Notes under the pieces: model-generated
The model's database searches: none
The model's input: only the letters and a program-made list of their open reading frames with translations
Told to the model about the DNA's origin: nothing
Source of the DNA: an uncultured Mycoplasmatota bacterium
GTDB taxonomy: Bacteria; Bacillota_I; Bacilli_A; Izemoplasmatales; Izemoplasmataceae
Reading direction: 5' to 3'
Length of the DNA stretch: 64,000 bases
NCBI GenBank assembly: GCA_913062645.1
Contig: CAJXVW010000002.1
Span: 124,001-188,000 of the forward strand
Part shown: one piece after another, positions 1 to 64,000 of the stretch
How the letters are laid out: the number at the start of each line of letters is the position of its first letter
Numbering within the stretch: position 1 is the stretch's first letter
Program-made: the position numbers and the translations under genes

Positions 1-341
1 ATGGCCGGGTCGTAGATTGCGAACGGCTGAAAGTAATCAAACAGCGCAGCCTGAAGAAAGGCGATCACGAAAAGTCCGTTGAGCGTGATCAGAACCACGG
101 TGATGAGGAACTTGCGTCTGGCCGACAACTGGATGACGGTTGTATTGCGGTGTCGCAAATAGACGTTCCACAGCATCACGGCCAGCATGTCGAGCACGAT
201 CAGTACCAGGATCGTCGCCACCACTCCGAAGCGCTTGATGATCGCCTGGTTCTTCCACAAGAAGTGATAGACGCCATTGGCGAAGAAATACACGATCGCC
301 AGATCGTATGCGGCGTATAGATAGTGCAGTACTCTTCTCAT
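1..341 (-). CDS. Integral membrane protein, 5' part only (runs off the window)
   Basis: The reading frame starts at ATG 341 behind a GGAGGAAAG ribosome-binding site and stays open to base 1, giving 113 residues of an unfinished protein. It begins MRRVLHYLYAAYD and holds three hydrophobic stretches (about residues 8-28, 44-66 and 77-96), joined by short charged loops such as RHRNTT and SARRKF. No catalytic motif is visible, so the function is unknown. A 105-residue Arg/His-rich frame over the same bases is a shadow: only this frame has membrane-protein composition and a well-spaced start. Confidence 0.75.
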   Translation of the reverse strand, partial: MRRVLHYLYAAYDLAIVYFFANGVYHFLWKNQAIIKRFGVVATILVLIVLDMLAVMLWNVYLRHRNTTVIQLSARRKFLITVVLITLNGLFVIAFLQAALFDYFQPFAIYDPA

Positions 342-390
342 GACTTTCCTCCATGTTGAACCGGCCGCGAAATGCGGCCGGTCTATCGCA

Positions 391-798
391 TTATAGTGGT
401 AAGACTTGTTCGAAAAACTCGATACAATGGCGAAGCTTCACTTCGTCATCGAGATCGTCGTCCGTATCACTATGAATAATGTGATTCATTCTAATCCAGT
501 GACTAAATGCTTGATGGCGAGTGCTTTCTGTTTTATCAGAGAAGGTAGCAAAAATGAAATCCCTACCAGATAATTGTCGATCCACTTCACGTTGTCTTGC
601 ATAGATCTCAATCAAACTTCTCATGGTAACAGCAGCTCCTTGCAGATCGTTCATCTTTAGTCGTTGTTTCGCTGATGTTATCGAAGCGGACTTAAGGTCG
701 TCCTTGCGAATACTGTCAAAAGGTGCTTTCGTCGCATCTTTCGCAATTTTACCAATCCTCGATCCGATGTTTTTGATCTTTTTGTTGATGTCTGTCAT
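391..798 (-). CDS. HEPN/DUF4145-like small cytoplasmic protein
   Basis: A 135-residue soluble protein. I chose ATG 798, preceded by GGTGA, over a GTG three codons upstream. The middle (LQGAAVTMRSLIEIYARQ) resembles the helix of HEPN/DUF4145-type proteins. Near the C-terminus, WIRMNHIIH gives an R-x5-H arrangement, compatible with the RX4-6H motif of HEPN domains. The N-terminus is Lys-rich. It is the last gene of a leftward operon with a TerB-DUF1232 protein and an HTH regulator. HEPN proteins are often RNases or toxins, but the resemblance is by eye, so no activity is claimed. Confidence 0.6.
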   Translation of the reverse strand: MTDINKKIKNIGSRIGKIAKDATKAPFDSIRKDDLKSASITSAKQRLKMNDLQGAAVTMRSLIEIYARQREVDRQLSGRDFIFATFSDKTESTRHQAFSHWIRMNHIIHSDTDDDLDDEVKLRHCIEFFEQVLPL

Positions 799-819
799 GC
801 CGTTCACCGCGTCTTTAGT

Positions 820-1542
820 TTAACCGTTTTTCATCATTTTTGACAATTGTGCCATGGCGTACGCCAATACTCCCACATCATCCGTCAGTCCCAAAACTGG
901 TACAACATCAGGAATGACATCTAGTGGACTGATTAGGTAAATGAGAGCACCAATAGCGATGGCTTTAACGGTTGTATCGGCCTTGGGGTTCTGAACGACT
1001 TCCCACAACTTAAGCACCTGATCCCAAATCTTCTTGACGGGACCGCGTCGCATTTTCATCAACACCGTTTCGTCAATGTCATCGGCACTGCCTTCGGCGA
1101 ACTCATTCATCATCCGAATCGAATCATCAAGTATCTCTTGATCCGTTTGATCCTGATAGAAGAACTCTTTGACGTCAAATTCCTGAGTTCCATACTTGTC
1201 AAGAAACTTCTGCATTTGGCTGGCCGATTCTAGCGACAACAAGTCGAAAAAGGACTTGATCAGTTTGCGCTCATTCAGTGAAAAATCACCGTCGGCCATT
1301 GCCAGCAAAATAACATGCGTCAAAATGTTCATGACATCTTTTTCGTCCAGTTTTTCAAGCCGGAAACGGAGTTGCTCGGGAGTAAGGTGCTTGTACTCAT
1401 AGTTCTTCATCCGGTAAGTCTTCTTGACGCGATAGATAAGATCCATCTCATCATGTGTTACGTTGCCATCCACTTCTGAAATAACCTTCATAAACTCCAA
1501 CAATACCTCTCTTTGATACTTCCCCAATCGTGCTTTGAACAT
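820..1542 (-). CDS. TerB-like plus DUF1232 (YkvA) domain protein
   Basis: 240 residues. ATG 1542 follows AAAGGAGAT; the frame is open 67 codons further upstream, but that stretch overlaps the preceding gene and has unnatural composition. Residues ~15-120 carry two TerB-like acidic helical repeats (SEVDGNVTHDE and AMADGDFSLNERK), a fold seen in tellurite-resistance TerB and DjlA N-termini that may bind metal. The C-terminus has the DUF1232/YkvA signature LIYLISPLDVIPDVVPVLG, a short membrane hairpin. The join suggests a membrane-anchored stress sensor or scaffold; that role is inferred. It sits between the HTH regulator and the HEPN-like gene in one operon. Confidence 0.75.
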   Translation of the reverse strand: MFKARLGKYQREVLLEFMKVISEVDGNVTHDEMDLIYRVKKTYRMKNYEYKHLTPEQLRFRLEKLDEKDVMNILTHVILLAMADGDFSLNERKLIKSFFDLLSLESASQMQKFLDKYGTQEFDVKEFFYQDQTDQEILDDSIRMMNEFAEGSADDIDETVLMKMRRGPVKKIWDQVLKLWEVVQNPKADTTVKAIAIGALIYLISPLDVIPDVVPVLGLTDDVGVLAYAMAQLSKMMKNG

Positions 1543-1570
1543 GTTCTTATCTCCTTTCATAGATTGGTTG

Positions 1571-1942
1571 TCATTTACTATATTTATTGATAAGCGACTC
1601 GAGTCTATCCACAAATCGCTTGTTGCCCAATAATTCACTCGCATGAACAAGCAGTTCCCGTTTGTGTTCATCATCAGCATGTTCGAGAATGGCGTTGACG
1701 AGCGGCATGTCCGATGATCGATCTTGTTGGTGCATCTTGCCAATGTATTCCATTACCTGCAACTTGGAAAACGTGGTTGCTTTCATAATGTAATCGAATA
1801 AGTACAACACGTCATGATTAATGTCCTTGTATTGTTTGGTTTCATATTCATCGATGTACTTGTACAAGGTCGGTCGGGAAACACCGACAAACGCCGCAAG
1901 TTCCGTCAACCTGATTTTGAGTTTTTGAAGTTTTTCTTTCAT
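1571..1942 (-). CDS. Small HTH transcriptional regulator
   Basis: 123 residues from ATG 1942, behind AGGTGG at good spacing; the seven codons upstream are unlikely to be translated. Residues ~8-35 (IRLTELAAFVGVSRPTLYKYIDEYE) form a clear helix-turn-helix resembling TetR or resolvase-type HTHs. The remaining helical part (FDYIMKATTFSKLQVMEYI onward) matches no ligand domain I know. It heads the operon with the TerB-DUF1232 and HEPN-like genes. Its promoter contains an inverted repeat, TTTACA-N5-TGTAAA, between -10 and -35, so autorepression is likely. Confidence 0.75.
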   Translation of the reverse strand: MKEKLQKLKIRLTELAAFVGVSRPTLYKYIDEYETKQYKDINHDVLYLFDYIMKATTFSKLQVMEYIGKMHQQDRSSDMPLVNAILEHADDEHKRELLVHASELLGNKRFVDRLESLINKYSK

Positions 1943-1961
1943 AGGGAACCACCTCAATTCC

Positions 1962-1990
1962 ATTGTATCTCATTTTACACTATATGTAAA
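1962..1990 (-). promoter_or_regulatory. Promoter with inverted-repeat operator for the HTH operon
   Basis: On the minus strand, TTTACA (1990-1985) and TACAAT (1967-1962) are exactly 17 bp apart, a good sigma-70/SigA promoter about 20 bp before the HTH gene. The -35 box is one arm of an inverted repeat, TTTACA-CTATA-TGTAAA (1974-1990), and a further TGTAAAT half site lies at 2008-2014. The placement fits a repressor operator, most simply for the HTH protein itself. Confidence 0.6.
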
Positions 1991-2096
1991 TAATAAATTA
2001 CGTTTTTTGTAAATCAATCAAGTCATTAAATGTAGTAAAAGGATTCCTATCAGTTGTTAATAATGCATATTTTGCGATTGCAGACAATGAGAATGT

Positions 2097-2116
2097 TATA
2101 ATATTAGTACACTAAT
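2097..2116 (+). promoter_or_regulatory. -10 element and palindrome upstream of heliorhodopsin
   Basis: A perfect TATAAT at 2097-2102 lies 33 bp before the heliorhodopsin start codon. It has no good -35 box at 16-18 bp. Immediately downstream, at the expected transcription start, is a perfect palindrome, ATTAGT-AC-ACTAAT (2103-2116). A TATAAT without a -35, next to an operator-like repeat, suggests regulated expression. Confidence 0.5.
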
Positions 2117-2135
2117 AATTAATTCGGAGGTCATC

Positions 2136-2897
2136 ATGAACAAAAATTTGGTAACATTCAATCGCAACATGGGATTCCTGCATCTCATCCAAGGCACCGC
2201 CATTCTCATTCTCGCGCTCACCGTCGACGTCTTCAAGGACTTCACTCCGACCATCTACGGTCATTTTCTGGAAGTCGACGCCGGTGGTTACGGCCCGGTC
2301 ACGCAAGCGTTATTCGATCTGCCGTTCGGCATCCTCGTCGCCTTGTTCCTCTTGCTCAGCGCGATGTTCCACTTCCTCATCGCCTTCCCGCTCAAGGACA
2401 AATACCTGGCCGCCGTCGAAGCCGGCACCAATCCGTACCGCTGGTACGAATACGCGCTGTCGTCCTCGATCATGATCGTATTGCTCGCCTCGATGTTCGG
2501 CATTCTGTCGATCGAAGGCGTGATGCTTATCTTCATCATCAACGGCGTCATGAACCTGCTCGGTCTGTTGATGGAGAAAATGAATCCGCTCAATCGGAAA
2601 ACCACCGACTGGACCGCCCACTGGTTCGGTTGGATCGCCGGACTTGCCCCGTGGCTCGTGATTGTCGTCTATCTCCTCAACAACGGTGATCTGTCGTTGT
2701 TGCCGTGGTTCGTCGTACCAGGCCTGCTGTTTTATTTCCTGGTGTTCAACCTATTCGCGTTCAACCAGTACGCCCAGTACAAACGCGTCGGCAAATGGAG
2801 CGATTACGTGTACGGCGAACGGATGTACGTCTGGCTCAGCCTGTTCGGCAAGTCGATCCTCGCCTGGTTCGTCTTCATCGGCATTCTGCTTGCCTAA
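2136..2897 (+). CDS. Heliorhodopsin
   Basis: 253 residues, ATG behind CGGAGG. The protein has seven hydrophobic segments and the family's hallmarks. Segment 3 reads YRWYEYALSSSIMIVLLA, with the counterion-type Glu at E105. Segment 7 reads LSLFGKSILAWFVF, with the retinal Schiff-base Lys at K239 and Ser four residues before it (S235). The loop N-Q-Y-A-Q-Y...W-S-D-Y-V-Y-G-E-R is also typical. These match E107, S237 and K241 of heliorhodopsin 48C12. Heliorhodopsins are light-sensing retinal proteins with inverted membrane orientation; most do not pump ions. The gene stands alone between its own promoter and terminator, with no retinal-biosynthesis gene in view. Confidence 0.93.
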   Translation: MNKNLVTFNRNMGFLHLIQGTAILILALTVDVFKDFTPTIYGHFLEVDAGGYGPVTQALFDLPFGILVALFLLLSAMFHFLIAFPLKDKYLAAVEAGTNPYRWYEYALSSSIMIVLLASMFGILSIEGVMLIFIINGVMNLLGLLMEKMNPLNRKTTDWTAHWFGWIAGLAPWLVIVVYLLNNGDLSLLPWFVVPGLLFYFLVFNLFAFNQYAQYKRVGKWSDYVYGERMYVWLSLFGKSILAWFVFIGILLA

Positions 2898-2902
2898 CCA
2901 TC

Positions 2903-2939
2903 AAAAAGACTGGAGTACCTCGGTATCCAGTCTTTTTTA
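2903..2939 (+). terminator. Rho-independent terminator after heliorhodopsin
   Basis: Stem AAAGACTGGA / TCCAGTCTTT with a GTACCTCGGTA loop followed by TTTTTTATT. It ends the heliorhodopsin transcript just before the convergent permease gene. Confidence 0.9.
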
Positions 2940-2948
2940 TTGTTTTAA

Positions 2949-3884
2949 TCAGTGGGTGACATTGATGCGGGGATCGACGACGTGATGCATCAGATCGACA
3001 AACAGACCGAACACAAACGCCACCAGCATGTAGAACGTACAGATAATGACAATCGTATTGACATCGATGGCGATGAAGTTGATTTCCAGCTCGGGATACA
3101 GTCCGACGATCGCCTCGTACAGAAGTTCGGCAACGCCATGGATGCCGAACGACATCTCAACGAAGAACGATCCCATCAACACCAACAGGAACACGTCCAT
3201 CATCACGGGAAAGACACTTACGATGCTGTTTTTGAGCAGATGACGAGCAAATATCTGACCTTTCGTGAGCCCTTTTGTCTTGGCCAGCAGAACATAATCC
3301 GATTGCAAGGTGTCAATCATCTCGTACCGCACCACGCGGGAGATCTTCGACACCGCACCGGCACTCAGCGCCAGAATCGGGATGCCGAGCCCCCATACAC
3401 TGCCCCAAAAGGTGCCGGGAATGTAGGATCGGTGCGGTGGGAACCAGCCGAGCTGGAACCCCAGGACGATGATCAGAATGAAGATGAGAATGTACATCGG
3501 GATGGATCCAAAGACCAAGGTCAGAGTATTGAACACACGGTCAAACAGACTGTCCTTGTAGTACGCGGAAATGGCGCCGATGGCGATGCCGACGGGGGTG
3601 TAAACCGCGAGGGCGATGAGATTGTAGCGCATCGTGATCCAAAACCGTGGAACGACCACTTCGCGGACAAGATCACCCGATGCAGTCAGTCCCCAGTCAC
3701 CGGCCAGGATGCGCTGTTCAAGGAATACTCTGTACAAACGGAGAATAATCGGATAAGATTCGCTGGGCGGCATCGATGCCCATACATTGAAGTTGGCGAA
3801 CGTGAGCGCAAAAAAGAGTAGCGTTCCGAGCAGAAACACATTGAACACAACAAACAGGATGCGCATCGTCACATATCGTTTCAC
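2949..3884 (-). CDS. OppB/DppB-type ABC transporter permease without partners
   Basis: 311 residues starting at GTG 3884; GAGGTGA precedes it and overlaps the stop of the lipoprotein upstream. The protein has the N-terminal OppB segment, a long outside loop (residues ~30-95), five further membrane segments, and the coupling-helix motif YVLLAKTKGLTKGQIFARHLLKNS followed by a C-terminal DPRI. This is the BPD_transp_1 fold that moves peptides or nickel in OppABCDF systems. No OppC, ATPase or binding protein is adjacent; the only operon partner is a 135-aa lipoprotein. It may pair with components elsewhere or have a divergent role. Confidence 0.85.
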   Translation of the reverse strand: MKRYVTMRILFVVFNVFLLGTLLFFALTFANFNVWASMPPSESYPIILRLYRVFLEQRILAGDWGLTASGDLVREVVVPRFWITMRYNLIALAVYTPVGIAIGAISAYYKDSLFDRVFNTLTLVFGSIPMYILIFILIIVLGFQLGWFPPHRSYIPGTFWGSVWGLGIPILALSAGAVSKISRVVRYEMIDTLQSDYVLLAKTKGLTKGQIFARHLLKNSIVSVFPVMMDVFLLVLMGSFFVEMSFGIHGVAELLYEAIVGLYPELEINFIAIDVNTIVIICTFYMLVAFVFGLFVDLMHHVVDPRINVTH

Positions 3885-3895
3885 AACGGGTCACC

Positions 3896-4303
3896 TCACT
3901 CGAACAAATCGATGATGTCCTGCGAATCGGTCAAAAGGATGACATGCCCCTCACGCAGGAACAAGGAATCGAAATTATCATCGTCGGTGATGCTTTCTTC
4001 CCAAAGCAGTGCGTCGTCGAGCTCCTGAAAAGCCGCAAGACTGGCGACCTGCGTTTCTCCATCGTAACAATAATACAGTTCATATATCAGCATGTCGAGA
4101 TCATAGGGAGTGACGATCTCTCGTTGCGTGAACTGGTATTTGGTTGAATACCCTTGCAGTTCGACCGTATACCCGGCGGTGCCGATGATCGTCGTCATTT
4201 CGTATACCTTTACATCGACATCGACTTCATCATCCGCATTGCCACAACCGAACAGACCAATCGACAACAACAACAGCATTCCCAGCAGCATGACTCGTTT
4301 CAT
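3896..4303 (-). CDS. Small lipoprotein
   Basis: 135 residues. ATG 4303 is chosen because AAAGGAGGG is ideally spaced to it and would abut the ATG two codons upstream. The signal peptide ends in the lipobox LFGC (Cys about residue 20), followed by an acidic linker (NADDEVDVDV). The mature part of ~110 residues is rich in Asp/Glu/Tyr and matches nothing I know. It lies 11 bp upstream of the orphan permease with coupled signals, so it may be an extracellular accessory of that permease rather than a full solute-binding protein, for which it is far too small. Confidence 0.75.
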   Translation of the reverse strand: MKRVMLLGMLLLLSIGLFGCGNADDEVDVDVKVYEMTTIIGTAGYTVELQGYSTKYQFTQREIVTPYDLDMLIYELYYCYDGETQVASLAAFQELDDALLWEESITDDDNFDSLFLREGHVILLTDSQDIIDLFE

Positions 4304-4502
4304 GGTCATCCCTCCTTTCTTATATTGTATAGCGTGTTTTCGCGATTCTCAATGCACAAATTTTCTCGATATGTCATATCAGAAATGATGACTCAAGTGC
4401 TAGATTTATATTCATCATCAAACGGAAAGAAAAAAATCGACATGATAATGTCGATGTTGATTCACCACTCAATTTAGTCCTAGCATAATGCCAAATCAGT
4501 GA

Positions 4503-4508
4503 TATAAT
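4503..4508 (+). promoter_or_regulatory. -10 element upstream of the two-component genes
   Basis: TATAAT lies about 75 bp upstream of the histidine kinase start; no strong -35 box is recognisable. The remaining 4304-4583 interval holds a small hairpin, ATCGACAT-GATA-ATGTCGAT (4436-4455), and no gene. Confidence 0.4.
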
Positions 4509-4583
4509 GAAGCATAGGATGGAGGCCAAGCACCCGTTCGATTTCTTCCTTCATCCAATCACCGGCGACAGGCGGTACCAACC

Positions 4584-6254
4584 ATGTTCAAGAAACAAGA
4601 AATCAAGAAACTCAGTTTTGTCTTATTGTTGTTGATTGTTGTCATATTCATCAGCACCGCCAGTTCAGCGGCGCTGCTTCTCAACATGGAGTTCTTCCGA
4701 AACGGCATCCTCAATGAACAGCAGGACAAATACGAACCGGTCGGCGATGACATCGCCCATCAAATCACGATTGCCGAAAGCATGTTCGGCGCATTGCTAA
4801 CCGACGAGAACATGAACGACATCCTGACGATGAATCATTTCAATGCCGTCGCCGTCGAAGAGTTGTATGAAGACGTTGATTTTGACACACTGCTTTCTGA
4901 CCCCTTGGCACGAAGCATGTTCGCCCGCTCCACCATCTACACCTCCAATCCTACCATCTCTGCCAACGAACGGTTCGAGCCGATCACACCTGCGATTGAA
5001 AGCGAAGCTTGGTTCGACCGTATCGTCAATGCACGACGAGGCCAAACCATTTTCATTATCGATAGCGAAATCGTTGTGCTGTCCCGTTTGGAACCGGAGA
5101 ACAATCCCGATGAATACATCGCAATCGGGATGGTCACATTGGATCACAGCATCCTGGATGACATCAGCCTGGAAAACCATCGTGTACTTGTCATCAATGT
5201 GACTTTGGAAACCGTTGCTTCCATCAATGGTGACAAGACTCTCGACAAGATCGATGCCGTTTATCTTGAACTGACCGAACCATCCTATCTCGACGACGAA
5301 ATGATTCTGATGTACGACATCGTCCCTGGCACGTCGCTGTCGAAATGGACGATGCTGATCGTATCCGACCCAGTGAACTTCTTTGGAGAGTTTCTGCAAT
5401 ACGCGGCGATCATCTTCGCATCTTTGTCGGCCATTGTATTTATCGTCTTCTACCGGTTCAACTTCCTGCGTGAAGTCAACCGTTCATTTGCACGGATGTC
5501 TCCCGATGACATTCAAGCGATCATTGCCTCTAGCAATCCGAGCAAGATTGAGCGAATCATCAAGAATCTTTACGAAAACGTTGAGACGCTGGTTCAACGC
5601 AACCAGGAACTCGACTTCATCAACAAGCAAAAAGAAGCCCAGAAGAACGAAGCTGAGATAAAAGCGTTGTTGTCGCAGATCAATCCCCATTACATCTTCA
5701 ATTTGTTGAACTCGATTCACAAGCGTTCGCTGAAGAACAACGAGCTCGAGTCTGCCCGTATGATCCTTTTGATGAGCAGACAGCTGCGTCGATCATTGGA
5801 ATGGAAAGATCCGTTCGTCACCATTCGCGATGAGTTCGACAACATCCGTTCCTACATCGAACTCCAGCAATACTACTATGGAACCAACTGTGACTTCAAT
5901 TATGATATCAATGAAGATTTGTTCGACATTCAAATACCGAAACTGATCTTCCAGACGCTGATCGAAAACGCACTCAAGCATGGCGTCAAACAGGCCCCAT
6001 TTTACATTCAGTTGAAAGATAAGGACGATTTCGTCAACTTCAGCGTCACAAACGAAGTCAGCGGCAAACCCAAAGACGTCGAGAATGCCATCGTCGAACG
6101 ACTCTATACCGCCGGTGAGCACGGCGGCGAAGGCATCGGTTTGCGCAACATGATCAAGCGTCTTGATTTCTACTACAATGACAGCTACAAGATCATCACC
6201 CACAAATACAAGCACAACATCTCGATCACCCTGATTTTGCCCAAAGAACTGTAA
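4584..6254 (+). CDS. YesM-family sensor histidine kinase
   Basis: 556 residues. Two membrane helices (about 10-34 and 271-290) frame a ~235-residue extracellular sensor region of unrecognised type. A short cytoplasmic helix (330-360) leads to the His_kinase domain of the YesM/LytS class, with SQINPHYIFNLLNSI giving the phospho-acceptor H369. The HATPase part has the N box IFQTLIENALKHG (455-467) and the G box GGEGIGLRN (514-522). No typical HAMP is obvious. It is followed 12 bp later by its AraC-type response regulator. Such pairs in Bacillota usually sense extracellular carbohydrates, which fits the surface and glycan genes downstream. Confidence 0.93.
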   Translation: MFKKQEIKKLSFVLLLLIVVIFISTASSAALLLNMEFFRNGILNEQQDKYEPVGDDIAHQITIAESMFGALLTDENMNDILTMNHFNAVAVEELYEDVDFDTLLSDPLARSMFARSTIYTSNPTISANERFEPITPAIESEAWFDRIVNARRGQTIFIIDSEIVVLSRLEPENNPDEYIAIGMVTLDHSILDDISLENHRVLVINVTLETVASINGDKTLDKIDAVYLELTEPSYLDDEMILMYDIVPGTSLSKWTMLIVSDPVNFFGEFLQYAAIIFASLSAIVFIVFYRFNFLREVNRSFARMSPDDIQAIIASSNPSKIERIIKNLYENVETLVQRNQELDFINKQKEAQKNEAEIKALLSQINPHYIFNLLNSIHKRSLKNNELESARMILLMSRQLRRSLEWKDPFVTIRDEFDNIRSYIELQQYYYGTNCDFNYDINEDLFDIQIPKLIFQTLIENALKHGVKQAPFYIQLKDKDDFVNFSVTNEVSGKPKDVENAIVERLYTAGEHGGEGIGLRNMIKRLDFYYNDSYKIITHKYKHNISITLILPKEL

Positions 6255-6266
6255 GGAGTTGAGTCC

Positions 6267-6980
6267 ATGAACGTACTTCTTGTCGATGACGACCGCATCA
6301 GCATCGACATCCTCGCCGAGTACATCGTCCCTCATCTGGCCGGCATCAATGAGGTTCTTTGCGCATACGACGGTCAAGAGGCCTTCGACATCATTCTCGG
6401 CACACGACCGGAAATCATCGTCACCGATATCCGCATGCCCATACTCGACGGCATCGAACTGATCAAAAAACTGCGCAACATCGAGAATTATGAGCCGACC
6501 GTCATGATCATCAGTTCTTACAGTGATTTCAACTACGCTCGCGATGCGCTCAAACTGAATGTCGTCGATTACATTCTGAAACCAGTCGATCAGGACGAAC
6601 TGATCGCCAAGATCAACGCCACCATCCCCAACAGCGCCAAGCGCGAACGCACAGGCGGAAACATCATCGAGGATGTTCAACACTTCTTGTCCGCCCATCT
6701 TGACGAATCAATCACTCTCACTCAAATTGCCAATCAGTACCACTACAACGCAGCCTATCTGGGACGATTGCTCAAGGAGGAGACTGGTTACTCCTTCAGC
6801 GACTATCTCCTAAAATTGCGTGTCATCAAGGCCCAATCACTACTTGTCAACACCGATGATACGATCAAGAACATCAGTTCCGCGGTCGGGTTTCGCGACC
6901 CCGAACACTTCACCAAACGATTCAAGCATGTCGCCGGCATGACGCCGTCGCAATATCGCAAGGAACATCAATCAGACTGA
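6267..6980 (+). CDS. AraC-type response regulator (YesN-like)
   Basis: 237 residues, ATG behind AAGGAG. It has an N-terminal receiver domain with acidic pocket D7-D9, phospho-acceptor D54 (IVTDIRMP), the SS switch at 83-84 and K105. After a short linker comes a C-terminal AraC double HTH (~135-237) with the ending VGFRDPEHFTKRFKHVAGMTPSQYR. At 237 residues it is compact compared with YesN, which carries extra linker sequence. It is co-transcribed with the histidine kinase and is the natural candidate to control the 7-26 kb cluster that follows. Confidence 0.93.
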   Translation: MNVLLVDDDRISIDILAEYIVPHLAGINEVLCAYDGQEAFDIILGTRPEIIVTDIRMPILDGIELIKKLRNIENYEPTVMIISSYSDFNYARDALKLNVVDYILKPVDQDELIAKINATIPNSAKRERTGGNIIEDVQHFLSAHLDESITLTQIANQYHYNAAYLGRLLKEETGYSFSDYLLKLRVIKAQSLLVNTDDTIKNISSAVGFRDPEHFTKRFKHVAGMTPSQYRKEHQSD

Positions 6981-7046
6981 TTCAGAAAGACCTATCCATG
7001 TCCTCCAATGTATAATTCATACCGGTATCTGGTAGTCTCAGCGTGG

Positions 7047-7075
7047 TTGTTTGTAAGCGTTATCCATTTTATAAT
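7047..7075 (+). promoter_or_regulatory. Promoter overlapped by a cre-like operator
   Basis: TTGTTT (7047-7052) and TATAAT (7070-7075) are separated by 17 bp. Inside them lies TTGTAAGCGTTATCCA (7051-7066), one mismatch from the CcpA/cre consensus WTGNAARCGNWWWCAW. This placement would give repression by a LacI-family protein such as CcpA. It is the likely main promoter for the MoxR operon about 325 bp downstream. Confidence 0.6.
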
Positions 7076-7199
7076 TAAGATAGGATAACTGCTTCCGACA
7101 CCACGTTTTTTTGATGAATGTGCCCGGTGCGAGGTTTCAAGATCCCGAAGAGACACAATGAAATGGTACAAAACTGTTTCATTTATATTTTTTACAAAT

Positions 7200-7215
7200 A
7201 CGAAAACGATTTCGA
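7200..7215. promoter_or_regulatory. Second LacI-type palindrome
   Basis: ACGAAAACGATTTCGA is a near-perfect palindrome centred on CG, with two symmetric changes from the cre consensus. It lies between the proximal promoter and the MoxR operon, in the same 419-bp gap (6981-7399) that contains no gene. Confidence 0.4.
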
Positions 7216-7312
7216 GAAATTCGGAAAGTCATCTTTACCACAAAAACGGCAACACAGGGTCATCTTGAGATGATGATCATCGCAAACACGGTAATAATTT
7301 TTTTGAAATCCA

Positions 7313-7328
7313 TTGTAAGCGGTTTCTG
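7313..7328. promoter_or_regulatory. Third cre-like element
   Basis: TTGTAAGCGGTTTCTG repeats the core of the element at 7051 (TTGTAAGCG) and deviates from the cre consensus only in its last two bases. It is followed by an AT-rich stretch (TTTATATATA, 7361-7370) that could serve as a second -10 region 30 bp before the first gene of the operon. Confidence 0.45.
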
Positions 7329-7399
7329 TTTTCGAAAAACTTTCGTGATTTTCGACACATTTTATATATAACCCAAACCTTGAAAGGTTGGTGACACCA

Positions 7400-8776
7400 T
7401 TGAAGCATGAAAAACAATTACAAAAATATCGCGCGCAACTGGTGCGGGAAGGAGTGCTCCATTCCGTCATTTTTGGTATGTTGACGGGGGCGGTGATAGG
7501 ATTCATAACTTTCCTGGTCGGCGCCTTCACACGCACCAACGTCCTCTGGGTGGGCCTCGCCGTCACGATTGTGATTGCCGCGGTTGCCAGTTGGTTGTTC
7601 TACCGGTTCCGTTTCCGTCCGACGATAGAGGCTGTTGCCCGTCGCATCGATTTGAACGGCCTTCAAGAACGAACAATCACGATGGTTGAACTGCAACATG
7701 ATGATAGCTTCATGGCGAAGGTTCAACGCGAAAACGCAACCCAGGAGTTGAGCAAGCACACGTTCCAACTGGTTCATGCCAAAGCGTTTCTCAAGCCCTT
7801 GCTGGTGATGCTGTGTGCACTGATTCTTATGGGTGGCTCACTCGGTTTCATGATCACCCAAGTGAACGCCGCCATTGACGATCCACCAATCACCGATGAA
7901 CCAACCGATGATGAAATCTTTCAGGAGATGATCGATGAGCTGCTGAGCATCATCAACAATGCCAACATCGATGTCGAACTGAAAAGCGAACTCTATGGCA
8001 TGGTCGTAGATCTCGAAGCGCGAATTCCCACCTACGACACCTACATGGAGAAATACACCGACGTACTGGAAACCCGCAACGAGATCCTGCAGTTGATTGA
8101 GGACAACATCCTCGAACTGGAAGATTCCTTGATGAACATCGCCGAAGAGTTGCAAAAATACGAGACCACCGAAGTCCTAGGTCTGGCACTGGCCACCTGG
8201 GATGACGATCAGATCATCGCTGCCTTCGAGTACATGTACGATCGCATCGACGAACTGCTTGGACAAGAACTCTACGATGACATGCTGCAGACTGCAATCG
8301 ACATCGAAACCGCGTTGGCCGATGCCGCCGGTACCGATGAAGCGATGGCGGCAGCCCTGCAGCAGCTTGCCGACGCTTACCGCGCCGCAATCGAAGACTT
8401 CCAGCCCGGCGATGAAACGGAAACGCTGGACGACTTCCAAGTCGGACAAGATGCCGCCCTTCAAGAGTTACTCGCTGCCGTTCAAGCCCTTCGCGAACTC
8501 GTCGAAGAACTGATGGAGCTACAGGAAGAACTTGAAGAGGAAATCGAACAAGTCGATGAGTTCCCGATGTTCCTACCCTGGCCCGAAGACGATGACAGTG
8601 GAGAAGAACCCAATGATCCGGATACGACATCGGAAAACATGGTCATCGATGGTGAAACCCCGTATGAAGACGTCTACGACAGCTACTACGAGGAAGCGAT
8701 GGACTGGCTGACCAGCGAATCCCTCCCCGAAGAAATGCGTCAAATCATCGAAAACTACTTCGACATGTTGAAATAA
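7400..8776 (+). CDS. Membrane protein at the head of the MoxR/vWA operon
   Basis: About 458 residues from TTG 7400, which has GGTGA at good spacing; TTG 7388 and GTG 7391 are alternatives. Two membrane segments lie at ~22-65 and a third at ~128-150 (LLVMLCALILMGGSLGFMI). The remaining ~300 residues are very acidic, helical and probably extracellular (DEPTDDEIFQEMIDELLS; LMELQEELEEEIEQVDEFP). Proteins of this shape commonly start MoxR-DUF58-vWA operons in Bacillota. Their role is unknown; a receptor or anchor for the vWA proteins is plausible. Confidence 0.75.
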   Translation: MKHEKQLQKYRAQLVREGVLHSVIFGMLTGAVIGFITFLVGAFTRTNVLWVGLAVTIVIAAVASWLFYRFRFRPTIEAVARRIDLNGLQERTITMVELQHDDSFMAKVQRENATQELSKHTFQLVHAKAFLKPLLVMLCALILMGGSLGFMITQVNAAIDDPPITDEPTDDEIFQEMIDELLSIINNANIDVELKSELYGMVVDLEARIPTYDTYMEKYTDVLETRNEILQLIEDNILELEDSLMNIAEELQKYETTEVLGLALATWDDDQIIAAFEYMYDRIDELLGQELYDDMLQTAIDIETALADAAGTDEAMAAALQQLADAYRAAIEDFQPGDETETLDDFQVGQDAALQELLAAVQALRELVEELMELQEELEEEIEQVDEFPMFLPWPEDDDSGEEPNDPDTTSENMVIDGETPYEDVYDSYYEEAMDWLTSESLPEEMRQIIENYFDMLK

Positions 8777-8833
8777 GACGAAAACGCAAACCCCAATTTA
8801 TAAACAAATCCAATCGAATACAAGGAGTCCATC

Positions 8834-9910
8834 ATGGTAAACGAAAACAGTTTGAAACAATTCAGTAAGAAAAGCGATCTCATCTTCGAACAGCTGAAAC
8901 GCGATTTCATCGGACAAGAAGAAGTTGTTGAGAATACCGTCATCGCAATGATCGCCGGCGGCAACATTCTGCTAGAGGGTGTCCCCGGAGTCGGTAAGAC
9001 CCGTCTCGTGCGTTCGCTCGGTCGAGTCTTCAACCTGCCATTCTCCCGCATTCAGTTTACACCTGATTTGATGCCGGCCGACGTCACCGGCACGAACATC
9101 ATCGTCAAAGACGACAAAGGAAACTCGAAGTTCAAGTTCCAGCCCGGACCGATCTTCAGCAACATCATCCTCGCCGATGAAATCAACCGCGCCACGCCAA
9201 AAACGCAAAGCGCCCTGCTGGAAGCGATGCAGGAGCACACGGTTACCGTCATGGGTGACACGATGGCGCTCAACGAACCGTTCTTCGTGCTCGCCACGCA
9301 GAACCCAATCGAACAGGACGGAACCTACCCCCTTCCCGAAGCACAAATGGACCGATTCATGTTCAAACTGCTCATCACGTACCCCAACTTGAAAGAACTC
9401 AACGAAATCGTTTCGATGACTCAGATCACCATGGAAGAAGTCGCAGAATCCGTTTGCAACGCAGAGGAACTACTTGAAATGCGCAAAACCGCCAAAGAAA
9501 TCCCCGTTGCCAGCGAAGTCCAGATGTACGCCATGAAATTGACGATGGCAACCCATCCCGACAGCGAAGTAGCCGCCGCAGTCACCCACAAGTATGTCCG
9601 TTATGGTGCCTCGCCCCGTGCGGCTCAAGCCCTGATCACGGCCGGCAAAGTCCGCGCCTTGATCAACGGTCGTTTCAATGTTTCTTATGCCGACCTGAAC
9701 ACGTTGGCCAGCCCCATCCTGAGACATCGCATCAAACCAAACTTCGAAGCCATCACCGAACACGTCTCGACTGACGACATCATCAAGCAGATCATCAAGG
9801 AACTTGGTCACGACACGCCCGAGCCCACCGGCAACCATCGCCCGCAAGCTCCGACATCCCCTGACGACGTCGAAGGCAAGACCAAGAAATCCAAAAAAGA
9901 CCGGAAATAA
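8834..9910 (+). CDS. MoxR-family AAA+ ATPase
   Basis: 358 residues, ATG behind AAGGAG. It has Walker A GVPGVGKT (49-56), Walker B LADEINR (113-119), the MoxR insert NPIEQDGTYPLPEAQMDRFMF, and a C-terminal lid (RYGASPRAAQALI). The tail after ~residue 335 is Lys/Pro-rich and disordered. MoxR ATPases act as chaperones that remodel or insert cofactors into vWA-domain partners. Those partners are encoded in the next three genes with small gaps or overlaps, so this is a complete MoxR-vWA module. Confidence 0.95.
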   Translation: MVNENSLKQFSKKSDLIFEQLKRDFIGQEEVVENTVIAMIAGGNILLEGVPGVGKTRLVRSLGRVFNLPFSRIQFTPDLMPADVTGTNIIVKDDKGNSKFKFQPGPIFSNIILADEINRATPKTQSALLEAMQEHTVTVMGDTMALNEPFFVLATQNPIEQDGTYPLPEAQMDRFMFKLLITYPNLKELNEIVSMTQITMEEVAESVCNAEELLEMRKTAKEIPVASEVQMYAMKLTMATHPDSEVAAAVTHKYVRYGASPRAAQALITAGKVRALINGRFNVSYADLNTLASPILRHRIKPNFEAITEHVSTDDIIKQIIKELGHDTPEPTGNHRPQAPTSPDDVEGKTKKSKKDRK

Positions 9911-9922
9911 CAAGTCCATTTC

Positions 9923-10822
9923 ATGAAACACAATATCATCAATGATGATTTTATCAGTCGCCTGGAGACAATCGCGCTCTACATGCAAGCCCAGATGAAA
10001 GGGTATTTCGGAGGTATCCACCGCACGAAAGCCTATGGCAGCACCGTCGAATTCGCGGACTTTCGCGAGTACGAACTGGGCGACGACATCCGACGCATCG
10101 ATTGGAACCTGTTCAGTCGCTTCGAAAAATACTTCATCAAGTTGTTCGTTGATGAACGCCAGATGCACACGCAAATCTTTTTGGATTGTTCCGCATCCAT
10201 GGGAAAAACCGACAAACGCAAGGCCGAGTATGCTATCCGCTTGATTGCGGCGCTTGGTTTTTTGTCGGTACAAAACATGGACAAGACCTCATTCATGCTG
10301 ATGCAGGGTGACTATGCGGAAGATCTGTGCGGTGTCGTCACCGGGAAAGAAGCGTTTTATCTGAGCACCGCCGATTTGGAAGAAATCACCTTCAGCGGGG
10401 AAACGAACATCGAAGCGGCCATCACGAACATCCATGACATGAGTAAGAACGACGGACTGTCCGTCGTGATTTCCGACTTCCTGACCGAAAGCAACTGGAA
10501 AAAAGCGATCGATTACTTGTTGTACCACAAACGGCAAGTACTCGTCATCCAACTGCTCTCGCCGGAGGAAATCGATCCGCTGTACAATGGCCGTACCTTC
10601 CTACGCGACGTGGAAGCCGCCGACATCATCGACGACAAAAACATGAAGATGCGCATCAACAAAGCCAACTATCTGGCATACAAAGAAGCCCTTAAGGACT
10701 ACATTGCCGACATCCGCTCCTTCTGTTCGAAACGCGGTGTCCGCTTCTTCTCCGTCAACACCGACATGCCTGTGGAAGAATTGATCTTCGGCAAACTGAT
10801 GGAATCGGGTGATGTGCGATGA
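9923..10822 (+). CDS. DUF58 protein with vWA MIDAS motif
   Basis: 299 residues, no membrane segment. The DUF58 signature REYELGDDIRRIDWNLFSR lies at ~49-66. A vWA metal-binding motif, D88-x-S90-x-S92 (LDCSASM), follows. This is the usual cytoplasmic partner of MoxR. The start has a weak ribosome-binding site (CAAGTCC) 12 bp after the MoxR stop. The next gene starts inside its stop codon (ATGA), so translation is coupled. Confidence 0.93.
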   Translation: MKHNIINDDFISRLETIALYMQAQMKGYFGGIHRTKAYGSTVEFADFREYELGDDIRRIDWNLFSRFEKYFIKLFVDERQMHTQIFLDCSASMGKTDKRKAEYAIRLIAALGFLSVQNMDKTSFMLMQGDYAEDLCGVVTGKEAFYLSTADLEEITFSGETNIEAAITNIHDMSKNDGLSVVISDFLTESNWKKAIDYLLYHKRQVLVIQLLSPEEIDPLYNGRTFLRDVEAADIIDDKNMKMRINKANYLAYKEALKDYIADIRSFCSKRGVRFFSVNTDMPVEELIFGKLMESGDVR

Positions 10823-12663
10823 GACTGCTTACTCCACTTGGTCTGCTTGGTCTGATCGGCGTCTTGCTCCTGATTCTGATCTATGTCCTCAAACCCAAAT
10901 ACCAAGAACGCACCATTTCCAGCACCTTTGTCTGGAAACTGAGCCTCAAATACAAGAAACAGAAACTGCCGTTCCAATGGCTGAAAAGTTCGCTGATCGT
11001 CATTCTGCAGTTTCTGATTCTCGGCATTCTGACATTCGCGATGATGTCGCCGATCCTTGAACTCGACTCGAAAAGCGGCGAGAAAATCGTCATCCTCGAC
11101 GCATCCGCCAACATGCTCACCGAGCACAACGGACGGACGCGTTTCGAACGGGCCGTTCAGGAAATCGGCGCGTTGGCCGATTCGACCACGCCCGATCATC
11201 GCTTCACGGTCATCCTTGCTGCGCGCGATGCATCGTTCATCGCTCGTCGCCTCGACTCGTCGCAATACATCAAACAACTGTTAAGCGAATCAGAGGCGAC
11301 TTACGAAAGTGCCGACATGGATGCCGCAATCAGTCTAACCGAAGGCGTCCTAGCCGAGAACCCCGAAGCGGAAATCATCCTCTTCACCGGCAACCAGTAT
11401 TCGGAAACCGGTGCGATTACCGTCCGCAACATGGCCGATGACGAATGGAACGTGGCCATCCTCGATTTCTCCTCGGATCTCAACGAGGGATACTACGAGT
11501 TCACTGCCGATGTAGCCAGTTTCAATGACGATACCGAACTCACGGTATCGCTCTACATCGACGACGAGTACCGTGACGTCATCACCATCGATGCTGTGGC
11601 CAATCAATCTTACAGCGTGACCTTCGATGACTTATTCGTACTGGATTATGCGAAGGCTGAAGTCATTGTCGAGTACGACGACGACTTCACCTATGACAAC
11701 GAGTTTGTCATATACGGATACGACAATGAAGTATTCAATGTCCAACTTGTTAGCGAGAATCCAAGATTCTTGCAATCAGCACTGCTGACCCTTGGCAACT
11801 TCAAAATCGACGTTCCAGTCGCACCAGATGACGCCACGCCGATGCCGATCGAATACACCGGATACGATTTGTACATCTTCGATGGCATCGAACCAGAATT
11901 CATGCCGGCCGACGGATCGGTCTGGCTGATCAATCCACCCGCGATCCCCGGCGAGACGGAACTGACGCTCGGTACGGAGTTGACTGGTGATTTCACGTTA
12001 TCGGCACCTCTCGCAATGCCATCTAGCGAAGAGGCGATTCTCAATCACATCGCCCCGTCCGAAATCACGCTGTCCGCATACACGTTCGTGAGCAATTACG
12101 GCAGTTACGAGCCGGTGCTCATGCGCGACAGTGATCCCGTCATCCTGACCAAAGACATGGATGGCCAGAAGCTAGTGATCTTCACGTTCAGTCTGCACCA
12201 CTCCAATCTCCCGATCATCCCCGACTATATCCTGCTCACCTACAATCTGTCACGATACTCGGTTCAAAACATGGTAGAGCAGTTCTTATTTGTACCTGGT
12301 GATACCATCAACGTTAGGCGCAAACCGTCCGCTTTCGACATCACCGTCGAAACCAGCGGCGAAGCCACCCAATATGATACGTTCCCGGTAACGTTCGAAG
12401 CTACGACACCCGGAGAATACCGGATCACCCAGACCTTGCCTTCGGGCGCTGAACCTACTGTCGACTTTTTCGTCCGCATCGAAGCCAATCAATCGAACTT
12501 CGATTACGACTATGGCGTATTGTCCGATCCGATCGTTCCCGCCAACACCACACCAACCGACGACGGAAATCGCGACACGACAGATCTCATCTATATTCTC
12601 ATGGGATCAATGATTCTTATCATGCTGATTGAATGGGGGTTGCATTACAATGAACACAATTGA
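10819..12663 (+). CDS. BatA-like membrane protein with degenerate vWA domain
   Basis: 614 residues. It has an N-terminal BatA-type segment (helix 6-24, then a second helix ~56-78), a vWA-like fold beginning VILDASANM with D94, S96 and N98 in place of the normal D-x-S-x-S, extracellular beta-rich regions, and a C-terminal helix (~588-608) with a short tail. The altered MIDAS may no longer bind metal, which would make it a structural partner of the next protein. It overlaps the DUF58 gene by 4 bp and the following gene by 14 bp. Confidence 0.88.
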   Translation: MRLLTPLGLLGLIGVLLLILIYVLKPKYQERTISSTFVWKLSLKYKKQKLPFQWLKSSLIVILQFLILGILTFAMMSPILELDSKSGEKIVILDASANMLTEHNGRTRFERAVQEIGALADSTTPDHRFTVILAARDASFIARRLDSSQYIKQLLSESEATYESADMDAAISLTEGVLAENPEAEIILFTGNQYSETGAITVRNMADDEWNVAILDFSSDLNEGYYEFTADVASFNDDTELTVSLYIDDEYRDVITIDAVANQSYSVTFDDLFVLDYAKAEVIVEYDDDFTYDNEFVIYGYDNEVFNVQLVSENPRFLQSALLTLGNFKIDVPVAPDDATPMPIEYTGYDLYIFDGIEPEFMPADGSVWLINPPAIPGETELTLGTELTGDFTLSAPLAMPSSEEAILNHIAPSEITLSAYTFVSNYGSYEPVLMRDSDPVILTKDMDGQKLVIFTFSLHHSNLPIIPDYILLTYNLSRYSVQNMVEQFLFVPGDTINVRRKPSAFDITVETSGEATQYDTFPVTFEATTPGEYRITQTLPSGAEPTVDFFVRIEANQSNFDYDYGVLSDPIVPANTTPTDDGNRDTTDLIYILMGSMILIMLIEWGLHYNEHN

Positions 12664-15298
12664 TTCCATCCTCATTCAATTTGAATATCCTTGGCTGCTC
12701 CTGCTGCTGATTCCCGTGATCGTGTTGCCGCTAATCCCCTTTTTCCGTCTCAAGAAACAACACCGTCGGACCCGCAGCCGGATCACCACACTGGTGCTCC
12801 GAACCATCACGCTGATTCTCGCAGTTCTCGTGTTGTCCGGTATGAACATCGAATCACGAACGATCAACAACCAGGATGAGATCATCATCCTCGTCGATGC
12901 CTCGGAAAGCATCAGTTCTTCACTCGAGCGAATGAACGCTCAGATCGAATCAATCATCGAAGAAAGCGACGGCAAATACGATGTCGGCATCATCACATTC
13001 GCCAATGGCAACATCTACAACGTGCGAATGACCGACAACATCAACACCATCTTCGAGCGATACATCAACACCAACAGCAAACCCGACGCCAGCGGCACCA
13101 ACATCGGCGTCGCCCTGTCCTATGCCAGGTCACAGTTGTCGAATCCCCAACAAGGTCGCATCATCCTCCTGACCGACGGTCTCGAAACCGATGACAACGC
13201 GCTGCAGACAGTGCGCAATATCGCCGATTCGGGTGTCCGCATCGACACCATCTACTTCTCGCCAAACAGTCATTATTTCGAATTCCAAGTCAATTCCGTA
13301 ACGGTACCCGAACGAGTCAATGTCGGCGAAATGGTCGAACTTTCAGTAAATGTGCAAAGTACGGTTTCTGGCGACGGCGTGCTGTCCGTCTATGACAACA
13401 GCAATCTGATTTATCAAGAAACGATCGCGATGAACGGTTACGAAGAAACGTTCACATTCGACTACATGTTCAACTCCGGCGGTCTGCATGAACTGTACTT
13501 CGACATCGAAGGCGAGTTCGACACCGTCACGGAAAACAATAGTTATTACTCCTATGTCAACATCGATGCCTCCAGCAACATCCTGATCATCGAGGGAACC
13601 ACCGGCGAATCCGTGCAAATGGTGGATCTGCTGGGCAGCGACCATGCCATCACGGTGGTCGACACCGACAACCTGCCAACCACCATTACCGCCCTGCAAG
13701 TATACGACGAAGTGATCCTGATGAACGTTCAAAACGCACAACTTAGCGCCAACTTCGTTCAGAATCTCGACATCTACGTCAATCAGCTTGGCGGCGGACT
13801 CTTGACCATCGGCGGCGACCAGGCATATGTCGAAGACGACATGAGCGGTTCCGCCTTAGAAGACATGTTACCTGTCGTATCCTCGACATCCGCACGTCCG
13901 ATCGCCGTCATGTACGTGATCGACTCATCCGGTAGCATGAACGACCTGATCGGAAACAGCGGCAAAACCCGCTTCGAACTAGCCAAAGACGGTGCAGTGG
14001 CCAGCGTCAATGCGCTCGCCGACCGCGATTACTTCGGTCTGGTCTCGTTCAACAGTGTCGCCAACGTTGCGATTCCGTTGACACCGGCATCGCGTCGAGA
14101 TGAGATTATCACCGACATCGTCGCCTTACAGACGGCAAGTGGAACGATGTACAAGGACGGTCTGGAACTGGCCGCATCGGCACTCAAGACGATGAGTGAC
14201 TATTACATCAAACACATCATCTTCATCACCGATGGAACCGCCACCGATGACCGCGATGCTTTCACGGCCGTAGTTGAAGGCCTCGATGATTTCAACATCA
14301 CCTTGTCCGGCATCGCCATTTACCGGCACGACTTCTTCACATCGAACGTCGTGGAAGAACTTGCCGACATTGGCGGCGGACGATACTATTACATTCAAGA
14401 TGCACTGACACTGCCATCAATCATGGTCACCGAAAGCACCACCTCGGCCATCGAGTACATCAATGAAGGCGTGTTCGAACCAACCATAACCAACTACACA
14501 TCCGTCGTCACCGGCATTGACGATTTGCCAAATCTTGGTGGATACTACGGAACACTCGTCAAGGAAGAGGCGACCCTGGTTCTCTCGACCAATGAGGAGC
14601 TACCGCTCTATGCATCCTGGGATTACGGCAGCGGTCGAGTCGGCAGTTTCACCAGCGACTTGAACGGCGGTTGGTCGGCAAATTATTTCACGGATGAACG
14701 AGGCGCTACGCTGATTCGCAACATCGTCGGCAGTCTCTTCCCGGAAAAATCGATGGAAGAGAAGGCCATCTCCGCCGAGTTCCTGAGTGACAACTTCACC
14801 TCCACCGTCAAAATTACCGGCGACCTTCAGGAAAGCGATACGATCACGGCTGAAGTAACCGATCCTGCGGGAACGACCACGCAGGTTCTGCTCAATCGCG
14901 TCTCCACCGGTGTGTTCAACGGCAAGTTCAACACACGCGTGCCTGGCATCTACACCTTGTCGGTCAGCAAGGAGAATCAAAGCGGCAATGTCGTGTCGGA
15001 ATCCTTTGAATACACATCCTTCTCTTATTCCGAAGAATACGACGTGTTTCTCGACTCCAACGAAGGCTTTCAGCTGATCTCACAAATCTCCGAGCTCGGC
15101 AATGGCAAAATCTTATATACCACCGACGGAGTCTTCACCGAAGAAGCCCAGGTGATGATTAACACCTACGATCCGACCATTCTCTTCCTGGCGCTAATGA
15201 TGGCATTCTTCGTTCTTGACATCTTCGCCCGCAAATTCAAATTCAAGTGGCCGCACGAGATTATTCGTTCGCTGACCACTCGACAAAGCAACGCATGA
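12650..15298 (+). CDS. Large membrane protein with two vWA domains and a GATase1-like domain
   Basis: 882 residues from ATG 12650 (GGGGG upstream); an in-frame TTG seven codons earlier is less likely. Helices lie at ~14-32 and ~47-65. The first vWA has D83-x-S85-x-S87 and an ILLTDG strand. A class-I glutamine-amidotransferase-like region follows at ~305-410, then a second vWA with a perfect MIDAS, D425-S-S-G-S-M, and a FITDG strand. A C-terminal anchor sits at ~845-862. It is the end product of the MoxR module: a surface metal-dependent adhesion or assembly protein with two vWA heads, one of them fully canonical. Confidence 0.9.
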   Translation: MNTIDSILIQFEYPWLLLLLIPVIVLPLIPFFRLKKQHRRTRSRITTLVLRTITLILAVLVLSGMNIESRTINNQDEIIILVDASESISSSLERMNAQIESIIEESDGKYDVGIITFANGNIYNVRMTDNINTIFERYINTNSKPDASGTNIGVALSYARSQLSNPQQGRIILLTDGLETDDNALQTVRNIADSGVRIDTIYFSPNSHYFEFQVNSVTVPERVNVGEMVELSVNVQSTVSGDGVLSVYDNSNLIYQETIAMNGYEETFTFDYMFNSGGLHELYFDIEGEFDTVTENNSYYSYVNIDASSNILIIEGTTGESVQMVDLLGSDHAITVVDTDNLPTTITALQVYDEVILMNVQNAQLSANFVQNLDIYVNQLGGGLLTIGGDQAYVEDDMSGSALEDMLPVVSSTSARPIAVMYVIDSSGSMNDLIGNSGKTRFELAKDGAVASVNALADRDYFGLVSFNSVANVAIPLTPASRRDEIITDIVALQTASGTMYKDGLELAASALKTMSDYYIKHIIFITDGTATDDRDAFTAVVEGLDDFNITLSGIAIYRHDFFTSNVVEELADIGGGRYYYIQDALTLPSIMVTESTTSAIEYINEGVFEPTITNYTSVVTGIDDLPNLGGYYGTLVKEEATLVLSTNEELPLYASWDYGSGRVGSFTSDLNGGWSANYFTDERGATLIRNIVGSLFPEKSMEEKAISAEFLSDNFTSTVKITGDLQESDTITAEVTDPAGTTTQVLLNRVSTGVFNGKFNTRVPGIYTLSVSKENQSGNVVSESFEYTSFSYSEEYDVFLDSNEGFQLISQISELGNGKILYTTDGVFTEEAQVMINTYDPTILFLALMMAFFVLDIFARKFKFKWPHEIIRSLTTRQSNA

Positions 15299-15347
15299 TG
15301 GCTCGCAAGTCACGATGCGAGTCAACCAGCTGAAAGGAGAATACTCC

Positions 15348-15389
15348 ATGATCCGATTGACGAGTATGCACGATAACAATGTTATATAA
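15348..15389 (+). CDS. 13-codon leader ORF overlapping the CotH gene start
   Basis: AAAGGAG (15333-15339) is perfectly placed for ATG 15348. That frame encodes MIRLTSMHDNNVI and stops at TAA 15387-15389, 11 bases past the CotH start at 15379 and in a different frame. The CotH ATG itself has no good ribosome-binding site. The arrangement suggests translational coupling or a regulatory leader peptide. A frameshift artefact is the alternative. A small hairpin, CTCGCA-N8-TGCGAG (15302-15321), precedes it. Confidence 0.4.
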   Translation: MIRLTSMHDNNVI

Positions 15390-17331
15390 GGCGAGAGCGT
15401 TGCAGTTGCTTCTCGGCGCCTTGTTGTTTGTCGTGTTGTCCGCCTGCAACGGCGGACCACCGGAATACACGATCACCTTTGACACCATGACGGAAGCGAC
15501 GATCGATCCGATCACCGCTCCCGCGGGAGAAGCCATCTACAAACCAGACGATCCCGTTCGCGAGGGATACCGGTTCAATGGTTGGCAACGTGATGAAGAC
15601 ATGTTCCTGTTCAGTGTCATGCCGGATGAGGACATCGTACTAACCGCAGACTGGAGCAAATACTATACGATCTTCTTTGATTCCGACGGTGGTTCGATGA
15701 TCGACCCGATCATCATCGCCGAGGGCGACCCGATCGCCCTCGATACCGAACCCACCAAGGATCATTTCAAGTTCACTGGCTGGAATTACAACGGCAATCC
15801 GTTCGATCTCGAAACGATGCCGTCGGGGGACATGATGCTGACAGCGACATGGACGCCAGCTTCCACTATCACCTTCGATGCGATGGTTTTCGATCGCTAC
15901 CTTGGCGAATACGTCGAAGTCGATGTACCGCCGATTGTCGAAGTGGCAGGGGAACCAATCAGCGCACCGGAGATTCCCGAGTATTTGGAATACAAGTTTC
16001 TCTCTTGGCAGCGCAATGGTATCGATTATGAGTTCACGACGATGCCGGACAACGACATCACGCTGACGGCCAACTGGCTGCAACTGTCGAACTTGCCTGC
16101 CTTGTTCATCGATCTCTACGAAGAGGACAATACGGTCGTCCCTCTCTCGACGGTCACGCGCGAGATATATGAAACCAGCACAATATCGTTGGAAAACACC
16201 GACGAGGAGTTTCAGATCCACAATGCTTCCGCCCTTTTCAAGGGCCGTGGCGAAGGCTCCTGGTGGGATTCCGGCGACAAACGTGGCTATCGTCTCAAGT
16301 TCGATGAGGAGCAATCGATTCTCGGCAGTGTTCCCAATCGACACTGGGTCCTGCTGGCGGGAGCGAACTTTGACGATGTCACCATGTTCCGCAACAAACT
16401 GGCATTCAACATGACCAACGAAATCTTCTCCAATATCGATTACGCGACTTACAATCAATGGGTCGACGTCTACATCAACGGCGAATATCGCGGCGTGTAC
16501 CTACTTACCGAACATGTCCGCGTCGACGAAGGCCGCATAGACATCGAATCCGAATACGGGGAACTCGACACCGGCTATTTGATTGAGTATGACGCCTACG
16601 CCGAAGGTGTCCCGGGCATCGACTTCTTCCGGGTCGACGGTGTCCGCTACCCCTTCAGCATGCATTATCCGGAACCGGATGAGTTCGTCGAGAACGGCTT
16701 TACATCAGAACAGTACCGTGCTCAGGTGACCTACATTCAAGGCCTTGTGCAGAACATGGTCACCGCCGTCATGGACAAGGACTTCGAGGCATTCGGCGAG
16801 TACGCCGACATCGATTCCTTCATCGACATGTACATTTTGCACGAATTTTTCAAAAACATCGACACCGGCTACAGTTCGTTCTTCATTTACCGTGAACCCG
16901 GCGGCAAACTAACGGCTGGACCACCCTGGGACTTCGATGCCACGCTCGGCAGTTCGCCGACCCGCGGCAACGGATCCCCACTCGGCATCTACGTTGGTTT
17001 GTCCGTTCAAGCCTTTTCATCCCGCACGGCAAGCGAACTGTTGATCACCCTGTATGACACCCCGGAGTTCAAAACCGCTGTGGTCGCACGCTGGACCACC
17101 CTGTCCCCCATCATCCAGGCCTACATCGATGACACCCTGACCGAAGAGATGATGGAGACCTACCGGTTTGCGATGGGTCGCAATTACGTCAAGTGGCCGT
17201 CGCCACAAGGGTACGGACCACCCACTACTCAGACCGAGGCCGAAGCGGATTGGATCATGCACATCGGTCGCCTCCGCGACTGGATGACCGATCGGCGCGA
17301 ATGGCTGGATGAGGAGTGGGCCATGGAATGA
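15379..17331 (+). CDS. CotH-kinase lipoprotein with three InlB-type repeats
   Basis: 650 residues. The signal peptide ends in lipobox LSAC (C23). Three Listeria-Bacteroides (InlB B) repeats follow at ~30-85, 92-155 and 160-232, each ending like LTADW, LTATW or LTANW. The rest (~240-640) is a CotH domain: KGRGEGSWWDSGDKRGYRLK opens it, and the conserved acidic pair lies in GPPWDFDATLG (D518, D520). CotH proteins are atypical protein kinases that phosphorylate spore-coat proteins in Bacillus; in other bacteria they are secreted with cellulosomal and surface proteins. Here it is anchored outside, next to large Ig-repeat lipoproteins that might be its substrates (inference). Confidence 0.9.
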   Translation: MLYKARALQLLLGALLFVVLSACNGGPPEYTITFDTMTEATIDPITAPAGEAIYKPDDPVREGYRFNGWQRDEDMFLFSVMPDEDIVLTADWSKYYTIFFDSDGGSMIDPIIIAEGDPIALDTEPTKDHFKFTGWNYNGNPFDLETMPSGDMMLTATWTPASTITFDAMVFDRYLGEYVEVDVPPIVEVAGEPISAPEIPEYLEYKFLSWQRNGIDYEFTTMPDNDITLTANWLQLSNLPALFIDLYEEDNTVVPLSTVTREIYETSTISLENTDEEFQIHNASALFKGRGEGSWWDSGDKRGYRLKFDEEQSILGSVPNRHWVLLAGANFDDVTMFRNKLAFNMTNEIFSNIDYATYNQWVDVYINGEYRGVYLLTEHVRVDEGRIDIESEYGELDTGYLIEYDAYAEGVPGIDFFRVDGVRYPFSMHYPEPDEFVENGFTSEQYRAQVTYIQGLVQNMVTAVMDKDFEAFGEYADIDSFIDMYILHEFFKNIDTGYSSFFIYREPGGKLTAGPPWDFDATLGSSPTRGNGSPLGIYVGLSVQAFSSRTASELLITLYDTPEFKTAVVARWTTLSPIIQAYIDDTLTEEMMETYRFAMGRNYVKWPSPQGYGPPTTQTEAEADWIMHIGRLRDWMTDRREWLDEEWAME

Positions 17332-17433
17332 CAACCGTTTCACAACAACGAATGGGCACAAAAGTAGACAATTACTTCATGCAAACGCAAGCACGCAGAT
17401 TGTCCTGCGGGTAAAAAACACAAGGAGGATCAA

Positions 17434-20400
17434 ATGAAAAGAAGAAATTCCATTTTCAGTTTCATGTTGGTATTGATCACATTGTTGATACTAACCGCTT
17501 GTAACGGAACTCAGGAAGATCCTGAATGCGATACGGGCTTCGAATTGGTCGACGGCGAATGCGTCGAAATCGAAGAGCCGGTCGAATTCAGCATCTCGCT
17601 GAACAGTGCCACGAAGACGATCACGCAAGGCGAAAGTTTCATTCTTGTCGTAACGTTGGACGGCATTACTGAATACGACAGCATCGGCTGGGCTGCGGAT
17701 GGCGATTTGCTCACCATCGCACCCAATGGTCTCAACGCCGTCATTTCTTCCGGCAGCACCACCGGAACGGACACGATCACCGTGACCGTCACCGTCGGTG
17801 ATGTTTCGGAAACAGCCGACTGCGTCGTCACCGTCAACCCCGTCATCCTCAACTTGAGCATGGACTCGTTGACGATTTCCCTGGATCAAGGCGAGAGCCG
17901 CGATCTCACCGTGGCCGTCGATCCCGATCGTGATGAAACCGTCATCGGTTGGGCAGAAAACGGCAGCAAACTTACGATAGTCGCCGACGGAAACAACGCC
18001 ACCATTACAGCCGGCGCTGAAACCGGAACGACCACCGTCCGCATCACCGCAACGATCTTCGGCGAGCCATACACGCTGACGTTCAGCGTCATCGTCAACG
18101 AAATCGTGCCATACGTTGACATCGCACCTGATGACATCGACATCAACGTCGGCGCCAGTGCGGACCTTGCACTGGACTTCATGCCCGCCTACGATTCCGA
18201 CGCAACATGGTCCGTCAGTTTCTCTGAAGACGGCTATGCTACCGCGGCAGTTAGTGCCGAAGACGTGCTGCAAATCAGCACCCTCATGGAAGGAACGGTC
18301 ACATTGACCCTGACGATGACCACTGGTGGCAACACCTACACCGACACCCTCGTCGTCAATGTCCGTCCGGAAGGATACGTCGGCATCGCACCAAATGTTT
18401 ACGATCCGTACGATCTCCAGCTCAACTTCACCGAGTCGACCTACTTCAGTTCGATCGACGAAGCCATCTGGCAGGAATACAACATTCTGCTCGGTGGTGC
18501 CAGTAACACAGGTGAAGGCGATTTGCGCGGACAATTCATCTTCCGTATCAATACGATCTTCGCCGAAGACAATGGCAAGGACGTCATCCAAGTCATGGCC
18601 AACGGCATGTCCGCGATCGCCGTCAAGATTCCCGACACGATCGACGATCTCGCCGCCGTCCAGTTCAACATGGACGTCGCCGATCTCGACCCAGCCTTTA
18701 CCGGAAGCTGGCGGATGGACTTCTTCGTCGCCACCGTGGTCGATGGCAATACGACGATGTATGCACGTGCTACCGACGAGAATAACGCATTGTCGCTGGG
18801 CCGTCTGGAAATCACGACCGAAGAGTTGCTCCGCGAAGGTTATCACACCTACACGTTCTACGTCAACGAACTGCCGGAAAACGCCGGCAATTGGATCGTC
18901 ATCTATCTCGGCAACACCAACAACTTCAATGGTGACGAAGAAAACCGCACCTACATCGATGGATTTACGTTCTACGACAAAGAGTTTGCTGGCATCGAAC
19001 TGACAACCCCGCCGACGGATCTCGAATACGTCGTCGGTCAGGATCTTGATCCCACCGACTTGGTCGTTTCCGCGCTCTACACCGCTGGTAACGTCATCCC
19101 GATTGATCACGAAGATCTGACGTTCGACTATGACTTCTCGACCGCCGGAACCAAAACCGTTACCGTCACCTACATGGATGAGTCGGTCACCTTCGACGTA
19201 ACCGTCGTCGAAAAAGCGATTGTCGATCTTGAACTGACAACCGCCCCTGACACGGTCGTCTACGCCGCGGGTGAAACCTTCGATCCGGCCGGCATGGTCG
19301 TCACCGCCGTTTACAACGACGATTCGACCGAAGTTGTCACCGGTTACACCTACAACATGGATCCGCTCACGGCCGGTACGGAGAACCTCGTCGTTTCGTA
19401 CGACGGACTCGATCTGAATGTACCGATCACCGTCAACGCCGCTGAACTGGCCAGCATCGCCGTAACCACTACTCCGGACGACACCGAATATGTCGTCGGC
19501 CAAAACATCGTCTACGACGGTTTGGTCGTAACCGCCACCTATGGTGACGCATCGACTGCGATCGTACCGTTTGAAGAACTCACCATCACCGGTTTCGATT
19601 CGACAACGCCGGTTCCCGAACAAATCATCACCGTGACCTATGGTGATCAGACCGCAACCTTCACCGTCGACATCATCGCTCGCGCCATGACCGGCATCAA
19701 GATCACCAGTTATCCGCGCGTGGTCTACTTGGTCGGCGAAAGCTCCAACTGGGATCTGTTGGAAGTTGTCAGCCTGTTCAATGACGACACCGAAGAAGCC
19801 ATCGACTTCGCCAATCTGACGATTACCGGCTTCGACTCATCCGCCGTCGCCGAACTGACTGTTACCGTCTCCTACATGACGTATGACGCAACCTTCCCGC
19901 TCTCAATCACCGATGTCCAAGGCTACGTCGAATTCTGGACCGTCGACGCTGACTTCCCGGCCACCGAAAATGGGCTCGTCACCAATGACACGATGTACAC
20001 CGATCTGTTCTACGGTGACACACCTGTCGACAGTGCCTTGTTCGATGTATTACTCGGCCGCACGCTGAACGACGGCGAACGGATGCTGCAATACAGCGAT
20101 CTCATCTACATCAACGAAAACGGTGAAATCGTCGTCTCCGCCAACGGCATGTCTTCAATGGCCGTCCGCATCCCCGACGGCGTCAACCCCGAAGACATCA
20201 TGGCCTTCACCATCAGCCTCTCCGGCGAAGGACTCGACACGATCATCACCGACACCAACGAACGCTGGCGCCCGAGTTTCCGCTTCTCAAGTTTCTATGA
20301 CGGCGTCGAATACTTCCACACGACCGACCGCGGCATGTACTTCCTGCCACAATCGGGACGCTTTGAAATCTGGCAACCCGAATTCACTCGCACCGGTTTC

Positions 20401-22392
20401 CACGAGTACACTATGTACGTCGAACAACCCACGTTCGATGCAGGTGAATCGATCGGTAACTACATGCTCATCTACTTCGGCAACGACGGCACCTTCCGCG
20501 ACAGCGACGGCACCGCACTGCTGATCAACGGTTTCAAGTTCTGGACCCGCGACGCCGTGCACGACATCGCCTTGACCGAAGGCCCGGACAAAACCGAGTA
20601 CATCGTGGGCGAAACCTTCGATCCGACCGGACTCGTCATTTCACCGCTGTTCGGCATTGATCTGCGTGATCCGTTCACCTCGATCAACCACGATGATCTG
20701 ACCTTTGACTATGACTTCTCGACCGCCGGCACCAAAACCGTCACCATCTCGTATGGCGATCTGAGCGTTACCGTCGACGTCGATGTCATCGACCGCGTCG
20801 CGACCTCGATTGAAATTACGACCCAGCCTGATACTGTCCTGTACAGCGAAGGCGATGTCTTCGATCCGACCGGCATGGTCGTCACCGCACACTTCAACGA
20901 CGGCACCAGCGAAGTCGTGACAACGTACACCTACGATATGAACCCACTCGCATTGGAAGCGACACTGATGACGATCGATTACGAAGGCCTCACCGCCGAT
21001 GTGGCGATCACCGTTCAGGAAAAAGTCATCACAGCCGTCGAAATCACCACCCCGCCGACCAAAGTCGAGTACGTCGTCGGCCAGGAAGCGAACTACGACG
21101 GTCTCGTGGTCACCGTCACCTATGACGACGCCACCACCGCCATCCTGTCCCTCGAAGATCTGACGATCAGTGGCTTCGACAGCTCCGCTGCGGTCACCGA
21201 CCAGGTCATCACCGTCGAGGCTGGCACGCAATCGGCCACCTTCACCATCGACGTCGTGCCGCGCGAAATGATCGCAATCGACGTCCAGACCTTCCCGCAA
21301 GTCATCTACTATGTCGGCGACAGCGCCGACTGGACCGATCTCGTGGTCGTCGGCCTCTACAACGACGACACCACCGAAGTTATCGACTCGGCGAACTATA
21401 CTCTCAGCGGCTTTGATTCATCAACCGTTGGCGATGTGGCAATCACCATTACACACGGAACGTTCACCGATATGTTCTATGTCTCGATCAAAGAAGTCCA
21501 GGCTAGCACCGATTACGTCGAAGTGTTCACACCAGAACTCGACTTCACTGAAGAGGGACTCGTCAGCAATGAAACGTACTACACTGACTTGTTCTTTGGA
21601 GACAATCCAGTCAGCCAGGATCTCTATGACGTCCTGTTTGGACGCACCGTCAATGACGATGAAAGGATGCTTCAATTCCGTGAAGAAAGTATCTTCTTCG
21701 AAGGCGAGGGCATCGATCAAGTCATCGTCGTCAATGCCAACGGCATGTATTCGATGGCCGTACGCATCCCCGATGGACTCACCGCCGCTGACATCACCGC
21801 ATTCACCATCAGCCTGTCCGGAGAAGGACTCGAGACATTGATTCCAGATGTCAACGAACGATTCCGGCCGCGCTTCCGCTTCTCCAGCATCTTCGATGGT
21901 GTCGAGTACTTCCACACGACCGACCGTGGCACGTACTTCCTGCCTGAGTCGGGACGCCTCGAGATCATGCAGCCGGACTTCACCCGAGCCGGATACTGGG
22001 ATTACACGGTCGTCATCGACCAACCCACGTTCGATCCAGGGGAATCCGCAGGAAACTACATCATCATTTACATGGGCAACGACGGCACCTTCCGTGGTGA
22101 CACGGCACTCCGCATCAACGGTTTCAAATTCTGGACCGCCGACGTCATCGACGGCATCGAAGTCACCACCGATCCTACCAAAATGACCTACACGACCGGT
22201 GAAGCATTCGATCCGACCGGACTCGTTGTCGCTCCGACTTACGGCGTGGATGTACACGAACCGATGACCAGCATCGATCACGGTGATCTGACGTTCGACT
22301 ACGACTTCTCCACCGCCGGAACCAAAACGGTAACGATCACATACGGCACGTTCACCACGACTGTTGAGGTCACGGTTAACGATCCAGCCTAA
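17434..22392 (+). CDS. Giant modular lipoprotein (Ig-like repeats and repeated ~200-aa module)
   Basis: 1652 residues, ATG behind AAGGAGG, lipobox LTAC (C23), then a short acidic Cys-containing linker. Three Big_2-like domains (~50-320) come first. A ~200-residue beta-rich module then occurs three times (~325-520, 825-1045, 1360-1570), each built around ...VVSANGMSSMAVRIPD... and a closing FKFW or FTFYD strand. These copies are separated by two blocks of four Big_3-like domains (motif VGQ-x-DPTGLVV). One last Big_3-like domain closes the protein. The architecture suggests a glycan- or surface-binding stalk. The repeated module looks like a carbohydrate-binding jelly roll, but I cannot assign a family. 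It is co-directional with the MoxR/CotH genes. Confidence 0.85.
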   Translation: MKRRNSIFSFMLVLITLLILTACNGTQEDPECDTGFELVDGECVEIEEPVEFSISLNSATKTITQGESFILVVTLDGITEYDSIGWAADGDLLTIAPNGLNAVISSGSTTGTDTITVTVTVGDVSETADCVVTVNPVILNLSMDSLTISLDQGESRDLTVAVDPDRDETVIGWAENGSKLTIVADGNNATITAGAETGTTTVRITATIFGEPYTLTFSVIVNEIVPYVDIAPDDIDINVGASADLALDFMPAYDSDATWSVSFSEDGYATAAVSAEDVLQISTLMEGTVTLTLTMTTGGNTYTDTLVVNVRPEGYVGIAPNVYDPYDLQLNFTESTYFSSIDEAIWQEYNILLGGASNTGEGDLRGQFIFRINTIFAEDNGKDVIQVMANGMSAIAVKIPDTIDDLAAVQFNMDVADLDPAFTGSWRMDFFVATVVDGNTTMYARATDENNALSLGRLEITTEELLREGYHTYTFYVNELPENAGNWIVIYLGNTNNFNGDEENRTYIDGFTFYDKEFAGIELTTPPTDLEYVVGQDLDPTDLVVSALYTAGNVIPIDHEDLTFDYDFSTAGTKTVTVTYMDESVTFDVTVVEKAIVDLELTTAPDTVVYAAGETFDPAGMVVTAVYNDDSTEVVTGYTYNMDPLTAGTENLVVSYDGLDLNVPITVNAAELASIAVTTTPDDTEYVVGQNIVYDGLVVTATYGDASTAIVPFEELTITGFDSTTPVPEQIITVTYGDQTATFTVDIIARAMTGIKITSYPRVVYLVGESSNWDLLEVVSLFNDDTEEAIDFANLTITGFDSSAVAELTVTVSYMTYDATFPLSITDVQGYVEFWTVDADFPATENGLVTNDTMYTDLFYGDTPVDSALFDVLLGRTLNDGERMLQYSDLIYINENGEIVVSANGMSSMAVRIPDGVNPEDIMAFTISLSGEGLDTIITDTNERWRPSFRFSSFYDGVEYFHTTDRGMYFLPQSGRFEIWQPEFTRTGFHEYTMYVEQPTFDAGESIGNYMLIYFGNDGTFRDSDGTALLINGFKFWTRDAVHDIALTEGPDKTEYIVGETFDPTGLVISPLFGIDLRDPFTSINHDDLTFDYDFSTAGTKTVTISYGDLSVTVDVDVIDRVATSIEITTQPDTVLYSEGDVFDPTGMVVTAHFNDGTSEVVTTYTYDMNPLALEATLMTIDYEGLTADVAITVQEKVITAVEITTPPTKVEYVVGQEANYDGLVVTVTYDDATTAILSLEDLTISGFDSSAAVTDQVITVEAGTQSATFTIDVVPREMIAIDVQTFPQVIYYVGDSADWTDLVVVGLYNDDTTEVIDSANYTLSGFDSSTVGDVAITITHGTFTDMFYVSIKEVQASTDYVEVFTPELDFTEEGLVSNETYYTDLFFGDNPVSQDLYDVLFGRTVNDDERMLQFREESIFFEGEGIDQVIVVNANGMYSMAVRIPDGLTAADITAFTISLSGEGLETLIPDVNERFRPRFRFSSIFDGVEYFHTTDRGTYFLPESGRLEIMQPDFTRAGYWDYTVVIDQPTFDPGESAGNYIIIYMGNDGTFRGDTALRINGFKFWTADVIDGIEVTTDPTKMTYTTGEAFDPTGLVVAPTYGVDVHEPMTSIDHGDLTFDYDFSTAGTKTVTITYGTFTTTVEVTVNDPA

Positions 22393-22438
22393 TCCGTTTC
22401 TCGTTTCAAGCACCACATCACCATGGGACGACTGCTTT

Positions 22439-22464
22439 GCGCCGCGTGGACAATCACGCGGCGC
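22439..22464. other. Strong GC-rich intercistronic hairpin
   Basis: GCGCCGCGTG-GACAAT-CACGCGGCGC is a perfect 10-bp stem between two lipoprotein genes. It is followed by GGGGCGTCACCCC and has no T-run, so it is not a standard terminator. It may stabilise or process the mRNA of this long run of genes. Confidence 0.55.
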
Positions 22465-22516
22465 GGGGCGTCACCCCAAAACATCACAAGTTCAATGACA
22501 GAACGAGGGTAATAAC

Positions 22517-24004
22517 ATGACAAATCACATATTGAAACAACGCATCCTGCTACTTGCGACAATCGTCTTGTCGCTGTTTCTGGCGGCTTGCCAGGAGCAA
22601 GAAGATCCGCTCCCCGATGACATCGAGGGATACAACCATGGCATCGATACGATCGTAGATCAGGAGATCTACACGGAAAAGGTCGCAAATCCGTTCACCG
22701 ACGATGCCGAGGATGACGTGGATCATGCGTACAACGACTTCAATCCCGAAAACACCGCGATCGTCATCTTTGACGAGGATCAAGTCTCCATCAACAGCAA
22801 TGTAGACGAGACATTGATCTACATGGACGGCAGCGATCTGATCGTCAACTCGACGAAGAAGCTGACGCTGATCGTCAAAGGCACACTGGACGGCAGCATC
22901 CACATATACAAACCAGATGGAAAACTCAAACTCATACTGGACGGCATCGACATCAACGCGACATCCGGTCCGGCAATCAACATCCAGACCGAAAAACGCG
23001 TCTTCATCGTTGTCAACGCCAACACCATCAACAACATCATCGACGGTACCGAACATCCGACACTCACCAATGGATCAAACACAAACGGCGCCATTTTCAG
23101 TGAAGAACAGCTGATCATATCCGGAACTGGCGTGCTGAACGTCACCGGTCGTTACAAACACGGCATCGTCAGTGATGACTACATCAAAATCATCGATACC
23201 AACGTCAACATCTTGGCCGCCAGTTCCGATGGCCTTCATGCCAATGACTACATCGTCATCGACGGCGGCGCTGTCGACATCCACGCCAACAGCAACGGCA
23301 TCGAAGTCGAACGTGGCCATGTCGTCATCAATGGCGGCACACTGTCGATCAACGCCATCAACGACGGCATCAAGACAACCTATCAGGGTATCGATCCGGA
23401 CATCACCGCGCTGGTTCAAATCACCAACGGCATCATTGACATCACGTCTGGCAAAGAAGGCATCGCATCCACTGGCGACATCGATCTCAACGGCGGCGTG
23501 ATGACCATCAACAGCACCGATGATGCGATTTCATCCGATGCATTCATTCATGTCACCGATGGCATGTTCTACCTCCATTCTCTGGAGAAACAAGCTCTGG
23601 ACGGTGACTTGAGCGTGATGATCGAAGGCGGCACCATGATTCTGCTCAGCGATGGCGATACGGCGTCGATCGAAAGCGATGAGGCCGATATCATTCTCAA
23701 TGGCGGCACCTTGGTTGCAGCGGGTCCGATCGACCTGATCATCGATCAGGCAACCCAGGGCTACATCAAATACGGTGTCGTCCAAGAAAACGAAATTGTT
23801 CATGTCCAAGGCAGCACCGGACTACTGTCCGTCGCCTTCCTGCAATCTTACAACCACGTCATCCTGTCTACCCCGGAAATGAATGTCGGCGATACCATCG
23901 ACGTCTACTCCGGCGGCGGCATTCAAGGCAACAACTTCTACGGTCTGTATTTCACCGGCACCTATGCCGGCGGATCAAAAACCACCACCCTGGTCGTCGA
24001 ATGA
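22517..24004 (+). CDS. Cthe_2159-type beta-helix lipoprotein (carbohydrate-binding)
   Basis: 495 residues. The lipobox is LAAC (C25). The rest is a right-handed beta-helix with repeated turns such as DGLHANDYIVIDGGAVDIHANSNGIE and LNGGVMTINSTDDAISS. This matches the DUF4353/Cthe_2159 family, described as calcium- and acidic-polysaccharide-binding surface proteins of Clostridium thermocellum relatives. These proteins often sit beside CotH genes, as here, although the usual VTC and DUF4956 companions are missing from this window. The start has GAGGG upstream. Confidence 0.88.
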   Translation: MTNHILKQRILLLATIVLSLFLAACQEQEDPLPDDIEGYNHGIDTIVDQEIYTEKVANPFTDDAEDDVDHAYNDFNPENTAIVIFDEDQVSINSNVDETLIYMDGSDLIVNSTKKLTLIVKGTLDGSIHIYKPDGKLKLILDGIDINATSGPAINIQTEKRVFIVVNANTINNIIDGTEHPTLTNGSNTNGAIFSEEQLIISGTGVLNVTGRYKHGIVSDDYIKIIDTNVNILAASSDGLHANDYIVIDGGAVDIHANSNGIEVERGHVVINGGTLSINAINDGIKTTYQGIDPDITALVQITNGIIDITSGKEGIASTGDIDLNGGVMTINSTDDAISSDAFIHVTDGMFYLHSLEKQALDGDLSVMIEGGTMILLSDGDTASIESDEADIILNGGTLVAAGPIDLIIDQATQGYIKYGVVQENEIVHVQGSTGLLSVAFLQSYNHVILSTPEMNVGDTIDVYSGGGIQGNNFYGLYFTGTYAGGSKTTTLVVE

Positions 24005-24038
24005 CGATTCCAGGAACGGCTCCCTGGAGGTGTCAAAC

Positions 24039-25220
24039 ATGCGAAAGATCTGCTCCTTGATTCTCGCCTTTCTGTTGATTTCGATTCTTTCGGCGTGCAA
24101 TGGTGAGGACAGCCCCCATCTGACGGGTGCGGTAAGCTTGCCGTATTACATGAGCATCGATTCGTCAGATGGCATCATTGCCTACCCGTATGAAACCGAA
24201 GGCGACACCGAAGCCATCGAATGGTCCAGCAGCAATCCCGCGATCGCGACCATCGATGACGAAGGTCAAATCTCTGTCCTGGGTGCCGGCACTGTAACAA
24301 TCACCGCGACAAGCGGTGCGCATACGGCCACGTCAACCTTGATCACGACTTGGGACAAGTACACCGACTACACGCGAATTCGGACCAAAGCCGAGTTCCT
24401 GATGACCTTCAGCAACCCCGACAACTTCAATGATCCCGACAAGAAGTTCGTGCTCACCGGCGACATCGACTTCGGTGGCGATCACATCGAACCGATTGGT
24501 GGCTGGGATGTATCGACCGATGAGGATTCGATCGATCCGACCATCCAGTGGCGTGCGACACTCGATGGTCGCGGCTATGCGCTCAAAAACTTCATCATCA
24601 GCAATCCACTCAAAACCAATGTCGACGGCGGTTACTTCGGCGTCTCGCTGATTCCGTTCTTCGATGGTGGTGCTGTGCGCAATTTGAACATCATCGACGC
24701 CACATTCTACGGTACCGGCTTCACCGGATCCATTGCCGGCAAGATCACCAACGGTGTCATCGAGAACTGTTTCGTTCGCGCCAACATCACTGCAACCTCC
24801 GGTCGTGGCGGTCTGCCCGCGGGCGGCATCGCCGGCATCGTCGGCCCGGATGCCGTGATCCGCAATGTCGTGCTTGATGTCAACATCAGTGGCGGATTCA
24901 TTTACAGCGGTTTCAATTTCGGCACCGTCACCAACGTCAGCGCCGTATCGGAAACACTGAATGATTTCGATCGACCCAATCCGATGCGCGAAACTGCAAT
25001 CACCACGAACAAAGGTGACGAAGACGAAGATGCCGCGCTCAATCCCGTCGAACAACATATCCGCCTGGAGAACAATCACCTGACCGATATCGATTTCTAC
25101 ACGCTGACATCAACCGTTCGGGATTCGATCTGGGTCAGTGTTGACGGATACATGCCGTTTGTTGTCCGCGCCGATGGGCAGACACCCGATTGGGCACTTG
25201 TTGAGGAGGCGAATGACTGA
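24039..25220 (+). CDS. Lipoprotein with Big_2 domain and GLUG-like beta-helix
   Basis: 393 residues from ATG 24039 (CTGGAGG upstream); the frame is open further upstream, but that part overlaps the preceding gene in Ser/Pro-rich shadow sequence. The lipobox is LSAC (C20). Residues ~30-105 form a Big_2-type Ig fold (EWSSSNPAIATIDDEGQISV). Then comes a beta-helix with GLUG-like turns (FTGSIAGKITNGVIENCFV; GGIAGIVGPDAVIRNVVL), a type found in adhesins and cell-wall-associated proteins. It may hold a glycan or bind another surface protein. Its stop overlaps the ribosome-binding region of the GH16 gene. Confidence 0.83.
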   Translation: MRKICSLILAFLLISILSACNGEDSPHLTGAVSLPYYMSIDSSDGIIAYPYETEGDTEAIEWSSSNPAIATIDDEGQISVLGAGTVTITATSGAHTATSTLITTWDKYTDYTRIRTKAEFLMTFSNPDNFNDPDKKFVLTGDIDFGGDHIEPIGGWDVSTDEDSIDPTIQWRATLDGRGYALKNFIISNPLKTNVDGGYFGVSLIPFFDGGAVRNLNIIDATFYGTGFTGSIAGKITNGVIENCFVRANITATSGRGGLPAGGIAGIVGPDAVIRNVVLDVNISGGFIYSGFNFGTVTNVSAVSETLNDFDRPNPMRETAITTNKGDEDEDAALNPVEQHIRLENNHLTDIDFYTLTSTVRDSIWVSVDGYMPFVVRADGQTPDWALVEEAND

Positions 25221-25221
25221 C

Positions 25222-26454
25222 ATGAGAATACGACAACTACTGCTGATAGTATTGTTTCTGACTGGATTCACGCTGATCGGATGTGATACCGATACGCCGA
25301 TTGACGACGAGGATCCACCGATTACCGATCCCAACGATGATGACGAGAATCCCGATGACGAAGATCCGGATGAGGGAGACTCCGAAATCATCGACCTTTC
25401 CGGTTATGACGACCTCACCGGACGAACTATCACGTTCTTTGATGACTTCAATGGGGATACTCTCGATGAGTCCGTCTGGGAACACATGCTCGGAACCGGT
25501 GCCGCTTACGGTCTCGGTTACTGGGGCAACGGTGAAGCACAATACTACAAGGCGGAAAACACCACCATCGTGGATGGTGAACTGCACATCACCGCCAAGC
25601 TTGAGGACACTGTCGCCGAAAACGGAACAACGATAATGCATTACACTTCCTCACGGATCCGTACCAAAGGATCGTTCGCGCAAGCATACGGGCGATTTGA
25701 AATCCGTGCCCGCCTGGATACTGCCGCACAAGGACTCTGGCCGGCCTTCTGGCTTCTTTCCGAAGACAATGTCTACGGCGGTTGGCCATACTCCGGTGAA
25801 ATCGACATCATGGAAATTCGCGGTCGTCTTCCGTTTGTGACAACCTCGGCGTTGCACTTCTATCAGAATCGTCATAAATATTACTCTGGTGAAGTAAACT
25901 ATCCCAATGGATCATCGGCCACTGACTTCCATGTCTATGCCGTGGAATGGACTCCCGAGCGCATGACCTGGTATGTCGATGACGTCGTGATTCTCGATCT
26001 CACGGAATGGGAATCCAACGTCGGCGAGTTTCCGGCACCGTTTGATCAAGAGTTCCATATGCTGATCAACTTTGCCGTCGGAGGTGGCTTCGACGGCGGC
26101 CGTCTGCCACCGGATGAAGCCTTGCCCGCAACACTCATTGTCGACTATGTCCGCGTCCTTGCATATGAAGACGGCGATGGCTCCGGGCGTAAGATCCCCG
26201 AAGGCGAAGGATCGGTATACCTCACGCTCGATCAACTGACAATTGCAGTCGACGACGGACCAGTCAATCTGGAGTTCTTCGTGTTTGATGGTCTGCGCGG
26301 CGATGTCGCATGGTTTTCCAGCGATGAAAGCGTCGCCGTTGTAAATCAGGCTGGACGCGTCACGCCACTGGCACCGGGAACCACCGTCATCCGGGTGGCC
26401 ACTGCCGCTTCCGAAGCGTTCTGTACGATCACCGTCACATCCGGCACCTCATAA
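25222..26454 (+). CDS. GH16 family endo-beta-glycanase lipoprotein
   Basis: 410 residues from ATG 25222; ATG 25213 is possible, since AGGAGG (25204-25209) sits awkwardly between them. The lipobox is LIGC (C21), followed by an Asp-rich linker to ~residue 62. The catalytic domain carries the GH16 motif GEIDIMEIRG, with nucleophile E193, D195 and acid/base E198. The C-terminal ~85 residues form a Big_2-like domain. GH16 enzymes cut beta-1,3/1,4-glucans, laminarin, agar or carrageenan; the substrate cannot be read from sequence. It closes the long run of surface genes and is followed by a terminator. Confidence 0.92.
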   Translation: MRIRQLLLIVLFLTGFTLIGCDTDTPIDDEDPPITDPNDDDENPDDEDPDEGDSEIIDLSGYDDLTGRTITFFDDFNGDTLDESVWEHMLGTGAAYGLGYWGNGEAQYYKAENTTIVDGELHITAKLEDTVAENGTTIMHYTSSRIRTKGSFAQAYGRFEIRARLDTAAQGLWPAFWLLSEDNVYGGWPYSGEIDIMEIRGRLPFVTTSALHFYQNRHKYYSGEVNYPNGSSATDFHVYAVEWTPERMTWYVDDVVILDLTEWESNVGEFPAPFDQEFHMLINFAVGGGFDGGRLPPDEALPATLIVDYVRVLAYEDGDGSGRKIPEGEGSVYLTLDQLTIAVDDGPVNLEFFVFDGLRGDVAWFSSDESVAVVNQAGRVTPLAPGTTVIRVATAASEAFCTITVTSGTS

Positions 26455-26533
26455 CATGTATGAACATGCGCCACTAGCGCATTCTTCATAAGTTTCTTCG
26501 CTCTACTTCCTGAATCTTCGTTACTTCTCCTGA

Positions 26534-26575
26534 ACAAACACTTCCGAGCCCACTCATTGGAAGTGTTTGTTCTTT
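26534..26575 (+). terminator. Terminator closing the surface-protein gene run
   Basis: A 12-bp stem, ACAAACACTTCC / GGAAGTGTTTGT, with a 13-base loop followed by TCTTT. It lies 80 bp after the GH16 stop. Confidence 0.75.
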
Positions 26576-26583
26576 GAATACGA

Positions 26584-26619
26584 AAAAAACGTCCGGAACC
26601 AGTCGGTTCCAGACGTTTG
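26584..26619 (-). terminator. Terminator of the GtrA-like gene
   Basis: Read leftward: AACGTCTGGAACC-GACT-GGTTCCGGACGTT then a run of T, 10 bp after the GtrA-like stop. It abuts the rightward terminator at 26534. Confidence 0.85.
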
Positions 26620-26628
26620 TACTATAGA

Positions 26629-27003
26629 TTACGCGTGATAGATGACATGTTTGTTGTAGAAGAAGGCAAGCACCAAATTGGCTAGCATCGTGATCGCGAG
26701 CACCAGATACTCATTCCATCCGTGGTTTGTGAGGGCATCACCAAACACCGTGAATACGGGTATGAATATGACGTAAAATCCGGCCAGTTTCGCAATGGCG
26801 ACACGATACGGCACCGTCGATTGAAACGTGTACTTGCGATTGAACGTGGTGTTCCACAGAATCAATACCAGGAGTGACAATAAATAAGCCATCCAATATC
26901 GCCACGCCAATCCTTCAAAAAGGATCGAAAAGACGACAAGTTGAAGGACAGCCGCTGAGGATGAGAACAATGTGAATCGTAATAGTTGCCGGTGTTGGGA
27001 CAT
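26629..27003 (-). CDS. GtrA-like membrane protein
   Basis: 124 residues from ATG 27003 behind AAGGGGTGG; GTG 27012 is a poorer alternative. Four membrane helices carry the GtrA signature NTTFNRKYTF after helix 2 and FFYNKHVIYH at the C-terminus. GtrA proteins are thought to flip undecaprenyl-phosphate-linked sugars for teichoic acid or O-antigen modification. No glycosyltransferase is adjacent, so the sugar pathway is unknown. Confidence 0.88.
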   Translation of the reverse strand: MSQHRQLLRFTLFSSSAAVLQLVVFSILFEGLAWRYWMAYLLSLLVLILWNTTFNRKYTFQSTVPYRVAIAKLAGFYVIFIPVFTVFGDALTNHGWNEYLVLAITMLANLVLAFFYNKHVIYHA

Positions 27004-27127
27004 GTTTACCACCCCTTCGAGGTGTATTATACCACGACGAACCGGCTGTTCAATATAGAAATCGAAGAATGTTCAAACACATAACCATTTTCATCAAATA
27101 TGTTAATAATGACATATCAACCCACCA

Positions 27128-27156
27128 TTGACGAATGTGTCAAATGGCGCTATGAT
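27128..27156 (+). promoter_or_regulatory. Promoter of the patatin gene
   Basis: TTGACG (27128-27133) and TATGAT (27151-27156), 17 bp apart, 30 bp before the patatin start codon. Confidence 0.75.
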
Positions 27157-27185
27157 AACAGTAGGTAACACCAGGAGGTGAAATC

Positions 27186-28010
27186 ATGAAGAAACTCGGT
27201 CTTTGTCTGTCGGGCGGCGGCGCTCGCGGAGCGTATCAGGTCGGTGCGCTCGAAGCGCTCGAAGAAGCCGGACTGTTGGAACGGTTCACGGCCTTTTCCG
27301 GCACGTCGATCGGTTCCGCCAATCTGGCGGTGTTGTTGTCATCCTCATTACCACGCGTACGCGCGCTATGGCTCGACATGCCCGAACACGGGTTCGCCGA
27401 CAAGGATGAGATGGTGGCCCATTTGAAAGAACACAAGTTCCGGTTTCTCGAAAACGGACTGTTCAGCATCCAGGCACTCGACAAGCTACTTGATGCGACC
27501 ATCGACATCAATGTCATTCGCAACCATGACTTTTTCGTCACGGTGGCCAAGGTCGGTGAGGCGAGCGATGGTGTCCTGCAGTTCATCAAAGCCACCTTCA
27601 AGCACTACTTCCACAAAGATGACAACGTGCTGTATCTGAATATCAAGGAGCAGCCGGAAGACGATATCAAACAAGCCGTCATCGCATCCTGTTCCATACC
27701 TGTCGTGTTTCCCGTTCAACAGATCAAACAATCCAAGTACGTGGATGGCGGATTGTTTGACAATCTGCCCGTCAAACCCCTTGTCGATGCGGGGTGCAGC
27801 GATGTCGTCGTCATCGACATCACCCGGTTCATCCGCACCGGCGCCAATGAGATGAACTTTGACGGTGTCAATGTTCATACGCTGCGACCGTCCAAGTCGA
27901 TCGGCCGCGTCCTCGATTTCACCCCCAAACACGCTGCGACGATCCATCAGCAAGGCTACGACGACATGAAGGCGTTTCTGTCGTCCGAGCTCGATGATTT
28001 GCTGTCTTGA
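27186..28010 (+). CDS. Patatin-like phospholipase
   Basis: 274 residues, ATG behind AGGAGGTG. It has oxyanion-hole motif GGGARG (10-15), nucleophile S41 in GTSIG (39-43), and catalytic D187 in the DGG motif (YVDGGLFDNLPV). There is no signal peptide, so it is a cytoplasmic Ser-Asp lipid acyl hydrolase of the RssA/YlbK type. It is a single gene with its own promoter and terminator. Confidence 0.95.
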   Translation: MKKLGLCLSGGGARGAYQVGALEALEEAGLLERFTAFSGTSIGSANLAVLLSSSLPRVRALWLDMPEHGFADKDEMVAHLKEHKFRFLENGLFSIQALDKLLDATIDINVIRNHDFFVTVAKVGEASDGVLQFIKATFKHYFHKDDNVLYLNIKEQPEDDIKQAVIASCSIPVVFPVQQIKQSKYVDGGLFDNLPVKPLVDAGCSDVVVIDITRFIRTGANEMNFDGVNVHTLRPSKSIGRVLDFTPKHAATIHQQGYDDMKAFLSSELDDLLS

Positions 28011-28029
28011 TTCACACCAAAACAACGCA

Positions 28030-28061
28030 ACACCATGTCCAACTGAGGCATGGTGTTTTTG
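28030..28061 (+). terminator. Terminator of the patatin gene
   Basis: Stem ACACCATG / CATGGTGT with a T5 tail, 20 bp after the stop codon. Confidence 0.85.
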
Positions 28062-28078
28062 TTGATGTCCAATACAAA

Positions 28079-28109
28079 CAAAAAGAACGAGAGCGATCGC
28101 TCTCGTTCT
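28079..28109 (-). terminator. Terminator of the truncated carbohydrate-binding gene
   Basis: A 26-base perfect palindrome (28084-28109), centred on GATC and followed leftward by TTTTTGTTTG. It sits 5 bp after the stop of the remnant at 28115, so the remnant kept its original 3' end. Confidence 0.8.
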
Positions 28110-28114
28110 GATGT

Positions 28115-28402
28115 TCATGGTTGGGCGGTGATGGTGATCGAATCGATGACGATCAAACCGGTTGCGGCATTGTCCATGTCACCGAGGAAGATGCCGATCT
28201 TGGTGTCGTCATTGTCCGCGGTCGGTGTGAACGAATAACTGAAGGTCTGGAAGGTCGTCGACAGCGTCGCGGTCTCCTCGACATACTTGGCGAAGCCATT
28301 GTTCGTATCCTCCACGAAGAACGTCACATCACGTCCGGCCGTGATGTCGGTGCGAATCGTGAAGGTGATGGTTTGATACCAAAATAGTACTACATTCGCC
28401 AC
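28115..28402 (-). pseudogene. Remnant of a secreted protein: C-terminal CBM4/9-like module
   Basis: The ~95-residue frame encodes the second half of a carbohydrate-binding jelly roll of the CBM4/9 type (TFTIRTD...VTFFVEDTN...FSYSFTPTADND...IGIFLGDMD...IVIDSITITAQ). It has no ribosome-binding site, no signal peptide and an in-frame stop just upstream (about 28433), yet a good terminator follows. The N-terminal part, probably a glycoside hydrolase, is gone. The break lies among short palindromes: CCGTTTG-A-CAAACGG (28402-28416) and ATACATAT-TT-ATATGTAT (28425-28442). Confidence 0.7.
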
Positions 28403-28492
28403 CGTTTGACAAACGGATTTTCCGATACATATTTATATGTATGTTTTTTTGAAAGTCGACTGTGACCGTTGCTGTCGAAGTGGCACTATTGC

Positions 28493-29206
28493 TCAGATTG
28501 CCTTGCCGGAATGTTGTGTCTCCGCGCGTAGCGTCGCGACTTCGTCTGCTCGGAGATGACGCCACTCGCCCAGTGCCAAACCATCCACATGAACGGACAT
28601 GATACGAATGCGCACCAGTGATGTGACACGATATCCCAGAGCCGAACACATCCTTCGAATCTGGCGGTTCATGCCTTCGGTGAGAATGATCTTGAACCGC
28701 GTTTTGGACTGTTGCCGGAGGACGGCCGGTTTGGTGATCTTGCCAAGAATCTCCACGCCTTCACGCATCTGTTTCAAGAACAGACTGGTAATCGGCTTGT
28801 TCACGTCAACGACGTATTCTTTTTCATGATTGTTGCCGCTGCGTAAGATCTTGTTGACGATATCACCATCGCTGGTGAGCAACAACAATCCTTCGCTGTC
28901 CTTGTCGAGGCGGCCGATCGGAAAGATGCGACTGGGATAACCCACGAAGTCGATGACATTGCTCGGATCCTTGAGATCGGTCGTCGAGGTGACACCGCGT
29001 GGTTTGTTGAGCGCGAGATAGACGAAAGATTCCTTGCGCGTCACAGGTTCACCGCGGACGAGGATTGCATCTTCCGGCTCGACCTTTCGGCCGATCGTGG
29101 CAACCTCGCCATTGACGATGACATCGCCGGCAGCGATCAGCCGATCGGCTTCGCGGCGACTGCAGTAGCCGGTTTCACTCAAATACTTGTTGAGTCGTTT
29201 GGACAT
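28493..29206 (-). CDS. rluF: 23S rRNA pseudouridine synthase, RluF-like
   Basis: 237 residues, ATG behind AGGGGGA. It has an N-terminal S4 RNA-binding domain (1-60), then the RsuA/RluB/E/F catalytic domain with D101 in GRLDKDSEG. GNNHEKEYVVDVNKPIT, EGMNRQIRRMCSALGY and the terminal GEWRHL are closest to RluF, which modifies U2604 of E. coli 23S rRNA. The C-terminal 15 residues are poorly conserved. It is a single leftward gene. Confidence 0.88.
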   Translation of the reverse strand: MSKRLNKYLSETGYCSRREADRLIAAGDVIVNGEVATIGRKVEPEDAILVRGEPVTRKESFVYLALNKPRGVTSTTDLKDPSNVIDFVGYPSRIFPIGRLDKDSEGLLLLTSDGDIVNKILRSGNNHEKEYVVDVNKPITSLFLKQMREGVEILGKITKPAVLRQQSKTRFKIILTEGMNRQIRRMCSALGYRVTSLVRIRIMSVHVDGLALGEWRHLRADEVATLRAETQHSGKAI

Positions 29207-29266
29207 GTGGATCCCCCTGTTTGAAATCAGGAATAACTAATTATAGCAACAACCCCTCAAGAAGTA

Positions 29267-29294
29267 AATCAAAAAGAGCCTGTCCGGCTCTTTT
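29267..29294 (-). terminator. Terminator of the GNAT gene at 29296
   Basis: Leftward stem AAAAGAGCC / GGCTCTTTT with a TGATTT tail, immediately after the stop. Confidence 0.85.
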
Positions 29295-29295
29295 G

Positions 29296-30108
29296 TCATC
29301 GATCGATGCGGTAGACGATCGAATCGCAATGGGGACGGTATCCGATGTCCATGTAGATCTTGTTCGAGGTCGGATTGCCGAGGTCGGTGTACAGCGTGGC
29401 GATGCGTCCCTCGTCATGAATCTCCTTGGTCAGGAGTTCCACGATGCGGGTTGCGTAACCGCGCTTGCGCTTGGCAATGGGAGTGAACACATAACTGACG
29501 GTCTCGGTCTGACGAAGCGGACGCGTGCGTTGCGCCATCGAGACGATCTCGCCATTCACTTCGAGAACACGCAACACCCCGGCCTGAACGCGTGCTTCGA
29601 CGATTGGGCCGATGGCATCGATGTCGGCGTGCCCTTCGACCATGACTTCGAAGTCATAAGCCCAGGGAATCAGCGTCTTGACGTCGTTCATCGTCGCATT
29701 GCGATAGATTCCTTCATCATGACAAACGTGCGTGATGGTCGCACAGGAATAGATGCGCTGATCCATTTCCTTGATCATCGGTTGTCCGATGATCTTTTGA
29801 AAGATATGCGCATAGACATCACAAATCGATTTCTCACCGATGATGCCCGGGTAATCGACATGGCGCATGTACTCCACGAGTTCACGGTACAAGGAGGAAT
29901 CGTGCGTATCCGCGGCAAGAATCATCTTGCGACCGGCGATCATCCCGAGCAATCGGCGATCGTCCTTCGTCACGGCAATCAACAGGTCCGGGATCATGCC
30001 ATGGCGTTGCATCAGACCGATCATCAATCCGTTGGTGACTTCATCCCGCTCCAAAAAGTCAAGATGATCGTTCAAAAACGATTGTTTGTCATCATAGACT
30101 TGCAACAT
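29296..30108 (-). CDS. GNAT-family N-acetyltransferase
   Basis: 270 residues, ATG behind GGAGTGAG. The C-terminal half holds the GNAT core: a beta-strand VSYVFTPIAKRKRGYATRIVELL with the acetyl-CoA loop (R-K-R-G-Y-A) and GNPTSNKIYMDIGYRP. The N-terminal ~120 residues resemble the extra domain of two-domain GNATs such as the FR47-like group. The acceptor substrate is unknown. Confidence 0.85.
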   Translation of the reverse strand: MLQVYDDKQSFLNDHLDFLERDEVTNGLMIGLMQRHGMIPDLLIAVTKDDRRLLGMIAGRKMILAADTHDSSLYRELVEYMRHVDYPGIIGEKSICDVYAHIFQKIIGQPMIKEMDQRIYSCATITHVCHDEGIYRNATMNDVKTLIPWAYDFEVMVEGHADIDAIGPIVEARVQAGVLRVLEVNGEIVSMAQRTRPLRQTETVSYVFTPIAKRKRGYATRIVELLTKEIHDEGRIATLYTDLGNPTSNKIYMDIGYRPHCDSIVYRIDR

Positions 30109-30272
30109 GGTTTCTCACTCCAATAATCAAGGATGCATTCATTATATCATGGAAGAACCGCAACCATCTAGAAAAACCCTCAATTTGGTTAAAGTCTGAA
30201 TTGAATAAATCAATATATTTCATTATTGAATTAATAATTTTAATCTTTATTTTAATTTTTTTAATTTTATGC

Positions 30273-30301
30273 TTGACATTATCAATTTTATGCGTTATGA
30301 T
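30273..30301 (+). promoter_or_regulatory. Near-consensus promoter of the small-protein pair
   Basis: A perfect TTGACA (30273-30278) and TATGAT (30296-30301) are separated by exactly 17 bp. They lie in a very AT-rich stretch (30180-30300) that would act as an UP-like element. This is the strongest-looking promoter in the balanced-composition part of the window and predicts abundant transcript. The rest of 30109-30366 holds no gene. Confidence 0.85.
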
Positions 30302-30366
30302 ATAGTTGTAAGATAGAAAAAACAACTTGTCCACCACATAACCACACCAATCAAGGAGGTGTCACC

Positions 30367-30480
30367 ATGTACGACTTCAACTCATACGACTACAATCCGA
30401 TCAGCGCCGAGCTGGTAAAACGCCAACAGGACTTGATGGATTTCGCAAAATCAAAGCGCAACAGCAAACGCAACCGATAA
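30367..30480 (+). CDS. Small protein, paralogue 1 (37 aa)
   Basis: ATG 30367 lies behind AAGGAGGTG at ideal spacing. The product starts MYDFNSYDYN and ends in KRQQDLMDFAKSKR...RNR, a Tyr/Asn/Asp N-half and a basic helical C-half, with no hydrophobic segment. It shares its start (MY), the core KRQQ-(D/E)-L-x-D-F-x-K and the ending RNR with the gene 53 bp downstream. Strong promoter, strong ribosome-binding sites and duplication argue that it is real. No family is recognised; a secreted peptide, nucleic-acid-binding or structural role cannot be told apart. Confidence 0.75.
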   Translation: MYDFNSYDYNPISAELVKRQQDLMDFAKSKRNSKRNR

Positions 30481-30533
30481 CGCAACCATTCCACGTCCCA
30501 ACAACACAACCTACCAACCAAGGAGGGATCATC

Positions 30534-30641
30534 ATGTACAATACAATCAACTACAACGGCTTCGAAAACGAATACCTCAAACGGCAACAGGAACTCGCCG
30601 ATTTCTTCAAAGCCAACGACAAACAAAGACGCAACCGATAA
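30534..30641 (+). CDS. Small protein, paralogue 2 (35 aa)
   Basis: ATG 30534 lies behind AAGGAGGG. The product starts MYNTINYNGF and continues E-Y-L-KRQQELADFFKAND...RRNR. Alignment with the 37-aa neighbour shows a tandem duplication with conserved KRQQ-(D/E)-L and RNR ends and a divergent Tyr/Asn-rich N-terminus. The two share a promoter and terminator. Confidence 0.75.
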   Translation: MYNTINYNGFENEYLKRQQELADFFKANDKQRRNR

Positions 30642-30670
30642 TCTCACTCTTTCTGTTCTCCTCCATATGA

Positions 30671-30708
30671 AAACAACCGATTCTTCGCGGAATCGGTTGT
30701 TTTTTTTG
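30671..30708 (+). terminator. Terminator of the small-protein pair
   Basis: A 13-bp stem, AAACAACCGATTC / GAATCGGTTGTTT, followed by eight T, 30 bp after the second small gene. Confidence 0.92.
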
Positions 30709-30842
30709 TTATTTCGTACCAAATCCAATCGAATCGGGTGCGTGTTTTCATGCCAATGTTTCGAATTTCAAACTTGTTCGTGAAATCAGACGAGAAACAT
30801 TATACAATGAAGATGTAAACCAAACGACTGGAGGAACACGGA

Positions 30843-33551
30843 ATGAACATTAAAAGCATCCGATGGATTCTGTTCTTCCTCGTCTTCACACTGACATCAT
30901 GCAACGGACTTCCCGAAGATGTGGAAGAATACACCGCGACATATTGCCAGGACCATCCTGACACTTCGTTATGCAAAGGTACCAACATCGACGATTTGCA
31001 ATCGCAACAGGTGGAAACCATATTTTGGGACATGGTCGACGAACAAGACCAACAGGATTTTTGCACATCCTTCGTGTCGCTGTCGAATCTCGATTTGTAC
31101 GACGACTGCATGGAAGGAGTCGCATTCTTCCCCGAGCAGTTGGACGACTACGAGATCGCTTCAATCGAGATCACCGATGCGGCGAACCACAACATCGTAA
31201 CGATCGAACTCGTCAAGGACGCGACGCATCCGACATACACCTTCGACATCACGCTGGTGTTCATCAACGACGCCATCCATGTCGAATCCTGGTCCTATGC
31301 GACCACCGAAGCATTCGACTACTTTTCTTATTTACAGACCTTCTTGCTCGGCCTCAACAGCGTATCCTTGAGTGATCAGGAAGTTTGTGGTGACTATCTC
31401 GAACCCGGCGCCGCCTACGATGCCTGCGTGCTCAAACGCAGGCAGGTGATCGACGCCCAGGAAACCATCTCCATCACCACCATGAACTGGAAAGACCAAA
31501 GCAATCTCATATTCGAGGTGGTCCTCGCCATGACGGGCGAAGACGGCGCGTATGGAGAAACTCTGGAAGGGTCCTTCTATCAGGACGACTCCGACAACAC
31601 ATGGATCGACCTCGTGTTGCCGTTCGGCATCTCCCGTGCCGAGCGCACGGCCATCCTGACGCAACTGGTGGCAGACACCAACAACTTCGCCATCGCCACC
31701 AGCACGATCGTGAACGGCGCGTTCACCACAGACACCGAAGCCATGTACGTTCCGATCCGGGAGTACCTGATTGAGCACGATATGGAGATCACTGATTTCG
31801 AGATCGTGTTCGGTTCCACGACCTTCTCGTTCACGCTCGACAACGACGACACCTATGTATATGATGTCCTGTGGGAGTACGACGATGGCTGGGTCATGGA
31901 CTGGCAGCGGCAATACGATGCCGCCGACATCACACAGCTCGACAAGATCCTGTTATTGGAACAGTTCACCAACGGCATGAACACCAGTTCCGCCACGCAC
32001 GACTACTTCTGCGCGCTGTTCGTGACAAGCGCATCGACGATGGATTGCGAAGCGCTACGAACGTCATTGTGGACCAACGAGGAGATTTTGACGTTGGGAG
32101 AAGTCACGTACGACACAAGCCCCTCGGACGTGTGGTTCGTCATCATGGATGACGCGCTCACCGATGTCGTGTACCATCTCCAGTACGATCTCGACTTCAT
32201 GGTGGACGACAATCGCCTGATGCTGCAGTTCACGAATGAACGAAACTACCTGCCGCTTGCCTTGGCGGATGTGGAACTGCTTCTCGAAGCGATGGTGGAC
32301 GATGCCAACGATCTGATGCTCGCCGACAGCGTGTTCTGCGAACGGTTCGGTCACCTCTTCACCGACTGTCTTGATTTCCGCAGTCGCATCTCCGGCGACA
32401 TGTGGTCGGTGATGCTGGAAGAACTGGTCGAAGAAGACGATGGCGATTACACCCTGACACTGGGCATGTACGACATGATGATGCGCCTCGCCGAACGGCT
32501 TGTATTCGATGTCTCGGTCTATGAGGATCTCGAGGAGAACCCAATCATCATGGGCAGCATCATCGAAGATGTGCTGATTCCACCGGATGAAAACTACGAC
32601 ACCTTGTTCGCGGCCTTCATGGAAGATTACTTCGATCCTACCGTCACCGATCAGGACATCTATGACACCTACAATGACGGCTGGGAGTTCGAGGGATTGT
32701 ATCACCGCGATCTGATCTTGGATGAAGATCTAACCTATGTCATCGGCGACATCACCTGGCACGCCGACATGGGCTATACCTGGTACGAAGCAATCGTGAC
32801 CTTCACCTATCCCGATGACTCGTTCATGATCGTCACCATCCAATACGAAATCTTCGCCGGCATCGACAATGACTTGTTCCGTCTGGTCTTTGACGCCGGC
32901 ATGCCGAGTGCGTATACCGTCAATCTCCGTACCGATGACTACCTTGCCGATCTGGATGACGGAACCATGACGAACAGTGCGTTTTGCACGGCTTATGCGT
33001 CACCTTGGGATTACGACAATTGCCTCCGTTTCCGTGCCCAGTACGCAAGCGGTGGATTCACAGCCGCACTCAACTCCGTCACCGCCGAAGAGTATGAAGC
33101 ATCCTTCCTGGTGGACTTCACCGATGGAGTAAGTCATAGCTCCACACTGGAGATGGTGTACCATCCGCTCCACGACCTGATGGGATATCCGTGGTTGATG
33201 GTCGACATCACCCATCCGGATACCGAACTAATTGCCAGTTTCGGTAACTTCGTCAGCAACGGAATCGTCTACGGGTTCAACACCCACGGCATCAATCTGA
33301 CCACGTTCTGTGACGAATTCGCGGAATGTGGTACCGCATTTGACGACATCACCACCGGCATCGACTATCTGACCTATGGAGAAGTGCGCTGGGATCTCAC
33401 CGACTTCTTCGCCCCGCAACTGGTGGCCAACATCCGCTTCACCTACATGGGTGGCGACATCGAAACACACGAGTATTACGGCACCTATGTCATCGATGGT
33501 GAATACTATGTATGGACGCTGCATTTCATCCAGAAAGCGCAGCTGGAATAA
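30843..33551 (+). CDS. 902-aa lipoprotein of paired-cysteine repeats
   Basis: Lipobox LTSC (C20), ATG behind GGAGG. The mature protein is very acidic and appears built from six to seven divergent ~120-residue repeats. Each opens with a cysteine pair 7-15 residues apart (FCTSF..YDDC, VCGDY..YDAC, FCALF..TMDC, FCERF..FTDC, FCTAY..YDNC, FCDEF..AEC) and continues with beta-strands (e.g. VDFTDGVSHSSTLEMVYH). One repeat in the middle (~590-680) lacks the pair. Disulfides within each unit are likely. I recognise no family. It is transcribed alone, from a promoter with only a clear -10 (TATACAAT, 30801-30808). Confidence 0.8.
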   Translation: MNIKSIRWILFFLVFTLTSCNGLPEDVEEYTATYCQDHPDTSLCKGTNIDDLQSQQVETIFWDMVDEQDQQDFCTSFVSLSNLDLYDDCMEGVAFFPEQLDDYEIASIEITDAANHNIVTIELVKDATHPTYTFDITLVFINDAIHVESWSYATTEAFDYFSYLQTFLLGLNSVSLSDQEVCGDYLEPGAAYDACVLKRRQVIDAQETISITTMNWKDQSNLIFEVVLAMTGEDGAYGETLEGSFYQDDSDNTWIDLVLPFGISRAERTAILTQLVADTNNFAIATSTIVNGAFTTDTEAMYVPIREYLIEHDMEITDFEIVFGSTTFSFTLDNDDTYVYDVLWEYDDGWVMDWQRQYDAADITQLDKILLLEQFTNGMNTSSATHDYFCALFVTSASTMDCEALRTSLWTNEEILTLGEVTYDTSPSDVWFVIMDDALTDVVYHLQYDLDFMVDDNRLMLQFTNERNYLPLALADVELLLEAMVDDANDLMLADSVFCERFGHLFTDCLDFRSRISGDMWSVMLEELVEEDDGDYTLTLGMYDMMMRLAERLVFDVSVYEDLEENPIIMGSIIEDVLIPPDENYDTLFAAFMEDYFDPTVTDQDIYDTYNDGWEFEGLYHRDLILDEDLTYVIGDITWHADMGYTWYEAIVTFTYPDDSFMIVTIQYEIFAGIDNDLFRLVFDAGMPSAYTVNLRTDDYLADLDDGTMTNSAFCTAYASPWDYDNCLRFRAQYASGGFTAALNSVTAEEYEASFLVDFTDGVSHSSTLEMVYHPLHDLMGYPWLMVDITHPDTELIASFGNFVSNGIVYGFNTHGINLTTFCDEFAECGTAFDDITTGIDYLTYGEVRWDLTDFFAPQLVANIRFTYMGGDIETHEYYGTYVIDGEYYVWTLHFIQKAQLE

Positions 33552-33606
33552 AACGACCACCACATCTCAAAACAAATCTCAACAAGTGGTGTGGATTGCT
33601 TAACAT

Positions 33607-33644
33607 AAAAAAAACGATGTCACCGTCCAGTGATGTCGTTTTTT
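33607..33644. terminator. Bidirectional terminator
   Basis: AAAACGATGTCAC-CGTCCA-GTGATGTCGTTTT forms a 13-bp stem with two G-T pairs. It is flanked by A7 on one side and T5 on the other and so can serve both the rightward lipoprotein and the leftward GNAT. Confidence 0.75.
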
Positions 33645-33715
33645 GTTTTGTTCAGCGATAGGGCGGGGTTACGGCTGTTGAGGCAGGTGGTTTACGGAAC
33701 TTCCAAGACTCCTCT

Positions 33716-34210
33716 TCATGAGAGTTGTTGCTCGTAATAGTTGAGGTCCGCACCCCAGAGTTCGATTTGACGAACGAAATGATACCCCGTCTTGATAAGA
33801 ATCTTGTTGCTGGCGGCATTGTTGATGTCGGCGAGGGCGATGACGAAATCATAGCCCAGTTCCACCGCCAACTCCTTCATGCGGAGACTCATCTCCAACC
33901 CATAGCCATTGCGCCATGCGGATTCGGCCAGTCCGTACATGATCTCGATCTGGTCGAACTCTTTGACATAGCCCAGTCCGCAGTAACCGATGACCCGTTG
34001 TTCTGAATCGAGTACTTTGTAGATGCGGTTGCCCTTGGCGTCGTTGAACGATGCCACATAGTAATGCAGCCACCTACGAATCTCGTCGTCACTTTTTTGG
34101 TTGTTCCCAGGCAAATACTCGCACACTTTCGGGTTGCCGAGAATCTCCTTCAACGCGTCAAAGTCATCGTCCTGCCACTTGATGTACGTCAGTCGTTTGC
34201 TTGTCAACAT
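33716..34210 (-). CDS. RimJ/RimL-type GNAT acetyltransferase
   Basis: 164 residues from ATG 34210; the GTG three codons upstream is too close to AGGAG. It begins LTSKRLTYIKW, typical of RimJ/L-like GNATs, and has the acetyl-CoA loop in WRNGYGLEMSLRMKELAVE and ADINNAASNKILIKTGYHFVR. The substrate (a protein N-terminus or a small amine) is unknown. Bases 34211-34443 between this gene and the divergent permease contain no gene. Confidence 0.85.
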   Translation of the reverse strand: MLTSKRLTYIKWQDDDFDALKEILGNPKVCEYLPGNNQKSDDEIRRWLHYYVASFNDAKGNRIYKVLDSEQRVIGYCGLGYVKEFDQIEIMYGLAESAWRNGYGLEMSLRMKELAVELGYDFVIALADINNAASNKILIKTGYHFVRQIELWGADLNYYEQQLS

Positions 34211-34443
34211 CGATCCCACTTCTCCTTTGATCCTTGTCCTTGGAATGCAATTCTTCTACTTATAGAATATCAATGAAACGGCAAAATGAAAATATACAAA
34301 TGTGGATAGATTGTCGTACCGTTCCATCGAGGAAGATGTCGGAGGTTGTGACGAAAAAGAAAAAAATGTCCATTTTTCACGCTCCTTGGAAGTGATACGA
34401 TAAGATTAGAAACGCACCACGGTGGAACGAGGAGGGATGAGTC

Positions 34444-35370
34444 ATGACACGTTACATTGTCGTTCGCGTACTGATGATGTTTGTTACGATGCTCATGCTC
34501 GTCACGATCTCCTATTTCGCGATGTCGTTCGCAACCTATGAGTATTATACCGAACTGGGGTTCCGCGAATATTTCAGCGCGACCTGGACTTCTTACAAGG
34601 TGTATTTGTGGAACATCATCACACAATGGGAGTTCGGTGTCACCGGTACCGAAGAAACCCCGCCTTGGGACATACTCCTCGAGTATCTCGGGGTGTCGCT
34701 CAAAATCAATCTGATCGCATTTGCCATCTATTTGCCGCTCGGTATCGTCTTCGGCGTCATCTGCGGCATCTTCCGCAACTCGTTGTTCGACCGCGTGTTC
34801 AACTTCCTGGCGCTGATCATCAATTCGATTCCGATTTTCATACTGATGTTCTTGTTTATCTTCTTTCTCGGATTCAAGTTGAAGTTCGGCCATTATCAAT
34901 GGGTTGCGGGTTGGGGTGCGCGCAACTACATTCTGCCCGTGCTGGCATTGATCCTCGCCCCGATTCACCGCATCTCGCGGGTCATTCGCAGCGAGGTCAT
35001 CGAAACCGCCACCAGCGAACACATTCTGCTTGCCCGCACCAAAGGGATGACCCACACGCAGGCGATGTGGCGCCACACCGTGCGCCAGAGTTTCGCCGGC
35101 GTGTTGCATGACCTCCCGGGTACGTTCCTGTATGCCCTCACCGGCAGCATTTTCGTCGAAATCGTCTACCACATCGACGGCGTGGCCTATCTGTTGGTCC
35201 GTTCGCTGTTGCGCATCTCGCCGGTCGGCGGGTTGTACGTGTTCATCGAGATCGAAGTCGTCATGGTGATTCTGATGTTTTACACGATGTTGTCGATGGT
35301 GCTTAACTTGCTAGTCGACATCCTGCTGGTAATCGTCGATCCACGGATCCGACAACAACTCATCAAATAA
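34444..35370 (+). CDS. Second orphan OppB/DppB-type ABC permease
   Basis: 308 residues, ATG behind CGAGGAGGG. It has OppB topology with the coupling motif HILLARTKGMTHTQAMWRHTVRQS and a C-terminal DPRI. It is clearly homologous to the permease at 2949-3884 (FRNSLFDRVFNFLALIINSIP here against YKDSLFDRVFNTLTLVFGSIP there). Again no OppC, ATPase or binding protein follows; an MFS transporter is 32 bp downstream. The two orphans may belong to one system split across the genome. Confidence 0.85.
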   Translation: MTRYIVVRVLMMFVTMLMLVTISYFAMSFATYEYYTELGFREYFSATWTSYKVYLWNIITQWEFGVTGTEETPPWDILLEYLGVSLKINLIAFAIYLPLGIVFGVICGIFRNSLFDRVFNFLALIINSIPIFILMFLFIFFLGFKLKFGHYQWVAGWGARNYILPVLALILAPIHRISRVIRSEVIETATSEHILLARTKGMTHTQAMWRHTVRQSFAGVLHDLPGTFLYALTGSIFVEIVYHIDGVAYLLVRSLLRISPVGGLYVFIEIEVVMVILMFYTMLSMVLNLLVDILLVIVDPRIRQQLIK

Positions 35371-35402
35371 GCGTTACAAATTACATAGAATGGTGATCCC
35401 TC

Positions 35403-36743
35403 ATGTTCAAACACGACTACATCAAAGACAAAAACTTCTTGCTCCTCTTTTTCGGCACACTCGTCAGCAACACCGGCAGCCGCATGTACGGGTTCGCGAT
35501 AAGCCTGTTTCTGCTGGATACGACGGGACTGGCGACATCGATGTCCACCTACATTTCGATCTGGACGTTCACGATGTTCGTCGTTGCGCCCGTCGCGGCA
35601 ACGTTCACCGACCGTTGGCGCCGTAAGGTGCGGGTCCTGTACATGACCGATTTCGGCCGCGGACTCGTCTATGGTCTGATCGGGATCGGCGTCTACTACT
35701 TCGACCGCCAAGGCAATACCGCGATGGTGCTCACCACGATCTACACGTTGTTGACGCTGGTGGCCATTCAGAGCGCGTTCTTCTCTCCCGCATCCAGCGC
35801 GTTGTTGCCGCAGGTCGTGCACGCCGACGAACTGGTGAGCGCCAGTTCGCTGTTCCAGATGACACGCAGCGCCATCAATGTCCTCGGTCTGATGTTCGGT
35901 GCCGTGCTGTACGTGGAACTCGGCATTGTGGTTCTGATCGCCCTCAACGCAATCAGTTTCATCTTGTCTGGCATCAGCGAGATGTTCATCCGCTTCGATG
36001 TTGCCAAGAATCAGGAGCGGCTCGATGCATCGGCCTACAACGATCATGATGTCGTTCATCATCGGAATCGTTTCCTTCATTTCGTCAAGCGCGTCTACTT
36101 CGATCTGAAAGAAGCCGCCGTCTACATCTTCAAGGAAGCGAAGCCGATCGCGGCGATCGTCTTCATCATCGTGCTCAGTCTGACGTTGGTGGAACCGTGG
36201 TTCAGCGTAGGTGTCCCGTATCTGATCAAACAATACCTGTCGTTTGCCCGGTTCGGCGCCGACTACATTCTCGCATCGATCAAGTTCGCCGAAGCGGCGG
36301 GGATGATCCTGATGAGTTTCATCGTCGCCTTCATCGCCGCCAAGTTCACCATTCATCAACTATTCAAGTTCGGAGCGGCTTGCTATGTCGTCATCGCCAT
36401 CTTGTACGTCACGCTCGTCGCCGCCTTCGACGGCGCCTACATCAGCGAAATCACGTTCCTGGCGATTTTCATCACCGTCAACTTCATCGCCGGACTGGTG
36501 AGCGCCAGTTTCAACGCTCCCTTGAACGCCGCGATCTCCAAGTACATCGATCCCAACAAGCTGGGCAAAGTCGTGACGATGATGGACTCGTTCGGCGGTA
36601 TCCTCATGCCGTTTTCGATTCTCATCGCCGGACTCGTAATCGATCACCTGTCGTTGTACTATGTCGCCGCGTCGATGGTCGTCGGCATCATCCTGATGAC
36701 GTTCATCATATTCCGCAACCAATACATCCGCGAACTCAAATGA
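35403..36743 (+). CDS. MFS transporter (MFS_3/enterobactin-exporter-like)
   Basis: 446 residues, ATG behind TGGTGA. About 12 helices with the first-segment pattern LFFGTLVSNTGSRMYGFAISLFLLD and loop DRWRRKVRVLYMTD, typical of the MFS_3 group that exports macrolides or siderophores. The central cytoplasmic loop (~200-235) is His-rich (YNDHDVVHHRNRFLHF). It is likely co-transcribed with the preceding permease. The substrate is unknown. Confidence 0.88.
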   Translation: MFKHDYIKDKNFLLLFFGTLVSNTGSRMYGFAISLFLLDTTGLATSMSTYISIWTFTMFVVAPVAATFTDRWRRKVRVLYMTDFGRGLVYGLIGIGVYYFDRQGNTAMVLTTIYTLLTLVAIQSAFFSPASSALLPQVVHADELVSASSLFQMTRSAINVLGLMFGAVLYVELGIVVLIALNAISFILSGISEMFIRFDVAKNQERLDASAYNDHDVVHHRNRFLHFVKRVYFDLKEAAVYIFKEAKPIAAIVFIIVLSLTLVEPWFSVGVPYLIKQYLSFARFGADYILASIKFAEAAGMILMSFIVAFIAAKFTIHQLFKFGAACYVVIAILYVTLVAAFDGAYISEITFLAIFITVNFIAGLVSASFNAPLNAAISKYIDPNKLGKVVTMMDSFGGILMPFSILIAGLVIDHLSLYYVAASMVVGIILMTFIIFRNQYIRELK

Positions 36744-36746
36744 TGA

Positions 36747-36773
36747 AAAACGCCTCGCTGTTTGAGGCGTTTT
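36747..36773 (+). terminator. Terminator of the permease-MFS unit
   Basis: Stem AAAACGCCTC / GAGGCGTTTT with a GCTGTTT loop, 4 bp after the MFS stop. Confidence 0.8.
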
Positions 36774-36801
36774 GATTGGCGACACTTCGCGATAAGTGCC
36801 A

Positions 36802-36830
36802 TTGATTAAATCGGTGACACGTGCTACCAT
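36802..36830 (+). promoter_or_regulatory. Promoter and likely TetR operator
   Basis: TTGATT (36802-36807) and TACCAT (36825-36830) are 17 bp apart. An imperfect dyad, GGTGACACGTGCTACC (36813-36828) around CACGTG, lies in the spacer and overlaps the -10. It is well placed for autorepression by the TetR protein starting 22 bp downstream. Confidence 0.5.
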
Positions 36831-36851
36831 TACCGTGAAAGAGGTGATTGC

Positions 36852-37400
36852 ATGGCTCGCAAGATCTACAATGAAACGATGGTTCTGGACGCCGCTTTGG
36901 CGCTGGCCAAAGAGGTCGGATTCGAAAAACTGAGCATGCGGGGTGTCGCCCGGCAGCTCGGCGTAAGTATCTCACCGGTATACGATGCGTTCGAGTCAAA
37001 AGAGCATCTGATCGAGGCGATCATCACCAAAGTCATCGACGAAAATGCCGCGCGGTTGTCCTACCGCGAACGCAATCAGGACATCCTGTCGTTCGGGTTG
37101 CGACATCCGGTGTTGTATCGCGACATCCAGATGCACACGCGCAATCGCAGCTTTGACACGACGCACCCGGCCGATGTCATGCGGTTGATGAAAGCCGACC
37201 CCCGCTACCGCGGTTTGTCGGACGCAGCGCTTCGATCCTTGAATTTCGATTTACTTCTTTACATCAGCGGTCTGGTCCAACTGCGCCTGAGCGACATGAG
37301 CGGTGAACTGGACGATGCCTATTATCATGATGCGCTTGATGCCGTCAGCGAGTTGTTGCGAATCGGCTACGTACAAGCCGAACAGGACGGCCGATCATGA
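36852..37400 (+). CDS. TetR-family regulator
   Basis: 182 residues, ATG behind AGAGGTGA. The N-terminal TetR HTH reads ALALAKEVGFEKLSMRGVARQLGVSISPVYDAFESKEHLIEAI. The ligand domain (~55-180) is unlike named subfamilies. It overlaps the M48 protease gene by 4 bp (ATGA), so the two are co-translated. Confidence 0.92.
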   Translation: MARKIYNETMVLDAALALAKEVGFEKLSMRGVARQLGVSISPVYDAFESKEHLIEAIITKVIDENAARLSYRERNQDILSFGLRHPVLYRDIQMHTRNRSFDTTHPADVMRLMKADPRYRGLSDAALRSLNFDLLLYISGLVQLRLSDMSGELDDAYYHDALDAVSELLRIGYVQAEQDGRS

Positions 37401-38584
37401 TGTGGTTCGTCGTCATCGCGACGTCGTCGTTCCTGTTCGACCTGACCCTTGTTCTTCTCAACATCCGCCACCTGCGACGCCACGCAGATTCTGGCGAAAC
37501 CGACACGGTGTCCTACATCACGCGCAAATCCTACACCAAAATGGCGTATCTATTGGTGCGACAATTGTTGTTCATCGCACTGGTGCTTTTCTTGATGGAC
37601 GATCTCATATCAATAGTCACCGCGATGATGTCAGGTAACATTTGGATCGTTACCTTGGTTCTAGCCTTGGCATACTCGATGATTCAACTGCTTGCGACGT
37701 CATACGAAGCGATCGACACCTTCGGTACGGAGGCTCGGTTCAACTTCAACAAGCACACGCCTCGTTCGTTTGCCCGCGATCAGTTCGTCGATTATCTCGT
37801 GACGCTGATCCTCGTCATGCTCGTGTCACTCGCTTTGTATGCGCTCTATCAATCGCTTGGAGCAACGTTCATCCTGTATGGACTGATCCTGGTTGAACTT
37901 CTGTTGATTCTGTACCACACCTTGTTTGTCATCGTGTTCGTGCCGTTGATGTTCGAACTCACGCCGTTGAACAACGCAGAACTGGAAACCGCGATATCCG
38001 ATCTCGCCACAAATGAAGGCATCAACCTCGACAGTATCGTCGTCCTCAACGCCTCGCAGAAATCGACGAAGATGAACGCCTATTTCTCCGGGTTCGGCAA
38101 GTCCAAGAAAATCATGTTGTTCGATACGTTGTTGGATCGGTTCACCACCGAACAACTGGTGTCGATCGTCGCCCATGAAATCGGTCACGCCAAATATCAT
38201 CACATGATCAAAGATCTCATCACCGACATGATTGTGGCCGCGATTTACTTCATCATCTTCTTTGTTCTGCTCCGCGCCGATGTCGTGACTGCCACAGGAC
38301 AACCATTCGTGTTCGGACTGTTGTACACCCTGATTGTCATCGAGTTCATCCACAAACTACTGGGCGGTGTCCGCAACTACCTGTCCCGACGGCACGAGAA
38401 ACAAGCCGACTTATTCGTCAAAGAAATCGGACTTGGCGACGCCATGACGAAGGTCATGCAGGAAGCAGCCACATTCAACAAAGGCAATCCACATCCCCAT
38501 CCCCTGTTCGTCTTGTTCAAGTACAATCATCCCTCAAGCACGGAACGACTTCGCTATCTACAAACAACAAGCGCACCCCGTTAG
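37397..38584 (+). CDS. M48 (Ste24-like) membrane zinc protease
   Basis: 395 residues. Several N-terminal membrane helices come first, then the zinc site HEIGH (H260-E261-H264), two more helices, and the third ligand region RRHEKQADLFVKE. This is the layout of CAAX prenyl protease 1/Ste24 rather than HtpX. Bacterial members process or degrade membrane proteins. Coupling to a TetR regulator suggests an inducible stress role. Confidence 0.92.
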   Translation: MMWFVVIATSSFLFDLTLVLLNIRHLRRHADSGETDTVSYITRKSYTKMAYLLVRQLLFIALVLFLMDDLISIVTAMMSGNIWIVTLVLALAYSMIQLLATSYEAIDTFGTEARFNFNKHTPRSFARDQFVDYLVTLILVMLVSLALYALYQSLGATFILYGLILVELLLILYHTLFVIVFVPLMFELTPLNNAELETAISDLATNEGINLDSIVVLNASQKSTKMNAYFSGFGKSKKIMLFDTLLDRFTTEQLVSIVAHEIGHAKYHHMIKDLITDMIVAAIYFIIFFVLLRADVVTATGQPFVFGLLYTLIVIEFIHKLLGGVRNYLSRRHEKQADLFVKEIGLGDAMTKVMQEAATFNKGNPHPHPLFVLFKYNHPSSTERLRYLQTTSAPR

Positions 38585-38606
38585 ACGGCGTGCGCTATTT
38601 TTTTTA
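38570..38606 (+). terminator. Terminator overlapping the protease stop codon
   Basis: AGCGCAC-CCCG-TTAGA-CGGC-GTGCGCT followed by A and nine T. The TAG stop lies in the loop, so the hairpin can form only after the ribosome leaves. Confidence 0.85.
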
Positions 38607-38619
38607 ATAAGAAATGTTC

Positions 38620-39771
38620 TCAATCCGCATAAAACAACAGTTTCAAATACCCTTCATTGCTGTCCGGATCGGTATAGAACACGACATCGTGCCCGTCCTC
38701 CAGACGATACACCATATGAACGTATCCCCCATCTATCGGCAACGGCATGGAATGCAGGATCAGTTCTACTTCGTCCGGACGAAGCAACAACACCTTGGAA
38801 TCGGCGAAGTCCTCCTGAGACAAGAAACCATCGAACAGGTAGACGGTATCATTCGGACTAACGAGGTACTGAATCGCCGCATTGCTGTTTTCGCTGATGG
38901 CGAATGATGCAGTTTCGCTCAGGGTATCAAAATCATACAGCACCAGACGATCGTCATAGGCGTCGATCGTCATCAAATGACCGCCGACGGTGTCGGCGGC
39001 ATAGGAAACGTAGTCCCATGTCATCAGCCGCTCGAGTTGTGAATCGGTTGAGTTCCACTCATCGACGGCAGTGAAGTAGTCCGTCGAATCATCGTCGAAA
39101 TCCGTGAACGTGTACACCAGTCGGACACTGTCATCGACGACGTACGCATCGATCAGACTCATCGCATCGACGTCGACCGGAATCGCGGACGTGGATACAG
39201 AGTCCAAGGCCGCATCGTATTCATCCAGATGCAAGGTCACGTCACCTTCCGTGGAACGCTGTTGATACAGGACATGCAACGCATCGTCCCACTCCAGCAG
39301 TTGCGGTTTGGCGTAATTGGACTGATACAGCGAACCGCCCCAGGACGTGCTTTGTGTTGTGATGACCGTTCCTGTTTCATCGACGCTCATCAGCATCAGT
39401 TCGACGAGATCGGTCGTTGACGCTTCATGCAGCACCAACACGTAAATCATATCATCATGCACCAGAACGTCATGTACCGTCACCTGGAATGTTCCCGTGA
39501 CGCCGCCAAAATCCAGATACCACAACAGCTCGTTCATCGTGAACAAGGCGATGCCGTTCTTGTCATCGGCGAGCGACAGCGGATCTCCGGTGTCGCGCGT
39601 GTAAGACGCAACATAGGTCATCTCTCGGTACTGCACGATGTCGTGAACGGCCGTGATCGGCGCATCGTCAATGTCCGAAAACGCAGTCGTTTTCGGCGTG
39701 TCGTCAAACAGTGAACAACCACTCAGTATGACAGTTAAGATAATTGCAAACAATCCACTCATGTACTTCAT
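38620..39771 (-). CDS. Lipoprotein, possibly beta-propeller
   Basis: 383 residues from ATG 39771 (AGGGGGA upstream); the longer frame adds 40 implausible residues. The lipobox is LSGC. The mature part is acidic, with regular ~45-residue blocks of hydrophobic strands each starting with an Asp/Thr-rich turn (DDMIYVLVLHE, DSVRLVYTFTD, DDRLVLYDFD, NDTVYLFDG), consistent with a beta-propeller. No catalytic motif. It is followed leftward by an ABC-2 export pair. Confidence 0.7.
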   Translation of the reverse strand: MKYMSGLFAIILTVILSGCSLFDDTPKTTAFSDIDDAPITAVHDIVQYREMTYVASYTRDTGDPLSLADDKNGIALFTMNELLWYLDFGGVTGTFQVTVHDVLVHDDMIYVLVLHEASTTDLVELMLMSVDETGTVITTQSTSWGGSLYQSNYAKPQLLEWDDALHVLYQQRSTEGDVTLHLDEYDAALDSVSTSAIPVDVDAMSLIDAYVVDDSVRLVYTFTDFDDDSTDYFTAVDEWNSTDSQLERLMTWDYVSYAADTVGGHLMTIDAYDDRLVLYDFDTLSETASFAISENSNAAIQYLVSPNDTVYLFDGFLSQEDFADSKVLLLRPDEVELILHSMPLPIDGGYVHMVYRLEDGHDVVFYTDPDSNEGYLKLLFYAD

Positions 39772-39815
39772 ATGTTCATCCCCCTTCGTCACCCGCATGA
39801 AAATACCATGGCATG

Positions 39816-40517
39816 TCAAAGTTGTTTGGTCTTGAAGAACGACACTGTGAGGCTCACCAACATGATTCCAACCAAAACCAGCATCATCCACACCGTTCCA
39901 TCGTTCATCGCGTTCATCCCCAGTGCGGCAGGCAGCACGTAGGACACGTACTGCAGGGGCTTTGGCAACATGTCGGCGGGGAACATGCTTCCCGACAGGA
40001 TCACCGATGGCAGGAACACGGCCTGACCCATGATCGCGATGTCGGACTGTTTGCGGGCGAACACACCAATCAGTACGCCGACGCCTTCGCTGGCGAGCAC
40101 GAATCCGAGCATCCCCACGATGAATAATCCGACGTTGCCTGGCAACGATGCCCCGTAGATGAGCGAACCCAATCCCGTGATAAGTACGCTCAGCGTCAGA
40201 AAATGAACGAACGACGACACGACGCTGACGGCCATCGGCACATAATGCGGCACATTGCCCAGATGGAACATCTTCTTGACGTCGGTGCCGTAGATTTCAA
40301 ACAAGGTCACCGGCATCCCCAACACCGCCGCCATCGTGACCGAGAACACGATCATCGATGGAATCAACACGAGATCGTAGTCCGGCATGATCGAATTGAA
40401 CACCGCGCTCATCACCAGGAAGAAGATGAGCGGGATGATGTAGTAGGGTAGAAGCACGTTCTTGTTGCGCAGGTCCAGTTTCCACTGGAGTGTCACATGA
40501 TGGACGAAGGCCTTCAT
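39816..40517 (-). CDS. ABC-2 type transporter permease
   Basis: 233 residues from ATG 40517 behind GGGAGG. Six membrane helices match ABC-2 exporters (NodJ/YadH-like), with the conserved VFLPSVILSGSMFPADMLP motif before the last helices. It overlaps the ATPase gene by 4 bp (ATGA). The longer frame upstream is shadow sequence over that gene. Confidence 0.9.
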   Translation of the reverse strand: MKAFVHHVTLQWKLDLRNKNVLLPYYIIPLIFFLVMSAVFNSIMPDYDLVLIPSMIVFSVTMAAVLGMPVTLFEIYGTDVKKMFHLGNVPHYVPMAVSVVSSFVHFLTLSVLITGLGSLIYGASLPGNVGLFIVGMLGFVLASEGVGVLIGVFARKQSDIAIMGQAVFLPSVILSGSMFPADMLPKPLQYVSYVLPAALGMNAMNDGTVWMMLVLVGIMLVSLTVSFFKTKQL

Positions 40518-41338
40518 GATTTTGCCTCCCCGGCGAACTTCAGGAACACGTCTTCGAGCGACGGCTGGGTGATGTTCAAGTCGACGATCGGAATCTTCTT
40601 GTCTTTGTACGATTGAATCAGTTCCAACAGTTCGTTGGTGAGGTCTGTCAGCTCGTAAACCAAGGGCGCGTCGGACTGTTCGGTTCGGATCGTCACAGTA
40701 TAGGTCTTGCGCACGCTTTTCTTGAAGTCTTCGACCGCTCCGAAAAAGGCGATCTCGCCTCCTTTTAAGAAAATCATCCGCGTACACAGCGATTCCACTT
40801 CCGCCATGTCATGACTCGAGAACACGATCGTCTTTCCTGCATCATTCAGTTTCCGCAACAAGGCGTGGAATTCGGCGCGCGCCTCGACGTCGAGACCGGC
40901 CGTCGGTTCATCGAGAAAGAGGATGTCGCCTTCGTTGATCAGCGCCAGGATCAGATGAAGCTTGCGCTTCTGTCCGGTCGAAAGCGTCTTGTACGCCTGA
41001 TCGGCGATGGAGTGAAGATCCAACAGTTCCATGTACTTGTCCTTGTCCGGACTGTCGTTCCAGACACAGATCAGCTCGACGATCTCACCGACCTTGATGT
41101 TGTCGGGCAAGGTGCTCGACTGGAGCTGGACGCCGAACGTGTCGCCATTTGGAAACGACACGGTGCCCTGGTTGAACGGACGCAGTCCCTCGATGCATTC
41201 GAGCAGCGTCGTCTTGCCGGCGCCGTTCACGCCAAGAATGGCGAACATGTCCTTCTGATCGATCGAAAACGAAATGTCGTGCAGCACTTCTTTCGATCCG
41301 TACGATTTGGAAAAACGCGATACATCCAATACTTTCAT
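40514..41338 (-). CDS. ABC transporter ATP-binding protein (ABC-2 exporter)
   Basis: 274 residues from ATG 41338 behind GGGAGGG. It has Walker A GVNGAGKTT, signature LSTGQKRKLHLILAL, Walker B ILFLDEPTAGLD and an H-loop His in FSSHDMAEVE. The ~50-residue C-terminal extension is typical of drug or antibiotic exporters (CcmA/DrrA type). With the permease it forms a complete exporter. A dyad lies in the leader at 41364-41383. Confidence 0.93.
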   Translation of the reverse strand: MKVLDVSRFSKSYGSKEVLHDISFSIDQKDMFAILGVNGAGKTTLLECIEGLRPFNQGTVSFPNGDTFGVQLQSSTLPDNIKVGEIVELICVWNDSPDKDKYMELLDLHSIADQAYKTLSTGQKRKLHLILALINEGDILFLDEPTAGLDVEARAEFHALLRKLNDAGKTIVFSSHDMAEVESLCTRMIFLKGGEIAFFGAVEDFKKSVRKTYTVTIRTEQSDAPLVYELTDLTNELLELIQSYKDKKIPIVDLNITQPSLEDVFLKFAGEAKS

Positions 41339-41363
41339 GGATCCCTCCCGTGGTGTCATATCC

Positions 41364-41383
41364 GAACCTTGAACAATAGGTTC
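41364..41383 (-). promoter_or_regulatory. Inverted repeat upstream of the ABC exporter
   Basis: GAACCT-TGAACAAT-AGGTTC is a 6-bp dyad about 26 bp before the ATPase start. Its length and symmetry resemble MerR-type operators, but no matching -10/-35 pair could be placed with confidence. Confidence 0.4.
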
Positions 41384-41423
41384 ATCAGTACCATTTTACC
41401 ATGAACCGGGCGAAATCGCACCA

Positions 41424-41450
41424 ACAAAAAAACAGCCCGTGCGGGCTGTT
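41424..41450 (-). terminator. Terminator of the 41495 gene
   Basis: Leftward stem AACAGCCCG / CGGGCTGTT followed by seven T. Confidence 0.9.
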
Positions 41451-41494
41451 TGCGAAACACTTTGGTGCTTCGTTACAAGACGTGTCGGTGCCGT

Positions 41495-41797
41495 TCAGAG
41501 ATACTGTCCGAGTTGGATCGCCAGATTGACGTTGTCCTTGTTCACCCAGGGATACTGTTCCTTGGCGAACTTGTGCACGGCGCCGTTGGAGTAGACACCC
41601 ACTTCTTTGAGTTGGCGGATGTACTCGAACAACATCTTGCGGGCGATGATGACCTGATCGGCGATTTCCTCCGGAACGCCTCCAGGCAATTCGGTCCAGG
41701 TGCCAGTCTGTTCATTGAATGTCAGTGCGATCGTCAACAGTTCATTCCACTGCGCAAAGCGCGGATCATCTTGTTTCTTCTTGCTAAATAGTCCCAT
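41495..41797 (-). CDS. Conserved-looking small protein of unknown function
   Basis: 100 residues, ATG behind AGGAGGAC. The start MGLFSKKKQDD resembles short cytoplasmic proteins of Bacillota; the rest is a helical soluble domain (ITIALTFNEQTGTWTELPGGVPEE; IRQLKEVGVYSNGAVHKFAK). It is probably co-transcribed after TPM and LemA, 69 bp downstream of the former. Confidence 0.65.
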   Translation of the reverse strand: MGLFSKKKQDDPRFAQWNELLTIALTFNEQTGTWTELPGGVPEEIADQVIIARKMLFEYIRQLKEVGVYSNGAVHKFAKEQYPWVNKDNVNLAIQLGQYL

Positions 41798-41866
41798 TGT
41801 TGTCCTCCTATATAAATATTAATTGGTAGTAATGTCAAATGATCGAATGCATGCAAGGTCCTTGTG

Positions 41867-42664
41867 TCATCTTCGGCGCCGCAATCCCATGCCGCCGGAG
41901 GATCCTCCGCCGCCGGTGTTGCCGAGCACCATCGTGCCGCCGAACAGGAACAAGAACAAATACGGCAGAACCATCGAGAACTTGTCCCATCCCGTGACAT
42001 GCGGTGACACGACATACAGCCACGTGTCCATTTCTTCGGTTCCCTGACCATAGTTAGGCGAGTCGTAGTCCATCAGAAAATCGAAGTACTCGTCCTGGTC
42101 AAACGCGATGGCGGTATCACCATAGGCGTCGACGTAAATCTCGTTGAGGATGTCGTTGTGCATCTTCGCCACGGCGACATCGAGCAACCAGTTGTAGTCC
42201 TCGTTGTACAGACTGTCATCGACGATCGTGCCGAGCACGGTCGGTGTCAGATACGGTTCCATCCGATACCCGACTTCGATGTCGGTCCCGATCAGTTCGT
42301 AGTCTTCCAGCGCATCGTCATACCGAACATAAAGAATGATCAACACGCCCATGTCGTCATCACCGATCTTCCAGGCGCGGTAGAGTTCGGTCTTGTCATA
42401 GTCCGCCATCTCACTGGCGTCGTCGACGGCGAAGGTCGCGACGACGACTTGCGCACCGCCGTCGTCCAGGTCCTGCGAGTAATCGTAGAGATACTCGCCC
42501 TCGACGATGATCGTGTCGCGTGTGCCTTGCATCAAGGCTTCGGCGTAGTCGTTGACGTAAAACGCGTCGGTCGGACGTGGATAGTCAGATGCGGGTGAAA
42601 ACAGATCAATCGCGAAGAATATGATGAACAGCAGCAACCACAGCCCTCTGCCGTAGCGCAGCAT
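41867..42664 (-). CDS. TPM-domain membrane protein (YgcG-like)
   Basis: 265 residues. A short N-terminal membrane segment precedes the TPM_phosphatase-type domain (~30-200: VNDYAEALMQ, GAQVVVATFAV, RAWKIGDDDMGVLIILYV, GTDIEVGYRMEPYLTP). A second membrane helix (~232-250) and a Gly/Ser/Arg tail (GGGGSSGGMGLRRRR) follow. TPM proteins are usually paired with LemA, as here one base away. Their role in envelope homeostasis is not settled. Confidence 0.9.
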   Translation of the reverse strand: MLRYGRGLWLLLFIIFFAIDLFSPASDYPRPTDAFYVNDYAEALMQGTRDTIIVEGEYLYDYSQDLDDGGAQVVVATFAVDDASEMADYDKTELYRAWKIGDDDMGVLIILYVRYDDALEDYELIGTDIEVGYRMEPYLTPTVLGTIVDDSLYNEDYNWLLDVAVAKMHNDILNEIYVDAYGDTAIAFDQDEYFDFLMDYDSPNYGQGTEEMDTWLYVVSPHVTGWDKFSMVLPYLFLFLFGGTMVLGNTGGGGSSGGMGLRRRR

Positions 42665-42665
42665 G

Positions 42666-43253
42666 TCAGTCGCCGAAGTTGATTTCCGGCACCTCGTCGG
42701 CGCCGTCGTTCATCTTCCAGTACTCGAGATCGCGTTCGAAGCCGAACATTCCGGCGTAGAGAACCGTCGGGAACTTGCGGACCGAGGTGTTGTACTCCTG
42801 CACGGCGGTGTTGTAGTCGCGGCGGGCGACGGCGAGCGCCGATTCCATCGACGAGATTTCATCCATCAGCGAGGTGAATCCGGCGGTCGCGGTGATCAAC
42901 GGATTGTCTTCGACCACTACCAGCAAATCGGTCACGGCCTGCGCTTCCATCGCGTCGGCCTCGATGAGCGCGTCCATGTCACTGTTGGCGACAGCGTCGG
43001 CATACGCTTCCCGGGCTTCCGTGATTGCGTTGTAGATCGTTTCCGCGTGTTCCTGGAGGCCTTCGACGGTACCGACCAGCTGGCCGATCTTGTCGTGGCG
43101 CTCCTGCAAGCGGATTTCGATCTGACTGTATTTGGCATCGATGTCCTCGTCCTTGGTGACGAGTCGGTTGTAACCGACGCCGAGAGACAGACCGATGATG
43201 GCGAGCACCAGCGCGATTGCAGCCAGGACACCATAGATCAACGTTTTGTTCAT
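42666..43253 (-). CDS. LemA family protein
   Basis: 195 residues from ATG 43253 behind GAGGAG; the GTG three codons earlier is too close. An N-terminal membrane helix (~8-28) leads to a long helical outside domain with the LemA pattern YNRLVTKDEDIDAKYSQIEIRLQERHDKIGQLV and ARRDYNTAVQEYNTSVRKFPTVL. It is paired with TPM one base downstream. Confidence 0.95.
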   Translation of the reverse strand: MNKTLIYGVLAAIALVLAIIGLSLGVGYNRLVTKDEDIDAKYSQIEIRLQERHDKIGQLVGTVEGLQEHAETIYNAITEAREAYADAVANSDMDALIEADAMEAQAVTDLLVVVEDNPLITATAGFTSLMDEISSMESALAVARRDYNTAVQEYNTSVRKFPTVLYAGMFGFERDLEYWKMNDGADEVPEINFGD

Positions 43254-43363
43254 TGCATCCACTCCTCATGACATATTCTAATTTCATTGTAGCACAACGT
43301 CATAGTTTATAAATAGAACTTTTTGCAACTGATGTGGAAGACAAGATCAATGACGACTATAAC

Positions 43364-43389
43364 AAAACTCCCTCTAGCGAGGGAGTTTT
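43364..43389 (-). terminator. Terminator of the S9 peptidase gene
   Basis: AAAACTCCCTC-GCTA-GAGGGAGTTTT, 10 bp after the stop codon. Confidence 0.9.
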
Positions 43390-43398
43390 GGTTGTAAG

Positions 43399-45243
43399 TC
43401 ATTTGGTCTCGATTCTACGGTAGAGGAAGTCATCCAGCAGCTTGAGCGAACGAATCTTCCCGGAGATATCACCCGATGAGCCGTGTCCTTCGTTGCCGAA
43501 CTCGACGTATTCGAAGTCCTCTCCTTCTTGGAACCCGTGCTGTTTCAGCTTGTCGACGACGATGTGCGACTGCGACACCGGACAACGCGGATCGTTGGTG
43601 CCGTGCACGAGCAACAGCGGCGACTTCATGTTCTGAATGTGGGTGATCGGCGAACGCTCGATCCAAAGTTCCTTGTCTTTCACGGGATCGCCCATCTGTT
43701 GGCGAAGAATGTACTTGAAATGTTCCATGCTGATGTCGTACATCGCGAGCAGATCGGTCACCGGCACCCAGGCGACGCCGGCCGCCCACAGCTCGGGCGA
43801 ATTGCCCATGCACCACAAGGTGGCGTAACCACCGTAAGAGCCACCATAGATGACGACTTTATCGGGATCGACCGCGAAATGATCGATCAGATGTTGTCGG
43901 CCGGCGACCCAGTCGTCGTGGTCCTTGCCGCCCCAGTCCTTGATGCAAGCGTCACGGAAGGCTGAGCCGTAGCCCGTCGAGCCACGGACGTTGGGTTTCA
44001 TCACGACATAGCCGAGATCGGTGAGATACTGAACGTCGGGATCGAAACTCAGGAAATACTGACTGGTCGGACCGCCGTGCGGGATGAGGATTGCCGGATA
44101 GGTCTTGTTCGGATCGAAATCGCGTGGTTTGAACACGATGGCGGGAATCATGGCACCTTCGGTCGAGGGATACTTGACGTATTCGGCATCGACGAACAAA
44201 TCGCTGCGGATGTCCCCCATGTCGGTTTCAAGTAGGACCTTGCTATCCTTAGTGTTCATGTCATAACGGATCAAGGTCGACGGTGACAACGGACGGTTGA
44301 GCGTCATGATGACCTCGTGATCGTTGATCAGCTGCGAGCCGATGGCGATGCCCGGTGGGAACTCGAGTTTTGTTCTAGTCTTGGTCTTCACATCGTAAAG
44401 AACCGGGGATAACGATGAATCCTGATTGACGACGGCCAGGATGCGGTCGTTGCCGATGACCTTGGCGGCGCGCTCGGAATAAGTGGCGTCACCGTAGTAC
44501 ACGATCTCTTCGGTGGCCAGGTGATAGGTCGCGACCTGGTTCACCCCGTTGACGTCGGTCGTGAAGGCGAAGAATGATCCATCATCGGCCCAGTCGGCGA
44601 AGCTGTCCTGCGAGCCGACTTTGACTTGGACGACACGGCGACTGTCAGAGCCATCGGGCTTGGCGAGATGGATGTCCATGTTGACGAGGTTGGCTTCTTC
44701 GTTGGCTGCATAGGCAATCCACGAGCCGTCGTTGGAATAGGTGCCGCCAATGGCTGGATTCTTGTGTTTGGTGAGTTGTTCGACGTCGCCGCTTCCCAGG
44801 TTCATCCGGTACAGATTCATCTGGCCTTTGTTGCGGTTGGCATTGAACAACAGCCACTTGCCGTCCGGCGACGTGTCGACCGGCAGTTCCTGGGCGTCGG
44901 GTGTGTCGGTCCATTGTTTGGTTTCTTTGGTGAGGACGTCGATCGAATGGATGTTGTGTTGTTCGTCGCCGTCCTTGTCCTTGGTGAAGAAGATGGTCCG
45001 GTCGTCCCGGCCCCAGAGGAATCCGGCGCGGATGCCTTTGGGCAGCTGGCCGTCGGTGATCTGTTCGATCGTTTGGGTCGCCAGATCCATCAGATACAGT
45101 TCAAACCGTCCCGTCTTGTTCCAGTAGAAGGCCAGTTTGTCTTTCTTGTGATTCAACGTGGCGAGGAAGAAGGTCGGAATCGAGGAAAGTTCCTCGATGT
45201 CGAAGTTGCCGCGTTTGCGTTTCTTGGTGTCTTGTTTGGACAT
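43399..45243 (-). CDS. S9-family prolyl oligopeptidase-like serine peptidase
   Basis: 614 residues, ATG behind CGGAGG. An N-terminal WD40-like beta-propeller (~20-350) precedes an alpha/beta-hydrolase domain. The catalytic triad is S469 in YGGSYGGY, D551 in HGTNDPRCP and H587 in NEGHG. The protein has no signal peptide. The layout fits the S9C acylaminoacyl/dipeptidyl peptidase group, which degrades intracellular peptides. A TATAAT box on the minus strand at 45328-45333 lies inside the end of the upstream gene and could give it its own promoter. Confidence 0.94.
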   Translation of the reverse strand: MSKQDTKKRKRGNFDIEELSSIPTFFLATLNHKKDKLAFYWNKTGRFELYLMDLATQTIEQITDGQLPKGIRAGFLWGRDDRTIFFTKDKDGDEQHNIHSIDVLTKETKQWTDTPDAQELPVDTSPDGKWLLFNANRNKGQMNLYRMNLGSGDVEQLTKHKNPAIGGTYSNDGSWIAYAANEEANLVNMDIHLAKPDGSDSRRVVQVKVGSQDSFADWADDGSFFAFTTDVNGVNQVATYHLATEEIVYYGDATYSERAAKVIGNDRILAVVNQDSSLSPVLYDVKTKTRTKLEFPPGIAIGSQLINDHEVIMTLNRPLSPSTLIRYDMNTKDSKVLLETDMGDIRSDLFVDAEYVKYPSTEGAMIPAIVFKPRDFDPNKTYPAILIPHGGPTSQYFLSFDPDVQYLTDLGYVVMKPNVRGSTGYGSAFRDACIKDWGGKDHDDWVAGRQHLIDHFAVDPDKVVIYGGSYGGYATLWCMGNSPELWAAGVAWVPVTDLLAMYDISMEHFKYILRQQMGDPVKDKELWIERSPITHIQNMKSPLLLVHGTNDPRCPVSQSHIVVDKLKQHGFQEGEDFEYVEFGNEGHGSSGDISGKIRSLKLLDDFLYRRIETK

Positions 45244-45328
45244 GTGATTTCCTCCGTTTCGTAAAAAAAATGATTGTCGTTATGATGGCATGGTTCATCA
45301 TTGATGTAGCTTATGTTGTACAACTAAA

Positions 45329-45805
45329 TTATACCACAAGATGGCTGCATTGTTTGTGGAGTGTTCCATTCATGATTTTATTTGTCATCAAAGTTTGGTC
45401 ATATGCCATCTTGCGGTATTTGCAATGGTCTGCTCTGCCACAACGCTCACAGTTGTGGGACAACCAATCACGATACAACTCAAGGACATTGTTTGGCAAA
45501 ACCGCATCTTTTTCTCTGTGGATGTGGAGAACCTCAATTTCAAATGACTTGCCATTGTGATGAAATGACTTCTTCTCGCCTTGGAGCATCCCCAGAAGTT
45601 TCGCACCAACAATCGTGCGATTGCTGATTTGATCACGCGATGTGGGAACCTCCGGTTCATCTTTGTAAACACCGTGGTATGGCCCAAGATTCGTTGGCAC
45701 GATCTTGGAGCCGGTTTCGACAAGCCGCTTCTCTTGAATGGTTGTTGTTCCATCGACAGTCAACTTGAACTTGATCCAAGAATTAATTTGTACACTCATC
45801 AACAT
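45329..45805 (-). CDS. GreA/GreB C-terminal-like domain protein with Cys/His cluster
   Basis: About 158 residues. The start is uncertain: ATG 45805, ATG 45799 or TTG 45817 just past the Mrr stop, all with weak ribosome-binding sites. The central part (TIVGAKLLGMLQGEKKSFHHNGKSFEIEVLHI) looks like the GreA/GreB C-terminal FKBP-like domain. The end has a possible zinc cluster (C-x2-C-x4-H-C, then H-x3-C near the terminus). It is translationally close to the Mrr-like gene, so it is probably the third member of that operon. Such Gre-like domains occur beside helicase and restriction genes; its role here is not known. Confidence 0.6.
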   Translation of the reverse strand: MLMSVQINSWIKFKLTVDGTTTIQEKRLVETGSKIVPTNLGPYHGVYKDEPEVPTSRDQISNRTIVGAKLLGMLQGEKKSFHHNGKSFEIEVLHIHREKDAVLPNNVLELYRDWLSHNCERCGRADHCKYRKMAYDQTLMTNKIMNGTLHKQCSHLVV

Positions 45806-45817
45806 CACATCCAACAA

Positions 45818-46789
45818 CTAATCGACGAGTTCTTTCATACGTTTAATGAGATACGGACCAAAAAGTTTGATGTTGGCATCCGATATGATGTCTAGTTCAC
45901 GCAACGCCTTCATCGTCACAGGCAGTTTGAGTGCCAGTTCATTCAAGACTTGATTGTCAAAACAATCTTCTACCTTATCGAATGAATTATATTTAGCGAT
46001 ACGATTTCGAACACCGATCAAAAAGTTGATTCTCTCGTTAAGCACTTCTCGCGGCACTTGGTCCTTGGCGCTGTTTTTATGTCGTTCAACCAGATCAATT
46101 ACACGCTGTCCGAATTGCTCAACTTTCTTCTCTCCCAATCCGCGAATGGATAGCAATTCCACTTTGGTGGAGGGAAGTTTGTCACATATCTCAAGCAACG
46201 TTTTGTTGTTGTATATAAGATAAAGCTTCGATATGTTCAGTTCACGGCCCAGTTCTTGACGAAGTTTCTTAAGTTCCGTCTCCAACTCCGACGATACATG
46301 CATATCATTTTTGTCGATGATTTCTTGTTTGCTTTCAAGGACCTTAGCTTTCTTGGTTGGCATGAAGTTCAACCCATCAATCGTTTTCAGCTCATTCAGA
46401 AAACCAATCACGACATCTCGATTGAGTACCTTGATTCGATTGTTCTTGGCTGTCGTCATGGCGGATGATGTCAGTTTACTTGTCGTTATGATCCATAACT
46501 CGTCGAGATTGTAATGTTCTTTCCCTTCCAGCATCTTGCGTAGTTCATTTGCACCTACGGATCCTTTCCAGCGTTTCGCTTGAATGCCGACCTTGATTTT
46601 ATCACCCTTGCGGTTCTGGTTGTCAATCGTCAAGTCGACACCCTTGTCATCGGTATCATTGGTGATCCAAGGATTGCATCCGACAACATTGAAATACTCG
46701 AACAAGAATACTTCGAAGTCTTTCCCACTCATCTTGTCAATCTCTTCAATCGTGTTTGGAAACGCATAAGAAAAGTCAAACAGTTTCAT
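45818..46789 (-). CDS. Mrr-type restriction endonuclease with HRDC domain
   Basis: 323 residues, ATG behind AGAGGGGA. The N-terminal ~125 residues are an Mrr_cat PD-(D/E)xK fold, with D52 (KGVDLTI) and Q70-A-K72 (GIQAKRWKG) as catalytic residues. Residues ~160-240 form an HRDC-like domain (LSIRGLGEKKVEQFGQRVIDLV) as in RecQ helicases. A helical C-terminal domain ends it. Mrr enzymes cut modified foreign DNA. It follows the SF1 helicase-nuclease by 23 bp, which argues for a joint defence function. Confidence 0.85.
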   Translation of the reverse strand: MKLFDFSYAFPNTIEEIDKMSGKDFEVFLFEYFNVVGCNPWITNDTDDKGVDLTIDNQNRKGDKIKVGIQAKRWKGSVGANELRKMLEGKEHYNLDELWIITTSKLTSSAMTTAKNNRIKVLNRDVVIGFLNELKTIDGLNFMPTKKAKVLESKQEIIDKNDMHVSSELETELKKLRQELGRELNISKLYLIYNNKTLLEICDKLPSTKVELLSIRGLGEKKVEQFGQRVIDLVERHKNSAKDQVPREVLNERINFLIGVRNRIAKYNSFDKVEDCFDNQVLNELALKLPVTMKALRELDIISDANIKLFGPYLIKRMKELVD

Positions 46790-46812
46790 CGTAATCCCCT
46801 CTTTCTAAATAT

Positions 46813-49608
46813 TTATTCTACATCCAAGAAAACCATGCTGGATGTTGGTGTCAATGCTTCACGGATCCGTTGTTCTTCATTGCTTTCATTGGTCTTGAGA
46901 CGCAACAACGGTATGTTGTTGAGACGCAATGCCTTGTCTTTGATTTGATCGCGTTCACTCTGTTTACGGTCTTGTTCATGGAAGGAAACACCATCGACCT
47001 CAATCACCAGGACCGGTTCTTTTGTCAGTGTATTGATGATGGCGAAATCCACGTGCGACCAGATGTGTTTGACATACTTGCGTTCTCTCTCGTTCAAACC
47101 ACTTGTGTCAGTAACAAGCAACCGCAGCGGGTAATGCATGAACGCCTTGAGCGAATGGTTATGATGTTCGTCCAAGAGCTTGTCAATCATCGTTTTGATC
47201 AGCTGCTCCGACGTGAAATCACGTTTGCGATGATGCTTTCGAACTTTCATGTATTCGTGTTGATAATCGGCATACAGGACATCAAAAACGGACGTGACCT
47301 TGCCATATTGGATGCTGCTGTCGGGGTAGTTGTACCGGATGTATTTGATCAAATCGGCAATCGCATTGTTGGAGCTGTGAAAGACTTTGTCCGACACCAC
47401 GAGCCGAAGTTGCTTTTTGGCCCTGGATACCGCGACATTGAGCAGGTCATTTCTTGCGATGAAATTTTCTCTATCGCCATCTTCGGAGTTGGCTGGTTTG
47501 ATGTCGTTCGCAACCGTTGATAGAATGATGACGTCCTTCGCCCGACCTTGAAACTTGTGGACCGTTTCGGCCTCAAACCTTTCACCCAAACCAAGCATTT
47601 CTTCCTGGAGAAGATCCGCCTGGTAGCGATATGGTGTGATCACCCCGACAGACTGTCCCTTCAGTTCCTTCATCATGGTTTTTATTTCATCAATCTCACG
47701 TTGGTTGTACTGCCCGCTTCCAAATGGATTCTTGCGGGCATGATTCCCGGGAACCGTCTTGTAGACCATCATTGGTGGAGTGTCATGTTTCTTCTCGGTT
47801 AGTATGATCAATTCGTTATTGTAGAACTTTTCATTGCAGAAATTGATGATGTCGGGATGACACCGATAATGCTCTCTGAGCAAGACGCGGGGTGCACTTG
47901 GAAACACGTTTATGCATGATGTCAGGATATTGTTGTTGAAATAGTCGTACTCCGGATCAATGAGATAATGCCGCTTCAGCTCCTCGTTGACATTCTCCAA
48001 GTACTTGTTGTCAATTTGCGGGAGTTGTTTGGTGTCTCCGACGACTATCATGTTCTTCGCGCACGACATCGCAAGAACCGAACTCAGCAAGTCCGTTTGT
48101 GATGCCTCGTCGATGATCAAATAATCGAATAGGAATCCTTGATCAGCGCTTGGAATCAGAGCGTAAGATGTGCTTAATACAACCGGATATTCTTTGATGA
48201 AACGGTTGAAAACGGAGCGATAGTTGTCGTAGGTGTACTCCATCGTCTCCATCGCATCGTATTTGTGGTGGAGTTTGCTTTTGAAGTACTCCATGGACTT
48301 GGTCTCGAGTTCCTTCTTGCTGGTCGCAAAATCACCTTTGTACAAGTAGTTCTCAATCCAAGTGATTTCTCTTGAGATCTCTCCAATCTTCAGCTGATAG
48401 TACAAGTCATCCAGGAATAACAATGCACGACGGAGCGTCTCATCATCCAAATCCTTGACATGAACTTTGAACTTCAGTCGCAAGCCGATTCGTTGCAACA
48501 GACCGAGACTGTCCTTGTGTTCCAATTGCGCTTTCAAGAACAATGCCTGCGATGCATGTTTGATTCGTTTTGCTTTAAGGATGTCTTCCGTATTGGACAT
48601 TGGGTGGTTGTCACGAATGAAATACTGATATTCTTTTTCGTATTTATCTTGTTTGTCCTTCAGAAGCGACAAGCGGTTCTCATACTCATACAACTTGGGT
48701 AGCTCGCGCTGCAGGTGGAGTATCCGGTCTGACATCTTTTCGCGACTGAATGTCTTGTCGGGACATAGATCCGTCAATGGCTTATGCTTGTTGATTGTTT
48801 CATCGAAGAACACTGTTTTGTTATCCTTGTTGCCCAACAACGCAAGTAAAAAATCCAGATGGAACTCCTTCATCTTGTCTCTGACGTTTTCAATGGCGGC
48901 ATTGTTGTTGGACACCACGGCAACGGACTTGTCACGAAGCACAGCATTGGCAATGATGTTCAAGATGGTCTGGGTCTTTCCCGTGCCCGGTGGACCTTCA
49001 ATGATTGAAATGTCGTTGCTGAATGCATGTTCTACTGCTTGTTTCTGACTCAAGTTGAGACCAAACGGGTAGATGCAGTTCTTGTTGGAGTTCGGATAGG
49101 ACTGATGCTTTCGAGATAGAAACTTGGACAAGACGGAATCCGTGTCACCATAGTCCAGTTTGTCATACATGCTGGCTAGAAAATCGTTCTCATAGATCGC
49201 CGATTCTTTTGCCAACTCCATATAGTAGTTGAACCGCAGTACGTCATTCGGCCCTCTTGACACCAATGCTTTAAAATCAGTGATTTGTTCCTTGCTCACA
49301 ACCCGGGTGAAGCCATTGTTATAAAACACCTTTATCCATCGTCCAAACTGAAGGACCTTGTAGTAATTGATCAGTCTGTGGCCATTGATGTAGACCTCGT
49401 TGTTATCCATTACGTACTCGTTCGGGTTTCGATATATTTCCATGAACTTGTATGAAATGCGATAAAACGTGTTTGACCCATAGAATTTCACGCGCAAAGA
49501 CTGAGGGTCTTCCGCGAACCACTGGACTGCGCTTGTCTTGTCTAGATACTTGTTCCGATTCTTGTCATAATGCATGATCAAGATTTCATGTTCATCGTAT
49601 TTCCCCAT
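46813..49608 (-). CDS. SF1 (DNA2/Upf1-like) helicase with C-terminal nuclease domain
   Basis: 931 residues from ATG 49608 behind GGGGGTGG; six further codons upstream are open. The protein has an N-terminal ~170-residue unknown domain, Walker A EGPPGTGKTQT (~204-214), Walker B YLIIDEASQTD, SF1 motifs VGDTKQLPQ, LREHYRCHP, GVITPYRYQ, VHKFQGRAKDVIILS and LLNVAVSRAKKQLRLV, and coiled coil between motifs I and II. The last ~100 residues resemble DUF2726/Vsr-like nucleases (FAIINTLTKEPVLVIEVDGVSFH). Helicase-nuclease fusions of this type are frequent in defence islands. It is the first gene of the operon with the Mrr-HRDC and Gre-like genes. Confidence 0.9.
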   Translation of the reverse strand: MGKYDEHEILIMHYDKNRNKYLDKTSAVQWFAEDPQSLRVKFYGSNTFYRISYKFMEIYRNPNEYVMDNNEVYINGHRLINYYKVLQFGRWIKVFYNNGFTRVVSKEQITDFKALVSRGPNDVLRFNYYMELAKESAIYENDFLASMYDKLDYGDTDSVLSKFLSRKHQSYPNSNKNCIYPFGLNLSQKQAVEHAFSNDISIIEGPPGTGKTQTILNIIANAVLRDKSVAVVSNNNAAIENVRDKMKEFHLDFLLALLGNKDNKTVFFDETINKHKPLTDLCPDKTFSREKMSDRILHLQRELPKLYEYENRLSLLKDKQDKYEKEYQYFIRDNHPMSNTEDILKAKRIKHASQALFLKAQLEHKDSLGLLQRIGLRLKFKVHVKDLDDETLRRALLFLDDLYYQLKIGEISREITWIENYLYKGDFATSKKELETKSMEYFKSKLHHKYDAMETMEYTYDNYRSVFNRFIKEYPVVLSTSYALIPSADQGFLFDYLIIDEASQTDLLSSVLAMSCAKNMIVVGDTKQLPQIDNKYLENVNEELKRHYLIDPEYDYFNNNILTSCINVFPSAPRVLLREHYRCHPDIINFCNEKFYNNELIILTEKKHDTPPMMVYKTVPGNHARKNPFGSGQYNQREIDEIKTMMKELKGQSVGVITPYRYQADLLQEEMLGLGERFEAETVHKFQGRAKDVIILSTVANDIKPANSEDGDRENFIARNDLLNVAVSRAKKQLRLVVSDKVFHSSNNAIADLIKYIRYNYPDSSIQYGKVTSVFDVLYADYQHEYMKVRKHHRKRDFTSEQLIKTMIDKLLDEHHNHSLKAFMHYPLRLLVTDTSGLNERERKYVKHIWSHVDFAIINTLTKEPVLVIEVDGVSFHEQDRKQSERDQIKDKALRLNNIPLLRLKTNESNEEQRIREALTPTSSMVFLDVE

Positions 49609-49620
49609 GCTCCACCCCCA

Positions 49621-49648
49621 AAACAAAAAAGCCCATGTAATGGGGCTT
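49621..49648 (-). terminator. Terminator-like hairpin in the helicase operon leader
   Basis: Leftward AAGCCC-CATTACAT-GGGCTT followed by TTTTGTTTT, only 13 bp before the helicase start and downstream of a TATAAT (49678-49683). GGGGG at 49655-49659 (minus strand) can pair with the CCCC of the stem and so compete with it. It may be an attenuator, or a second terminator for the RDD gene. Confidence 0.5.
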
Positions 49649-49677
49649 GAAACTCCCCCTTACGATTTCCCATTTTC

Positions 49678-49722
49678 ATTATAGCACAATCACAGCCTTG
49701 GTGCATAGACCATATGTGGTCT
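49678..49722 (-). promoter_or_regulatory. Putative promoter and operator of the helicase operon
   Basis: TATAAT on the minus strand (49683-49678) has a poor -35 (ATGCAC at 49706-49701). A perfect dyad, AGACCA-TATG-TGGTCT (49707-49722), lies directly upstream of that -35 position. This is the place for an activator or repressor of the helicase-Mrr genes. Confidence 0.45.
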
Positions 49723-49723
49723 A

Positions 49724-49745
49724 AACAAAAAGCCCGTGAGGGCTT
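49724..49745 (-). terminator. Terminator of the RDD gene
   Basis: Leftward AAGCCC-TCAC-GGGCTT followed by TTTGTTTAG, 26 bp after the RDD stop. Confidence 0.8.
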
Positions 49746-49770
49746 GTGCTGTATTGTTGACATCATATGA

Positions 49771-50250
49771 TTATGCCATCTCAAAATTCGCTTTTGCGAT
49801 ACGGTCTGGTAATAATGGTGGATACCACAAGAAGCTGATAAGGTATGCTACAATTAACAAAGCATTGAGTGTAGTAATCAAATAAAATAGCAGATCGGCA
49901 CCGGCGTAGATCGCGTAAATCGCACTTGTGTGACCGAGTTGCCACGGTAGGAACTTGAGTGCGTTGCGCAGGAGACTTCTGCGATAGGGGTTGTCGGCGT
50001 ACTGAATGGTGATCTTCATGACATGCGCTCCCATAGTTTTCTTGTATCTCGCTTCCAACAGCGAGAAGACAAGGATGACGGGAAGTACCGATGATACGAA
50101 CGCAATCAGATGCGTCTGAAGTTGCGAGGCTTGCAGCCCGCCTTCAAACACGGAGGGATTGATCAGCAAATTGATCCCCAGCAGTATCACCAAATACATC
50201 GATATGACAAGGTAATCAATCAAAAATGCCTTGACTCGTTTCGCTTTCAT
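49771..50250 (-). CDS. RDD-family membrane protein
   Basis: 159 residues, ATG behind TGGAG. It begins MKAKRVKAFLIDYLVIS (RDD-like R..A..ID) and has three to four membrane helices, with the family motif KTMGAHVMKITI and RRSLLRNALKFLPWQ after the second helix. Function of the family is poorly defined (transport of small solutes or envelope role). Confidence 0.85.
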   Translation of the reverse strand: MKAKRVKAFLIDYLVISMYLVILLGINLLINPSVFEGGLQASQLQTHLIAFVSSVLPVILVFSLLEARYKKTMGAHVMKITIQYADNPYRRSLLRNALKFLPWQLGHTSAIYAIYAGADLLFYLITTLNALLIVAYLISFLWYPPLLPDRIAKANFEMA

Positions 50251-50340
50251 GGTACCAACTCCAGATATGTTGTTATATTCATTGTATCACATCCACCCAT
50301 ATCCAGCATTGTTTCGACAGACAGTAGGACGTCATCAAAG

Positions 50341-50368
50341 AAAACTCACTTGAAGTCAAGTGAGTTTT
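50341..50368 (-). terminator. Terminator overlapping the stop of the 50346 gene
   Basis: A 12-bp perfect stem, AAAACTCACTTG / CAAGTGAGTTTT. The TGA stop of the gene lies inside the stem, and TTTTCTTTG follows leftward. Confidence 0.85.
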
Positions 50369-50885
50369 CATCTTGCAACATCCGGTGGATGGAATCCAAG
50401 GCCAGGTCCCTGTCGATGCCACGAACGAAGTCATCGTAGTATACATCGAGGATCAACTCGATGTAATCTTCAAACATCACGGTTCGCATCAATCCGACTT
50501 CCATCCAGTAGAACTGAAACAGAAACTTGCTCGGCAAGCGTTCGATGTTCTTCTGGTAGCAGCTGGCTTTATCGACTTTGAGACTGACGGAGATGGTTCT
50601 GATCTTGTCCCATCCTGAAAGCAGTCTGTCGTCGTCCTTGTTGATGTCCCGAAACGAGAACACCCCGTTGCGGAAAAAGTAAGCGGGCGGGATGTGTTCC
50701 TGGCTGTTCAAGTACGCGATCAGATCTGTTTCACTCGTAATCGTGTAGTAACAACCATTCTCATCATAAAAGACATCGGTGATCATCCCGTTCTTGAGTG
50801 AAACGACGAAATCACCATGCAGTTCGGGGTGTGGATACACCTGATCCACCAGGTTCCTTGGTACTTTGACTTCCATACTCTTCAC
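50346..50885 (-). CDS. Uncharacterised soluble protein
   Basis: 179 residues from GTG 50885, which has AAGGAGA at ideal spacing; the ATG three codons in is too far. Mixed alpha/beta sequence, e.g. DFVVSLKNGMITDVFYDENGCYYTITSE and ELILDVYYDDFVRG, without membrane segment or known motif. It is the last gene before the base composition drops. Confidence 0.65.
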   Translation of the reverse strand: MKSMEVKVPRNLVDQVYPHPELHGDFVVSLKNGMITDVFYDENGCYYTITSETDLIAYLNSQEHIPPAYFFRNGVFSFRDINKDDDRLLSGWDKIRTISVSLKVDKASCYQKNIERLPSKFLFQFYWMEVGLMRTVMFEDYIELILDVYYDDFVRGIDRDLALDSIHRMLQDENSLDFK

Positions 50886-51221
50886 AAGTATCTCCTTCTG
50901 GCTTATGCCGTGTTATTTACGAGCATGTGCCCGCACTTACCCTGTACCAAGGTATTTTTTATAATATCACACCTTATTGATGTGAAACAAGTTGTTTCGT
51001 TCCGGTGGAGTTCGACATTACATTGCAATATATAATTCAGTGCAGGTGTTTATGATACTGCACGTTGTATCGCTTTTAGTTGCAACTTATTATTGTATCT
51101 ATATCATATTCTAACTCTCTAATATAGAAACATAATCCAATTAAAAACACACCTGACAATTTACTATTTATGTTTAGGTGTGTTTTTAAGTTTGAACAAC
51201 CATTTAAATTTCCTCTTTCTT
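50886..51221. other. Gene-free junction, start of the AT-rich island
   Basis: 336 bases without a plausible gene. Composition changes here from balanced to strongly AT-rich and stays so to the end of the window. I see no tRNA, integrase or clear att repeat. The only structure is the terminator at 51143-51187. Confidence 0.55.
51143..51187 (-). terminator. Terminator of the 51222 gene
   Basis: AAAAACACACCT / AGGTGTGTTTTT stem with a 21-base AT-rich loop, 35 bp after the stop codon of the small membrane protein. Confidence 0.75.
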
Positions 51222-51482
51222 CTAAAAGATTAAACTACCTATCCAAATGCAGTTAACTGTGAATAAGGCTGCTCCACCTTCTTTACCAAACCAGATTCCA
51301 AATAATGAATTCGCTACTGCCATTATTACTCCAGTCAAGGCAAATGACATAAATCCGGTTAGTAAAAATCCCATTAATCCAGATGTATATGCAAGTTCTA
51401 ATCCTTCTTTCAGACCAAAGGATATAACTAGCAAGACAATTACACCAAAGATTAACTTATCCATTTTACCAATGTACTTCAT
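51222..51482 (-). CDS. Small membrane protein
   Basis: 86 residues, ATG behind AAAGGAAA. Two to three hydrophobic helices (LIFGVIVLLVISFGL, GFLLTGFMSFALTGVIMAVANSLFGIWF, ALFTVNCIWIGSLIF). No known family. It lies 78 bp downstream of the membrane-bound XRE regulator and may be its partner. Confidence 0.65.
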   Translation of the reverse strand: MKYIGKMDKLIFGVIVLLVISFGLKEGLELAYTSGLMGFLLTGFMSFALTGVIMAVANSLFGIWFGKEGGAALFTVNCIWIGSLIF

Positions 51483-51560
51483 GTAGGATTTCCTTTCTTT
51501 TTGATATGTTTAATATACTACATAAATAGCATAAAAAAGTGGATTCCATTGATTCTGGAA

Positions 51561-52553
51561 TTATTCCACTTCTTCTAAATTTGTATACCTAGATTGCTTC
51601 TCATTATAAGTAAATAGGGTAAATCCTGAATAGAATTTGGATTGTCCATATTGAATTGTCCAAGCTACAATTAAATATAAACTAGGAATACCAATGGATA
51701 GTAACAACACTCTAACCTCAAAATCACTACTACCATATGTGTAGAATAACATTAAGTTAGTTATATACCACGCAAGAGATAGGGTTAAATTAAATTCAAA
51801 TATTCCTAATCCAAAGTTTCTTCTAACATCATCATAGTGAACTTCTACATCTATATACGCTCTACTAAATCCTTCAATAAACATAAATATTGTCCACCCT
51901 ATGTTTACAACGAAGAACAGAAAAATAAATACACTTTCATTAGTTCCAATTTCTTCATATGTTAGACCAATTAATGTAAACATTGATAAAAGTATTAAAA
52001 AAAATTGAAATACAACAGTAGTGATGTGATCCTTCTTTATCTTTCTAATCTCACCAATATTTTTATTGTGAACAAAAATAAGTTTTTCACCTAATGGATA
52101 ATTGATTTTTGATATTGAATTCTTTGCATCAATTATTTCAATAAATAACGTACAAATTATATAAGCAAATATCGAGATCAAAGAAATGATGTACCAATTA
52201 TTGGAACTCATAATAATTGTTGTAATTCCTGAAACTAATGAGAATGCTAACATAAGATTTCGTATAAGATTCCATTCATGTTTATGTTTCCTATACTCAA
52301 CCGATTGTGAGAACTCGTTTTTTGACTTGAACTCAACAAAATTGCCTTCGGGAATTCCCATCAAGTAATTTTCTGAGCAATTCAAAGCCCTAGCTAAATC
52401 TTTAAAATGCGAAAGTTTAGGTTCAGCATTATCATTTTCCCAAACGCTAATTGTTGATTTACCCACATGGATAAGATTAGCTAACTGAGATTGGTTAAAT
52501 CCATTCTTTTTCCTTTGAATCAATATCCTTTTTCCTATTGTATCTTTATCCAA
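51561..52553 (-). CDS. XRE-family regulator fused to a membrane domain
   Basis: 330 residues from TTG 52553 with GAGGTGAG upstream. Residues ~5-65 form a classic XRE HTH (GFNQSQLANLIHVGKSTISVWENDNAEPKLSHFKDLARAL). About six membrane helices follow (from ~95), so the DNA-binding domain is tethered to the membrane. Such proteins act as one-component sensors of membrane or phage-related stress. It may control the small membrane gene downstream and neighbouring defence genes. Confidence 0.85.
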   Translation of the reverse strand: MDKDTIGKRILIQRKKNGFNQSQLANLIHVGKSTISVWENDNAEPKLSHFKDLARALNCSENYLMGIPEGNFVEFKSKNEFSQSVEYRKHKHEWNLIRNLMLAFSLVSGITTIIMSSNNWYIISLISIFAYIICTLFIEIIDAKNSISKINYPLGEKLIFVHNKNIGEIRKIKKDHITTVVFQFFLILLSMFTLIGLTYEEIGTNESVFIFLFFVVNIGWTIFMFIEGFSRAYIDVEVHYDDVRRNFGLGIFEFNLTLSLAWYITNLMLFYTYGSSDFEVRVLLLSIGIPSLYLIVAWTIQYGQSKFYSGFTLFTYNEKQSRYTNLEEVE

Positions 52554-52642
52554 TACATCTCACCTCTTCCAATAACAATAACAACAATTTATGGTTATAC
52601 AACTCCATCAGCTAATACTAGTATAGATAAAGTTAGAAATAT

Positions 52643-53830
52643 TTATTTCAATTCCTTGATCTTAATCCTTCCATCTATTGACATTCTATGATACAAACCT
52701 CTTGGTTTGTTAAAGCCAATCTCATACTCGTAAATCAAATCGTGAAGCCTATCGATGTTTTCTGAAGCTCTATCAATATTACCAAAATTGGAATAATAGA
52801 GAACAATGCTCGTGTTACTTAAAGCAATATTGCATTTATTGAAAATAGCATAAAAGTATGAATAGTCTTGATAATTTAGAGAATGTCCATAAATAATGAT
52901 TTCCTCAATATCATCATAATTTATTTGCCCTGTGAAAATATCTGGATCATTAGATAAAATATTATCTAGTATTGACAATCTGTAGGTTTTTGTAAATTTG
53001 TAAACAGGATTTTTAGGCGTCATATCAAAAGAATCAATTCCAAATATTATTTCATCATATTTTCCCAAAAAGGTTCCATGGATATTTTGAAAATGTCTAA
53101 AATTATATCCATTTGTTTGGCCAAGACGCGTGTAGTTAAAAGACAATATATTGACGTTCTGTAGTACTGCATGAAGTTTACTAACTCTATCTTCATATTG
53201 GGTATCATTTTCGTGCTTAATACCAAGTAATTGCGAATAAGTTTCATTGGCGATTACATGAGTAGTATTATCTAGGTTATATATTGACTTTAAATACTCA
53301 ATAAACTTGAGCTCAATTTGATGAAGATCTTCGTTAATCTTATTCAATATATCCTTGGTGTCATTTAAAATAATATTAAACTTATTGAGTATGTTTGTAT
53401 GAGTAAAAGAACAAATATCTCTCATATTATTTCCTCTATGTAAAATCCACAAGAACTTAAGTGTCGGAGTATTGTAATATATATCTTGCTTAATTGTATC
53501 TCGTAACTGATCTGTATAAGTTCTGATATTCTTTAGGATGTCATTTAAGTTGATAGAATACTCCATATCTGGCTTGTACAGTAATGCTGCAATAATACTC
53601 TCAATATCCTTCCATAGAAATGACTTCTCTTCATCATGATAAGATAGCAGCAAAGCCCAAATAATATTCACTCTTTTATTCCCCTGTAAATACTTACCAT
53701 TATCAAATAAATAGTTAAACTCTCTATTGTATTGACTATCCTTCAACAAAAACTTGAAAAAGTCATCATAAGTCGATTTCAAACCACAGTGCAAATCAAA
53801 TCCATTCCCAATAATTATTAATCTTGACAC
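52643..53830 (-). CDS. AbiH-family abortive infection protein
   Basis: 395 residues from GTG 53830 (GGGAG upstream). The N-terminus MSRLIIIGNGFDLHCGLKSTY and continuation DDFFKFL are the AbiH signature (nucleotide-binding-like GNGFD loop). A conserved YGHSLNYQDYSYF occurs in the C-terminal half, recalling a SIR2-like or Rossmann-type core. Lactococcal AbiH blocks phage infection by an unknown route. It is a stand-alone gene between the regulator and the DUF2971 pair. Confidence 0.88.
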   Translation of the reverse strand: MSRLIIIGNGFDLHCGLKSTYDDFFKFLLKDSQYNREFNYLFDNGKYLQGNKRVNIIWALLLSYHDEEKSFLWKDIESIIAALLYKPDMEYSINLNDILKNIRTYTDQLRDTIKQDIYYNTPTLKFLWILHRGNNMRDICSFTHTNILNKFNIILNDTKDILNKINEDLHQIELKFIEYLKSIYNLDNTTHVIANETYSQLLGIKHENDTQYEDRVSKLHAVLQNVNILSFNYTRLGQTNGYNFRHFQNIHGTFLGKYDEIIFGIDSFDMTPKNPVYKFTKTYRLSILDNILSNDPDIFTGQINYDDIEEIIIYGHSLNYQDYSYFYAIFNKCNIALSNTSIVLYYSNFGNIDRASENIDRLHDLIYEYEIGFNKPRGLYHRMSIDGRIKIKELK

Positions 53831-53912
53831 ATTGTCAACTCCCAACTATATCAACTTTTTCCTAGTTTATAACAAAATTGAAATCAGTTTTCATAGCTAC
53901 TAGGATTTAAAT

Positions 53913-54794
53913 TTATTGTATTTTGAACTTTCTAAATTTGTTGTTCATATATCTCATTTGCTTGATTTCAATTCCTTGTTTATTGCATATTTCAATTATT
54001 CTCTCCCTATCTGCTTCGTCTATATGAGATCCTAAAATCACTTCTTTAGGTTTTATCATAAGTTTATGTCCAGGAACCTTTCTTGTTGTTAGTTTAATAG
54101 ATCGGAATTCCTTTTCATATGACCAATCAGTATGCTTAGTAGCAAGTTTATCTTGTATAAACTTATACAATGTAGTTTCATCCCATTTCAAATTGTATTG
54201 CTCTTTGTATTCTTCAGGCGTCATTGAATCTGAATAGTTTTGCTTATAATCAACATAATTCTTCATTCCTTCAATGAATAAGTTCGTCATATTATGACTA
54301 TTATCGTTGTAAAGTACACTTAAAGAATAATCGTTGCTTCTAATCAACTCATCTTTTGAATACCCAATAACAATACCCTTGTTATAATTTGAATAGAAAG
54401 ACCACATGGGTTCAATATTGTACGAGTATGAAAAACAGCCGATAACAGTATTATCTGAATATTTATAAAGAAACTTTAAATTAAAATCAGCCAAAAAAGC
54501 TGCTATACATTGATGGCTACTCATTTTACTAACATCAACTGTTCCATCACTACCATAAGTACTTTCCAAAATTTTCCTACCTTCCAGAATTATTCCCTTT
54601 TTTATTTCTTCATACTTGTTATTAAGCAACTCTTTTATAATGTAGTCTAAATCCATGTATGAATGAAACTCAAACTTATCATTTAATACTTGAGAGTTTG
54701 ACATCCAGACATAATTATTCTCAAGCGAGTCGAATGTTTTATCATTACACTCACGATACTTATATACTAATAGATTATCACTATTTCCATCCAT
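53913..54794 (-). CDS. DUF2971 family protein
   Basis: 293 residues, ATG behind AAGGAGG. The family signatures are N-terminal YKYRECNDKTFDSLENNYVWMSN..LNDKFEF, the centre IGCFSYSYNIEPMWSFYSNYNKGIVIGY, and DWSYEKEFRSIKL near the C-terminus. DUF2971 proteins are cytoplasmic, biochemically uncharacterised and frequent in mobile and defence regions. One base separates it from the 2TM gene upstream, implying a two-protein unit. Confidence 0.88.
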   Translation of the reverse strand: MDGNSDNLLVYKYRECNDKTFDSLENNYVWMSNSQVLNDKFEFHSYMDLDYIIKELLNNKYEEIKKGIILEGRKILESTYGSDGTVDVSKMSSHQCIAAFLADFNLKFLYKYSDNTVIGCFSYSYNIEPMWSFYSNYNKGIVIGYSKDELIRSNDYSLSVLYNDNSHNMTNLFIEGMKNYVDYKQNYSDSMTPEEYKEQYNLKWDETTLYKFIQDKLATKHTDWSYEKEFRSIKLTTRKVPGHKLMIKPKEVILGSHIDEADRERIIEICNKQGIEIKQMRYMNNKFRKFKIQ

Positions 54795-54795
54795 A

Positions 54796-55386
54796 TTAAT
54801 CCTCCTTAATTACTTTAGATTGAATTCTATTATGTAATTTCTCGTGTTTATTATGGAGAATAATATTAACTGTAATAAGAATCAATAATAAAATAAAAAC
54901 TATAGTTAGTTGTACCCAATACTTAGGTGTTGTTTCATTTATGAAAGTAAAAACCCCCAAAGCTAAACTGCCAAAGCCAAATAACCAATTCAGATACACT
55001 TCCTTTTTTGATATTGATATTTGGTTGATATCTTCCTTAATTAGTTCATACTCAAATCTATAGTAATTAATGGGAAGACATTTCTCTAACTCACCCATAA
55101 TTGTGTAATAAACAAAATTATGTATCATATAAGTTCTAATCGATATTTGCCATATAACAGTGATTATATACATGAAAACAGAGATGCCTATCATAAATTC
55201 ATAAGATATATTAGTCACTTCTCCTAAAATTCCATATATTGATAGAATCGTAGTTAGAACTCCAATAAAAAAACCATTGATGCTAATCCGTCTTTTTGTA
55301 GTATTCTCAATAATGTTTGCAATATTACTAAACTGTGATTGAAACATACCATCCATATTTTTATTTGAATCATTAATTAATTTCAT
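54796..55386 (-). CDS. Two- to four-TM SLATT-like membrane protein
   Basis: 196 residues from ATG 55386 with AAGGAGG at perfect spacing; nine codons upstream are open but not needed. A soluble N-terminus (~1-40) is followed by two hydrophobic hairpins (INGFFIGVLTTILSIYG..FMIGISVFMYIITVIW; LFGFGSLALGVFTFI..VQLTIVFILLLILITVNIIL) with a helical segment between. The layout recalls SLATT pore-forming effectors of nucleotide-signalling defence systems, but the match is by shape. It is coupled to the DUF2971 gene. Confidence 0.7.
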   Translation of the reverse strand: MKLINDSNKNMDGMFQSQFSNIANIIENTTKRRISINGFFIGVLTTILSIYGILGEVTNISYEFMIGISVFMYIITVIWQISIRTYMIHNFVYYTIMGELEKCLPINYYRFEYELIKEDINQISISKKEVYLNWLFGFGSLALGVFTFINETTPKYWVQLTIVFILLLILITVNIILHNKHEKLHNRIQSKVIKED

Positions 55387-55500
55387 ATTTTCCTCCTTAA
55401 AAGCAGCCCTCAAAAGAGGACTATATAGTTTTCCCCTTACGGTTTCTAAATTATATTATACTACTATCTTAATAAATTTTATAGGTCATATAAGAACCCA

Positions 55501-55524
55501 AATTAAAAAGCCCAAAAGGGCTTT
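55501..55524 (-). terminator. Small leftward terminator
   Basis: AAAGCCC-TTTT-GGGCTTT followed by TTAATT, between the Cap4/ATPase pair and the SLATT-like gene. Confidence 0.6.
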
Positions 55525-55589
55525 GTTATGCTGTTCATATTATAAGTTGCAATTATTTGTGATACGGTTCAGTGTAACGCAGTTCGGGG

Positions 55590-55621
55590 AAAAAACAAAG
55601 GTTGGATTTTTACATCCAACC
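55590..55621 (-). terminator. Terminator of the Cap4/ATPase pair
   Basis: Leftward GGTTGGAT-GTAAAA-ATCCAACC followed by TTTGTTTTTT, 8 bp after the ATPase stop. Confidence 0.88.
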
Positions 55622-55629
55622 ATTTTAAT

Positions 55630-57093
55630 CTATACGATTTTATAAATATCTTGATAAATTTTCGAATTATTATCAAACTCAAACACTTTGAAATCCAATA
55701 TGTCGTAATTATAAATAGAAGCAATAAATACCTGATGATCTCTAAAATCCTCTTTTATCAAGTTTAGCATCAAGTCAACATTAAATGCAGATACTTCATT
55801 ATTACGTGGAGAATCAATAATGATTGGTAAGTAAATGTTCATAGATTTTGCGATAAACTTCAAATAAGCGAGTCTATAGGCTAAAGCTATTTTGCTTTTT
55901 ATAGCCCCCGAGTATATTGAGAGATTCTGTTTAAATATATTCTTTGAACTATCATCAAGTGAAGAAGCTACATTTAGTTTATTAGCAAAATAATACACTC
56001 TTTCAAATAGTTCTTGAGAAAAATCACTTTTTAAGGATATTCTCTGGCTTTTCTCTTCTTCAAGTTCTTTAAGTTCTTTCTTATATTGTTTCTCTAAATT
56101 TGAAATACGTTCAACGCTTAAATTGTTGTCAACAAAAAACGTCGAAACAAGGCTTGATAGGTCAGGTGTGTTGATTGGCAGTTCGATACTTTCTAACTCC
56201 TGATCAAGAATTTTCAAATCATTTTGTAAAATATTCAATTCTAAGTTCAGTGCCTTAATTGAATATTTCAAATATTCTTGGTTATCTTCATAATCCACCA
56301 AATTAGATTTATTAACAGGGATTCTCTCTCCATCTTTCGTTTCGATAGATAGATGAAGTTCCTCAATACTATTAATAAATGAGTTATTATTTCTGTATGA
56401 CTTCTCTATTCTTCTAACTTCATTTTTCTTTTGATTAATTCTGAATTGCAATAATCCTCTTTCTTTTCTTAACTCGGACACTTTAGTTTCTTCATTAAAG
56501 AGACTATTTTCACTTTTTTCTTGTCTGAAATAACTACTAGTAGATTTAATTACTCTAAGTGTACGCAAATGTTCGTGAATCTTTCCAATCTTATTTTGCA
56601 GATCATGAATGTCAGAACCTGAAATACCCGCCATTAATTCCATTGCGTCAAACTTATTTGTTTTACCAATTACAGTACCTTTTACAAACCAACTCCAACC
56701 ATTATCCTGATCTATATAGAAAACACCCAGGATATTATTCAATACATTCGGTTCTTCTATTCCAAAAACCATAGAGTGAAGACTATTTCTTTCTTTAGGC
56801 AGATGTATTGTCTTTTTAAACTCAGCTATTTGTAATATTATTTTAGCGAAACTGCTTCTTTTCAAGACAATTGTTGAATCTGCATTAGACATCTCAAGTA
56901 TTGTCTCAATATTTTTGAATCTATATCCTCTAGTACTACTAACGTTAAATCCTAAGCTGTAAAGCAATATTCTTAGAAATGTTGTTTTACCTGCAGTATT
57001 TACTTCTTTACTAAAAAAGAGATTGTTTTTATCAAATCGATACTCAAAATGATTAAATCCATCGATAATTTTTAATGAATTAAACTTTATCAT
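55630..57093 (-). CDS. SMC/AAA-like ATPase with degenerate Walker A (LmuB-like)
   Basis: 487 residues, ATG behind AAGGAGG, overlapping the nuclease gene by 14 bp. The nucleotide loop reads SKEVNTAGKTTF (28-39), where the first Gly of Walker A is missing. A central coiled coil (~190-350) precedes an ABC-like C-terminal half with LPIIIDSPRNNEVS as Walker B, in which Ser stands in the usual Glu position. Such DSP-type Walker B motifs occur in the coiled-coil ATPases of Lamassu, ABC-3C and RloC-like systems. It probably senses phage DNA or replication intermediates and releases the nuclease encoded upstream. Confidence 0.8.
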   Translation of the reverse strand: MIKFNSLKIIDGFNHFEYRFDKNNLFFSKEVNTAGKTTFLRILLYSLGFNVSSTRGYRFKNIETILEMSNADSTIVLKRSSFAKIILQIAEFKKTIHLPKERNSLHSMVFGIEEPNVLNNILGVFYIDQDNGWSWFVKGTVIGKTNKFDAMELMAGISGSDIHDLQNKIGKIHEHLRTLRVIKSTSSYFRQEKSENSLFNEETKVSELRKERGLLQFRINQKKNEVRRIEKSYRNNNSFINSIEELHLSIETKDGERIPVNKSNLVDYEDNQEYLKYSIKALNLELNILQNDLKILDQELESIELPINTPDLSSLVSTFFVDNNLSVERISNLEKQYKKELKELEEEKSQRISLKSDFSQELFERVYYFANKLNVASSLDDSSKNIFKQNLSIYSGAIKSKIALAYRLAYLKFIAKSMNIYLPIIIDSPRNNEVSAFNVDLMLNLIKEDFRDHQVFIASIYNYDILDFKVFEFDNNSKIYQDIYKIV

Positions 57094-58102
57094 AATTTAG
57101 TACCTCCTTGATTCTTTTTAAATGATGTCTTTTCTGGATTATCTTATAAACAAAAATATTTGCTGTTACTTCACCGAAATCTTCTTCGATTACATCGTCC
57201 AGATACTTGGAAGCAAAATCTTTCGTGTAGTGTTTTGTGAACTCTGCATCTCTTTCGAAACCTCTTAATGATGGGTTATCTTGTATAAACTCAGTATACT
57301 TTGTGATGACTTCTATAATAACCTTATAGTCTGATAGAATTGTATCATGTATTCGATCATAATCGATTTGAATAGTGTTCAAAACATCATACTCATTTGC
57401 CTGACTTTCCAATTTATCAAGCAGTTTTTCAAGATCTGAAAAACTAAGATTTTCTCGTAATACTGCAGAGACAATACTCCAAACAAAGTCGGACTTTGGA
57501 AATCCTGCCTTATTCCCTTTTTGACTGGCTAAGAAAAACATTTTGCGATGCCACTCATTCATCATTTCTTTGGCAACACCATTAGAATGTGGCACCCGAA
57601 TCTCATCTAGGATGTTCCTTATTTGATTAATCATTTCCTGTGCTTTTTCGTCTTCTGTTTCCCCATCAAATGGAATGTTCCTTATAATTAGCTTGTTTAC
57701 ATCTCTAAGATTAGTTTTCGTTCTTATTTTTGTTTTTATGCTTTCATCCAAATCACTATAACCTTTACTACTATTATGTAAAAATAGGTTCATTGTATTG
57801 ACGGGAAAGTAAATATTGGTTGAATAAATCAGTTCTGTATACTTGTCACTATTCTTGTTATGAAGAGAATTCAACCCATCTATAAAATGCGAATTATGCG
57901 ATGGTTTTCTTTGTGAAGGAGTCTGACTTACTTTCGACTGTATTAACTTTACTCCATTTTCAGACTCAAGCTCAATATCCTCATGTAACTCAACATTAAT
58001 GAGTTTCATTTCTTTCAAATACTTAAATGCATACCATATACTTTGACAAATTTGTCCATCCCATCCATTTGCACCAGCTGATGCATTATTAATGTTATCC
58101 AT
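57080..58102 (-). CDS. Cap4/DUF4297-like dsDNA endonuclease (LmuA-like effector)
   Basis: 340 residues from ATG 58102 (GAGGTG at 9 bp). The N-terminal nuclease core is GWDGQICQSIWYAFKYLKEM, then VELHEDIEL (E41-D42) and KLIQSKVSQ (Q55, K57), the E-D...Q-x-K pattern of Cap4/DUF4297 restriction-type nucleases. The remaining ~270 residues are helical, without membrane segment or SAVED domain, so nucleotide activation is not evident. Pairing with an SMC-like ATPase makes it Lamassu- or ABC-3C-like; a middle component is absent. Confidence 0.78.
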   Translation of the reverse strand: MDNINNASAGANGWDGQICQSIWYAFKYLKEMKLINVELHEDIELESENGVKLIQSKVSQTPSQRKPSHNSHFIDGLNSLHNKNSDKYTELIYSTNIYFPVNTMNLFLHNSSKGYSDLDESIKTKIRTKTNLRDVNKLIIRNIPFDGETEDEKAQEMINQIRNILDEIRVPHSNGVAKEMMNEWHRKMFFLASQKGNKAGFPKSDFVWSIVSAVLRENLSFSDLEKLLDKLESQANEYDVLNTIQIDYDRIHDTILSDYKVIIEVITKYTEFIQDNPSLRGFERDAEFTKHYTKDFASKYLDDVIEEDFGEVTANIFVYKIIQKRHHLKRIKEVLNYDKV

Positions 58103-58193
58103 GATCTTCACACCTCACCCATAAAAAATAATATGTTAATATCGTATCATAATAAATTATAACATATTCTCATAATAGATAAAAAGACAAGAT

Positions 58194-59447
58194 TTACTTG
58201 TCTTGATTATTATTCCTTTTTTCCAATGCAATCATTTTTAAATAGTCTTTATATGTATATGAGTTTGATGAAATCACAAAATCTAATCCGTTAACAGTCA
58301 CATATTGTAAACCAAATTCATCTACTTGATTACACAATTTAGTATTTGATAATAAAGTTAGTTGATAAACGATATAGTTTTTGCATGAAATCTCGTCTAA
58401 GAAATTCAGTAAATCTATAAATGAATCCAACGTCTCCCCAGGTAAGCCACGAATTACTGATACCTCATACTTAATGTTCAAATCATTCAACTTATGAATT
58501 ATTGTTTGAACTACAGACAAATCATTTACTCTTTCAATACTTCTGAGTGTCTTACCATTGATTGATTGAAGACCAAATTCTAACACCACATTTAATTTGC
58601 TCAACATATCAATTAGCATTTTATCCCTTATCATCTCATTGTTTAGCACTTCAAACTTCGCTTGAATACTCAATGTAGGTTTGAAATTAATTTCAATCAG
58701 GTACATCAACAGAGATTTGTAATTCTTCAATGTAAATATTGGATCTATTATATTCACTTTCTCTACACCAACTTGATCCAAATATTTCAGTTCAACCTTA
58801 ATTTTGTCTAGATTATGCTTAGTGATTTTGCGATGGTCGTTACCTTTATATGAACAGAAAGAGCAGTTATAAGGGCACCCTCTCTTGGTTTCTAAACTAA
58901 CAGTGCTTCCTTTTTTCACATCGATAATATGATTCGAGTAAATTTTCGGAATATCATTATTATTAACGTCTATGCTAACTACCTTTGATTGTATTTCGTT
59001 ATTAATAAGTTTATATAATGCCTCTTCAGCAAAACCAATAATAAAATGATCGACTTGTGAGTATGAAATTTGCAATCTGTTGATGTTCATAGAATTAACC
59101 TCATACCCACCACAAATAATCTTCGCAAAACTAGATGCATCCTCTATTAGTATGAGCAGATTATTCATATAACTCATAGACCAAGCATACATCCCAACAC
59201 ATATGTAATCATATTCTGAAGAAAGTTGTTCTGTAAGTTGTTGCATTTGTGAAAAATATATTGAATCTGATTCATTCATATTGAACGAAAACACATCAAT
59301 ATTTATTAACTTCATCTTGTTTTTTAAGTACGATTCTAGTGTGGCTACTGCTACACTTTTTTTCGGCTTATTTGTAAAATGATAATCGAACGTAATAAAT
59401 AATACATCGACTACACTATCTTTCTTTTTATTTCTTTCAAGCGTCAA
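58194..59447 (-). CDS. Cobalamin-type radical SAM protein in a defence cluster
   Basis: 417 residues from TTG 59447. Residues ~13-150 form a B12-binding-like Rossmann fold (VLFITFDY..., YICVGMYAWSMS, IICGGYEVN) without the DxHxxG cobalamin ligand. The radical SAM core follows, with the iron-sulfur site C191-x3-C195-x2-C198 (RGCPYNCSFCSY) and later strands VVLEFGLQSINGKTLRSIERV and EVSVIRGLPGETLDSFI. The reaction is unknown. The same frame stays open ~61 codons further upstream with Cys-rich sequence, and the ribosome-binding site AAGGAGG lies at 59634-59640, so the true start may be upstream. It is the third gene after two OLD-family ATPases. Confidence 0.85.
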   Translation of the reverse strand: MTLERNKKKDSVVDVLFITFDYHFTNKPKKSVAVATLESYLKNKMKLINIDVFSFNMNESDSIYFSQMQQLTEQLSSEYDYICVGMYAWSMSYMNNLLILIEDASSFAKIICGGYEVNSMNINRLQISYSQVDHFIIGFAEEALYKLINNEIQSKVVSIDVNNNDIPKIYSNHIIDVKKGSTVSLETKRGCPYNCSFCSYKGNDHRKITKHNLDKIKVELKYLDQVGVEKVNIIDPIFTLKNYKSLLMYLIEINFKPTLSIQAKFEVLNNEMIRDKMLIDMLSKLNVVLEFGLQSINGKTLRSIERVNDLSVVQTIIHKLNDLNIKYEVSVIRGLPGETLDSFIDLLNFLDEISCKNYIVYQLTLLSNTKLCNQVDEFGLQYVTVNGLDFVISSNSYTYKDYLKMIALEKRNNNQDK

Positions 59448-59638
59448 AAAATTGACAGCTCTTACTTTTTGCTGATTACCGTTATTACCACTTACAAACT
59501 CTTCAATCGTCCATCCATACTTACTACACTCATTATTATATTGCTCATATCTTATTTCTTTACCAGAATAATCTTGACAATAAGATTTTCTACCACATGT
59601 TCGTTCCCATACATCTTTTTTGTTGAATCTATACCTCC

Positions 59639-61429
59639 TTAATCAAGCCTCATTCTATTCACTATAATGTTTAGTTTCTCAATTAGTCCTTCAGATAATT
59701 CACCATCGTTTTCGAAATGTTTCTTCATCTTTGTAACATCCATTTTGTTATCTCCATTATGAATCTCTGTCAGATTCAGAACATCCTCTTCAGAAAGATA
59801 TGATTCTATTTCCTGAATGTCCTCATTTCCAGCAACATGTATTACATCGCTATATTGCTCATACTTATTACCAAGTGCTCTTTTAATATTTTTGACTTTG
59901 TCATAATCTACCAATGCAACAAAATCCAATCCAAGATTCACACAAATTCCGATCATCTGAGTTATACCTTCTCCTGCACATTGAATTAAGTTATATCTAT
60001 CTAAATCTTTTTCAGTGTACTTGTTGATATAGTATTCTAATAACATCTGATCGGTTTTACCTTCTACTAAAATCATCTTCTTCAAAGACATTATTAGTAA
60101 TTTACCAACAGTTATTCTAGTTGCCTCTTCAATATTAGACAAATCCATTGGTTCAACAGTAATCTCATCATCGATACTAGTTCTCAAAACTTTGGAATCA
60201 TGTCTTAAAACAACTAAATGTGACATGTGTGTTGTATAAATTATTTGATATTCTTCATCGATTAGAAGTTCAAATACTTCAAATAATCTTCTTTGTATTG
60301 ATGGATTCAAATACATTCCGGGTTCATCAATAAATAGCAACTTACTTTCTTGTTCAGATACTCTTTTTGCTAGATACACAACCCACTTTTCTCCATCTGA
60401 AAGAGAATCATAACTAGCATCCACAATTGGAACACCCAATATCCCAACAATTTTCTTACCTAGATCATTGAGTTCAATTTTATCTCTTTGTCTAGCATTT
60501 ATAAAACTACTCGAAATTATGTTTGATTTTGTCAAGTAATTCAAACAATTTTTTTCAATATCTTGTAAAAGTTCATTGTACTTGTCAATTGCTTCGGATA
60601 TATTTTTCTCTTTGTCATCTAAAATATCTAATTCATTCTTAATTTGCTTCTTTTTACCTCTCATAAACTGTTTTAGATACTCAATCTTCTCTTTTAGTTT
60701 ATAATAATAATCTTTCATTCCTTCTAAATCGTACTTGTATCCGTCAGCTTCAATAGTCAAATCCTTTACTGAATCATAGAATGTAAGAAACTCTTTTTCT
60801 TCCATAAAACTAATATCAAATATATTTCTGTCGACATATTTATTGAAGTTAAAATCCATAAAAGGCGTTGTATCAGATTGATGCAAATTAGTCTCATTTT
60901 CAATAAACTCACTGAACCTGTTAATTTCTTCATCAAGTACATCTCTATCAAAGAAAATAATTGGTCTTCCATATACATCTGCATCCCAAACTTCAGACGG
61001 TATACCTTTTAGTTCACTATCGATTTCTAATAACATTGCATGAACTTTCTTTTGAAATGCATAGAAATACTTTATATCCACATTTAGGTACTTAATGATT
61101 TCTTCAAGGTATTCCTCGTGACCTTCCAGAATAAATTCATTATGATTCCAATTCTCACCATCAAAATGGAATGTAGCGGTTAATAGTGTGTTCATTTCAT
61201 CTTGTAGAAAATCCAAATCACTCACATCAACTGAAAATACGTATGAATTGCTCGTTCTATAATCGTTAATTATACCCTTACTATATCTACCTGAAATTCC
61301 CTCTAGCAATGTTGTTTTACCACTTGCATTATCACCGATAATACATGTTAACTTCTCAGATAAGTTTACGGTTTGATTTACTATTTTTTTATAATCTCTA
61401 ACTATTACGTTCTTAAGTTTGATATCCAT
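59639..61429 (-). CDS. OLD-family ATPase with intact TOPRIM domain
   Basis: 596 residues, ATG behind AGGAGG. The ABC-type ATPase has Walker A IGDNASGKTT (31-40), a coiled coil (~235-300), signature SLSDGEKWVVYLAKR, Walker B LLFIDEPGMYL and an H-loop TTHMSHL. The C-terminal TOPRIM nuclease domain has E456 (ILVEGKTDQMLLEYY) and the D508-x-D510 pair (ALVDYDK). This is the OLD/GajA architecture: ATP-regulated DNA nicking or cutting. No GajB-like helicase follows; instead a paralogous ATPase precedes it by 16 bp and a radical SAM gene follows. Confidence 0.92.
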   Translation of the reverse strand: MDIKLKNVIVRDYKKIVNQTVNLSEKLTCIIGDNASGKTTLLEGISGRYSKGIINDYRTSNSYVFSVDVSDLDFLQDEMNTLLTATFHFDGENWNHNEFILEGHEEYLEEIIKYLNVDIKYFYAFQKKVHAMLLEIDSELKGIPSEVWDADVYGRPIIFFDRDVLDEEINRFSEFIENETNLHQSDTTPFMDFNFNKYVDRNIFDISFMEEKEFLTFYDSVKDLTIEADGYKYDLEGMKDYYYKLKEKIEYLKQFMRGKKKQIKNELDILDDKEKNISEAIDKYNELLQDIEKNCLNYLTKSNIISSSFINARQRDKIELNDLGKKIVGILGVPIVDASYDSLSDGEKWVVYLAKRVSEQESKLLFIDEPGMYLNPSIQRRLFEVFELLIDEEYQIIYTTHMSHLVVLRHDSKVLRTSIDDEITVEPMDLSNIEEATRITVGKLLIMSLKKMILVEGKTDQMLLEYYINKYTEKDLDRYNLIQCAGEGITQMIGICVNLGLDFVALVDYDKVKNIKRALGNKYEQYSDVIHVAGNEDIQEIESYLSEEDVLNLTEIHNGDNKMDVTKMKKHFENDGELSEGLIEKLNIIVNRMRLD

Positions 61430-61445
61430 TTAGTCCTCCTCCCCA

Positions 61446-63437
61446 TCAAAAAAAATCTGACAATTTTTTGTAATTATTCTTTTTAGCTATCGCAACAAAA
61501 TCTTCAAGAAGATAGATGTTCTTCGATCCTACAATTTCAATAAGTGATTCGTATCTACCTCTATTTTGAATAACGCAAACAATCTCGATTCCTTTCACTC
61601 TTAACAAATCGATTAATAGTTTGTATGGTTTACTTCTAACTATACCTGGAATCACTTGTAAATCTTTATCAATACCTAGTTGTATAATTGTTTTCAGAAA
61701 GTGCTTGGAATCAGGGTGAACGAAGACTACTTTCTTTCTGTAATCGACAAACATGCCTTGTAGATACTCTAACTCCAAAGCTTCTACTATAACTTCTTCA
61801 ATATTATTGTCTATCTCGCGACAAATTATTTCATCATCAGTCTTTACCACTTCACTCATTGACACTTCATTAATATTTAATGGGATAAGTGCAGCAGTAT
61901 GAGTCGTATACATTACTTTGCAGTCCATATCAACTATTGTCTGAATCACCTTTAGTTGTTTGCTTTGATGTAGAAATAGAGCTGGTTCATCAATTAATAG
62001 TAAATCAGAGTAAGATAATAATTGTTTAATTAGCCCAAAACGCAATCCCCAAATCGTACCACTTGACATGTTCCCAATCTCTACATCTGCTTCACTATAA
62101 AACACCTTTGTGTTATGAATAGAATATGGTTTTTCATCAGATGGTACTATGTTGATAGTATCTATTCTTGAGTCATATTCCGAAACAACATCTACGAAAA
62201 CCTTACTAAGCCAATCATGAATATATTCATAATTCATGTCGAAGTATATTTCTTCAAAGCCACTTTCATAGTCTTTAATAATGTCTCTATTAGCAAGGAA
62301 TCTTCTAACTCGTTTCTCAAAATCAGGTAAATCATCAATAAATACTTTCATTGCATCATCAGAGTCTACAAAAGCTTTCTTAAAACTGTTTTCATCGTCA
62401 TATGATCCGATACTTCCATGAAGCACTTTGAAATCCTTCATAATGGAATAATATTCAAAAGTCTTGATTTTATCTTCTACATCCGATAAAAAATCGTCAC
62501 CGATTAGTTCATACAGTTTTGGTTTTATGACTTTTAACGCAGTTGTGATGATTTCACTGTCCAAATTGTAATTGATATTGTGATCAATAAACTCTACATT
62601 CTGAATCGTATTTCGTACTAGATACTCATATAAATCGGAATAATCAGCAAATAAAACATTATAGGTATCAATCAAATCATTCATTTCTTTCATATGATTC
62701 ATAAGCTCATCATATAAACCGGGATACAGTTTATCAAACTCATCCAAATAATCTTTGTATACAGATGTTCCATCAATCCTGAATTGCTTAAATAGCTTCT
62801 CTCCAAAGCTAACATGATCCGGAATATTTCCACAATCAATAGCAATCAAGTACTCGGGTTCTCTCAATCTATAAAGTTCTAATCTTGAACCTCTACCACT
62901 AATCCAACCATCGAACTCATTCTCTTCAAGTTTGCTTGTAACACTATAGCTTCTTCCATTATTAGCCAAATGTTCATATACAACATAAAACTTGTTTGGA
63001 TCTATATCATTCTCTTGGGCGAAAATGTTAAATTTCTCTCTTGTATCACGAATTACATTCATGCATTTTTCATTCTCTTGTAGTATCAGCTTTTTTAGAT
63101 GTTCATACTCCTTTATCGTCCAGGGACAATAAAACTTGGGGTACCCGAACATCTCATTGTGCATTAGAACTGAGAGCTCTCCCTCATGCTCCAGTGTCAA
63201 CATATCATATACTATATCACCATTCTCAATCACATACTCAATAGAAGAATCTTCAATATTGAAATAATCACCATACACTCTAGGTAATCTTCTGAATATC
63301 TTGTATACAGCCTTCAGCAAAGTTGATTTACCTGAACCATTCTTGCCAATAAAGCAGTGTTTATCCCTTTTGAAGTTTATGCTATGTTCTTGAACATAGA
63401 ATTTATCTAACTTGAAATTTATCTTTTGAAGTCTCAT
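61446..63437 (-). CDS. OLD-like ABC ATPase with degenerate TOPRIM-like end
   Basis: 663 residues, ATG behind GAGGAGGGTGAT. It has Walker A IGKNGSGKST (30-39), a long helical insertion (~100-400), signature NMSSGTIWGLRFGL, Walker B DLLLIDEPALFLH and H-loop YTTHTAALIP. The C-terminal ~130 residues follow the TOPRIM order of strands, but the expected Glu motif reads KKVVFVHPDSKHFL and the D-x-D strand reads IEIVCVIQNRG, so the metal ligands are lost. It is probably a regulatory or recognition partner of the active enzyme encoded next. Confidence 0.85.
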   Translation of the reverse strand: MRLQKINFKLDKFYVQEHSINFKRDKHCFIGKNGSGKSTLLKAVYKIFRRLPRVYGDYFNIEDSSIEYVIENGDIVYDMLTLEHEGELSVLMHNEMFGYPKFYCPWTIKEYEHLKKLILQENEKCMNVIRDTREKFNIFAQENDIDPNKFYVVYEHLANNGRSYSVTSKLEENEFDGWISGRGSRLELYRLREPEYLIAIDCGNIPDHVSFGEKLFKQFRIDGTSVYKDYLDEFDKLYPGLYDELMNHMKEMNDLIDTYNVLFADYSDLYEYLVRNTIQNVEFIDHNINYNLDSEIITTALKVIKPKLYELIGDDFLSDVEDKIKTFEYYSIMKDFKVLHGSIGSYDDENSFKKAFVDSDDAMKVFIDDLPDFEKRVRRFLANRDIIKDYESGFEEIYFDMNYEYIHDWLSKVFVDVVSEYDSRIDTINIVPSDEKPYSIHNTKVFYSEADVEIGNMSSGTIWGLRFGLIKQLLSYSDLLLIDEPALFLHQSKQLKVIQTIVDMDCKVMYTTHTAALIPLNINEVSMSEVVKTDDEIICREIDNNIEEVIVEALELEYLQGMFVDYRKKVVFVHPDSKHFLKTIIQLGIDKDLQVIPGIVRSKPYKLLIDLLRVKGIEIVCVIQNRGRYESLIEIVGSKNIYLLEDFVAIAKKNNYKKLSDFF

Positions 63438-63462
63438 CTAATCACCCTCCTCAGTTAACTTA

Positions 63463-63493
63463 ATTATACCATTTTATATTTAATACTTCTCAA
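63463..63493 (-). promoter_or_regulatory. Promoter of the OLD/OLD/radical SAM genes
   Basis: On the minus strand, TTGAGA (63493-63488) and TATAAT (63468-63463) are 19 bp apart, 25 bp before the first ATPase start. The long spacer and the XRE genes just upstream suggest regulated use. Confidence 0.5.
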
Positions 63494-63509
63494 AAAGAAA
63501 AGCACTTTA

Positions 63510-63740
63510 CTATTGTAAAATGCTATTCATCGAAATCTCCATAACATCTACAATCTTATAGACCATAGATAATCTAGGAGAATTTGTGCCTGATTCCCAC
63601 TTTCGTATCATGCGATCACTTACATCAAGAAGCTCTGCTAAATACTCTTGGGAATACCCTTTTGCTTCACGTAATCTTTTCAGATTGATAGCAAAGGGTG
63701 TAAGGCTTTTTCGTTTGCTGTCAGCTATCAACACCTCCAA
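63510..63740 (-). CDS. XRE-family regulator
   Basis: Up to 76 residues; the start is unclear (TTG 63740, or TTG 63731 just after GGAGGTG). The HTH is plain: LKRLREAKGYSQEYLAELLDVSDRMIRKWESGTNSPRLSMVYKIVDVM. It is a minimal XRE protein with no sensor domain, immediately upstream of the OLD/OLD/radical SAM genes, and is their likely repressor or switch. Confidence 0.8.
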   Translation of the reverse strand: MEVLIADSKRKSLTPFAINLKRLREAKGYSQEYLAELLDVSDRMIRKWESGTNSPRLSMVYKIVDVMEISMNSILQ

Positions 63741-63798
63741 TTAATTATGAGTTTAAATTCATAACCTGGATAATAGCTAACATCAAGATTATAGCATA

Positions 63799-64000
63799 TT
63801 ATTTTTTCTTTGTATATGGTTCAATTATATTAACTATCTTGATGTTGATATATTTACAGAAATCATATAGGTACTGTAGTGTAGGTTCATATTTAGCTTT
63901 TTCGATTTTCAGTACTTCTCGTTTCGAATATGATCCTAACTCTTCAGATAATTGCTTAACTGACAACCCCAGGTTTTCTCTTGCCTTTTTCAATCTTTGA
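63799..64000 (-). CDS. XRE-family regulator, 5' end beyond the window
   Basis: The frame is open to the window edge; upstream of a TTG at 63993 it continues as Q-R, giving QRLKKARENLGLSVKQL, the usual XRE helix 1. That TTG is therefore an internal Leu. The rest (EELGSYSKREVLKIEKAKYEPTLQYLYDFCKYINIKI) is a single HTH, and the protein ends with a short basic tail. It is a second small regulator in tandem with the one at 63510. Confidence 0.75.
   Translation of the reverse strand, partial: QRLKKARENLGLSVKQLSEELGSYSKREVLKIEKAKYEPTLQYLYDFCKYINIKIVNIIEPYTKKK

Follow-up and report, generated by a model that had tools for sequence, protein, structure and literature searches.

A putative tandem-duplicated small-protein operon without detectable homologues in an Izemoplasmataceae genome

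Organization of the two-gene unit

The window (the whole 64,000 nt stretch of DNA that was analysed) contains, at positions 30273–30704 of the forward strand, a unit that can be read from the sequence as one promoter, two ORFs and one terminator. It opens with a sigma-70 type promoter (30273–30301, +), in which TTGACA (30273–30278) and TATGAT (30296–30301) are separated by a spacer of 17 nt; with 11 of 12 consensus positions matched it was the top-scoring promoter of the region, and it agrees to the base with that proposed in an earlier, sequence-only reading of this DNA. The presumed 5′ leader is A/C-rich and would extend for ∼59 nt (30308–30366, +; transcription start inferred), followed by ORF1 of 37 aa (30367–30480, +; MYDFNSYDYNPISAELVKRQQDLMDFAKSKRNSKRNR), an intercistronic leader of 53 nt (30481–30533, +) and ORF2 of 35 aa (30534–30641, +; MYNTINYNGFENEYLKRQQELADFFKANDKQRRNR). 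Both ORFs are backed by the paralogue alignment and neutral simulation described below. The two ribosome-binding sites had been called excellent and are strong, as each ATG is preceded at a distance of 7 nt by the Shine–Dalgarno (SD) sequence AAGGAGG (30353–30359 for ORF1 and 30520–30526 for ORF2, both +). Downstream of ORF2 we found a C/U-rich 3′ UTR of 27 nt (30642–30668, +), with a putative anti-SD sequence, CTCCTCC, at 30658–30664, and then the expected strong intrinsic terminator, with a 16-pair stem and a T run (30669–30704, +); its other side is A-rich, and it is possibly bidirectional.

On one side the unit is flanked by a divergent GNAT gene (29296–30108), with an RluB-like pseudouridine synthase gene (28493–29206) also in the neighbourhood, and on the other by a gene for a 902 aa protein with a lipoprotein-like start (30843–33551, +). 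As the GNAT gene is divergent and the downstream gene has its own ribosome-binding site past the terminator, the unit is free-standing. The ORFs antisense to it (30390–30728 on the minus strand, and others) have either a TTG start or no visible SD sequence. Promoter, two SD-led ORFs and terminator together support the description of this locus as a compact expression unit and, from an anatomy that is itself plain in the DNA, we infer that it is transcribed and translated.

Several further features of the window were recorded. The 902 aa protein matched no Pfam family, and related but much longer open frames (1253–2197 aa) are present at other places in the genome as well as in mates from the genus and the family. 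At 58194–63437 (−) a neighbouring pair of AAA_15/AAA_21 ATPases is encoded, of which one carries a TOPRIM domain of OLD-like type; the pair adjoins a radical SAM-like ORF and resembles a defence-type or OLD-like gene pair. The G+C content of the window is 46.7 %, well above that of the named genus-mates Ca. Izemoplasma sp. HR1 (31.3 %; PMC7761423) and Xianfuyuplasma coldseepsis zrk13 (38.2 %; PMC8397711).

Paralogy of the two ORFs and evidence for protein coding

The proteins specified by ORF1 and ORF2 are 46 % identical (BLASTP E = 8 × 10−10), and their local alignment score of 81 compares with a maximum of 46 in 20,000 shuffles. The previously described pattern MY...KRQQ-(D/E)-L-x-DF-x-K...RNR is present as written, in the form K18-R-Q-Q-D-L-M-D-F-A-K28 in ORF1 and K16-R-Q-Q-E-L-A-D-F-F-K26 in ORF2, both proteins ending in R-N-R, and the similarity lies beyond chance. 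At the DNA level, homology between the copies spans ∼150 nt (score 89, null maximum 44) and covers the two leaders as well as the SD sequence. Because the alignment reaches into leader and SD, the ORFs with their leaders are, on this evidence, a tandem duplication.

The copies differ at 42 of 105 aligned nucleotides, yet no in-frame stop has arisen; 16 residues are identical, five of them specified by different codons, and the other changes are conservative. When an equal number of changes was simulated under neutrality, the observed BLOSUM similarity was reached in 5 × 10−5 of runs, and 22 % of runs stayed stop-free. With the changes fixed at the observed sites and the bases alone randomized, the same similarity was reached in 3.7 % of runs; thus, much of the constraint signal comes from where the changes fall. 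Estimates by the NG86 method for ORF1 against ORF2 were 0.50 for dN and 0.98 for dS and, given a dN/dS of ∼0.5 with a large error, constraint on the pair is modest or mixed.

In order to place these signals against a genomic background we used 243 kb of the genome, of which 179 kb are further stretches. The short ORFs (18–70 aa) with AAGGAGG before an ATG in this sample were ORF1, ORF2, uS14 (identified by reading of its sequence) and one ORF of 19 aa. A promoter and an AAGGAGG sequence are not exceptional singly, but their combination with two ORFs of <40 aa is. That the ORFs are spurious, lying within a non-coding or decaying region, would fit with the lack of a homologue of either in any relative (see below); it is at odds with the coding-type divergence between the copies and with two full SD sequences, a promoter and a terminator, and we consider it very improbable. 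As such, ORF1 and ORF2 are, as judged from these patterns, highly likely to be protein-coding, and very probably are translated genes.

Search for homologues

Searches for relatives of the pair were uniformly negative. Neither tblastn nor a two-sequence profile detected a homologue of ORF1 or ORF2 in 150 relatives, nor did a DNA similarity search of the same number of relatives detect one of the unit; no homologue was found in 90 genomes of the order (Ca. Izemoplasma HR1 and Xianfuyuplasma zrk13 among them), in 395 genomes of the class, in the 84,980 species of GTDB 220, or in IMG/VR, 50,697 phages and 72,556 plasmids. A degenerate DNA pattern for KRQQ(D/E)L gave only chance matches across the order. 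These searches are able to see the family at 44 % identity, as the ORF2 query recovers ORF1 at an E-value of 2 × 10−4. No family in Pfam, NCBIfam, PHROGs or PADLOC matched either ORF up to E = 10, in keeping with the claim that the proteins are unrecognized.

The best sub-threshold matches were read and set aside. The match in a QueH-like protein (L051, E = 9.6 × 10−4) lies inside a long ORF of another family, L052 is a long DJ-1/PfpI-like ORF with a similar frame in several relatives, L212 and L213 lie inside a cytidylate-kinase-like ORF, and G111 is without a proper start; the three protein names are readings of the sequence rather than results of a profile search. Matches of ORF1 in N4-like phages (E = 2–9) were 29–32 % identical and lay mostly under large annotated proteins.

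The sequence-only reading had named two outcomes that would count against it: no homologue with conserved start and stop in any relative, and no transcript. The tBLASTn check that it proposed, for short KRQQ(D/E)L-containing ORFs in tandem, returned none, and the first of these outcomes is therefore what we found. Its term 'family' holds for two tandem copies in one genome, but extends to no homologue anywhere searched. Over the 12–18 kb compared with genus-mates, the RluB-like gene (28493–29206) alone was in common, so that the unit may have been either gained here or lost in the genus-mates. With two proteins of <50 aa that bear coding constraint, and no detectable homologue outside the lineage, the pair has the properties of orphan small proteins. 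We therefore regard the unit, as far as its sequence allows, as a genuine lineage-restricted small-protein gene pair, new in sequence and of a kind already known.

Strength of expression and the 3′ tail

The unit had further been described as probably highly expressed. Sites that match at least 11 of the 12 consensus positions number 14 in the 243 kb of genome, its promoter included, and AAGGAGG was found in 21 of 193 sampled larger genes. Codon usage is ordinary, at the 62nd and 77th percentile relative to length-matched gene pieces, with the ribosomal-protein region as reference. Measured up to the terminator, the transcript is richer in A+C than any of the 2,546 stretches of equal length in the 64 kb. 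Around both start codons the local folding is weak (−6.9 and −5.0 kcal/mol, compared with −8.0 to −14.7 kcal/mol in four other genes). Over its full length, the transcript shows no deficit of structure relative to its shuffles (z = −1.4), on account of the terminator. A strong promoter, strong SD sequences and the most A+C-rich transcript thus speak for the description, whilst ordinary codon usage and signals that are not rare speak against it; as codon usage is ordinary despite the strong signals, high expression is plausible only.

The tail UCUCACUCUUUCUGUUCUCCUCCAUAU, directly before the terminator, holds the putative anti-SD sequence, and CTCCTCCAT occurs a single time in the window, in this tail. 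A stretch of the 3′ UTR (30642–30668) is complementary, with a 2 nt bulge, to the ribosome-binding site of the 30843 gene (30829–30843; UGUUCUCCUCCA versus UGGAGGAACA). The transcript might accordingly act as an RNA, alone or in addition to its coding function, with the CUCCUCC seed repressing other mRNAs, foremost that of the lipoprotein-like 30843 gene, or, in a variant, with the tail shielding the 30843 ribosome-binding site in read-through transcripts. C-rich sRNAs are found in Gram-positive bacteria, and the C/U-rich anti-SD seed can be likened to these. The predicted duplex has an energy of −20.3 kcal/mol, a value that 0.17 % of shuffled tails and 21 of 3,456 random 27-mers attained, and the tail also pairs with this site in the predicted read-through fold. 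However, three other ribosome-binding sites of the window pair nearly as well (−20.2, −19.8 and −19.0 kcal/mol), as they would with any anti-SD sequence, and the pairing test was chosen after the sequence had been seen, so that the tail is no more than a lead. Moreover, Rfam gave no match above the gathering threshold, and an RNA function does not account for the constraint that the two ORFs show at the protein level; we therefore hold it to be unlikely. A composite, in which a dual-function mRNA that arose within one Izemoplasma species specifies orphan paralogous peptides modulating a nucleoprotein machine, and also sets its neighbours' translation through the anti-SD tail, seems a very slim prospect.

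Predicted structure and proposed role

AlphaFold predicts one helix for each protein, at residues 11–35 of ORF1 and 8–34 of ORF2, with a pLDDT of ∼80–90 in the core, although the models were built from two sequences and a single helix is the outcome for many short charged peptides. The N-terminus of both is predicted to be disordered and is rich in Tyr, Asn and Asp, and the C-terminal end is basic. Net charge is +3 for ORF1 and +2 for ORF2, and neither has a hydrophobic stretch. The models thus predict soluble, one-helix peptides with a basic end.

Release after export, with the peptides acting outside the cell as signals, bacteriocin-like agents or at surfaces, might be expected of paralogous products of very small size that are specific to the lineage, seem to be strongly expressed and are specified beside a probable lipoprotein gene. 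In disagreement with this, no export signal is visible in either sequence, signal peptide, double-glycine leader and hydrophobic segment all being absent; no dedicated transporter or immunity gene is adjacent, and the basic tail suggests a cytosolic partner, be it nucleic acid or acidic. An extracellular role is thus rather improbable. Two tiny genes in one operon behind a strong promoter are also reminiscent of a toxin–antitoxin or type I toxin module, but the ORFs are paralogous, neither is a hydrophobic peptide or a known antitoxin, and PADLOC and Pfam gave no match, leaving little room indeed for such a module.

The QxxLxxFF sequence of ORF2 resembles a PCNA-interacting box, which could point to a sliding-clamp ligand, and the best PDB chain for the profile of the pair was the C-terminal PCNA-binding peptide of p21, albeit at chance level (E = 0.74). 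Bacteria have a beta clamp, the ligand consensus of which, QL(S/D)LF, is spaced differently; ORF1 has FA in place of FF and so lacks the second aromatic residue, and the models put the motif within one continuous helix. With no significant motif similarity kept in both copies, the pair was not counted among sliding-clamp peptides, and we give a clamp function almost no credence.

The neighbourhood (GNAT, RluB-like pseudouridine synthase and 902 aa probable lipoprotein) points to no partner. The account that we favour is that, in a single species of the Izemoplasma/Xianfuyuplasma lineage, one tiny gene was duplicated in tandem with its leader and so gave rise to a bicistronic operon. Its mRNA, ∼400 nt long and A/C-rich, would be made from a promoter of the sigma-A type, would carry two ribosome-binding sites, each strong and independent of the other, and would stop at the intrinsic terminator. 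The products would be soluble peptides with a flexible, Tyr/Asn/Asp-rich N-terminus, a helix in which the conserved KRQQ(D/E)LxDFxK lies, and RNR as a basic end; the helix may dock on a partner protein or complex, and the basic end may contact nucleic acid or an acidic surface. The peptides could then be present in abundance and, small as they are, modulate a nucleoprotein machine, e.g. the ribosome, RNA polymerase or the nucleoid, the two copies serving to raise dosage or permit heterodimers. The gene would be lineage-restricted, either newly born or diverged past recognition. We put the probability of this whole account, from duplicated operon to soluble helical peptides modulating a nucleoprotein partner, at a little under one half; the nucleoprotein partner within it is a guess.

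If translated, the pair would be a clear example of a small-protein gene that is very young, or evolves very fast, and has nonetheless already been duplicated with its leader and ribosome-binding site. This would be in a free-living lineage that lacks a cell wall and has relatives in culture; the group, for which few functional data exist, would thereby gain a small-protein family. On present evidence the unit opens no new type of system.

Comparison with known systems

Among small regulatory proteins of Bacilli, Sda, SR1P and MciZ resemble this pair in size, in the predicted helix and in likely docking on a larger partner; the pair differs in being tandem-duplicated and without a family match. 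The phenol-soluble modulins of staphylococci are encoded in tandem small-peptide operons and are exported, amphipathic surfactants. As with these, a single mRNA of the present unit would specify very short peptides that are paralogues of one another, with a strong ribosome-binding site for each; in contrast, its peptides are hydrophilic with a basic tail, and a best 14-residue helical moment of ∼0.41 with a mean hydrophobicity below zero does not place them among phenol-soluble modulin-like peptides. Taxonomically restricted small proteins of bacteria are exemplified in Mycoplasma pneumoniae, where 153 small-ORF proteins have been reported using ProTInSeq (PMC10920889). As far as that report describes them, they and this pair are alike in being very short, missed by family libraries and found in a wall-less relative of the Firmicutes, whereas what we describe here is a tandem-duplicated pair on a dedicated promoter–terminator unit, the translation of which is predicted from sequence.

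Follow-up and report, generated by a model that had tools for sequence, protein, structure and literature searches.

A putative defence module of two OLD-type ATPases, an HNH nuclease and a cobalamin-type radical SAM protein, probably present as a degraded copy in an uncultured Mycoplasmatota bacterium

The 64,000-nucleotide stretch of DNA analysed here (the window; contig CAJXVW010000002.1) carries on its minus strand what is very probably a degraded copy of a four-gene module. The gene content and order recur in three genomes, two of which possess an intact HNH nuclease gene preceded by a conserved leader, whereas in the window both the functional HNH gene and the leader have been lost. The explanation that best accounts for the whole locus, and in which we have moderate confidence, is that it is degraded from the arrangement ATPase1, ATPase2 with a TOPRIM domain, a segment of promoter, structured leader and terminator, an HNH nuclease and a cobalamin-type radical SAM protein, with a mechanism that we infer. 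Judged by its sequences, this is probably a rare anti-virus module.

The three adjacent open reading frames (ORFs) of the initial annotation are real and lie on the minus strand at the positions claimed: ATPase1 (663 aa, 61446–63437), an OLD-like ABC-type ATPase whose C-terminus lacks a TOPRIM motif; ATPase2 (596 aa, 59639–61429), an OLD-family ATPase with TOPRIM residues E456 and D508xD510; and a member of the PDC-M51A radical SAM family whose N-terminal domain resembles cobalamin-binding domains (417 aa counted from a TTG start, 58194–59447). The gaps between them had been described as short, which holds for the first (16 bp) but not for the second, where 191 bp contain the relic of an HNH nuclease (59436–59630, minus strand) that lies in the same frame as the radical SAM ORF and matches an HNH profile. 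The concept of a self-contained three-gene system overlooked this fourth gene, a relic in the window but intact in both relatives, and is not supported. On the same strand, ATPase1 is preceded by a Shine-Dalgarno sequence (GGAGGG, 63445–63450) and a promoter with the extended −10 element TGGTATAAT (63463–63468), while terminator-like hairpins, also on the minus strand, lie between ATPase1 and an XRE-type ORF (63501–63524) and at the end of the radical SAM gene (58184–58204), where the hairpin parts the module from PDC-M46 genes. XRE-type ORFs were indeed found upstream, although the membership of the XRE/HTH_3 regulator (63510–63740, minus strand) is uncertain, and no XRE regulator stands beside the intact modules of the two relatives. 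Since AT-rich DNA yields many promoters by chance (49 candidates found, 49.6 expected), the promoter reading rests on conserved position and not on the match; one promoter for all genes, as first proposed, fits the window copy, but in the intact relatives a promoter-like sequence, a leader and a terminator stand before the HNH gene.

Full-length homologues of ATPase1 (threshold E≤1e-15) were detected in three genomes only: the window's own (G000), Candidatus Izimaplasma bacterium HR2 (G450; loci L044 and L050) and G470 (locus L067), which belongs to another order of the class. Besides the window's own genome, the ATPases occur only in G450 among 90 genomes of the order, and among the 395 genomes of the class that were searched full-length ATPase1 is confined to G450 and G470. 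The Izemoplasma records HR2 (G450) and Candidatus Izemoplasma acidinucleici (G013) are of the same family as the window's genome. In 3/3 genomes ATPase1 is followed by ATPase2 and the radical SAM gene in the same order, so the gene-neighbour search suggested initially found the three genes travelling together, and in G450 and G470 the set comprises ATPase1, ATPase2, an intact HNH gene (103–106 aa, with PF13395 above the cut-off) and the radical SAM gene. The window's ATPase1 is 23% identical to that of G450 and 27% identical to that of G470, in the same operon position, ATPase2 is 28% identical to those of the relatives, and the radical SAM proteins share 49–55%. Recurrence of the gene set in the same order in two other genomes indicates a true module, and because the outer neighbours differ across the three genomes (XRE and PDC-M46 in the window; HsdS, and a 71-aa ORF with HATPase, in G450; PDC-S61 with a reverse transcriptase (RT), and a 265-aa ORF, in G470), the module ends at these four genes. 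As only three ATPase-bearing loci are known, no more than two or three sequences underlie what is said here on conserved residues and RNA covariation.

Searches of wider collections found no ATPase1 match in plasmids or in genome contigs, where the radical SAM matches were two Izemoplasma loci, and no radical SAM or HNH relatives in viral contigs. A number of candidates were set aside: plasmid matches to the radical SAM protein, which were distant or were B12 radical SAM proteins of larger size, of which some lay within biosynthetic clusters; two distant radical SAM matches in phages, one in an unannotated record; partial or weak ATPase matches in viral contigs; many radical SAM matches in the phylum sample that were larger paralogues, mostly frames of 530–600 codons; an OLD-like ATPase of genome G211 with its own TOPRIM in a different context; and lone HNH proteins with unrelated neighbours in Candidatus Izemoplasma acidinucleici (G013:C122; loci L039 and L051 belong to the same genome) and in G450:C11.

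The conserved leader upstream of the HNH gene spans 187 bp in G450 (L044:4639–4825, plus strand) and 197 bp in G470 (L067:9330–9526, minus strand), and in both consists of a promoter-like sequence, a structured segment, a small Shine-Dalgarno start site and a terminator. The promoter-like hexamers, a TG-extended TATAAT and a −35-like element, occupy the same place in both (10/12 and 11/12), the terminator is near-identical (AAAACCCAAG..CTTGGGTTTTTCT), and GACnnnGTCACACT directly precedes the HNH ribosome site in each. The two leaders are 76.5% identical, compared with 66–72% for the four coding genes at the nucleotide level, and their alignment score of 112 stands against 26.5±4.6 for dinucleotide shuffles; with the terminator removed, the shuffles were still exceeded (48 vs 24±4 and 33 vs 15±3). 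A 9-bp long-range pairing joins GACnnnGUY before the terminator to GACnnnGUC behind it and has survived two double changes, a result reached in 0/150 column shuffles; with two sequences, the covariation is suggestive only. The leader matched no Rfam family, and as a DNA query it returned only matches of 23–59 bases elsewhere in the order, mostly to the start-site stretch and the terminator. Its simplest reading is an attenuator, a function we assign to it with considerable doubt, and an independent RNA is possible. We think it very improbable that a separately transcribed and terminated leader RNA of ~120–130 nt, lying directly before the Cas9/IscB-type HNH gene, works with the HNH protein and the OLD-type ATPases as guide, scaffold or sensor, the radical SAM enzyme modifying that RNA or a nucleotide signal; if it did, the module would represent a novel type of RNA-dependent nuclease system.

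With a promoter-like sequence and leader of their own in both relatives, the HNH and radical SAM genes look like a second, separately controlled unit, and the locus could accordingly be two independent neighbouring modules, one a dual OLD ATPase/TOPRIM system, the other composed of HNH and radical SAM (PDC-M51A-like). In G013, moreover, a PDC-M51A radical SAM gene 52% identical to that of the window has neither the ATPases nor HNH beside it; within a type I restriction island (L039:7985–11195, plus strand) it is flanked by genes for a PDC-S26 PD-(D/E)XK protein on one side and a MazG-like protein on the other. PADLOC, for its part, pairs PDC-M51A with another protein, PDC-M51B. A separate promoter and conserved partners elsewhere for the radical SAM gene had been named at the outset as an objection to a single system. 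Against two modules, the gene order is the same and free of insertions in three genomes, which represent two orders and have differing outer neighbours, and every ATPase1 homologue found of comparable quality was accompanied by radical SAM and by HNH or its relic. Two separate modules are on this evidence unlikely, if the most serious of the alternatives to a single four-gene module.

The radical SAM protein itself is recognised by Radical_SAM (E 3.7e-16) and, over residues 14–414, by PDC-M51A (E 1.6e-78; 1.5e-71 to 2.7e-76 in its homologues), and the cysteines of its CxxxCxxC motif (C191, C195 and C198) are invariant in four radical SAM proteins. Its nearest solved relatives by sequence are the cobalamin-dependent methylases CysS and TokK, and the predicted fold (pLDDT 66) matches TokK, CysS, TsrM and MgmA, so the protein resembles cobalamin-dependent methylases as far as sequence and model can tell. 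As to the label 'B12-type radical SAM enzyme', the Pfam B12-binding domain was found only below the cut-off (E 0.016 in the window, 2.4e-5 in G450). At ~400 aa and in a defence island rather than a biosynthetic cluster, it differs from CysS, TokK, TsrM and MgmA, with which it shares sequence, predicted fold, the CxxxCxxC motif and, putatively, a B12-binding-like N-terminal domain.

To our knowledge, radical SAM chemistry in bacterial immunity is known mainly from viperins, and an alternative in which the enzyme makes a modified nucleotide like viperin, the ATPase-nuclease complex responding to that nucleotide or to phage DNA carrying it, deserves mention on several grounds. The dTMP kinase encoded in the window's genome is matched both by PDC-M51B and by PADLOC VakA (which we take to be the viperin-associated kinase), and this dTMP-kinase likeness hints at nucleotide chemistry elsewhere in the PDC-M51 family; the MazG-like protein that follows the G013 radical SAM gene is a nucleotide pyrophosphohydrolase; and viperin appears in the fold search. 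PDC-M51B is, however, absent beside the module, the nearest matches in the genome being the dTMP kinase gene at C2:212300, ~28 kb off, and C2:377396, and neither a kinase nor a MazG gene belongs to the modules of the window, G450 or G470. Viperin, too, ranks low in the fold list, the best sequence and fold matches being the B12-dependent methylases named above, and we consider a viperin-like role distinctly unlikely.

The decay of the window copy is visible within the radical SAM ORF, which is open for 482 codons from stop to stop and thus extends 65 codons upstream of the annotated start; these codons resemble an HNH nuclease, and the annotated TTG marks the junction of relic and radical SAM gene. 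Against a profile built from the two intact HNH proteins the relic scored E 8.5e-13, and its local alignment score was 138 compared with 29±5 for 2000 shuffles; the profile found no other copy, intact or not, in the window's genome. The relic retains an N-terminal stretch (DYSG and YNN..SKY.W) and a preceding Shine-Dalgarno sequence (AAGGAGG), but has no ATG, GTG or TTG start, its catalytic DH, including the catalytic histidine, is replaced by EE, and the C-terminal part of HNH is lost, as is the entire leader of G450 and G470. A clean in-frame deletion of the HNH core was considered and dropped, because the profile alignment is colinear into the HNH region, where the residues have diverged. 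As no stop interrupts the radical SAM frame within the relic, a fusion product is conceivable, yet it is very unlikely that the locus is an intact three-gene, one-promoter system in which the remnant, with its retained motifs and ribosome site, has become a functional N-terminus for the radical SAM protein, given the missing start and catalytic residues and the separate HNH protein of both relatives. Just behind the relic's Shine-Dalgarno sequence (59600–59640, minus strand) there is a slippery-looking A AAA AAG, where a −1 shift would join an ATT-initiated frame to the relic/radical SAM frame; it is probably there by chance.

Both ATPases match AAA_15 and AAA_21 (E 2.3e-11 and 1.2e-11, respectively, for ATPase1), and ATPase1 bears a Walker A motif (GKNGSGKS), a Walker B motif (LLLIDEP) and TTH. 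Only ATPase2 matches OLD-like_TOPRIM (E 1e-9), and its E456 and DxD pair (D508 and D510) are invariant across three homologues, which upholds its description as a protein with an intact TOPRIM; its best solved relative is the OLD endonuclease 6p74, and its PADLOC matches are led by Old (E 2.4e-23), followed by AriA, AriAB and GajA. ATPase1 matched no TOPRIM family, and its TOPRIM motif positions are not conserved. Whether it has lost a TOPRIM site, as had been claimed, is less clear-cut: when full-length profiles are compared, ATPase1 stays aligned with ATPase2 across the TOPRIM region (98.7%), other residues standing at the catalytic positions, but taken by itself the C-terminal part shows no significant similarity to ATPase2 (E 0.09); the pLDDT of the predicted fold is 33. 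Descent of ATPase1 to a lost-TOPRIM state is plausible but weak on these alignments.

An antiphage role for the module is likely on its sequence and setting, in keeping with its annotation as a candidate defence system: G+C drops from ~45–51% to 30% at ~51 kb of the window, the 30% G+C island contains PDC-M46A/B, 8xMP, a DUF2971 protein (PDC-S31) and AbiH, and PDC-M51A is itself a PADLOC defence candidate. Several known systems are partly similar. PDC-M51, for which we found no description in the literature, shares the full-length match of the radical SAM protein, but its PDC-M51B is not adjacent here and the ATPases and HNH protein are not among its matches. Septu and retron type I-A combine a PtuA ATPase with a PtuB HNH protein; the module likewise has OLD/PtuA-like ATPases and a small HNH nuclease, but its ATPases number two, of which one has a TOPRIM, and it includes a radical SAM protein. 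PtuB models did not match the intact HNH proteins, whose only matches were to Cas9/IscB-type HNH. Retrons differ further in that no RT adjoins ATPase1 in the window or L044, the RT of L067 being two genes away beside PDC-S61. ATPase2 resembles OLD in its ABC-type ATPase and C-terminal TOPRIM with E and DxD, but among the module's adjacent proteins there is no UvrD-like GajB helicase as in Gabija (GajA), nor a separate AriB TOPRIM gene as in PARIS (AriA/AriB), ATPase2 being nearer to Old than to AriAB; and from all three systems the module differs by pairing ATPase2 with a second ATPase of its own kind, an HNH protein and a radical SAM protein. The claim that no known system joins a radical SAM protein to two ATPases agrees with the literature that we found, in which paired OLD-type ATPases with TOPRIM, HNH and a cobalamin-type radical SAM protein are not described; its conserved leader hints that a regulatory element or an RNA also belongs to that combination.

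For the single four-gene module, the following mechanism may be envisaged. The OLD-type ATPases would pair up in an ABC/SMC-like complex whose task is to sense an infection signal, or clamp it, and to gate the nuclease activity, ATPase2 supplying the active TOPRIM and ATPase1 acting as its structural or regulatory partner, with the Cas9/IscB-type HNH protein as a second effector, as PtuB is for PtuA in Septu. This ATPase-gated nuclease with HNH as effector is put forward tentatively. The leader terminator would probably hold HNH and radical SAM expression low until needed, and the radical SAM enzyme, co-expressed with HNH, would be a conditionally expressed modifier of a nucleotide, nucleic acid or protein; that it controls the nuclease is possible. 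In the window copy, which is probably impaired or reduced, the TOPRIM alone could cut and the radical SAM gene would be without a good translation start. The copy offers a view of how a defence module decays, effector and leader having gone first and the ATPases having been kept, and the two intact operons, of ~5.5 kb, are fit for direct cloning.

Further candidates were noted in the vicinity of these loci. Just downstream of the window's module (55630–58111, minus strand), the adjacent PDC-M46A (E 2.3e-44) and PDC-M46B (E 1e-112; also Lamassu LmuB-like) form a second two-gene defence candidate, followed at 51561–55413 (minus strand) by the 8xMP membrane protein, the DUF2971 protein, AbiH and a 330-aa HTH protein. 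The intact module of G470 has as neighbours (L067:13426–17187, minus strand) an RT of 687 aa, whose first ~340 aa form an N-terminal extension of no recognised type, then a PDC-S61 protein with kinship to RT-associated PD-(D/E)XK, and a protein of 247 aa; a PDC-S61 gene is likewise present near the G450 module.
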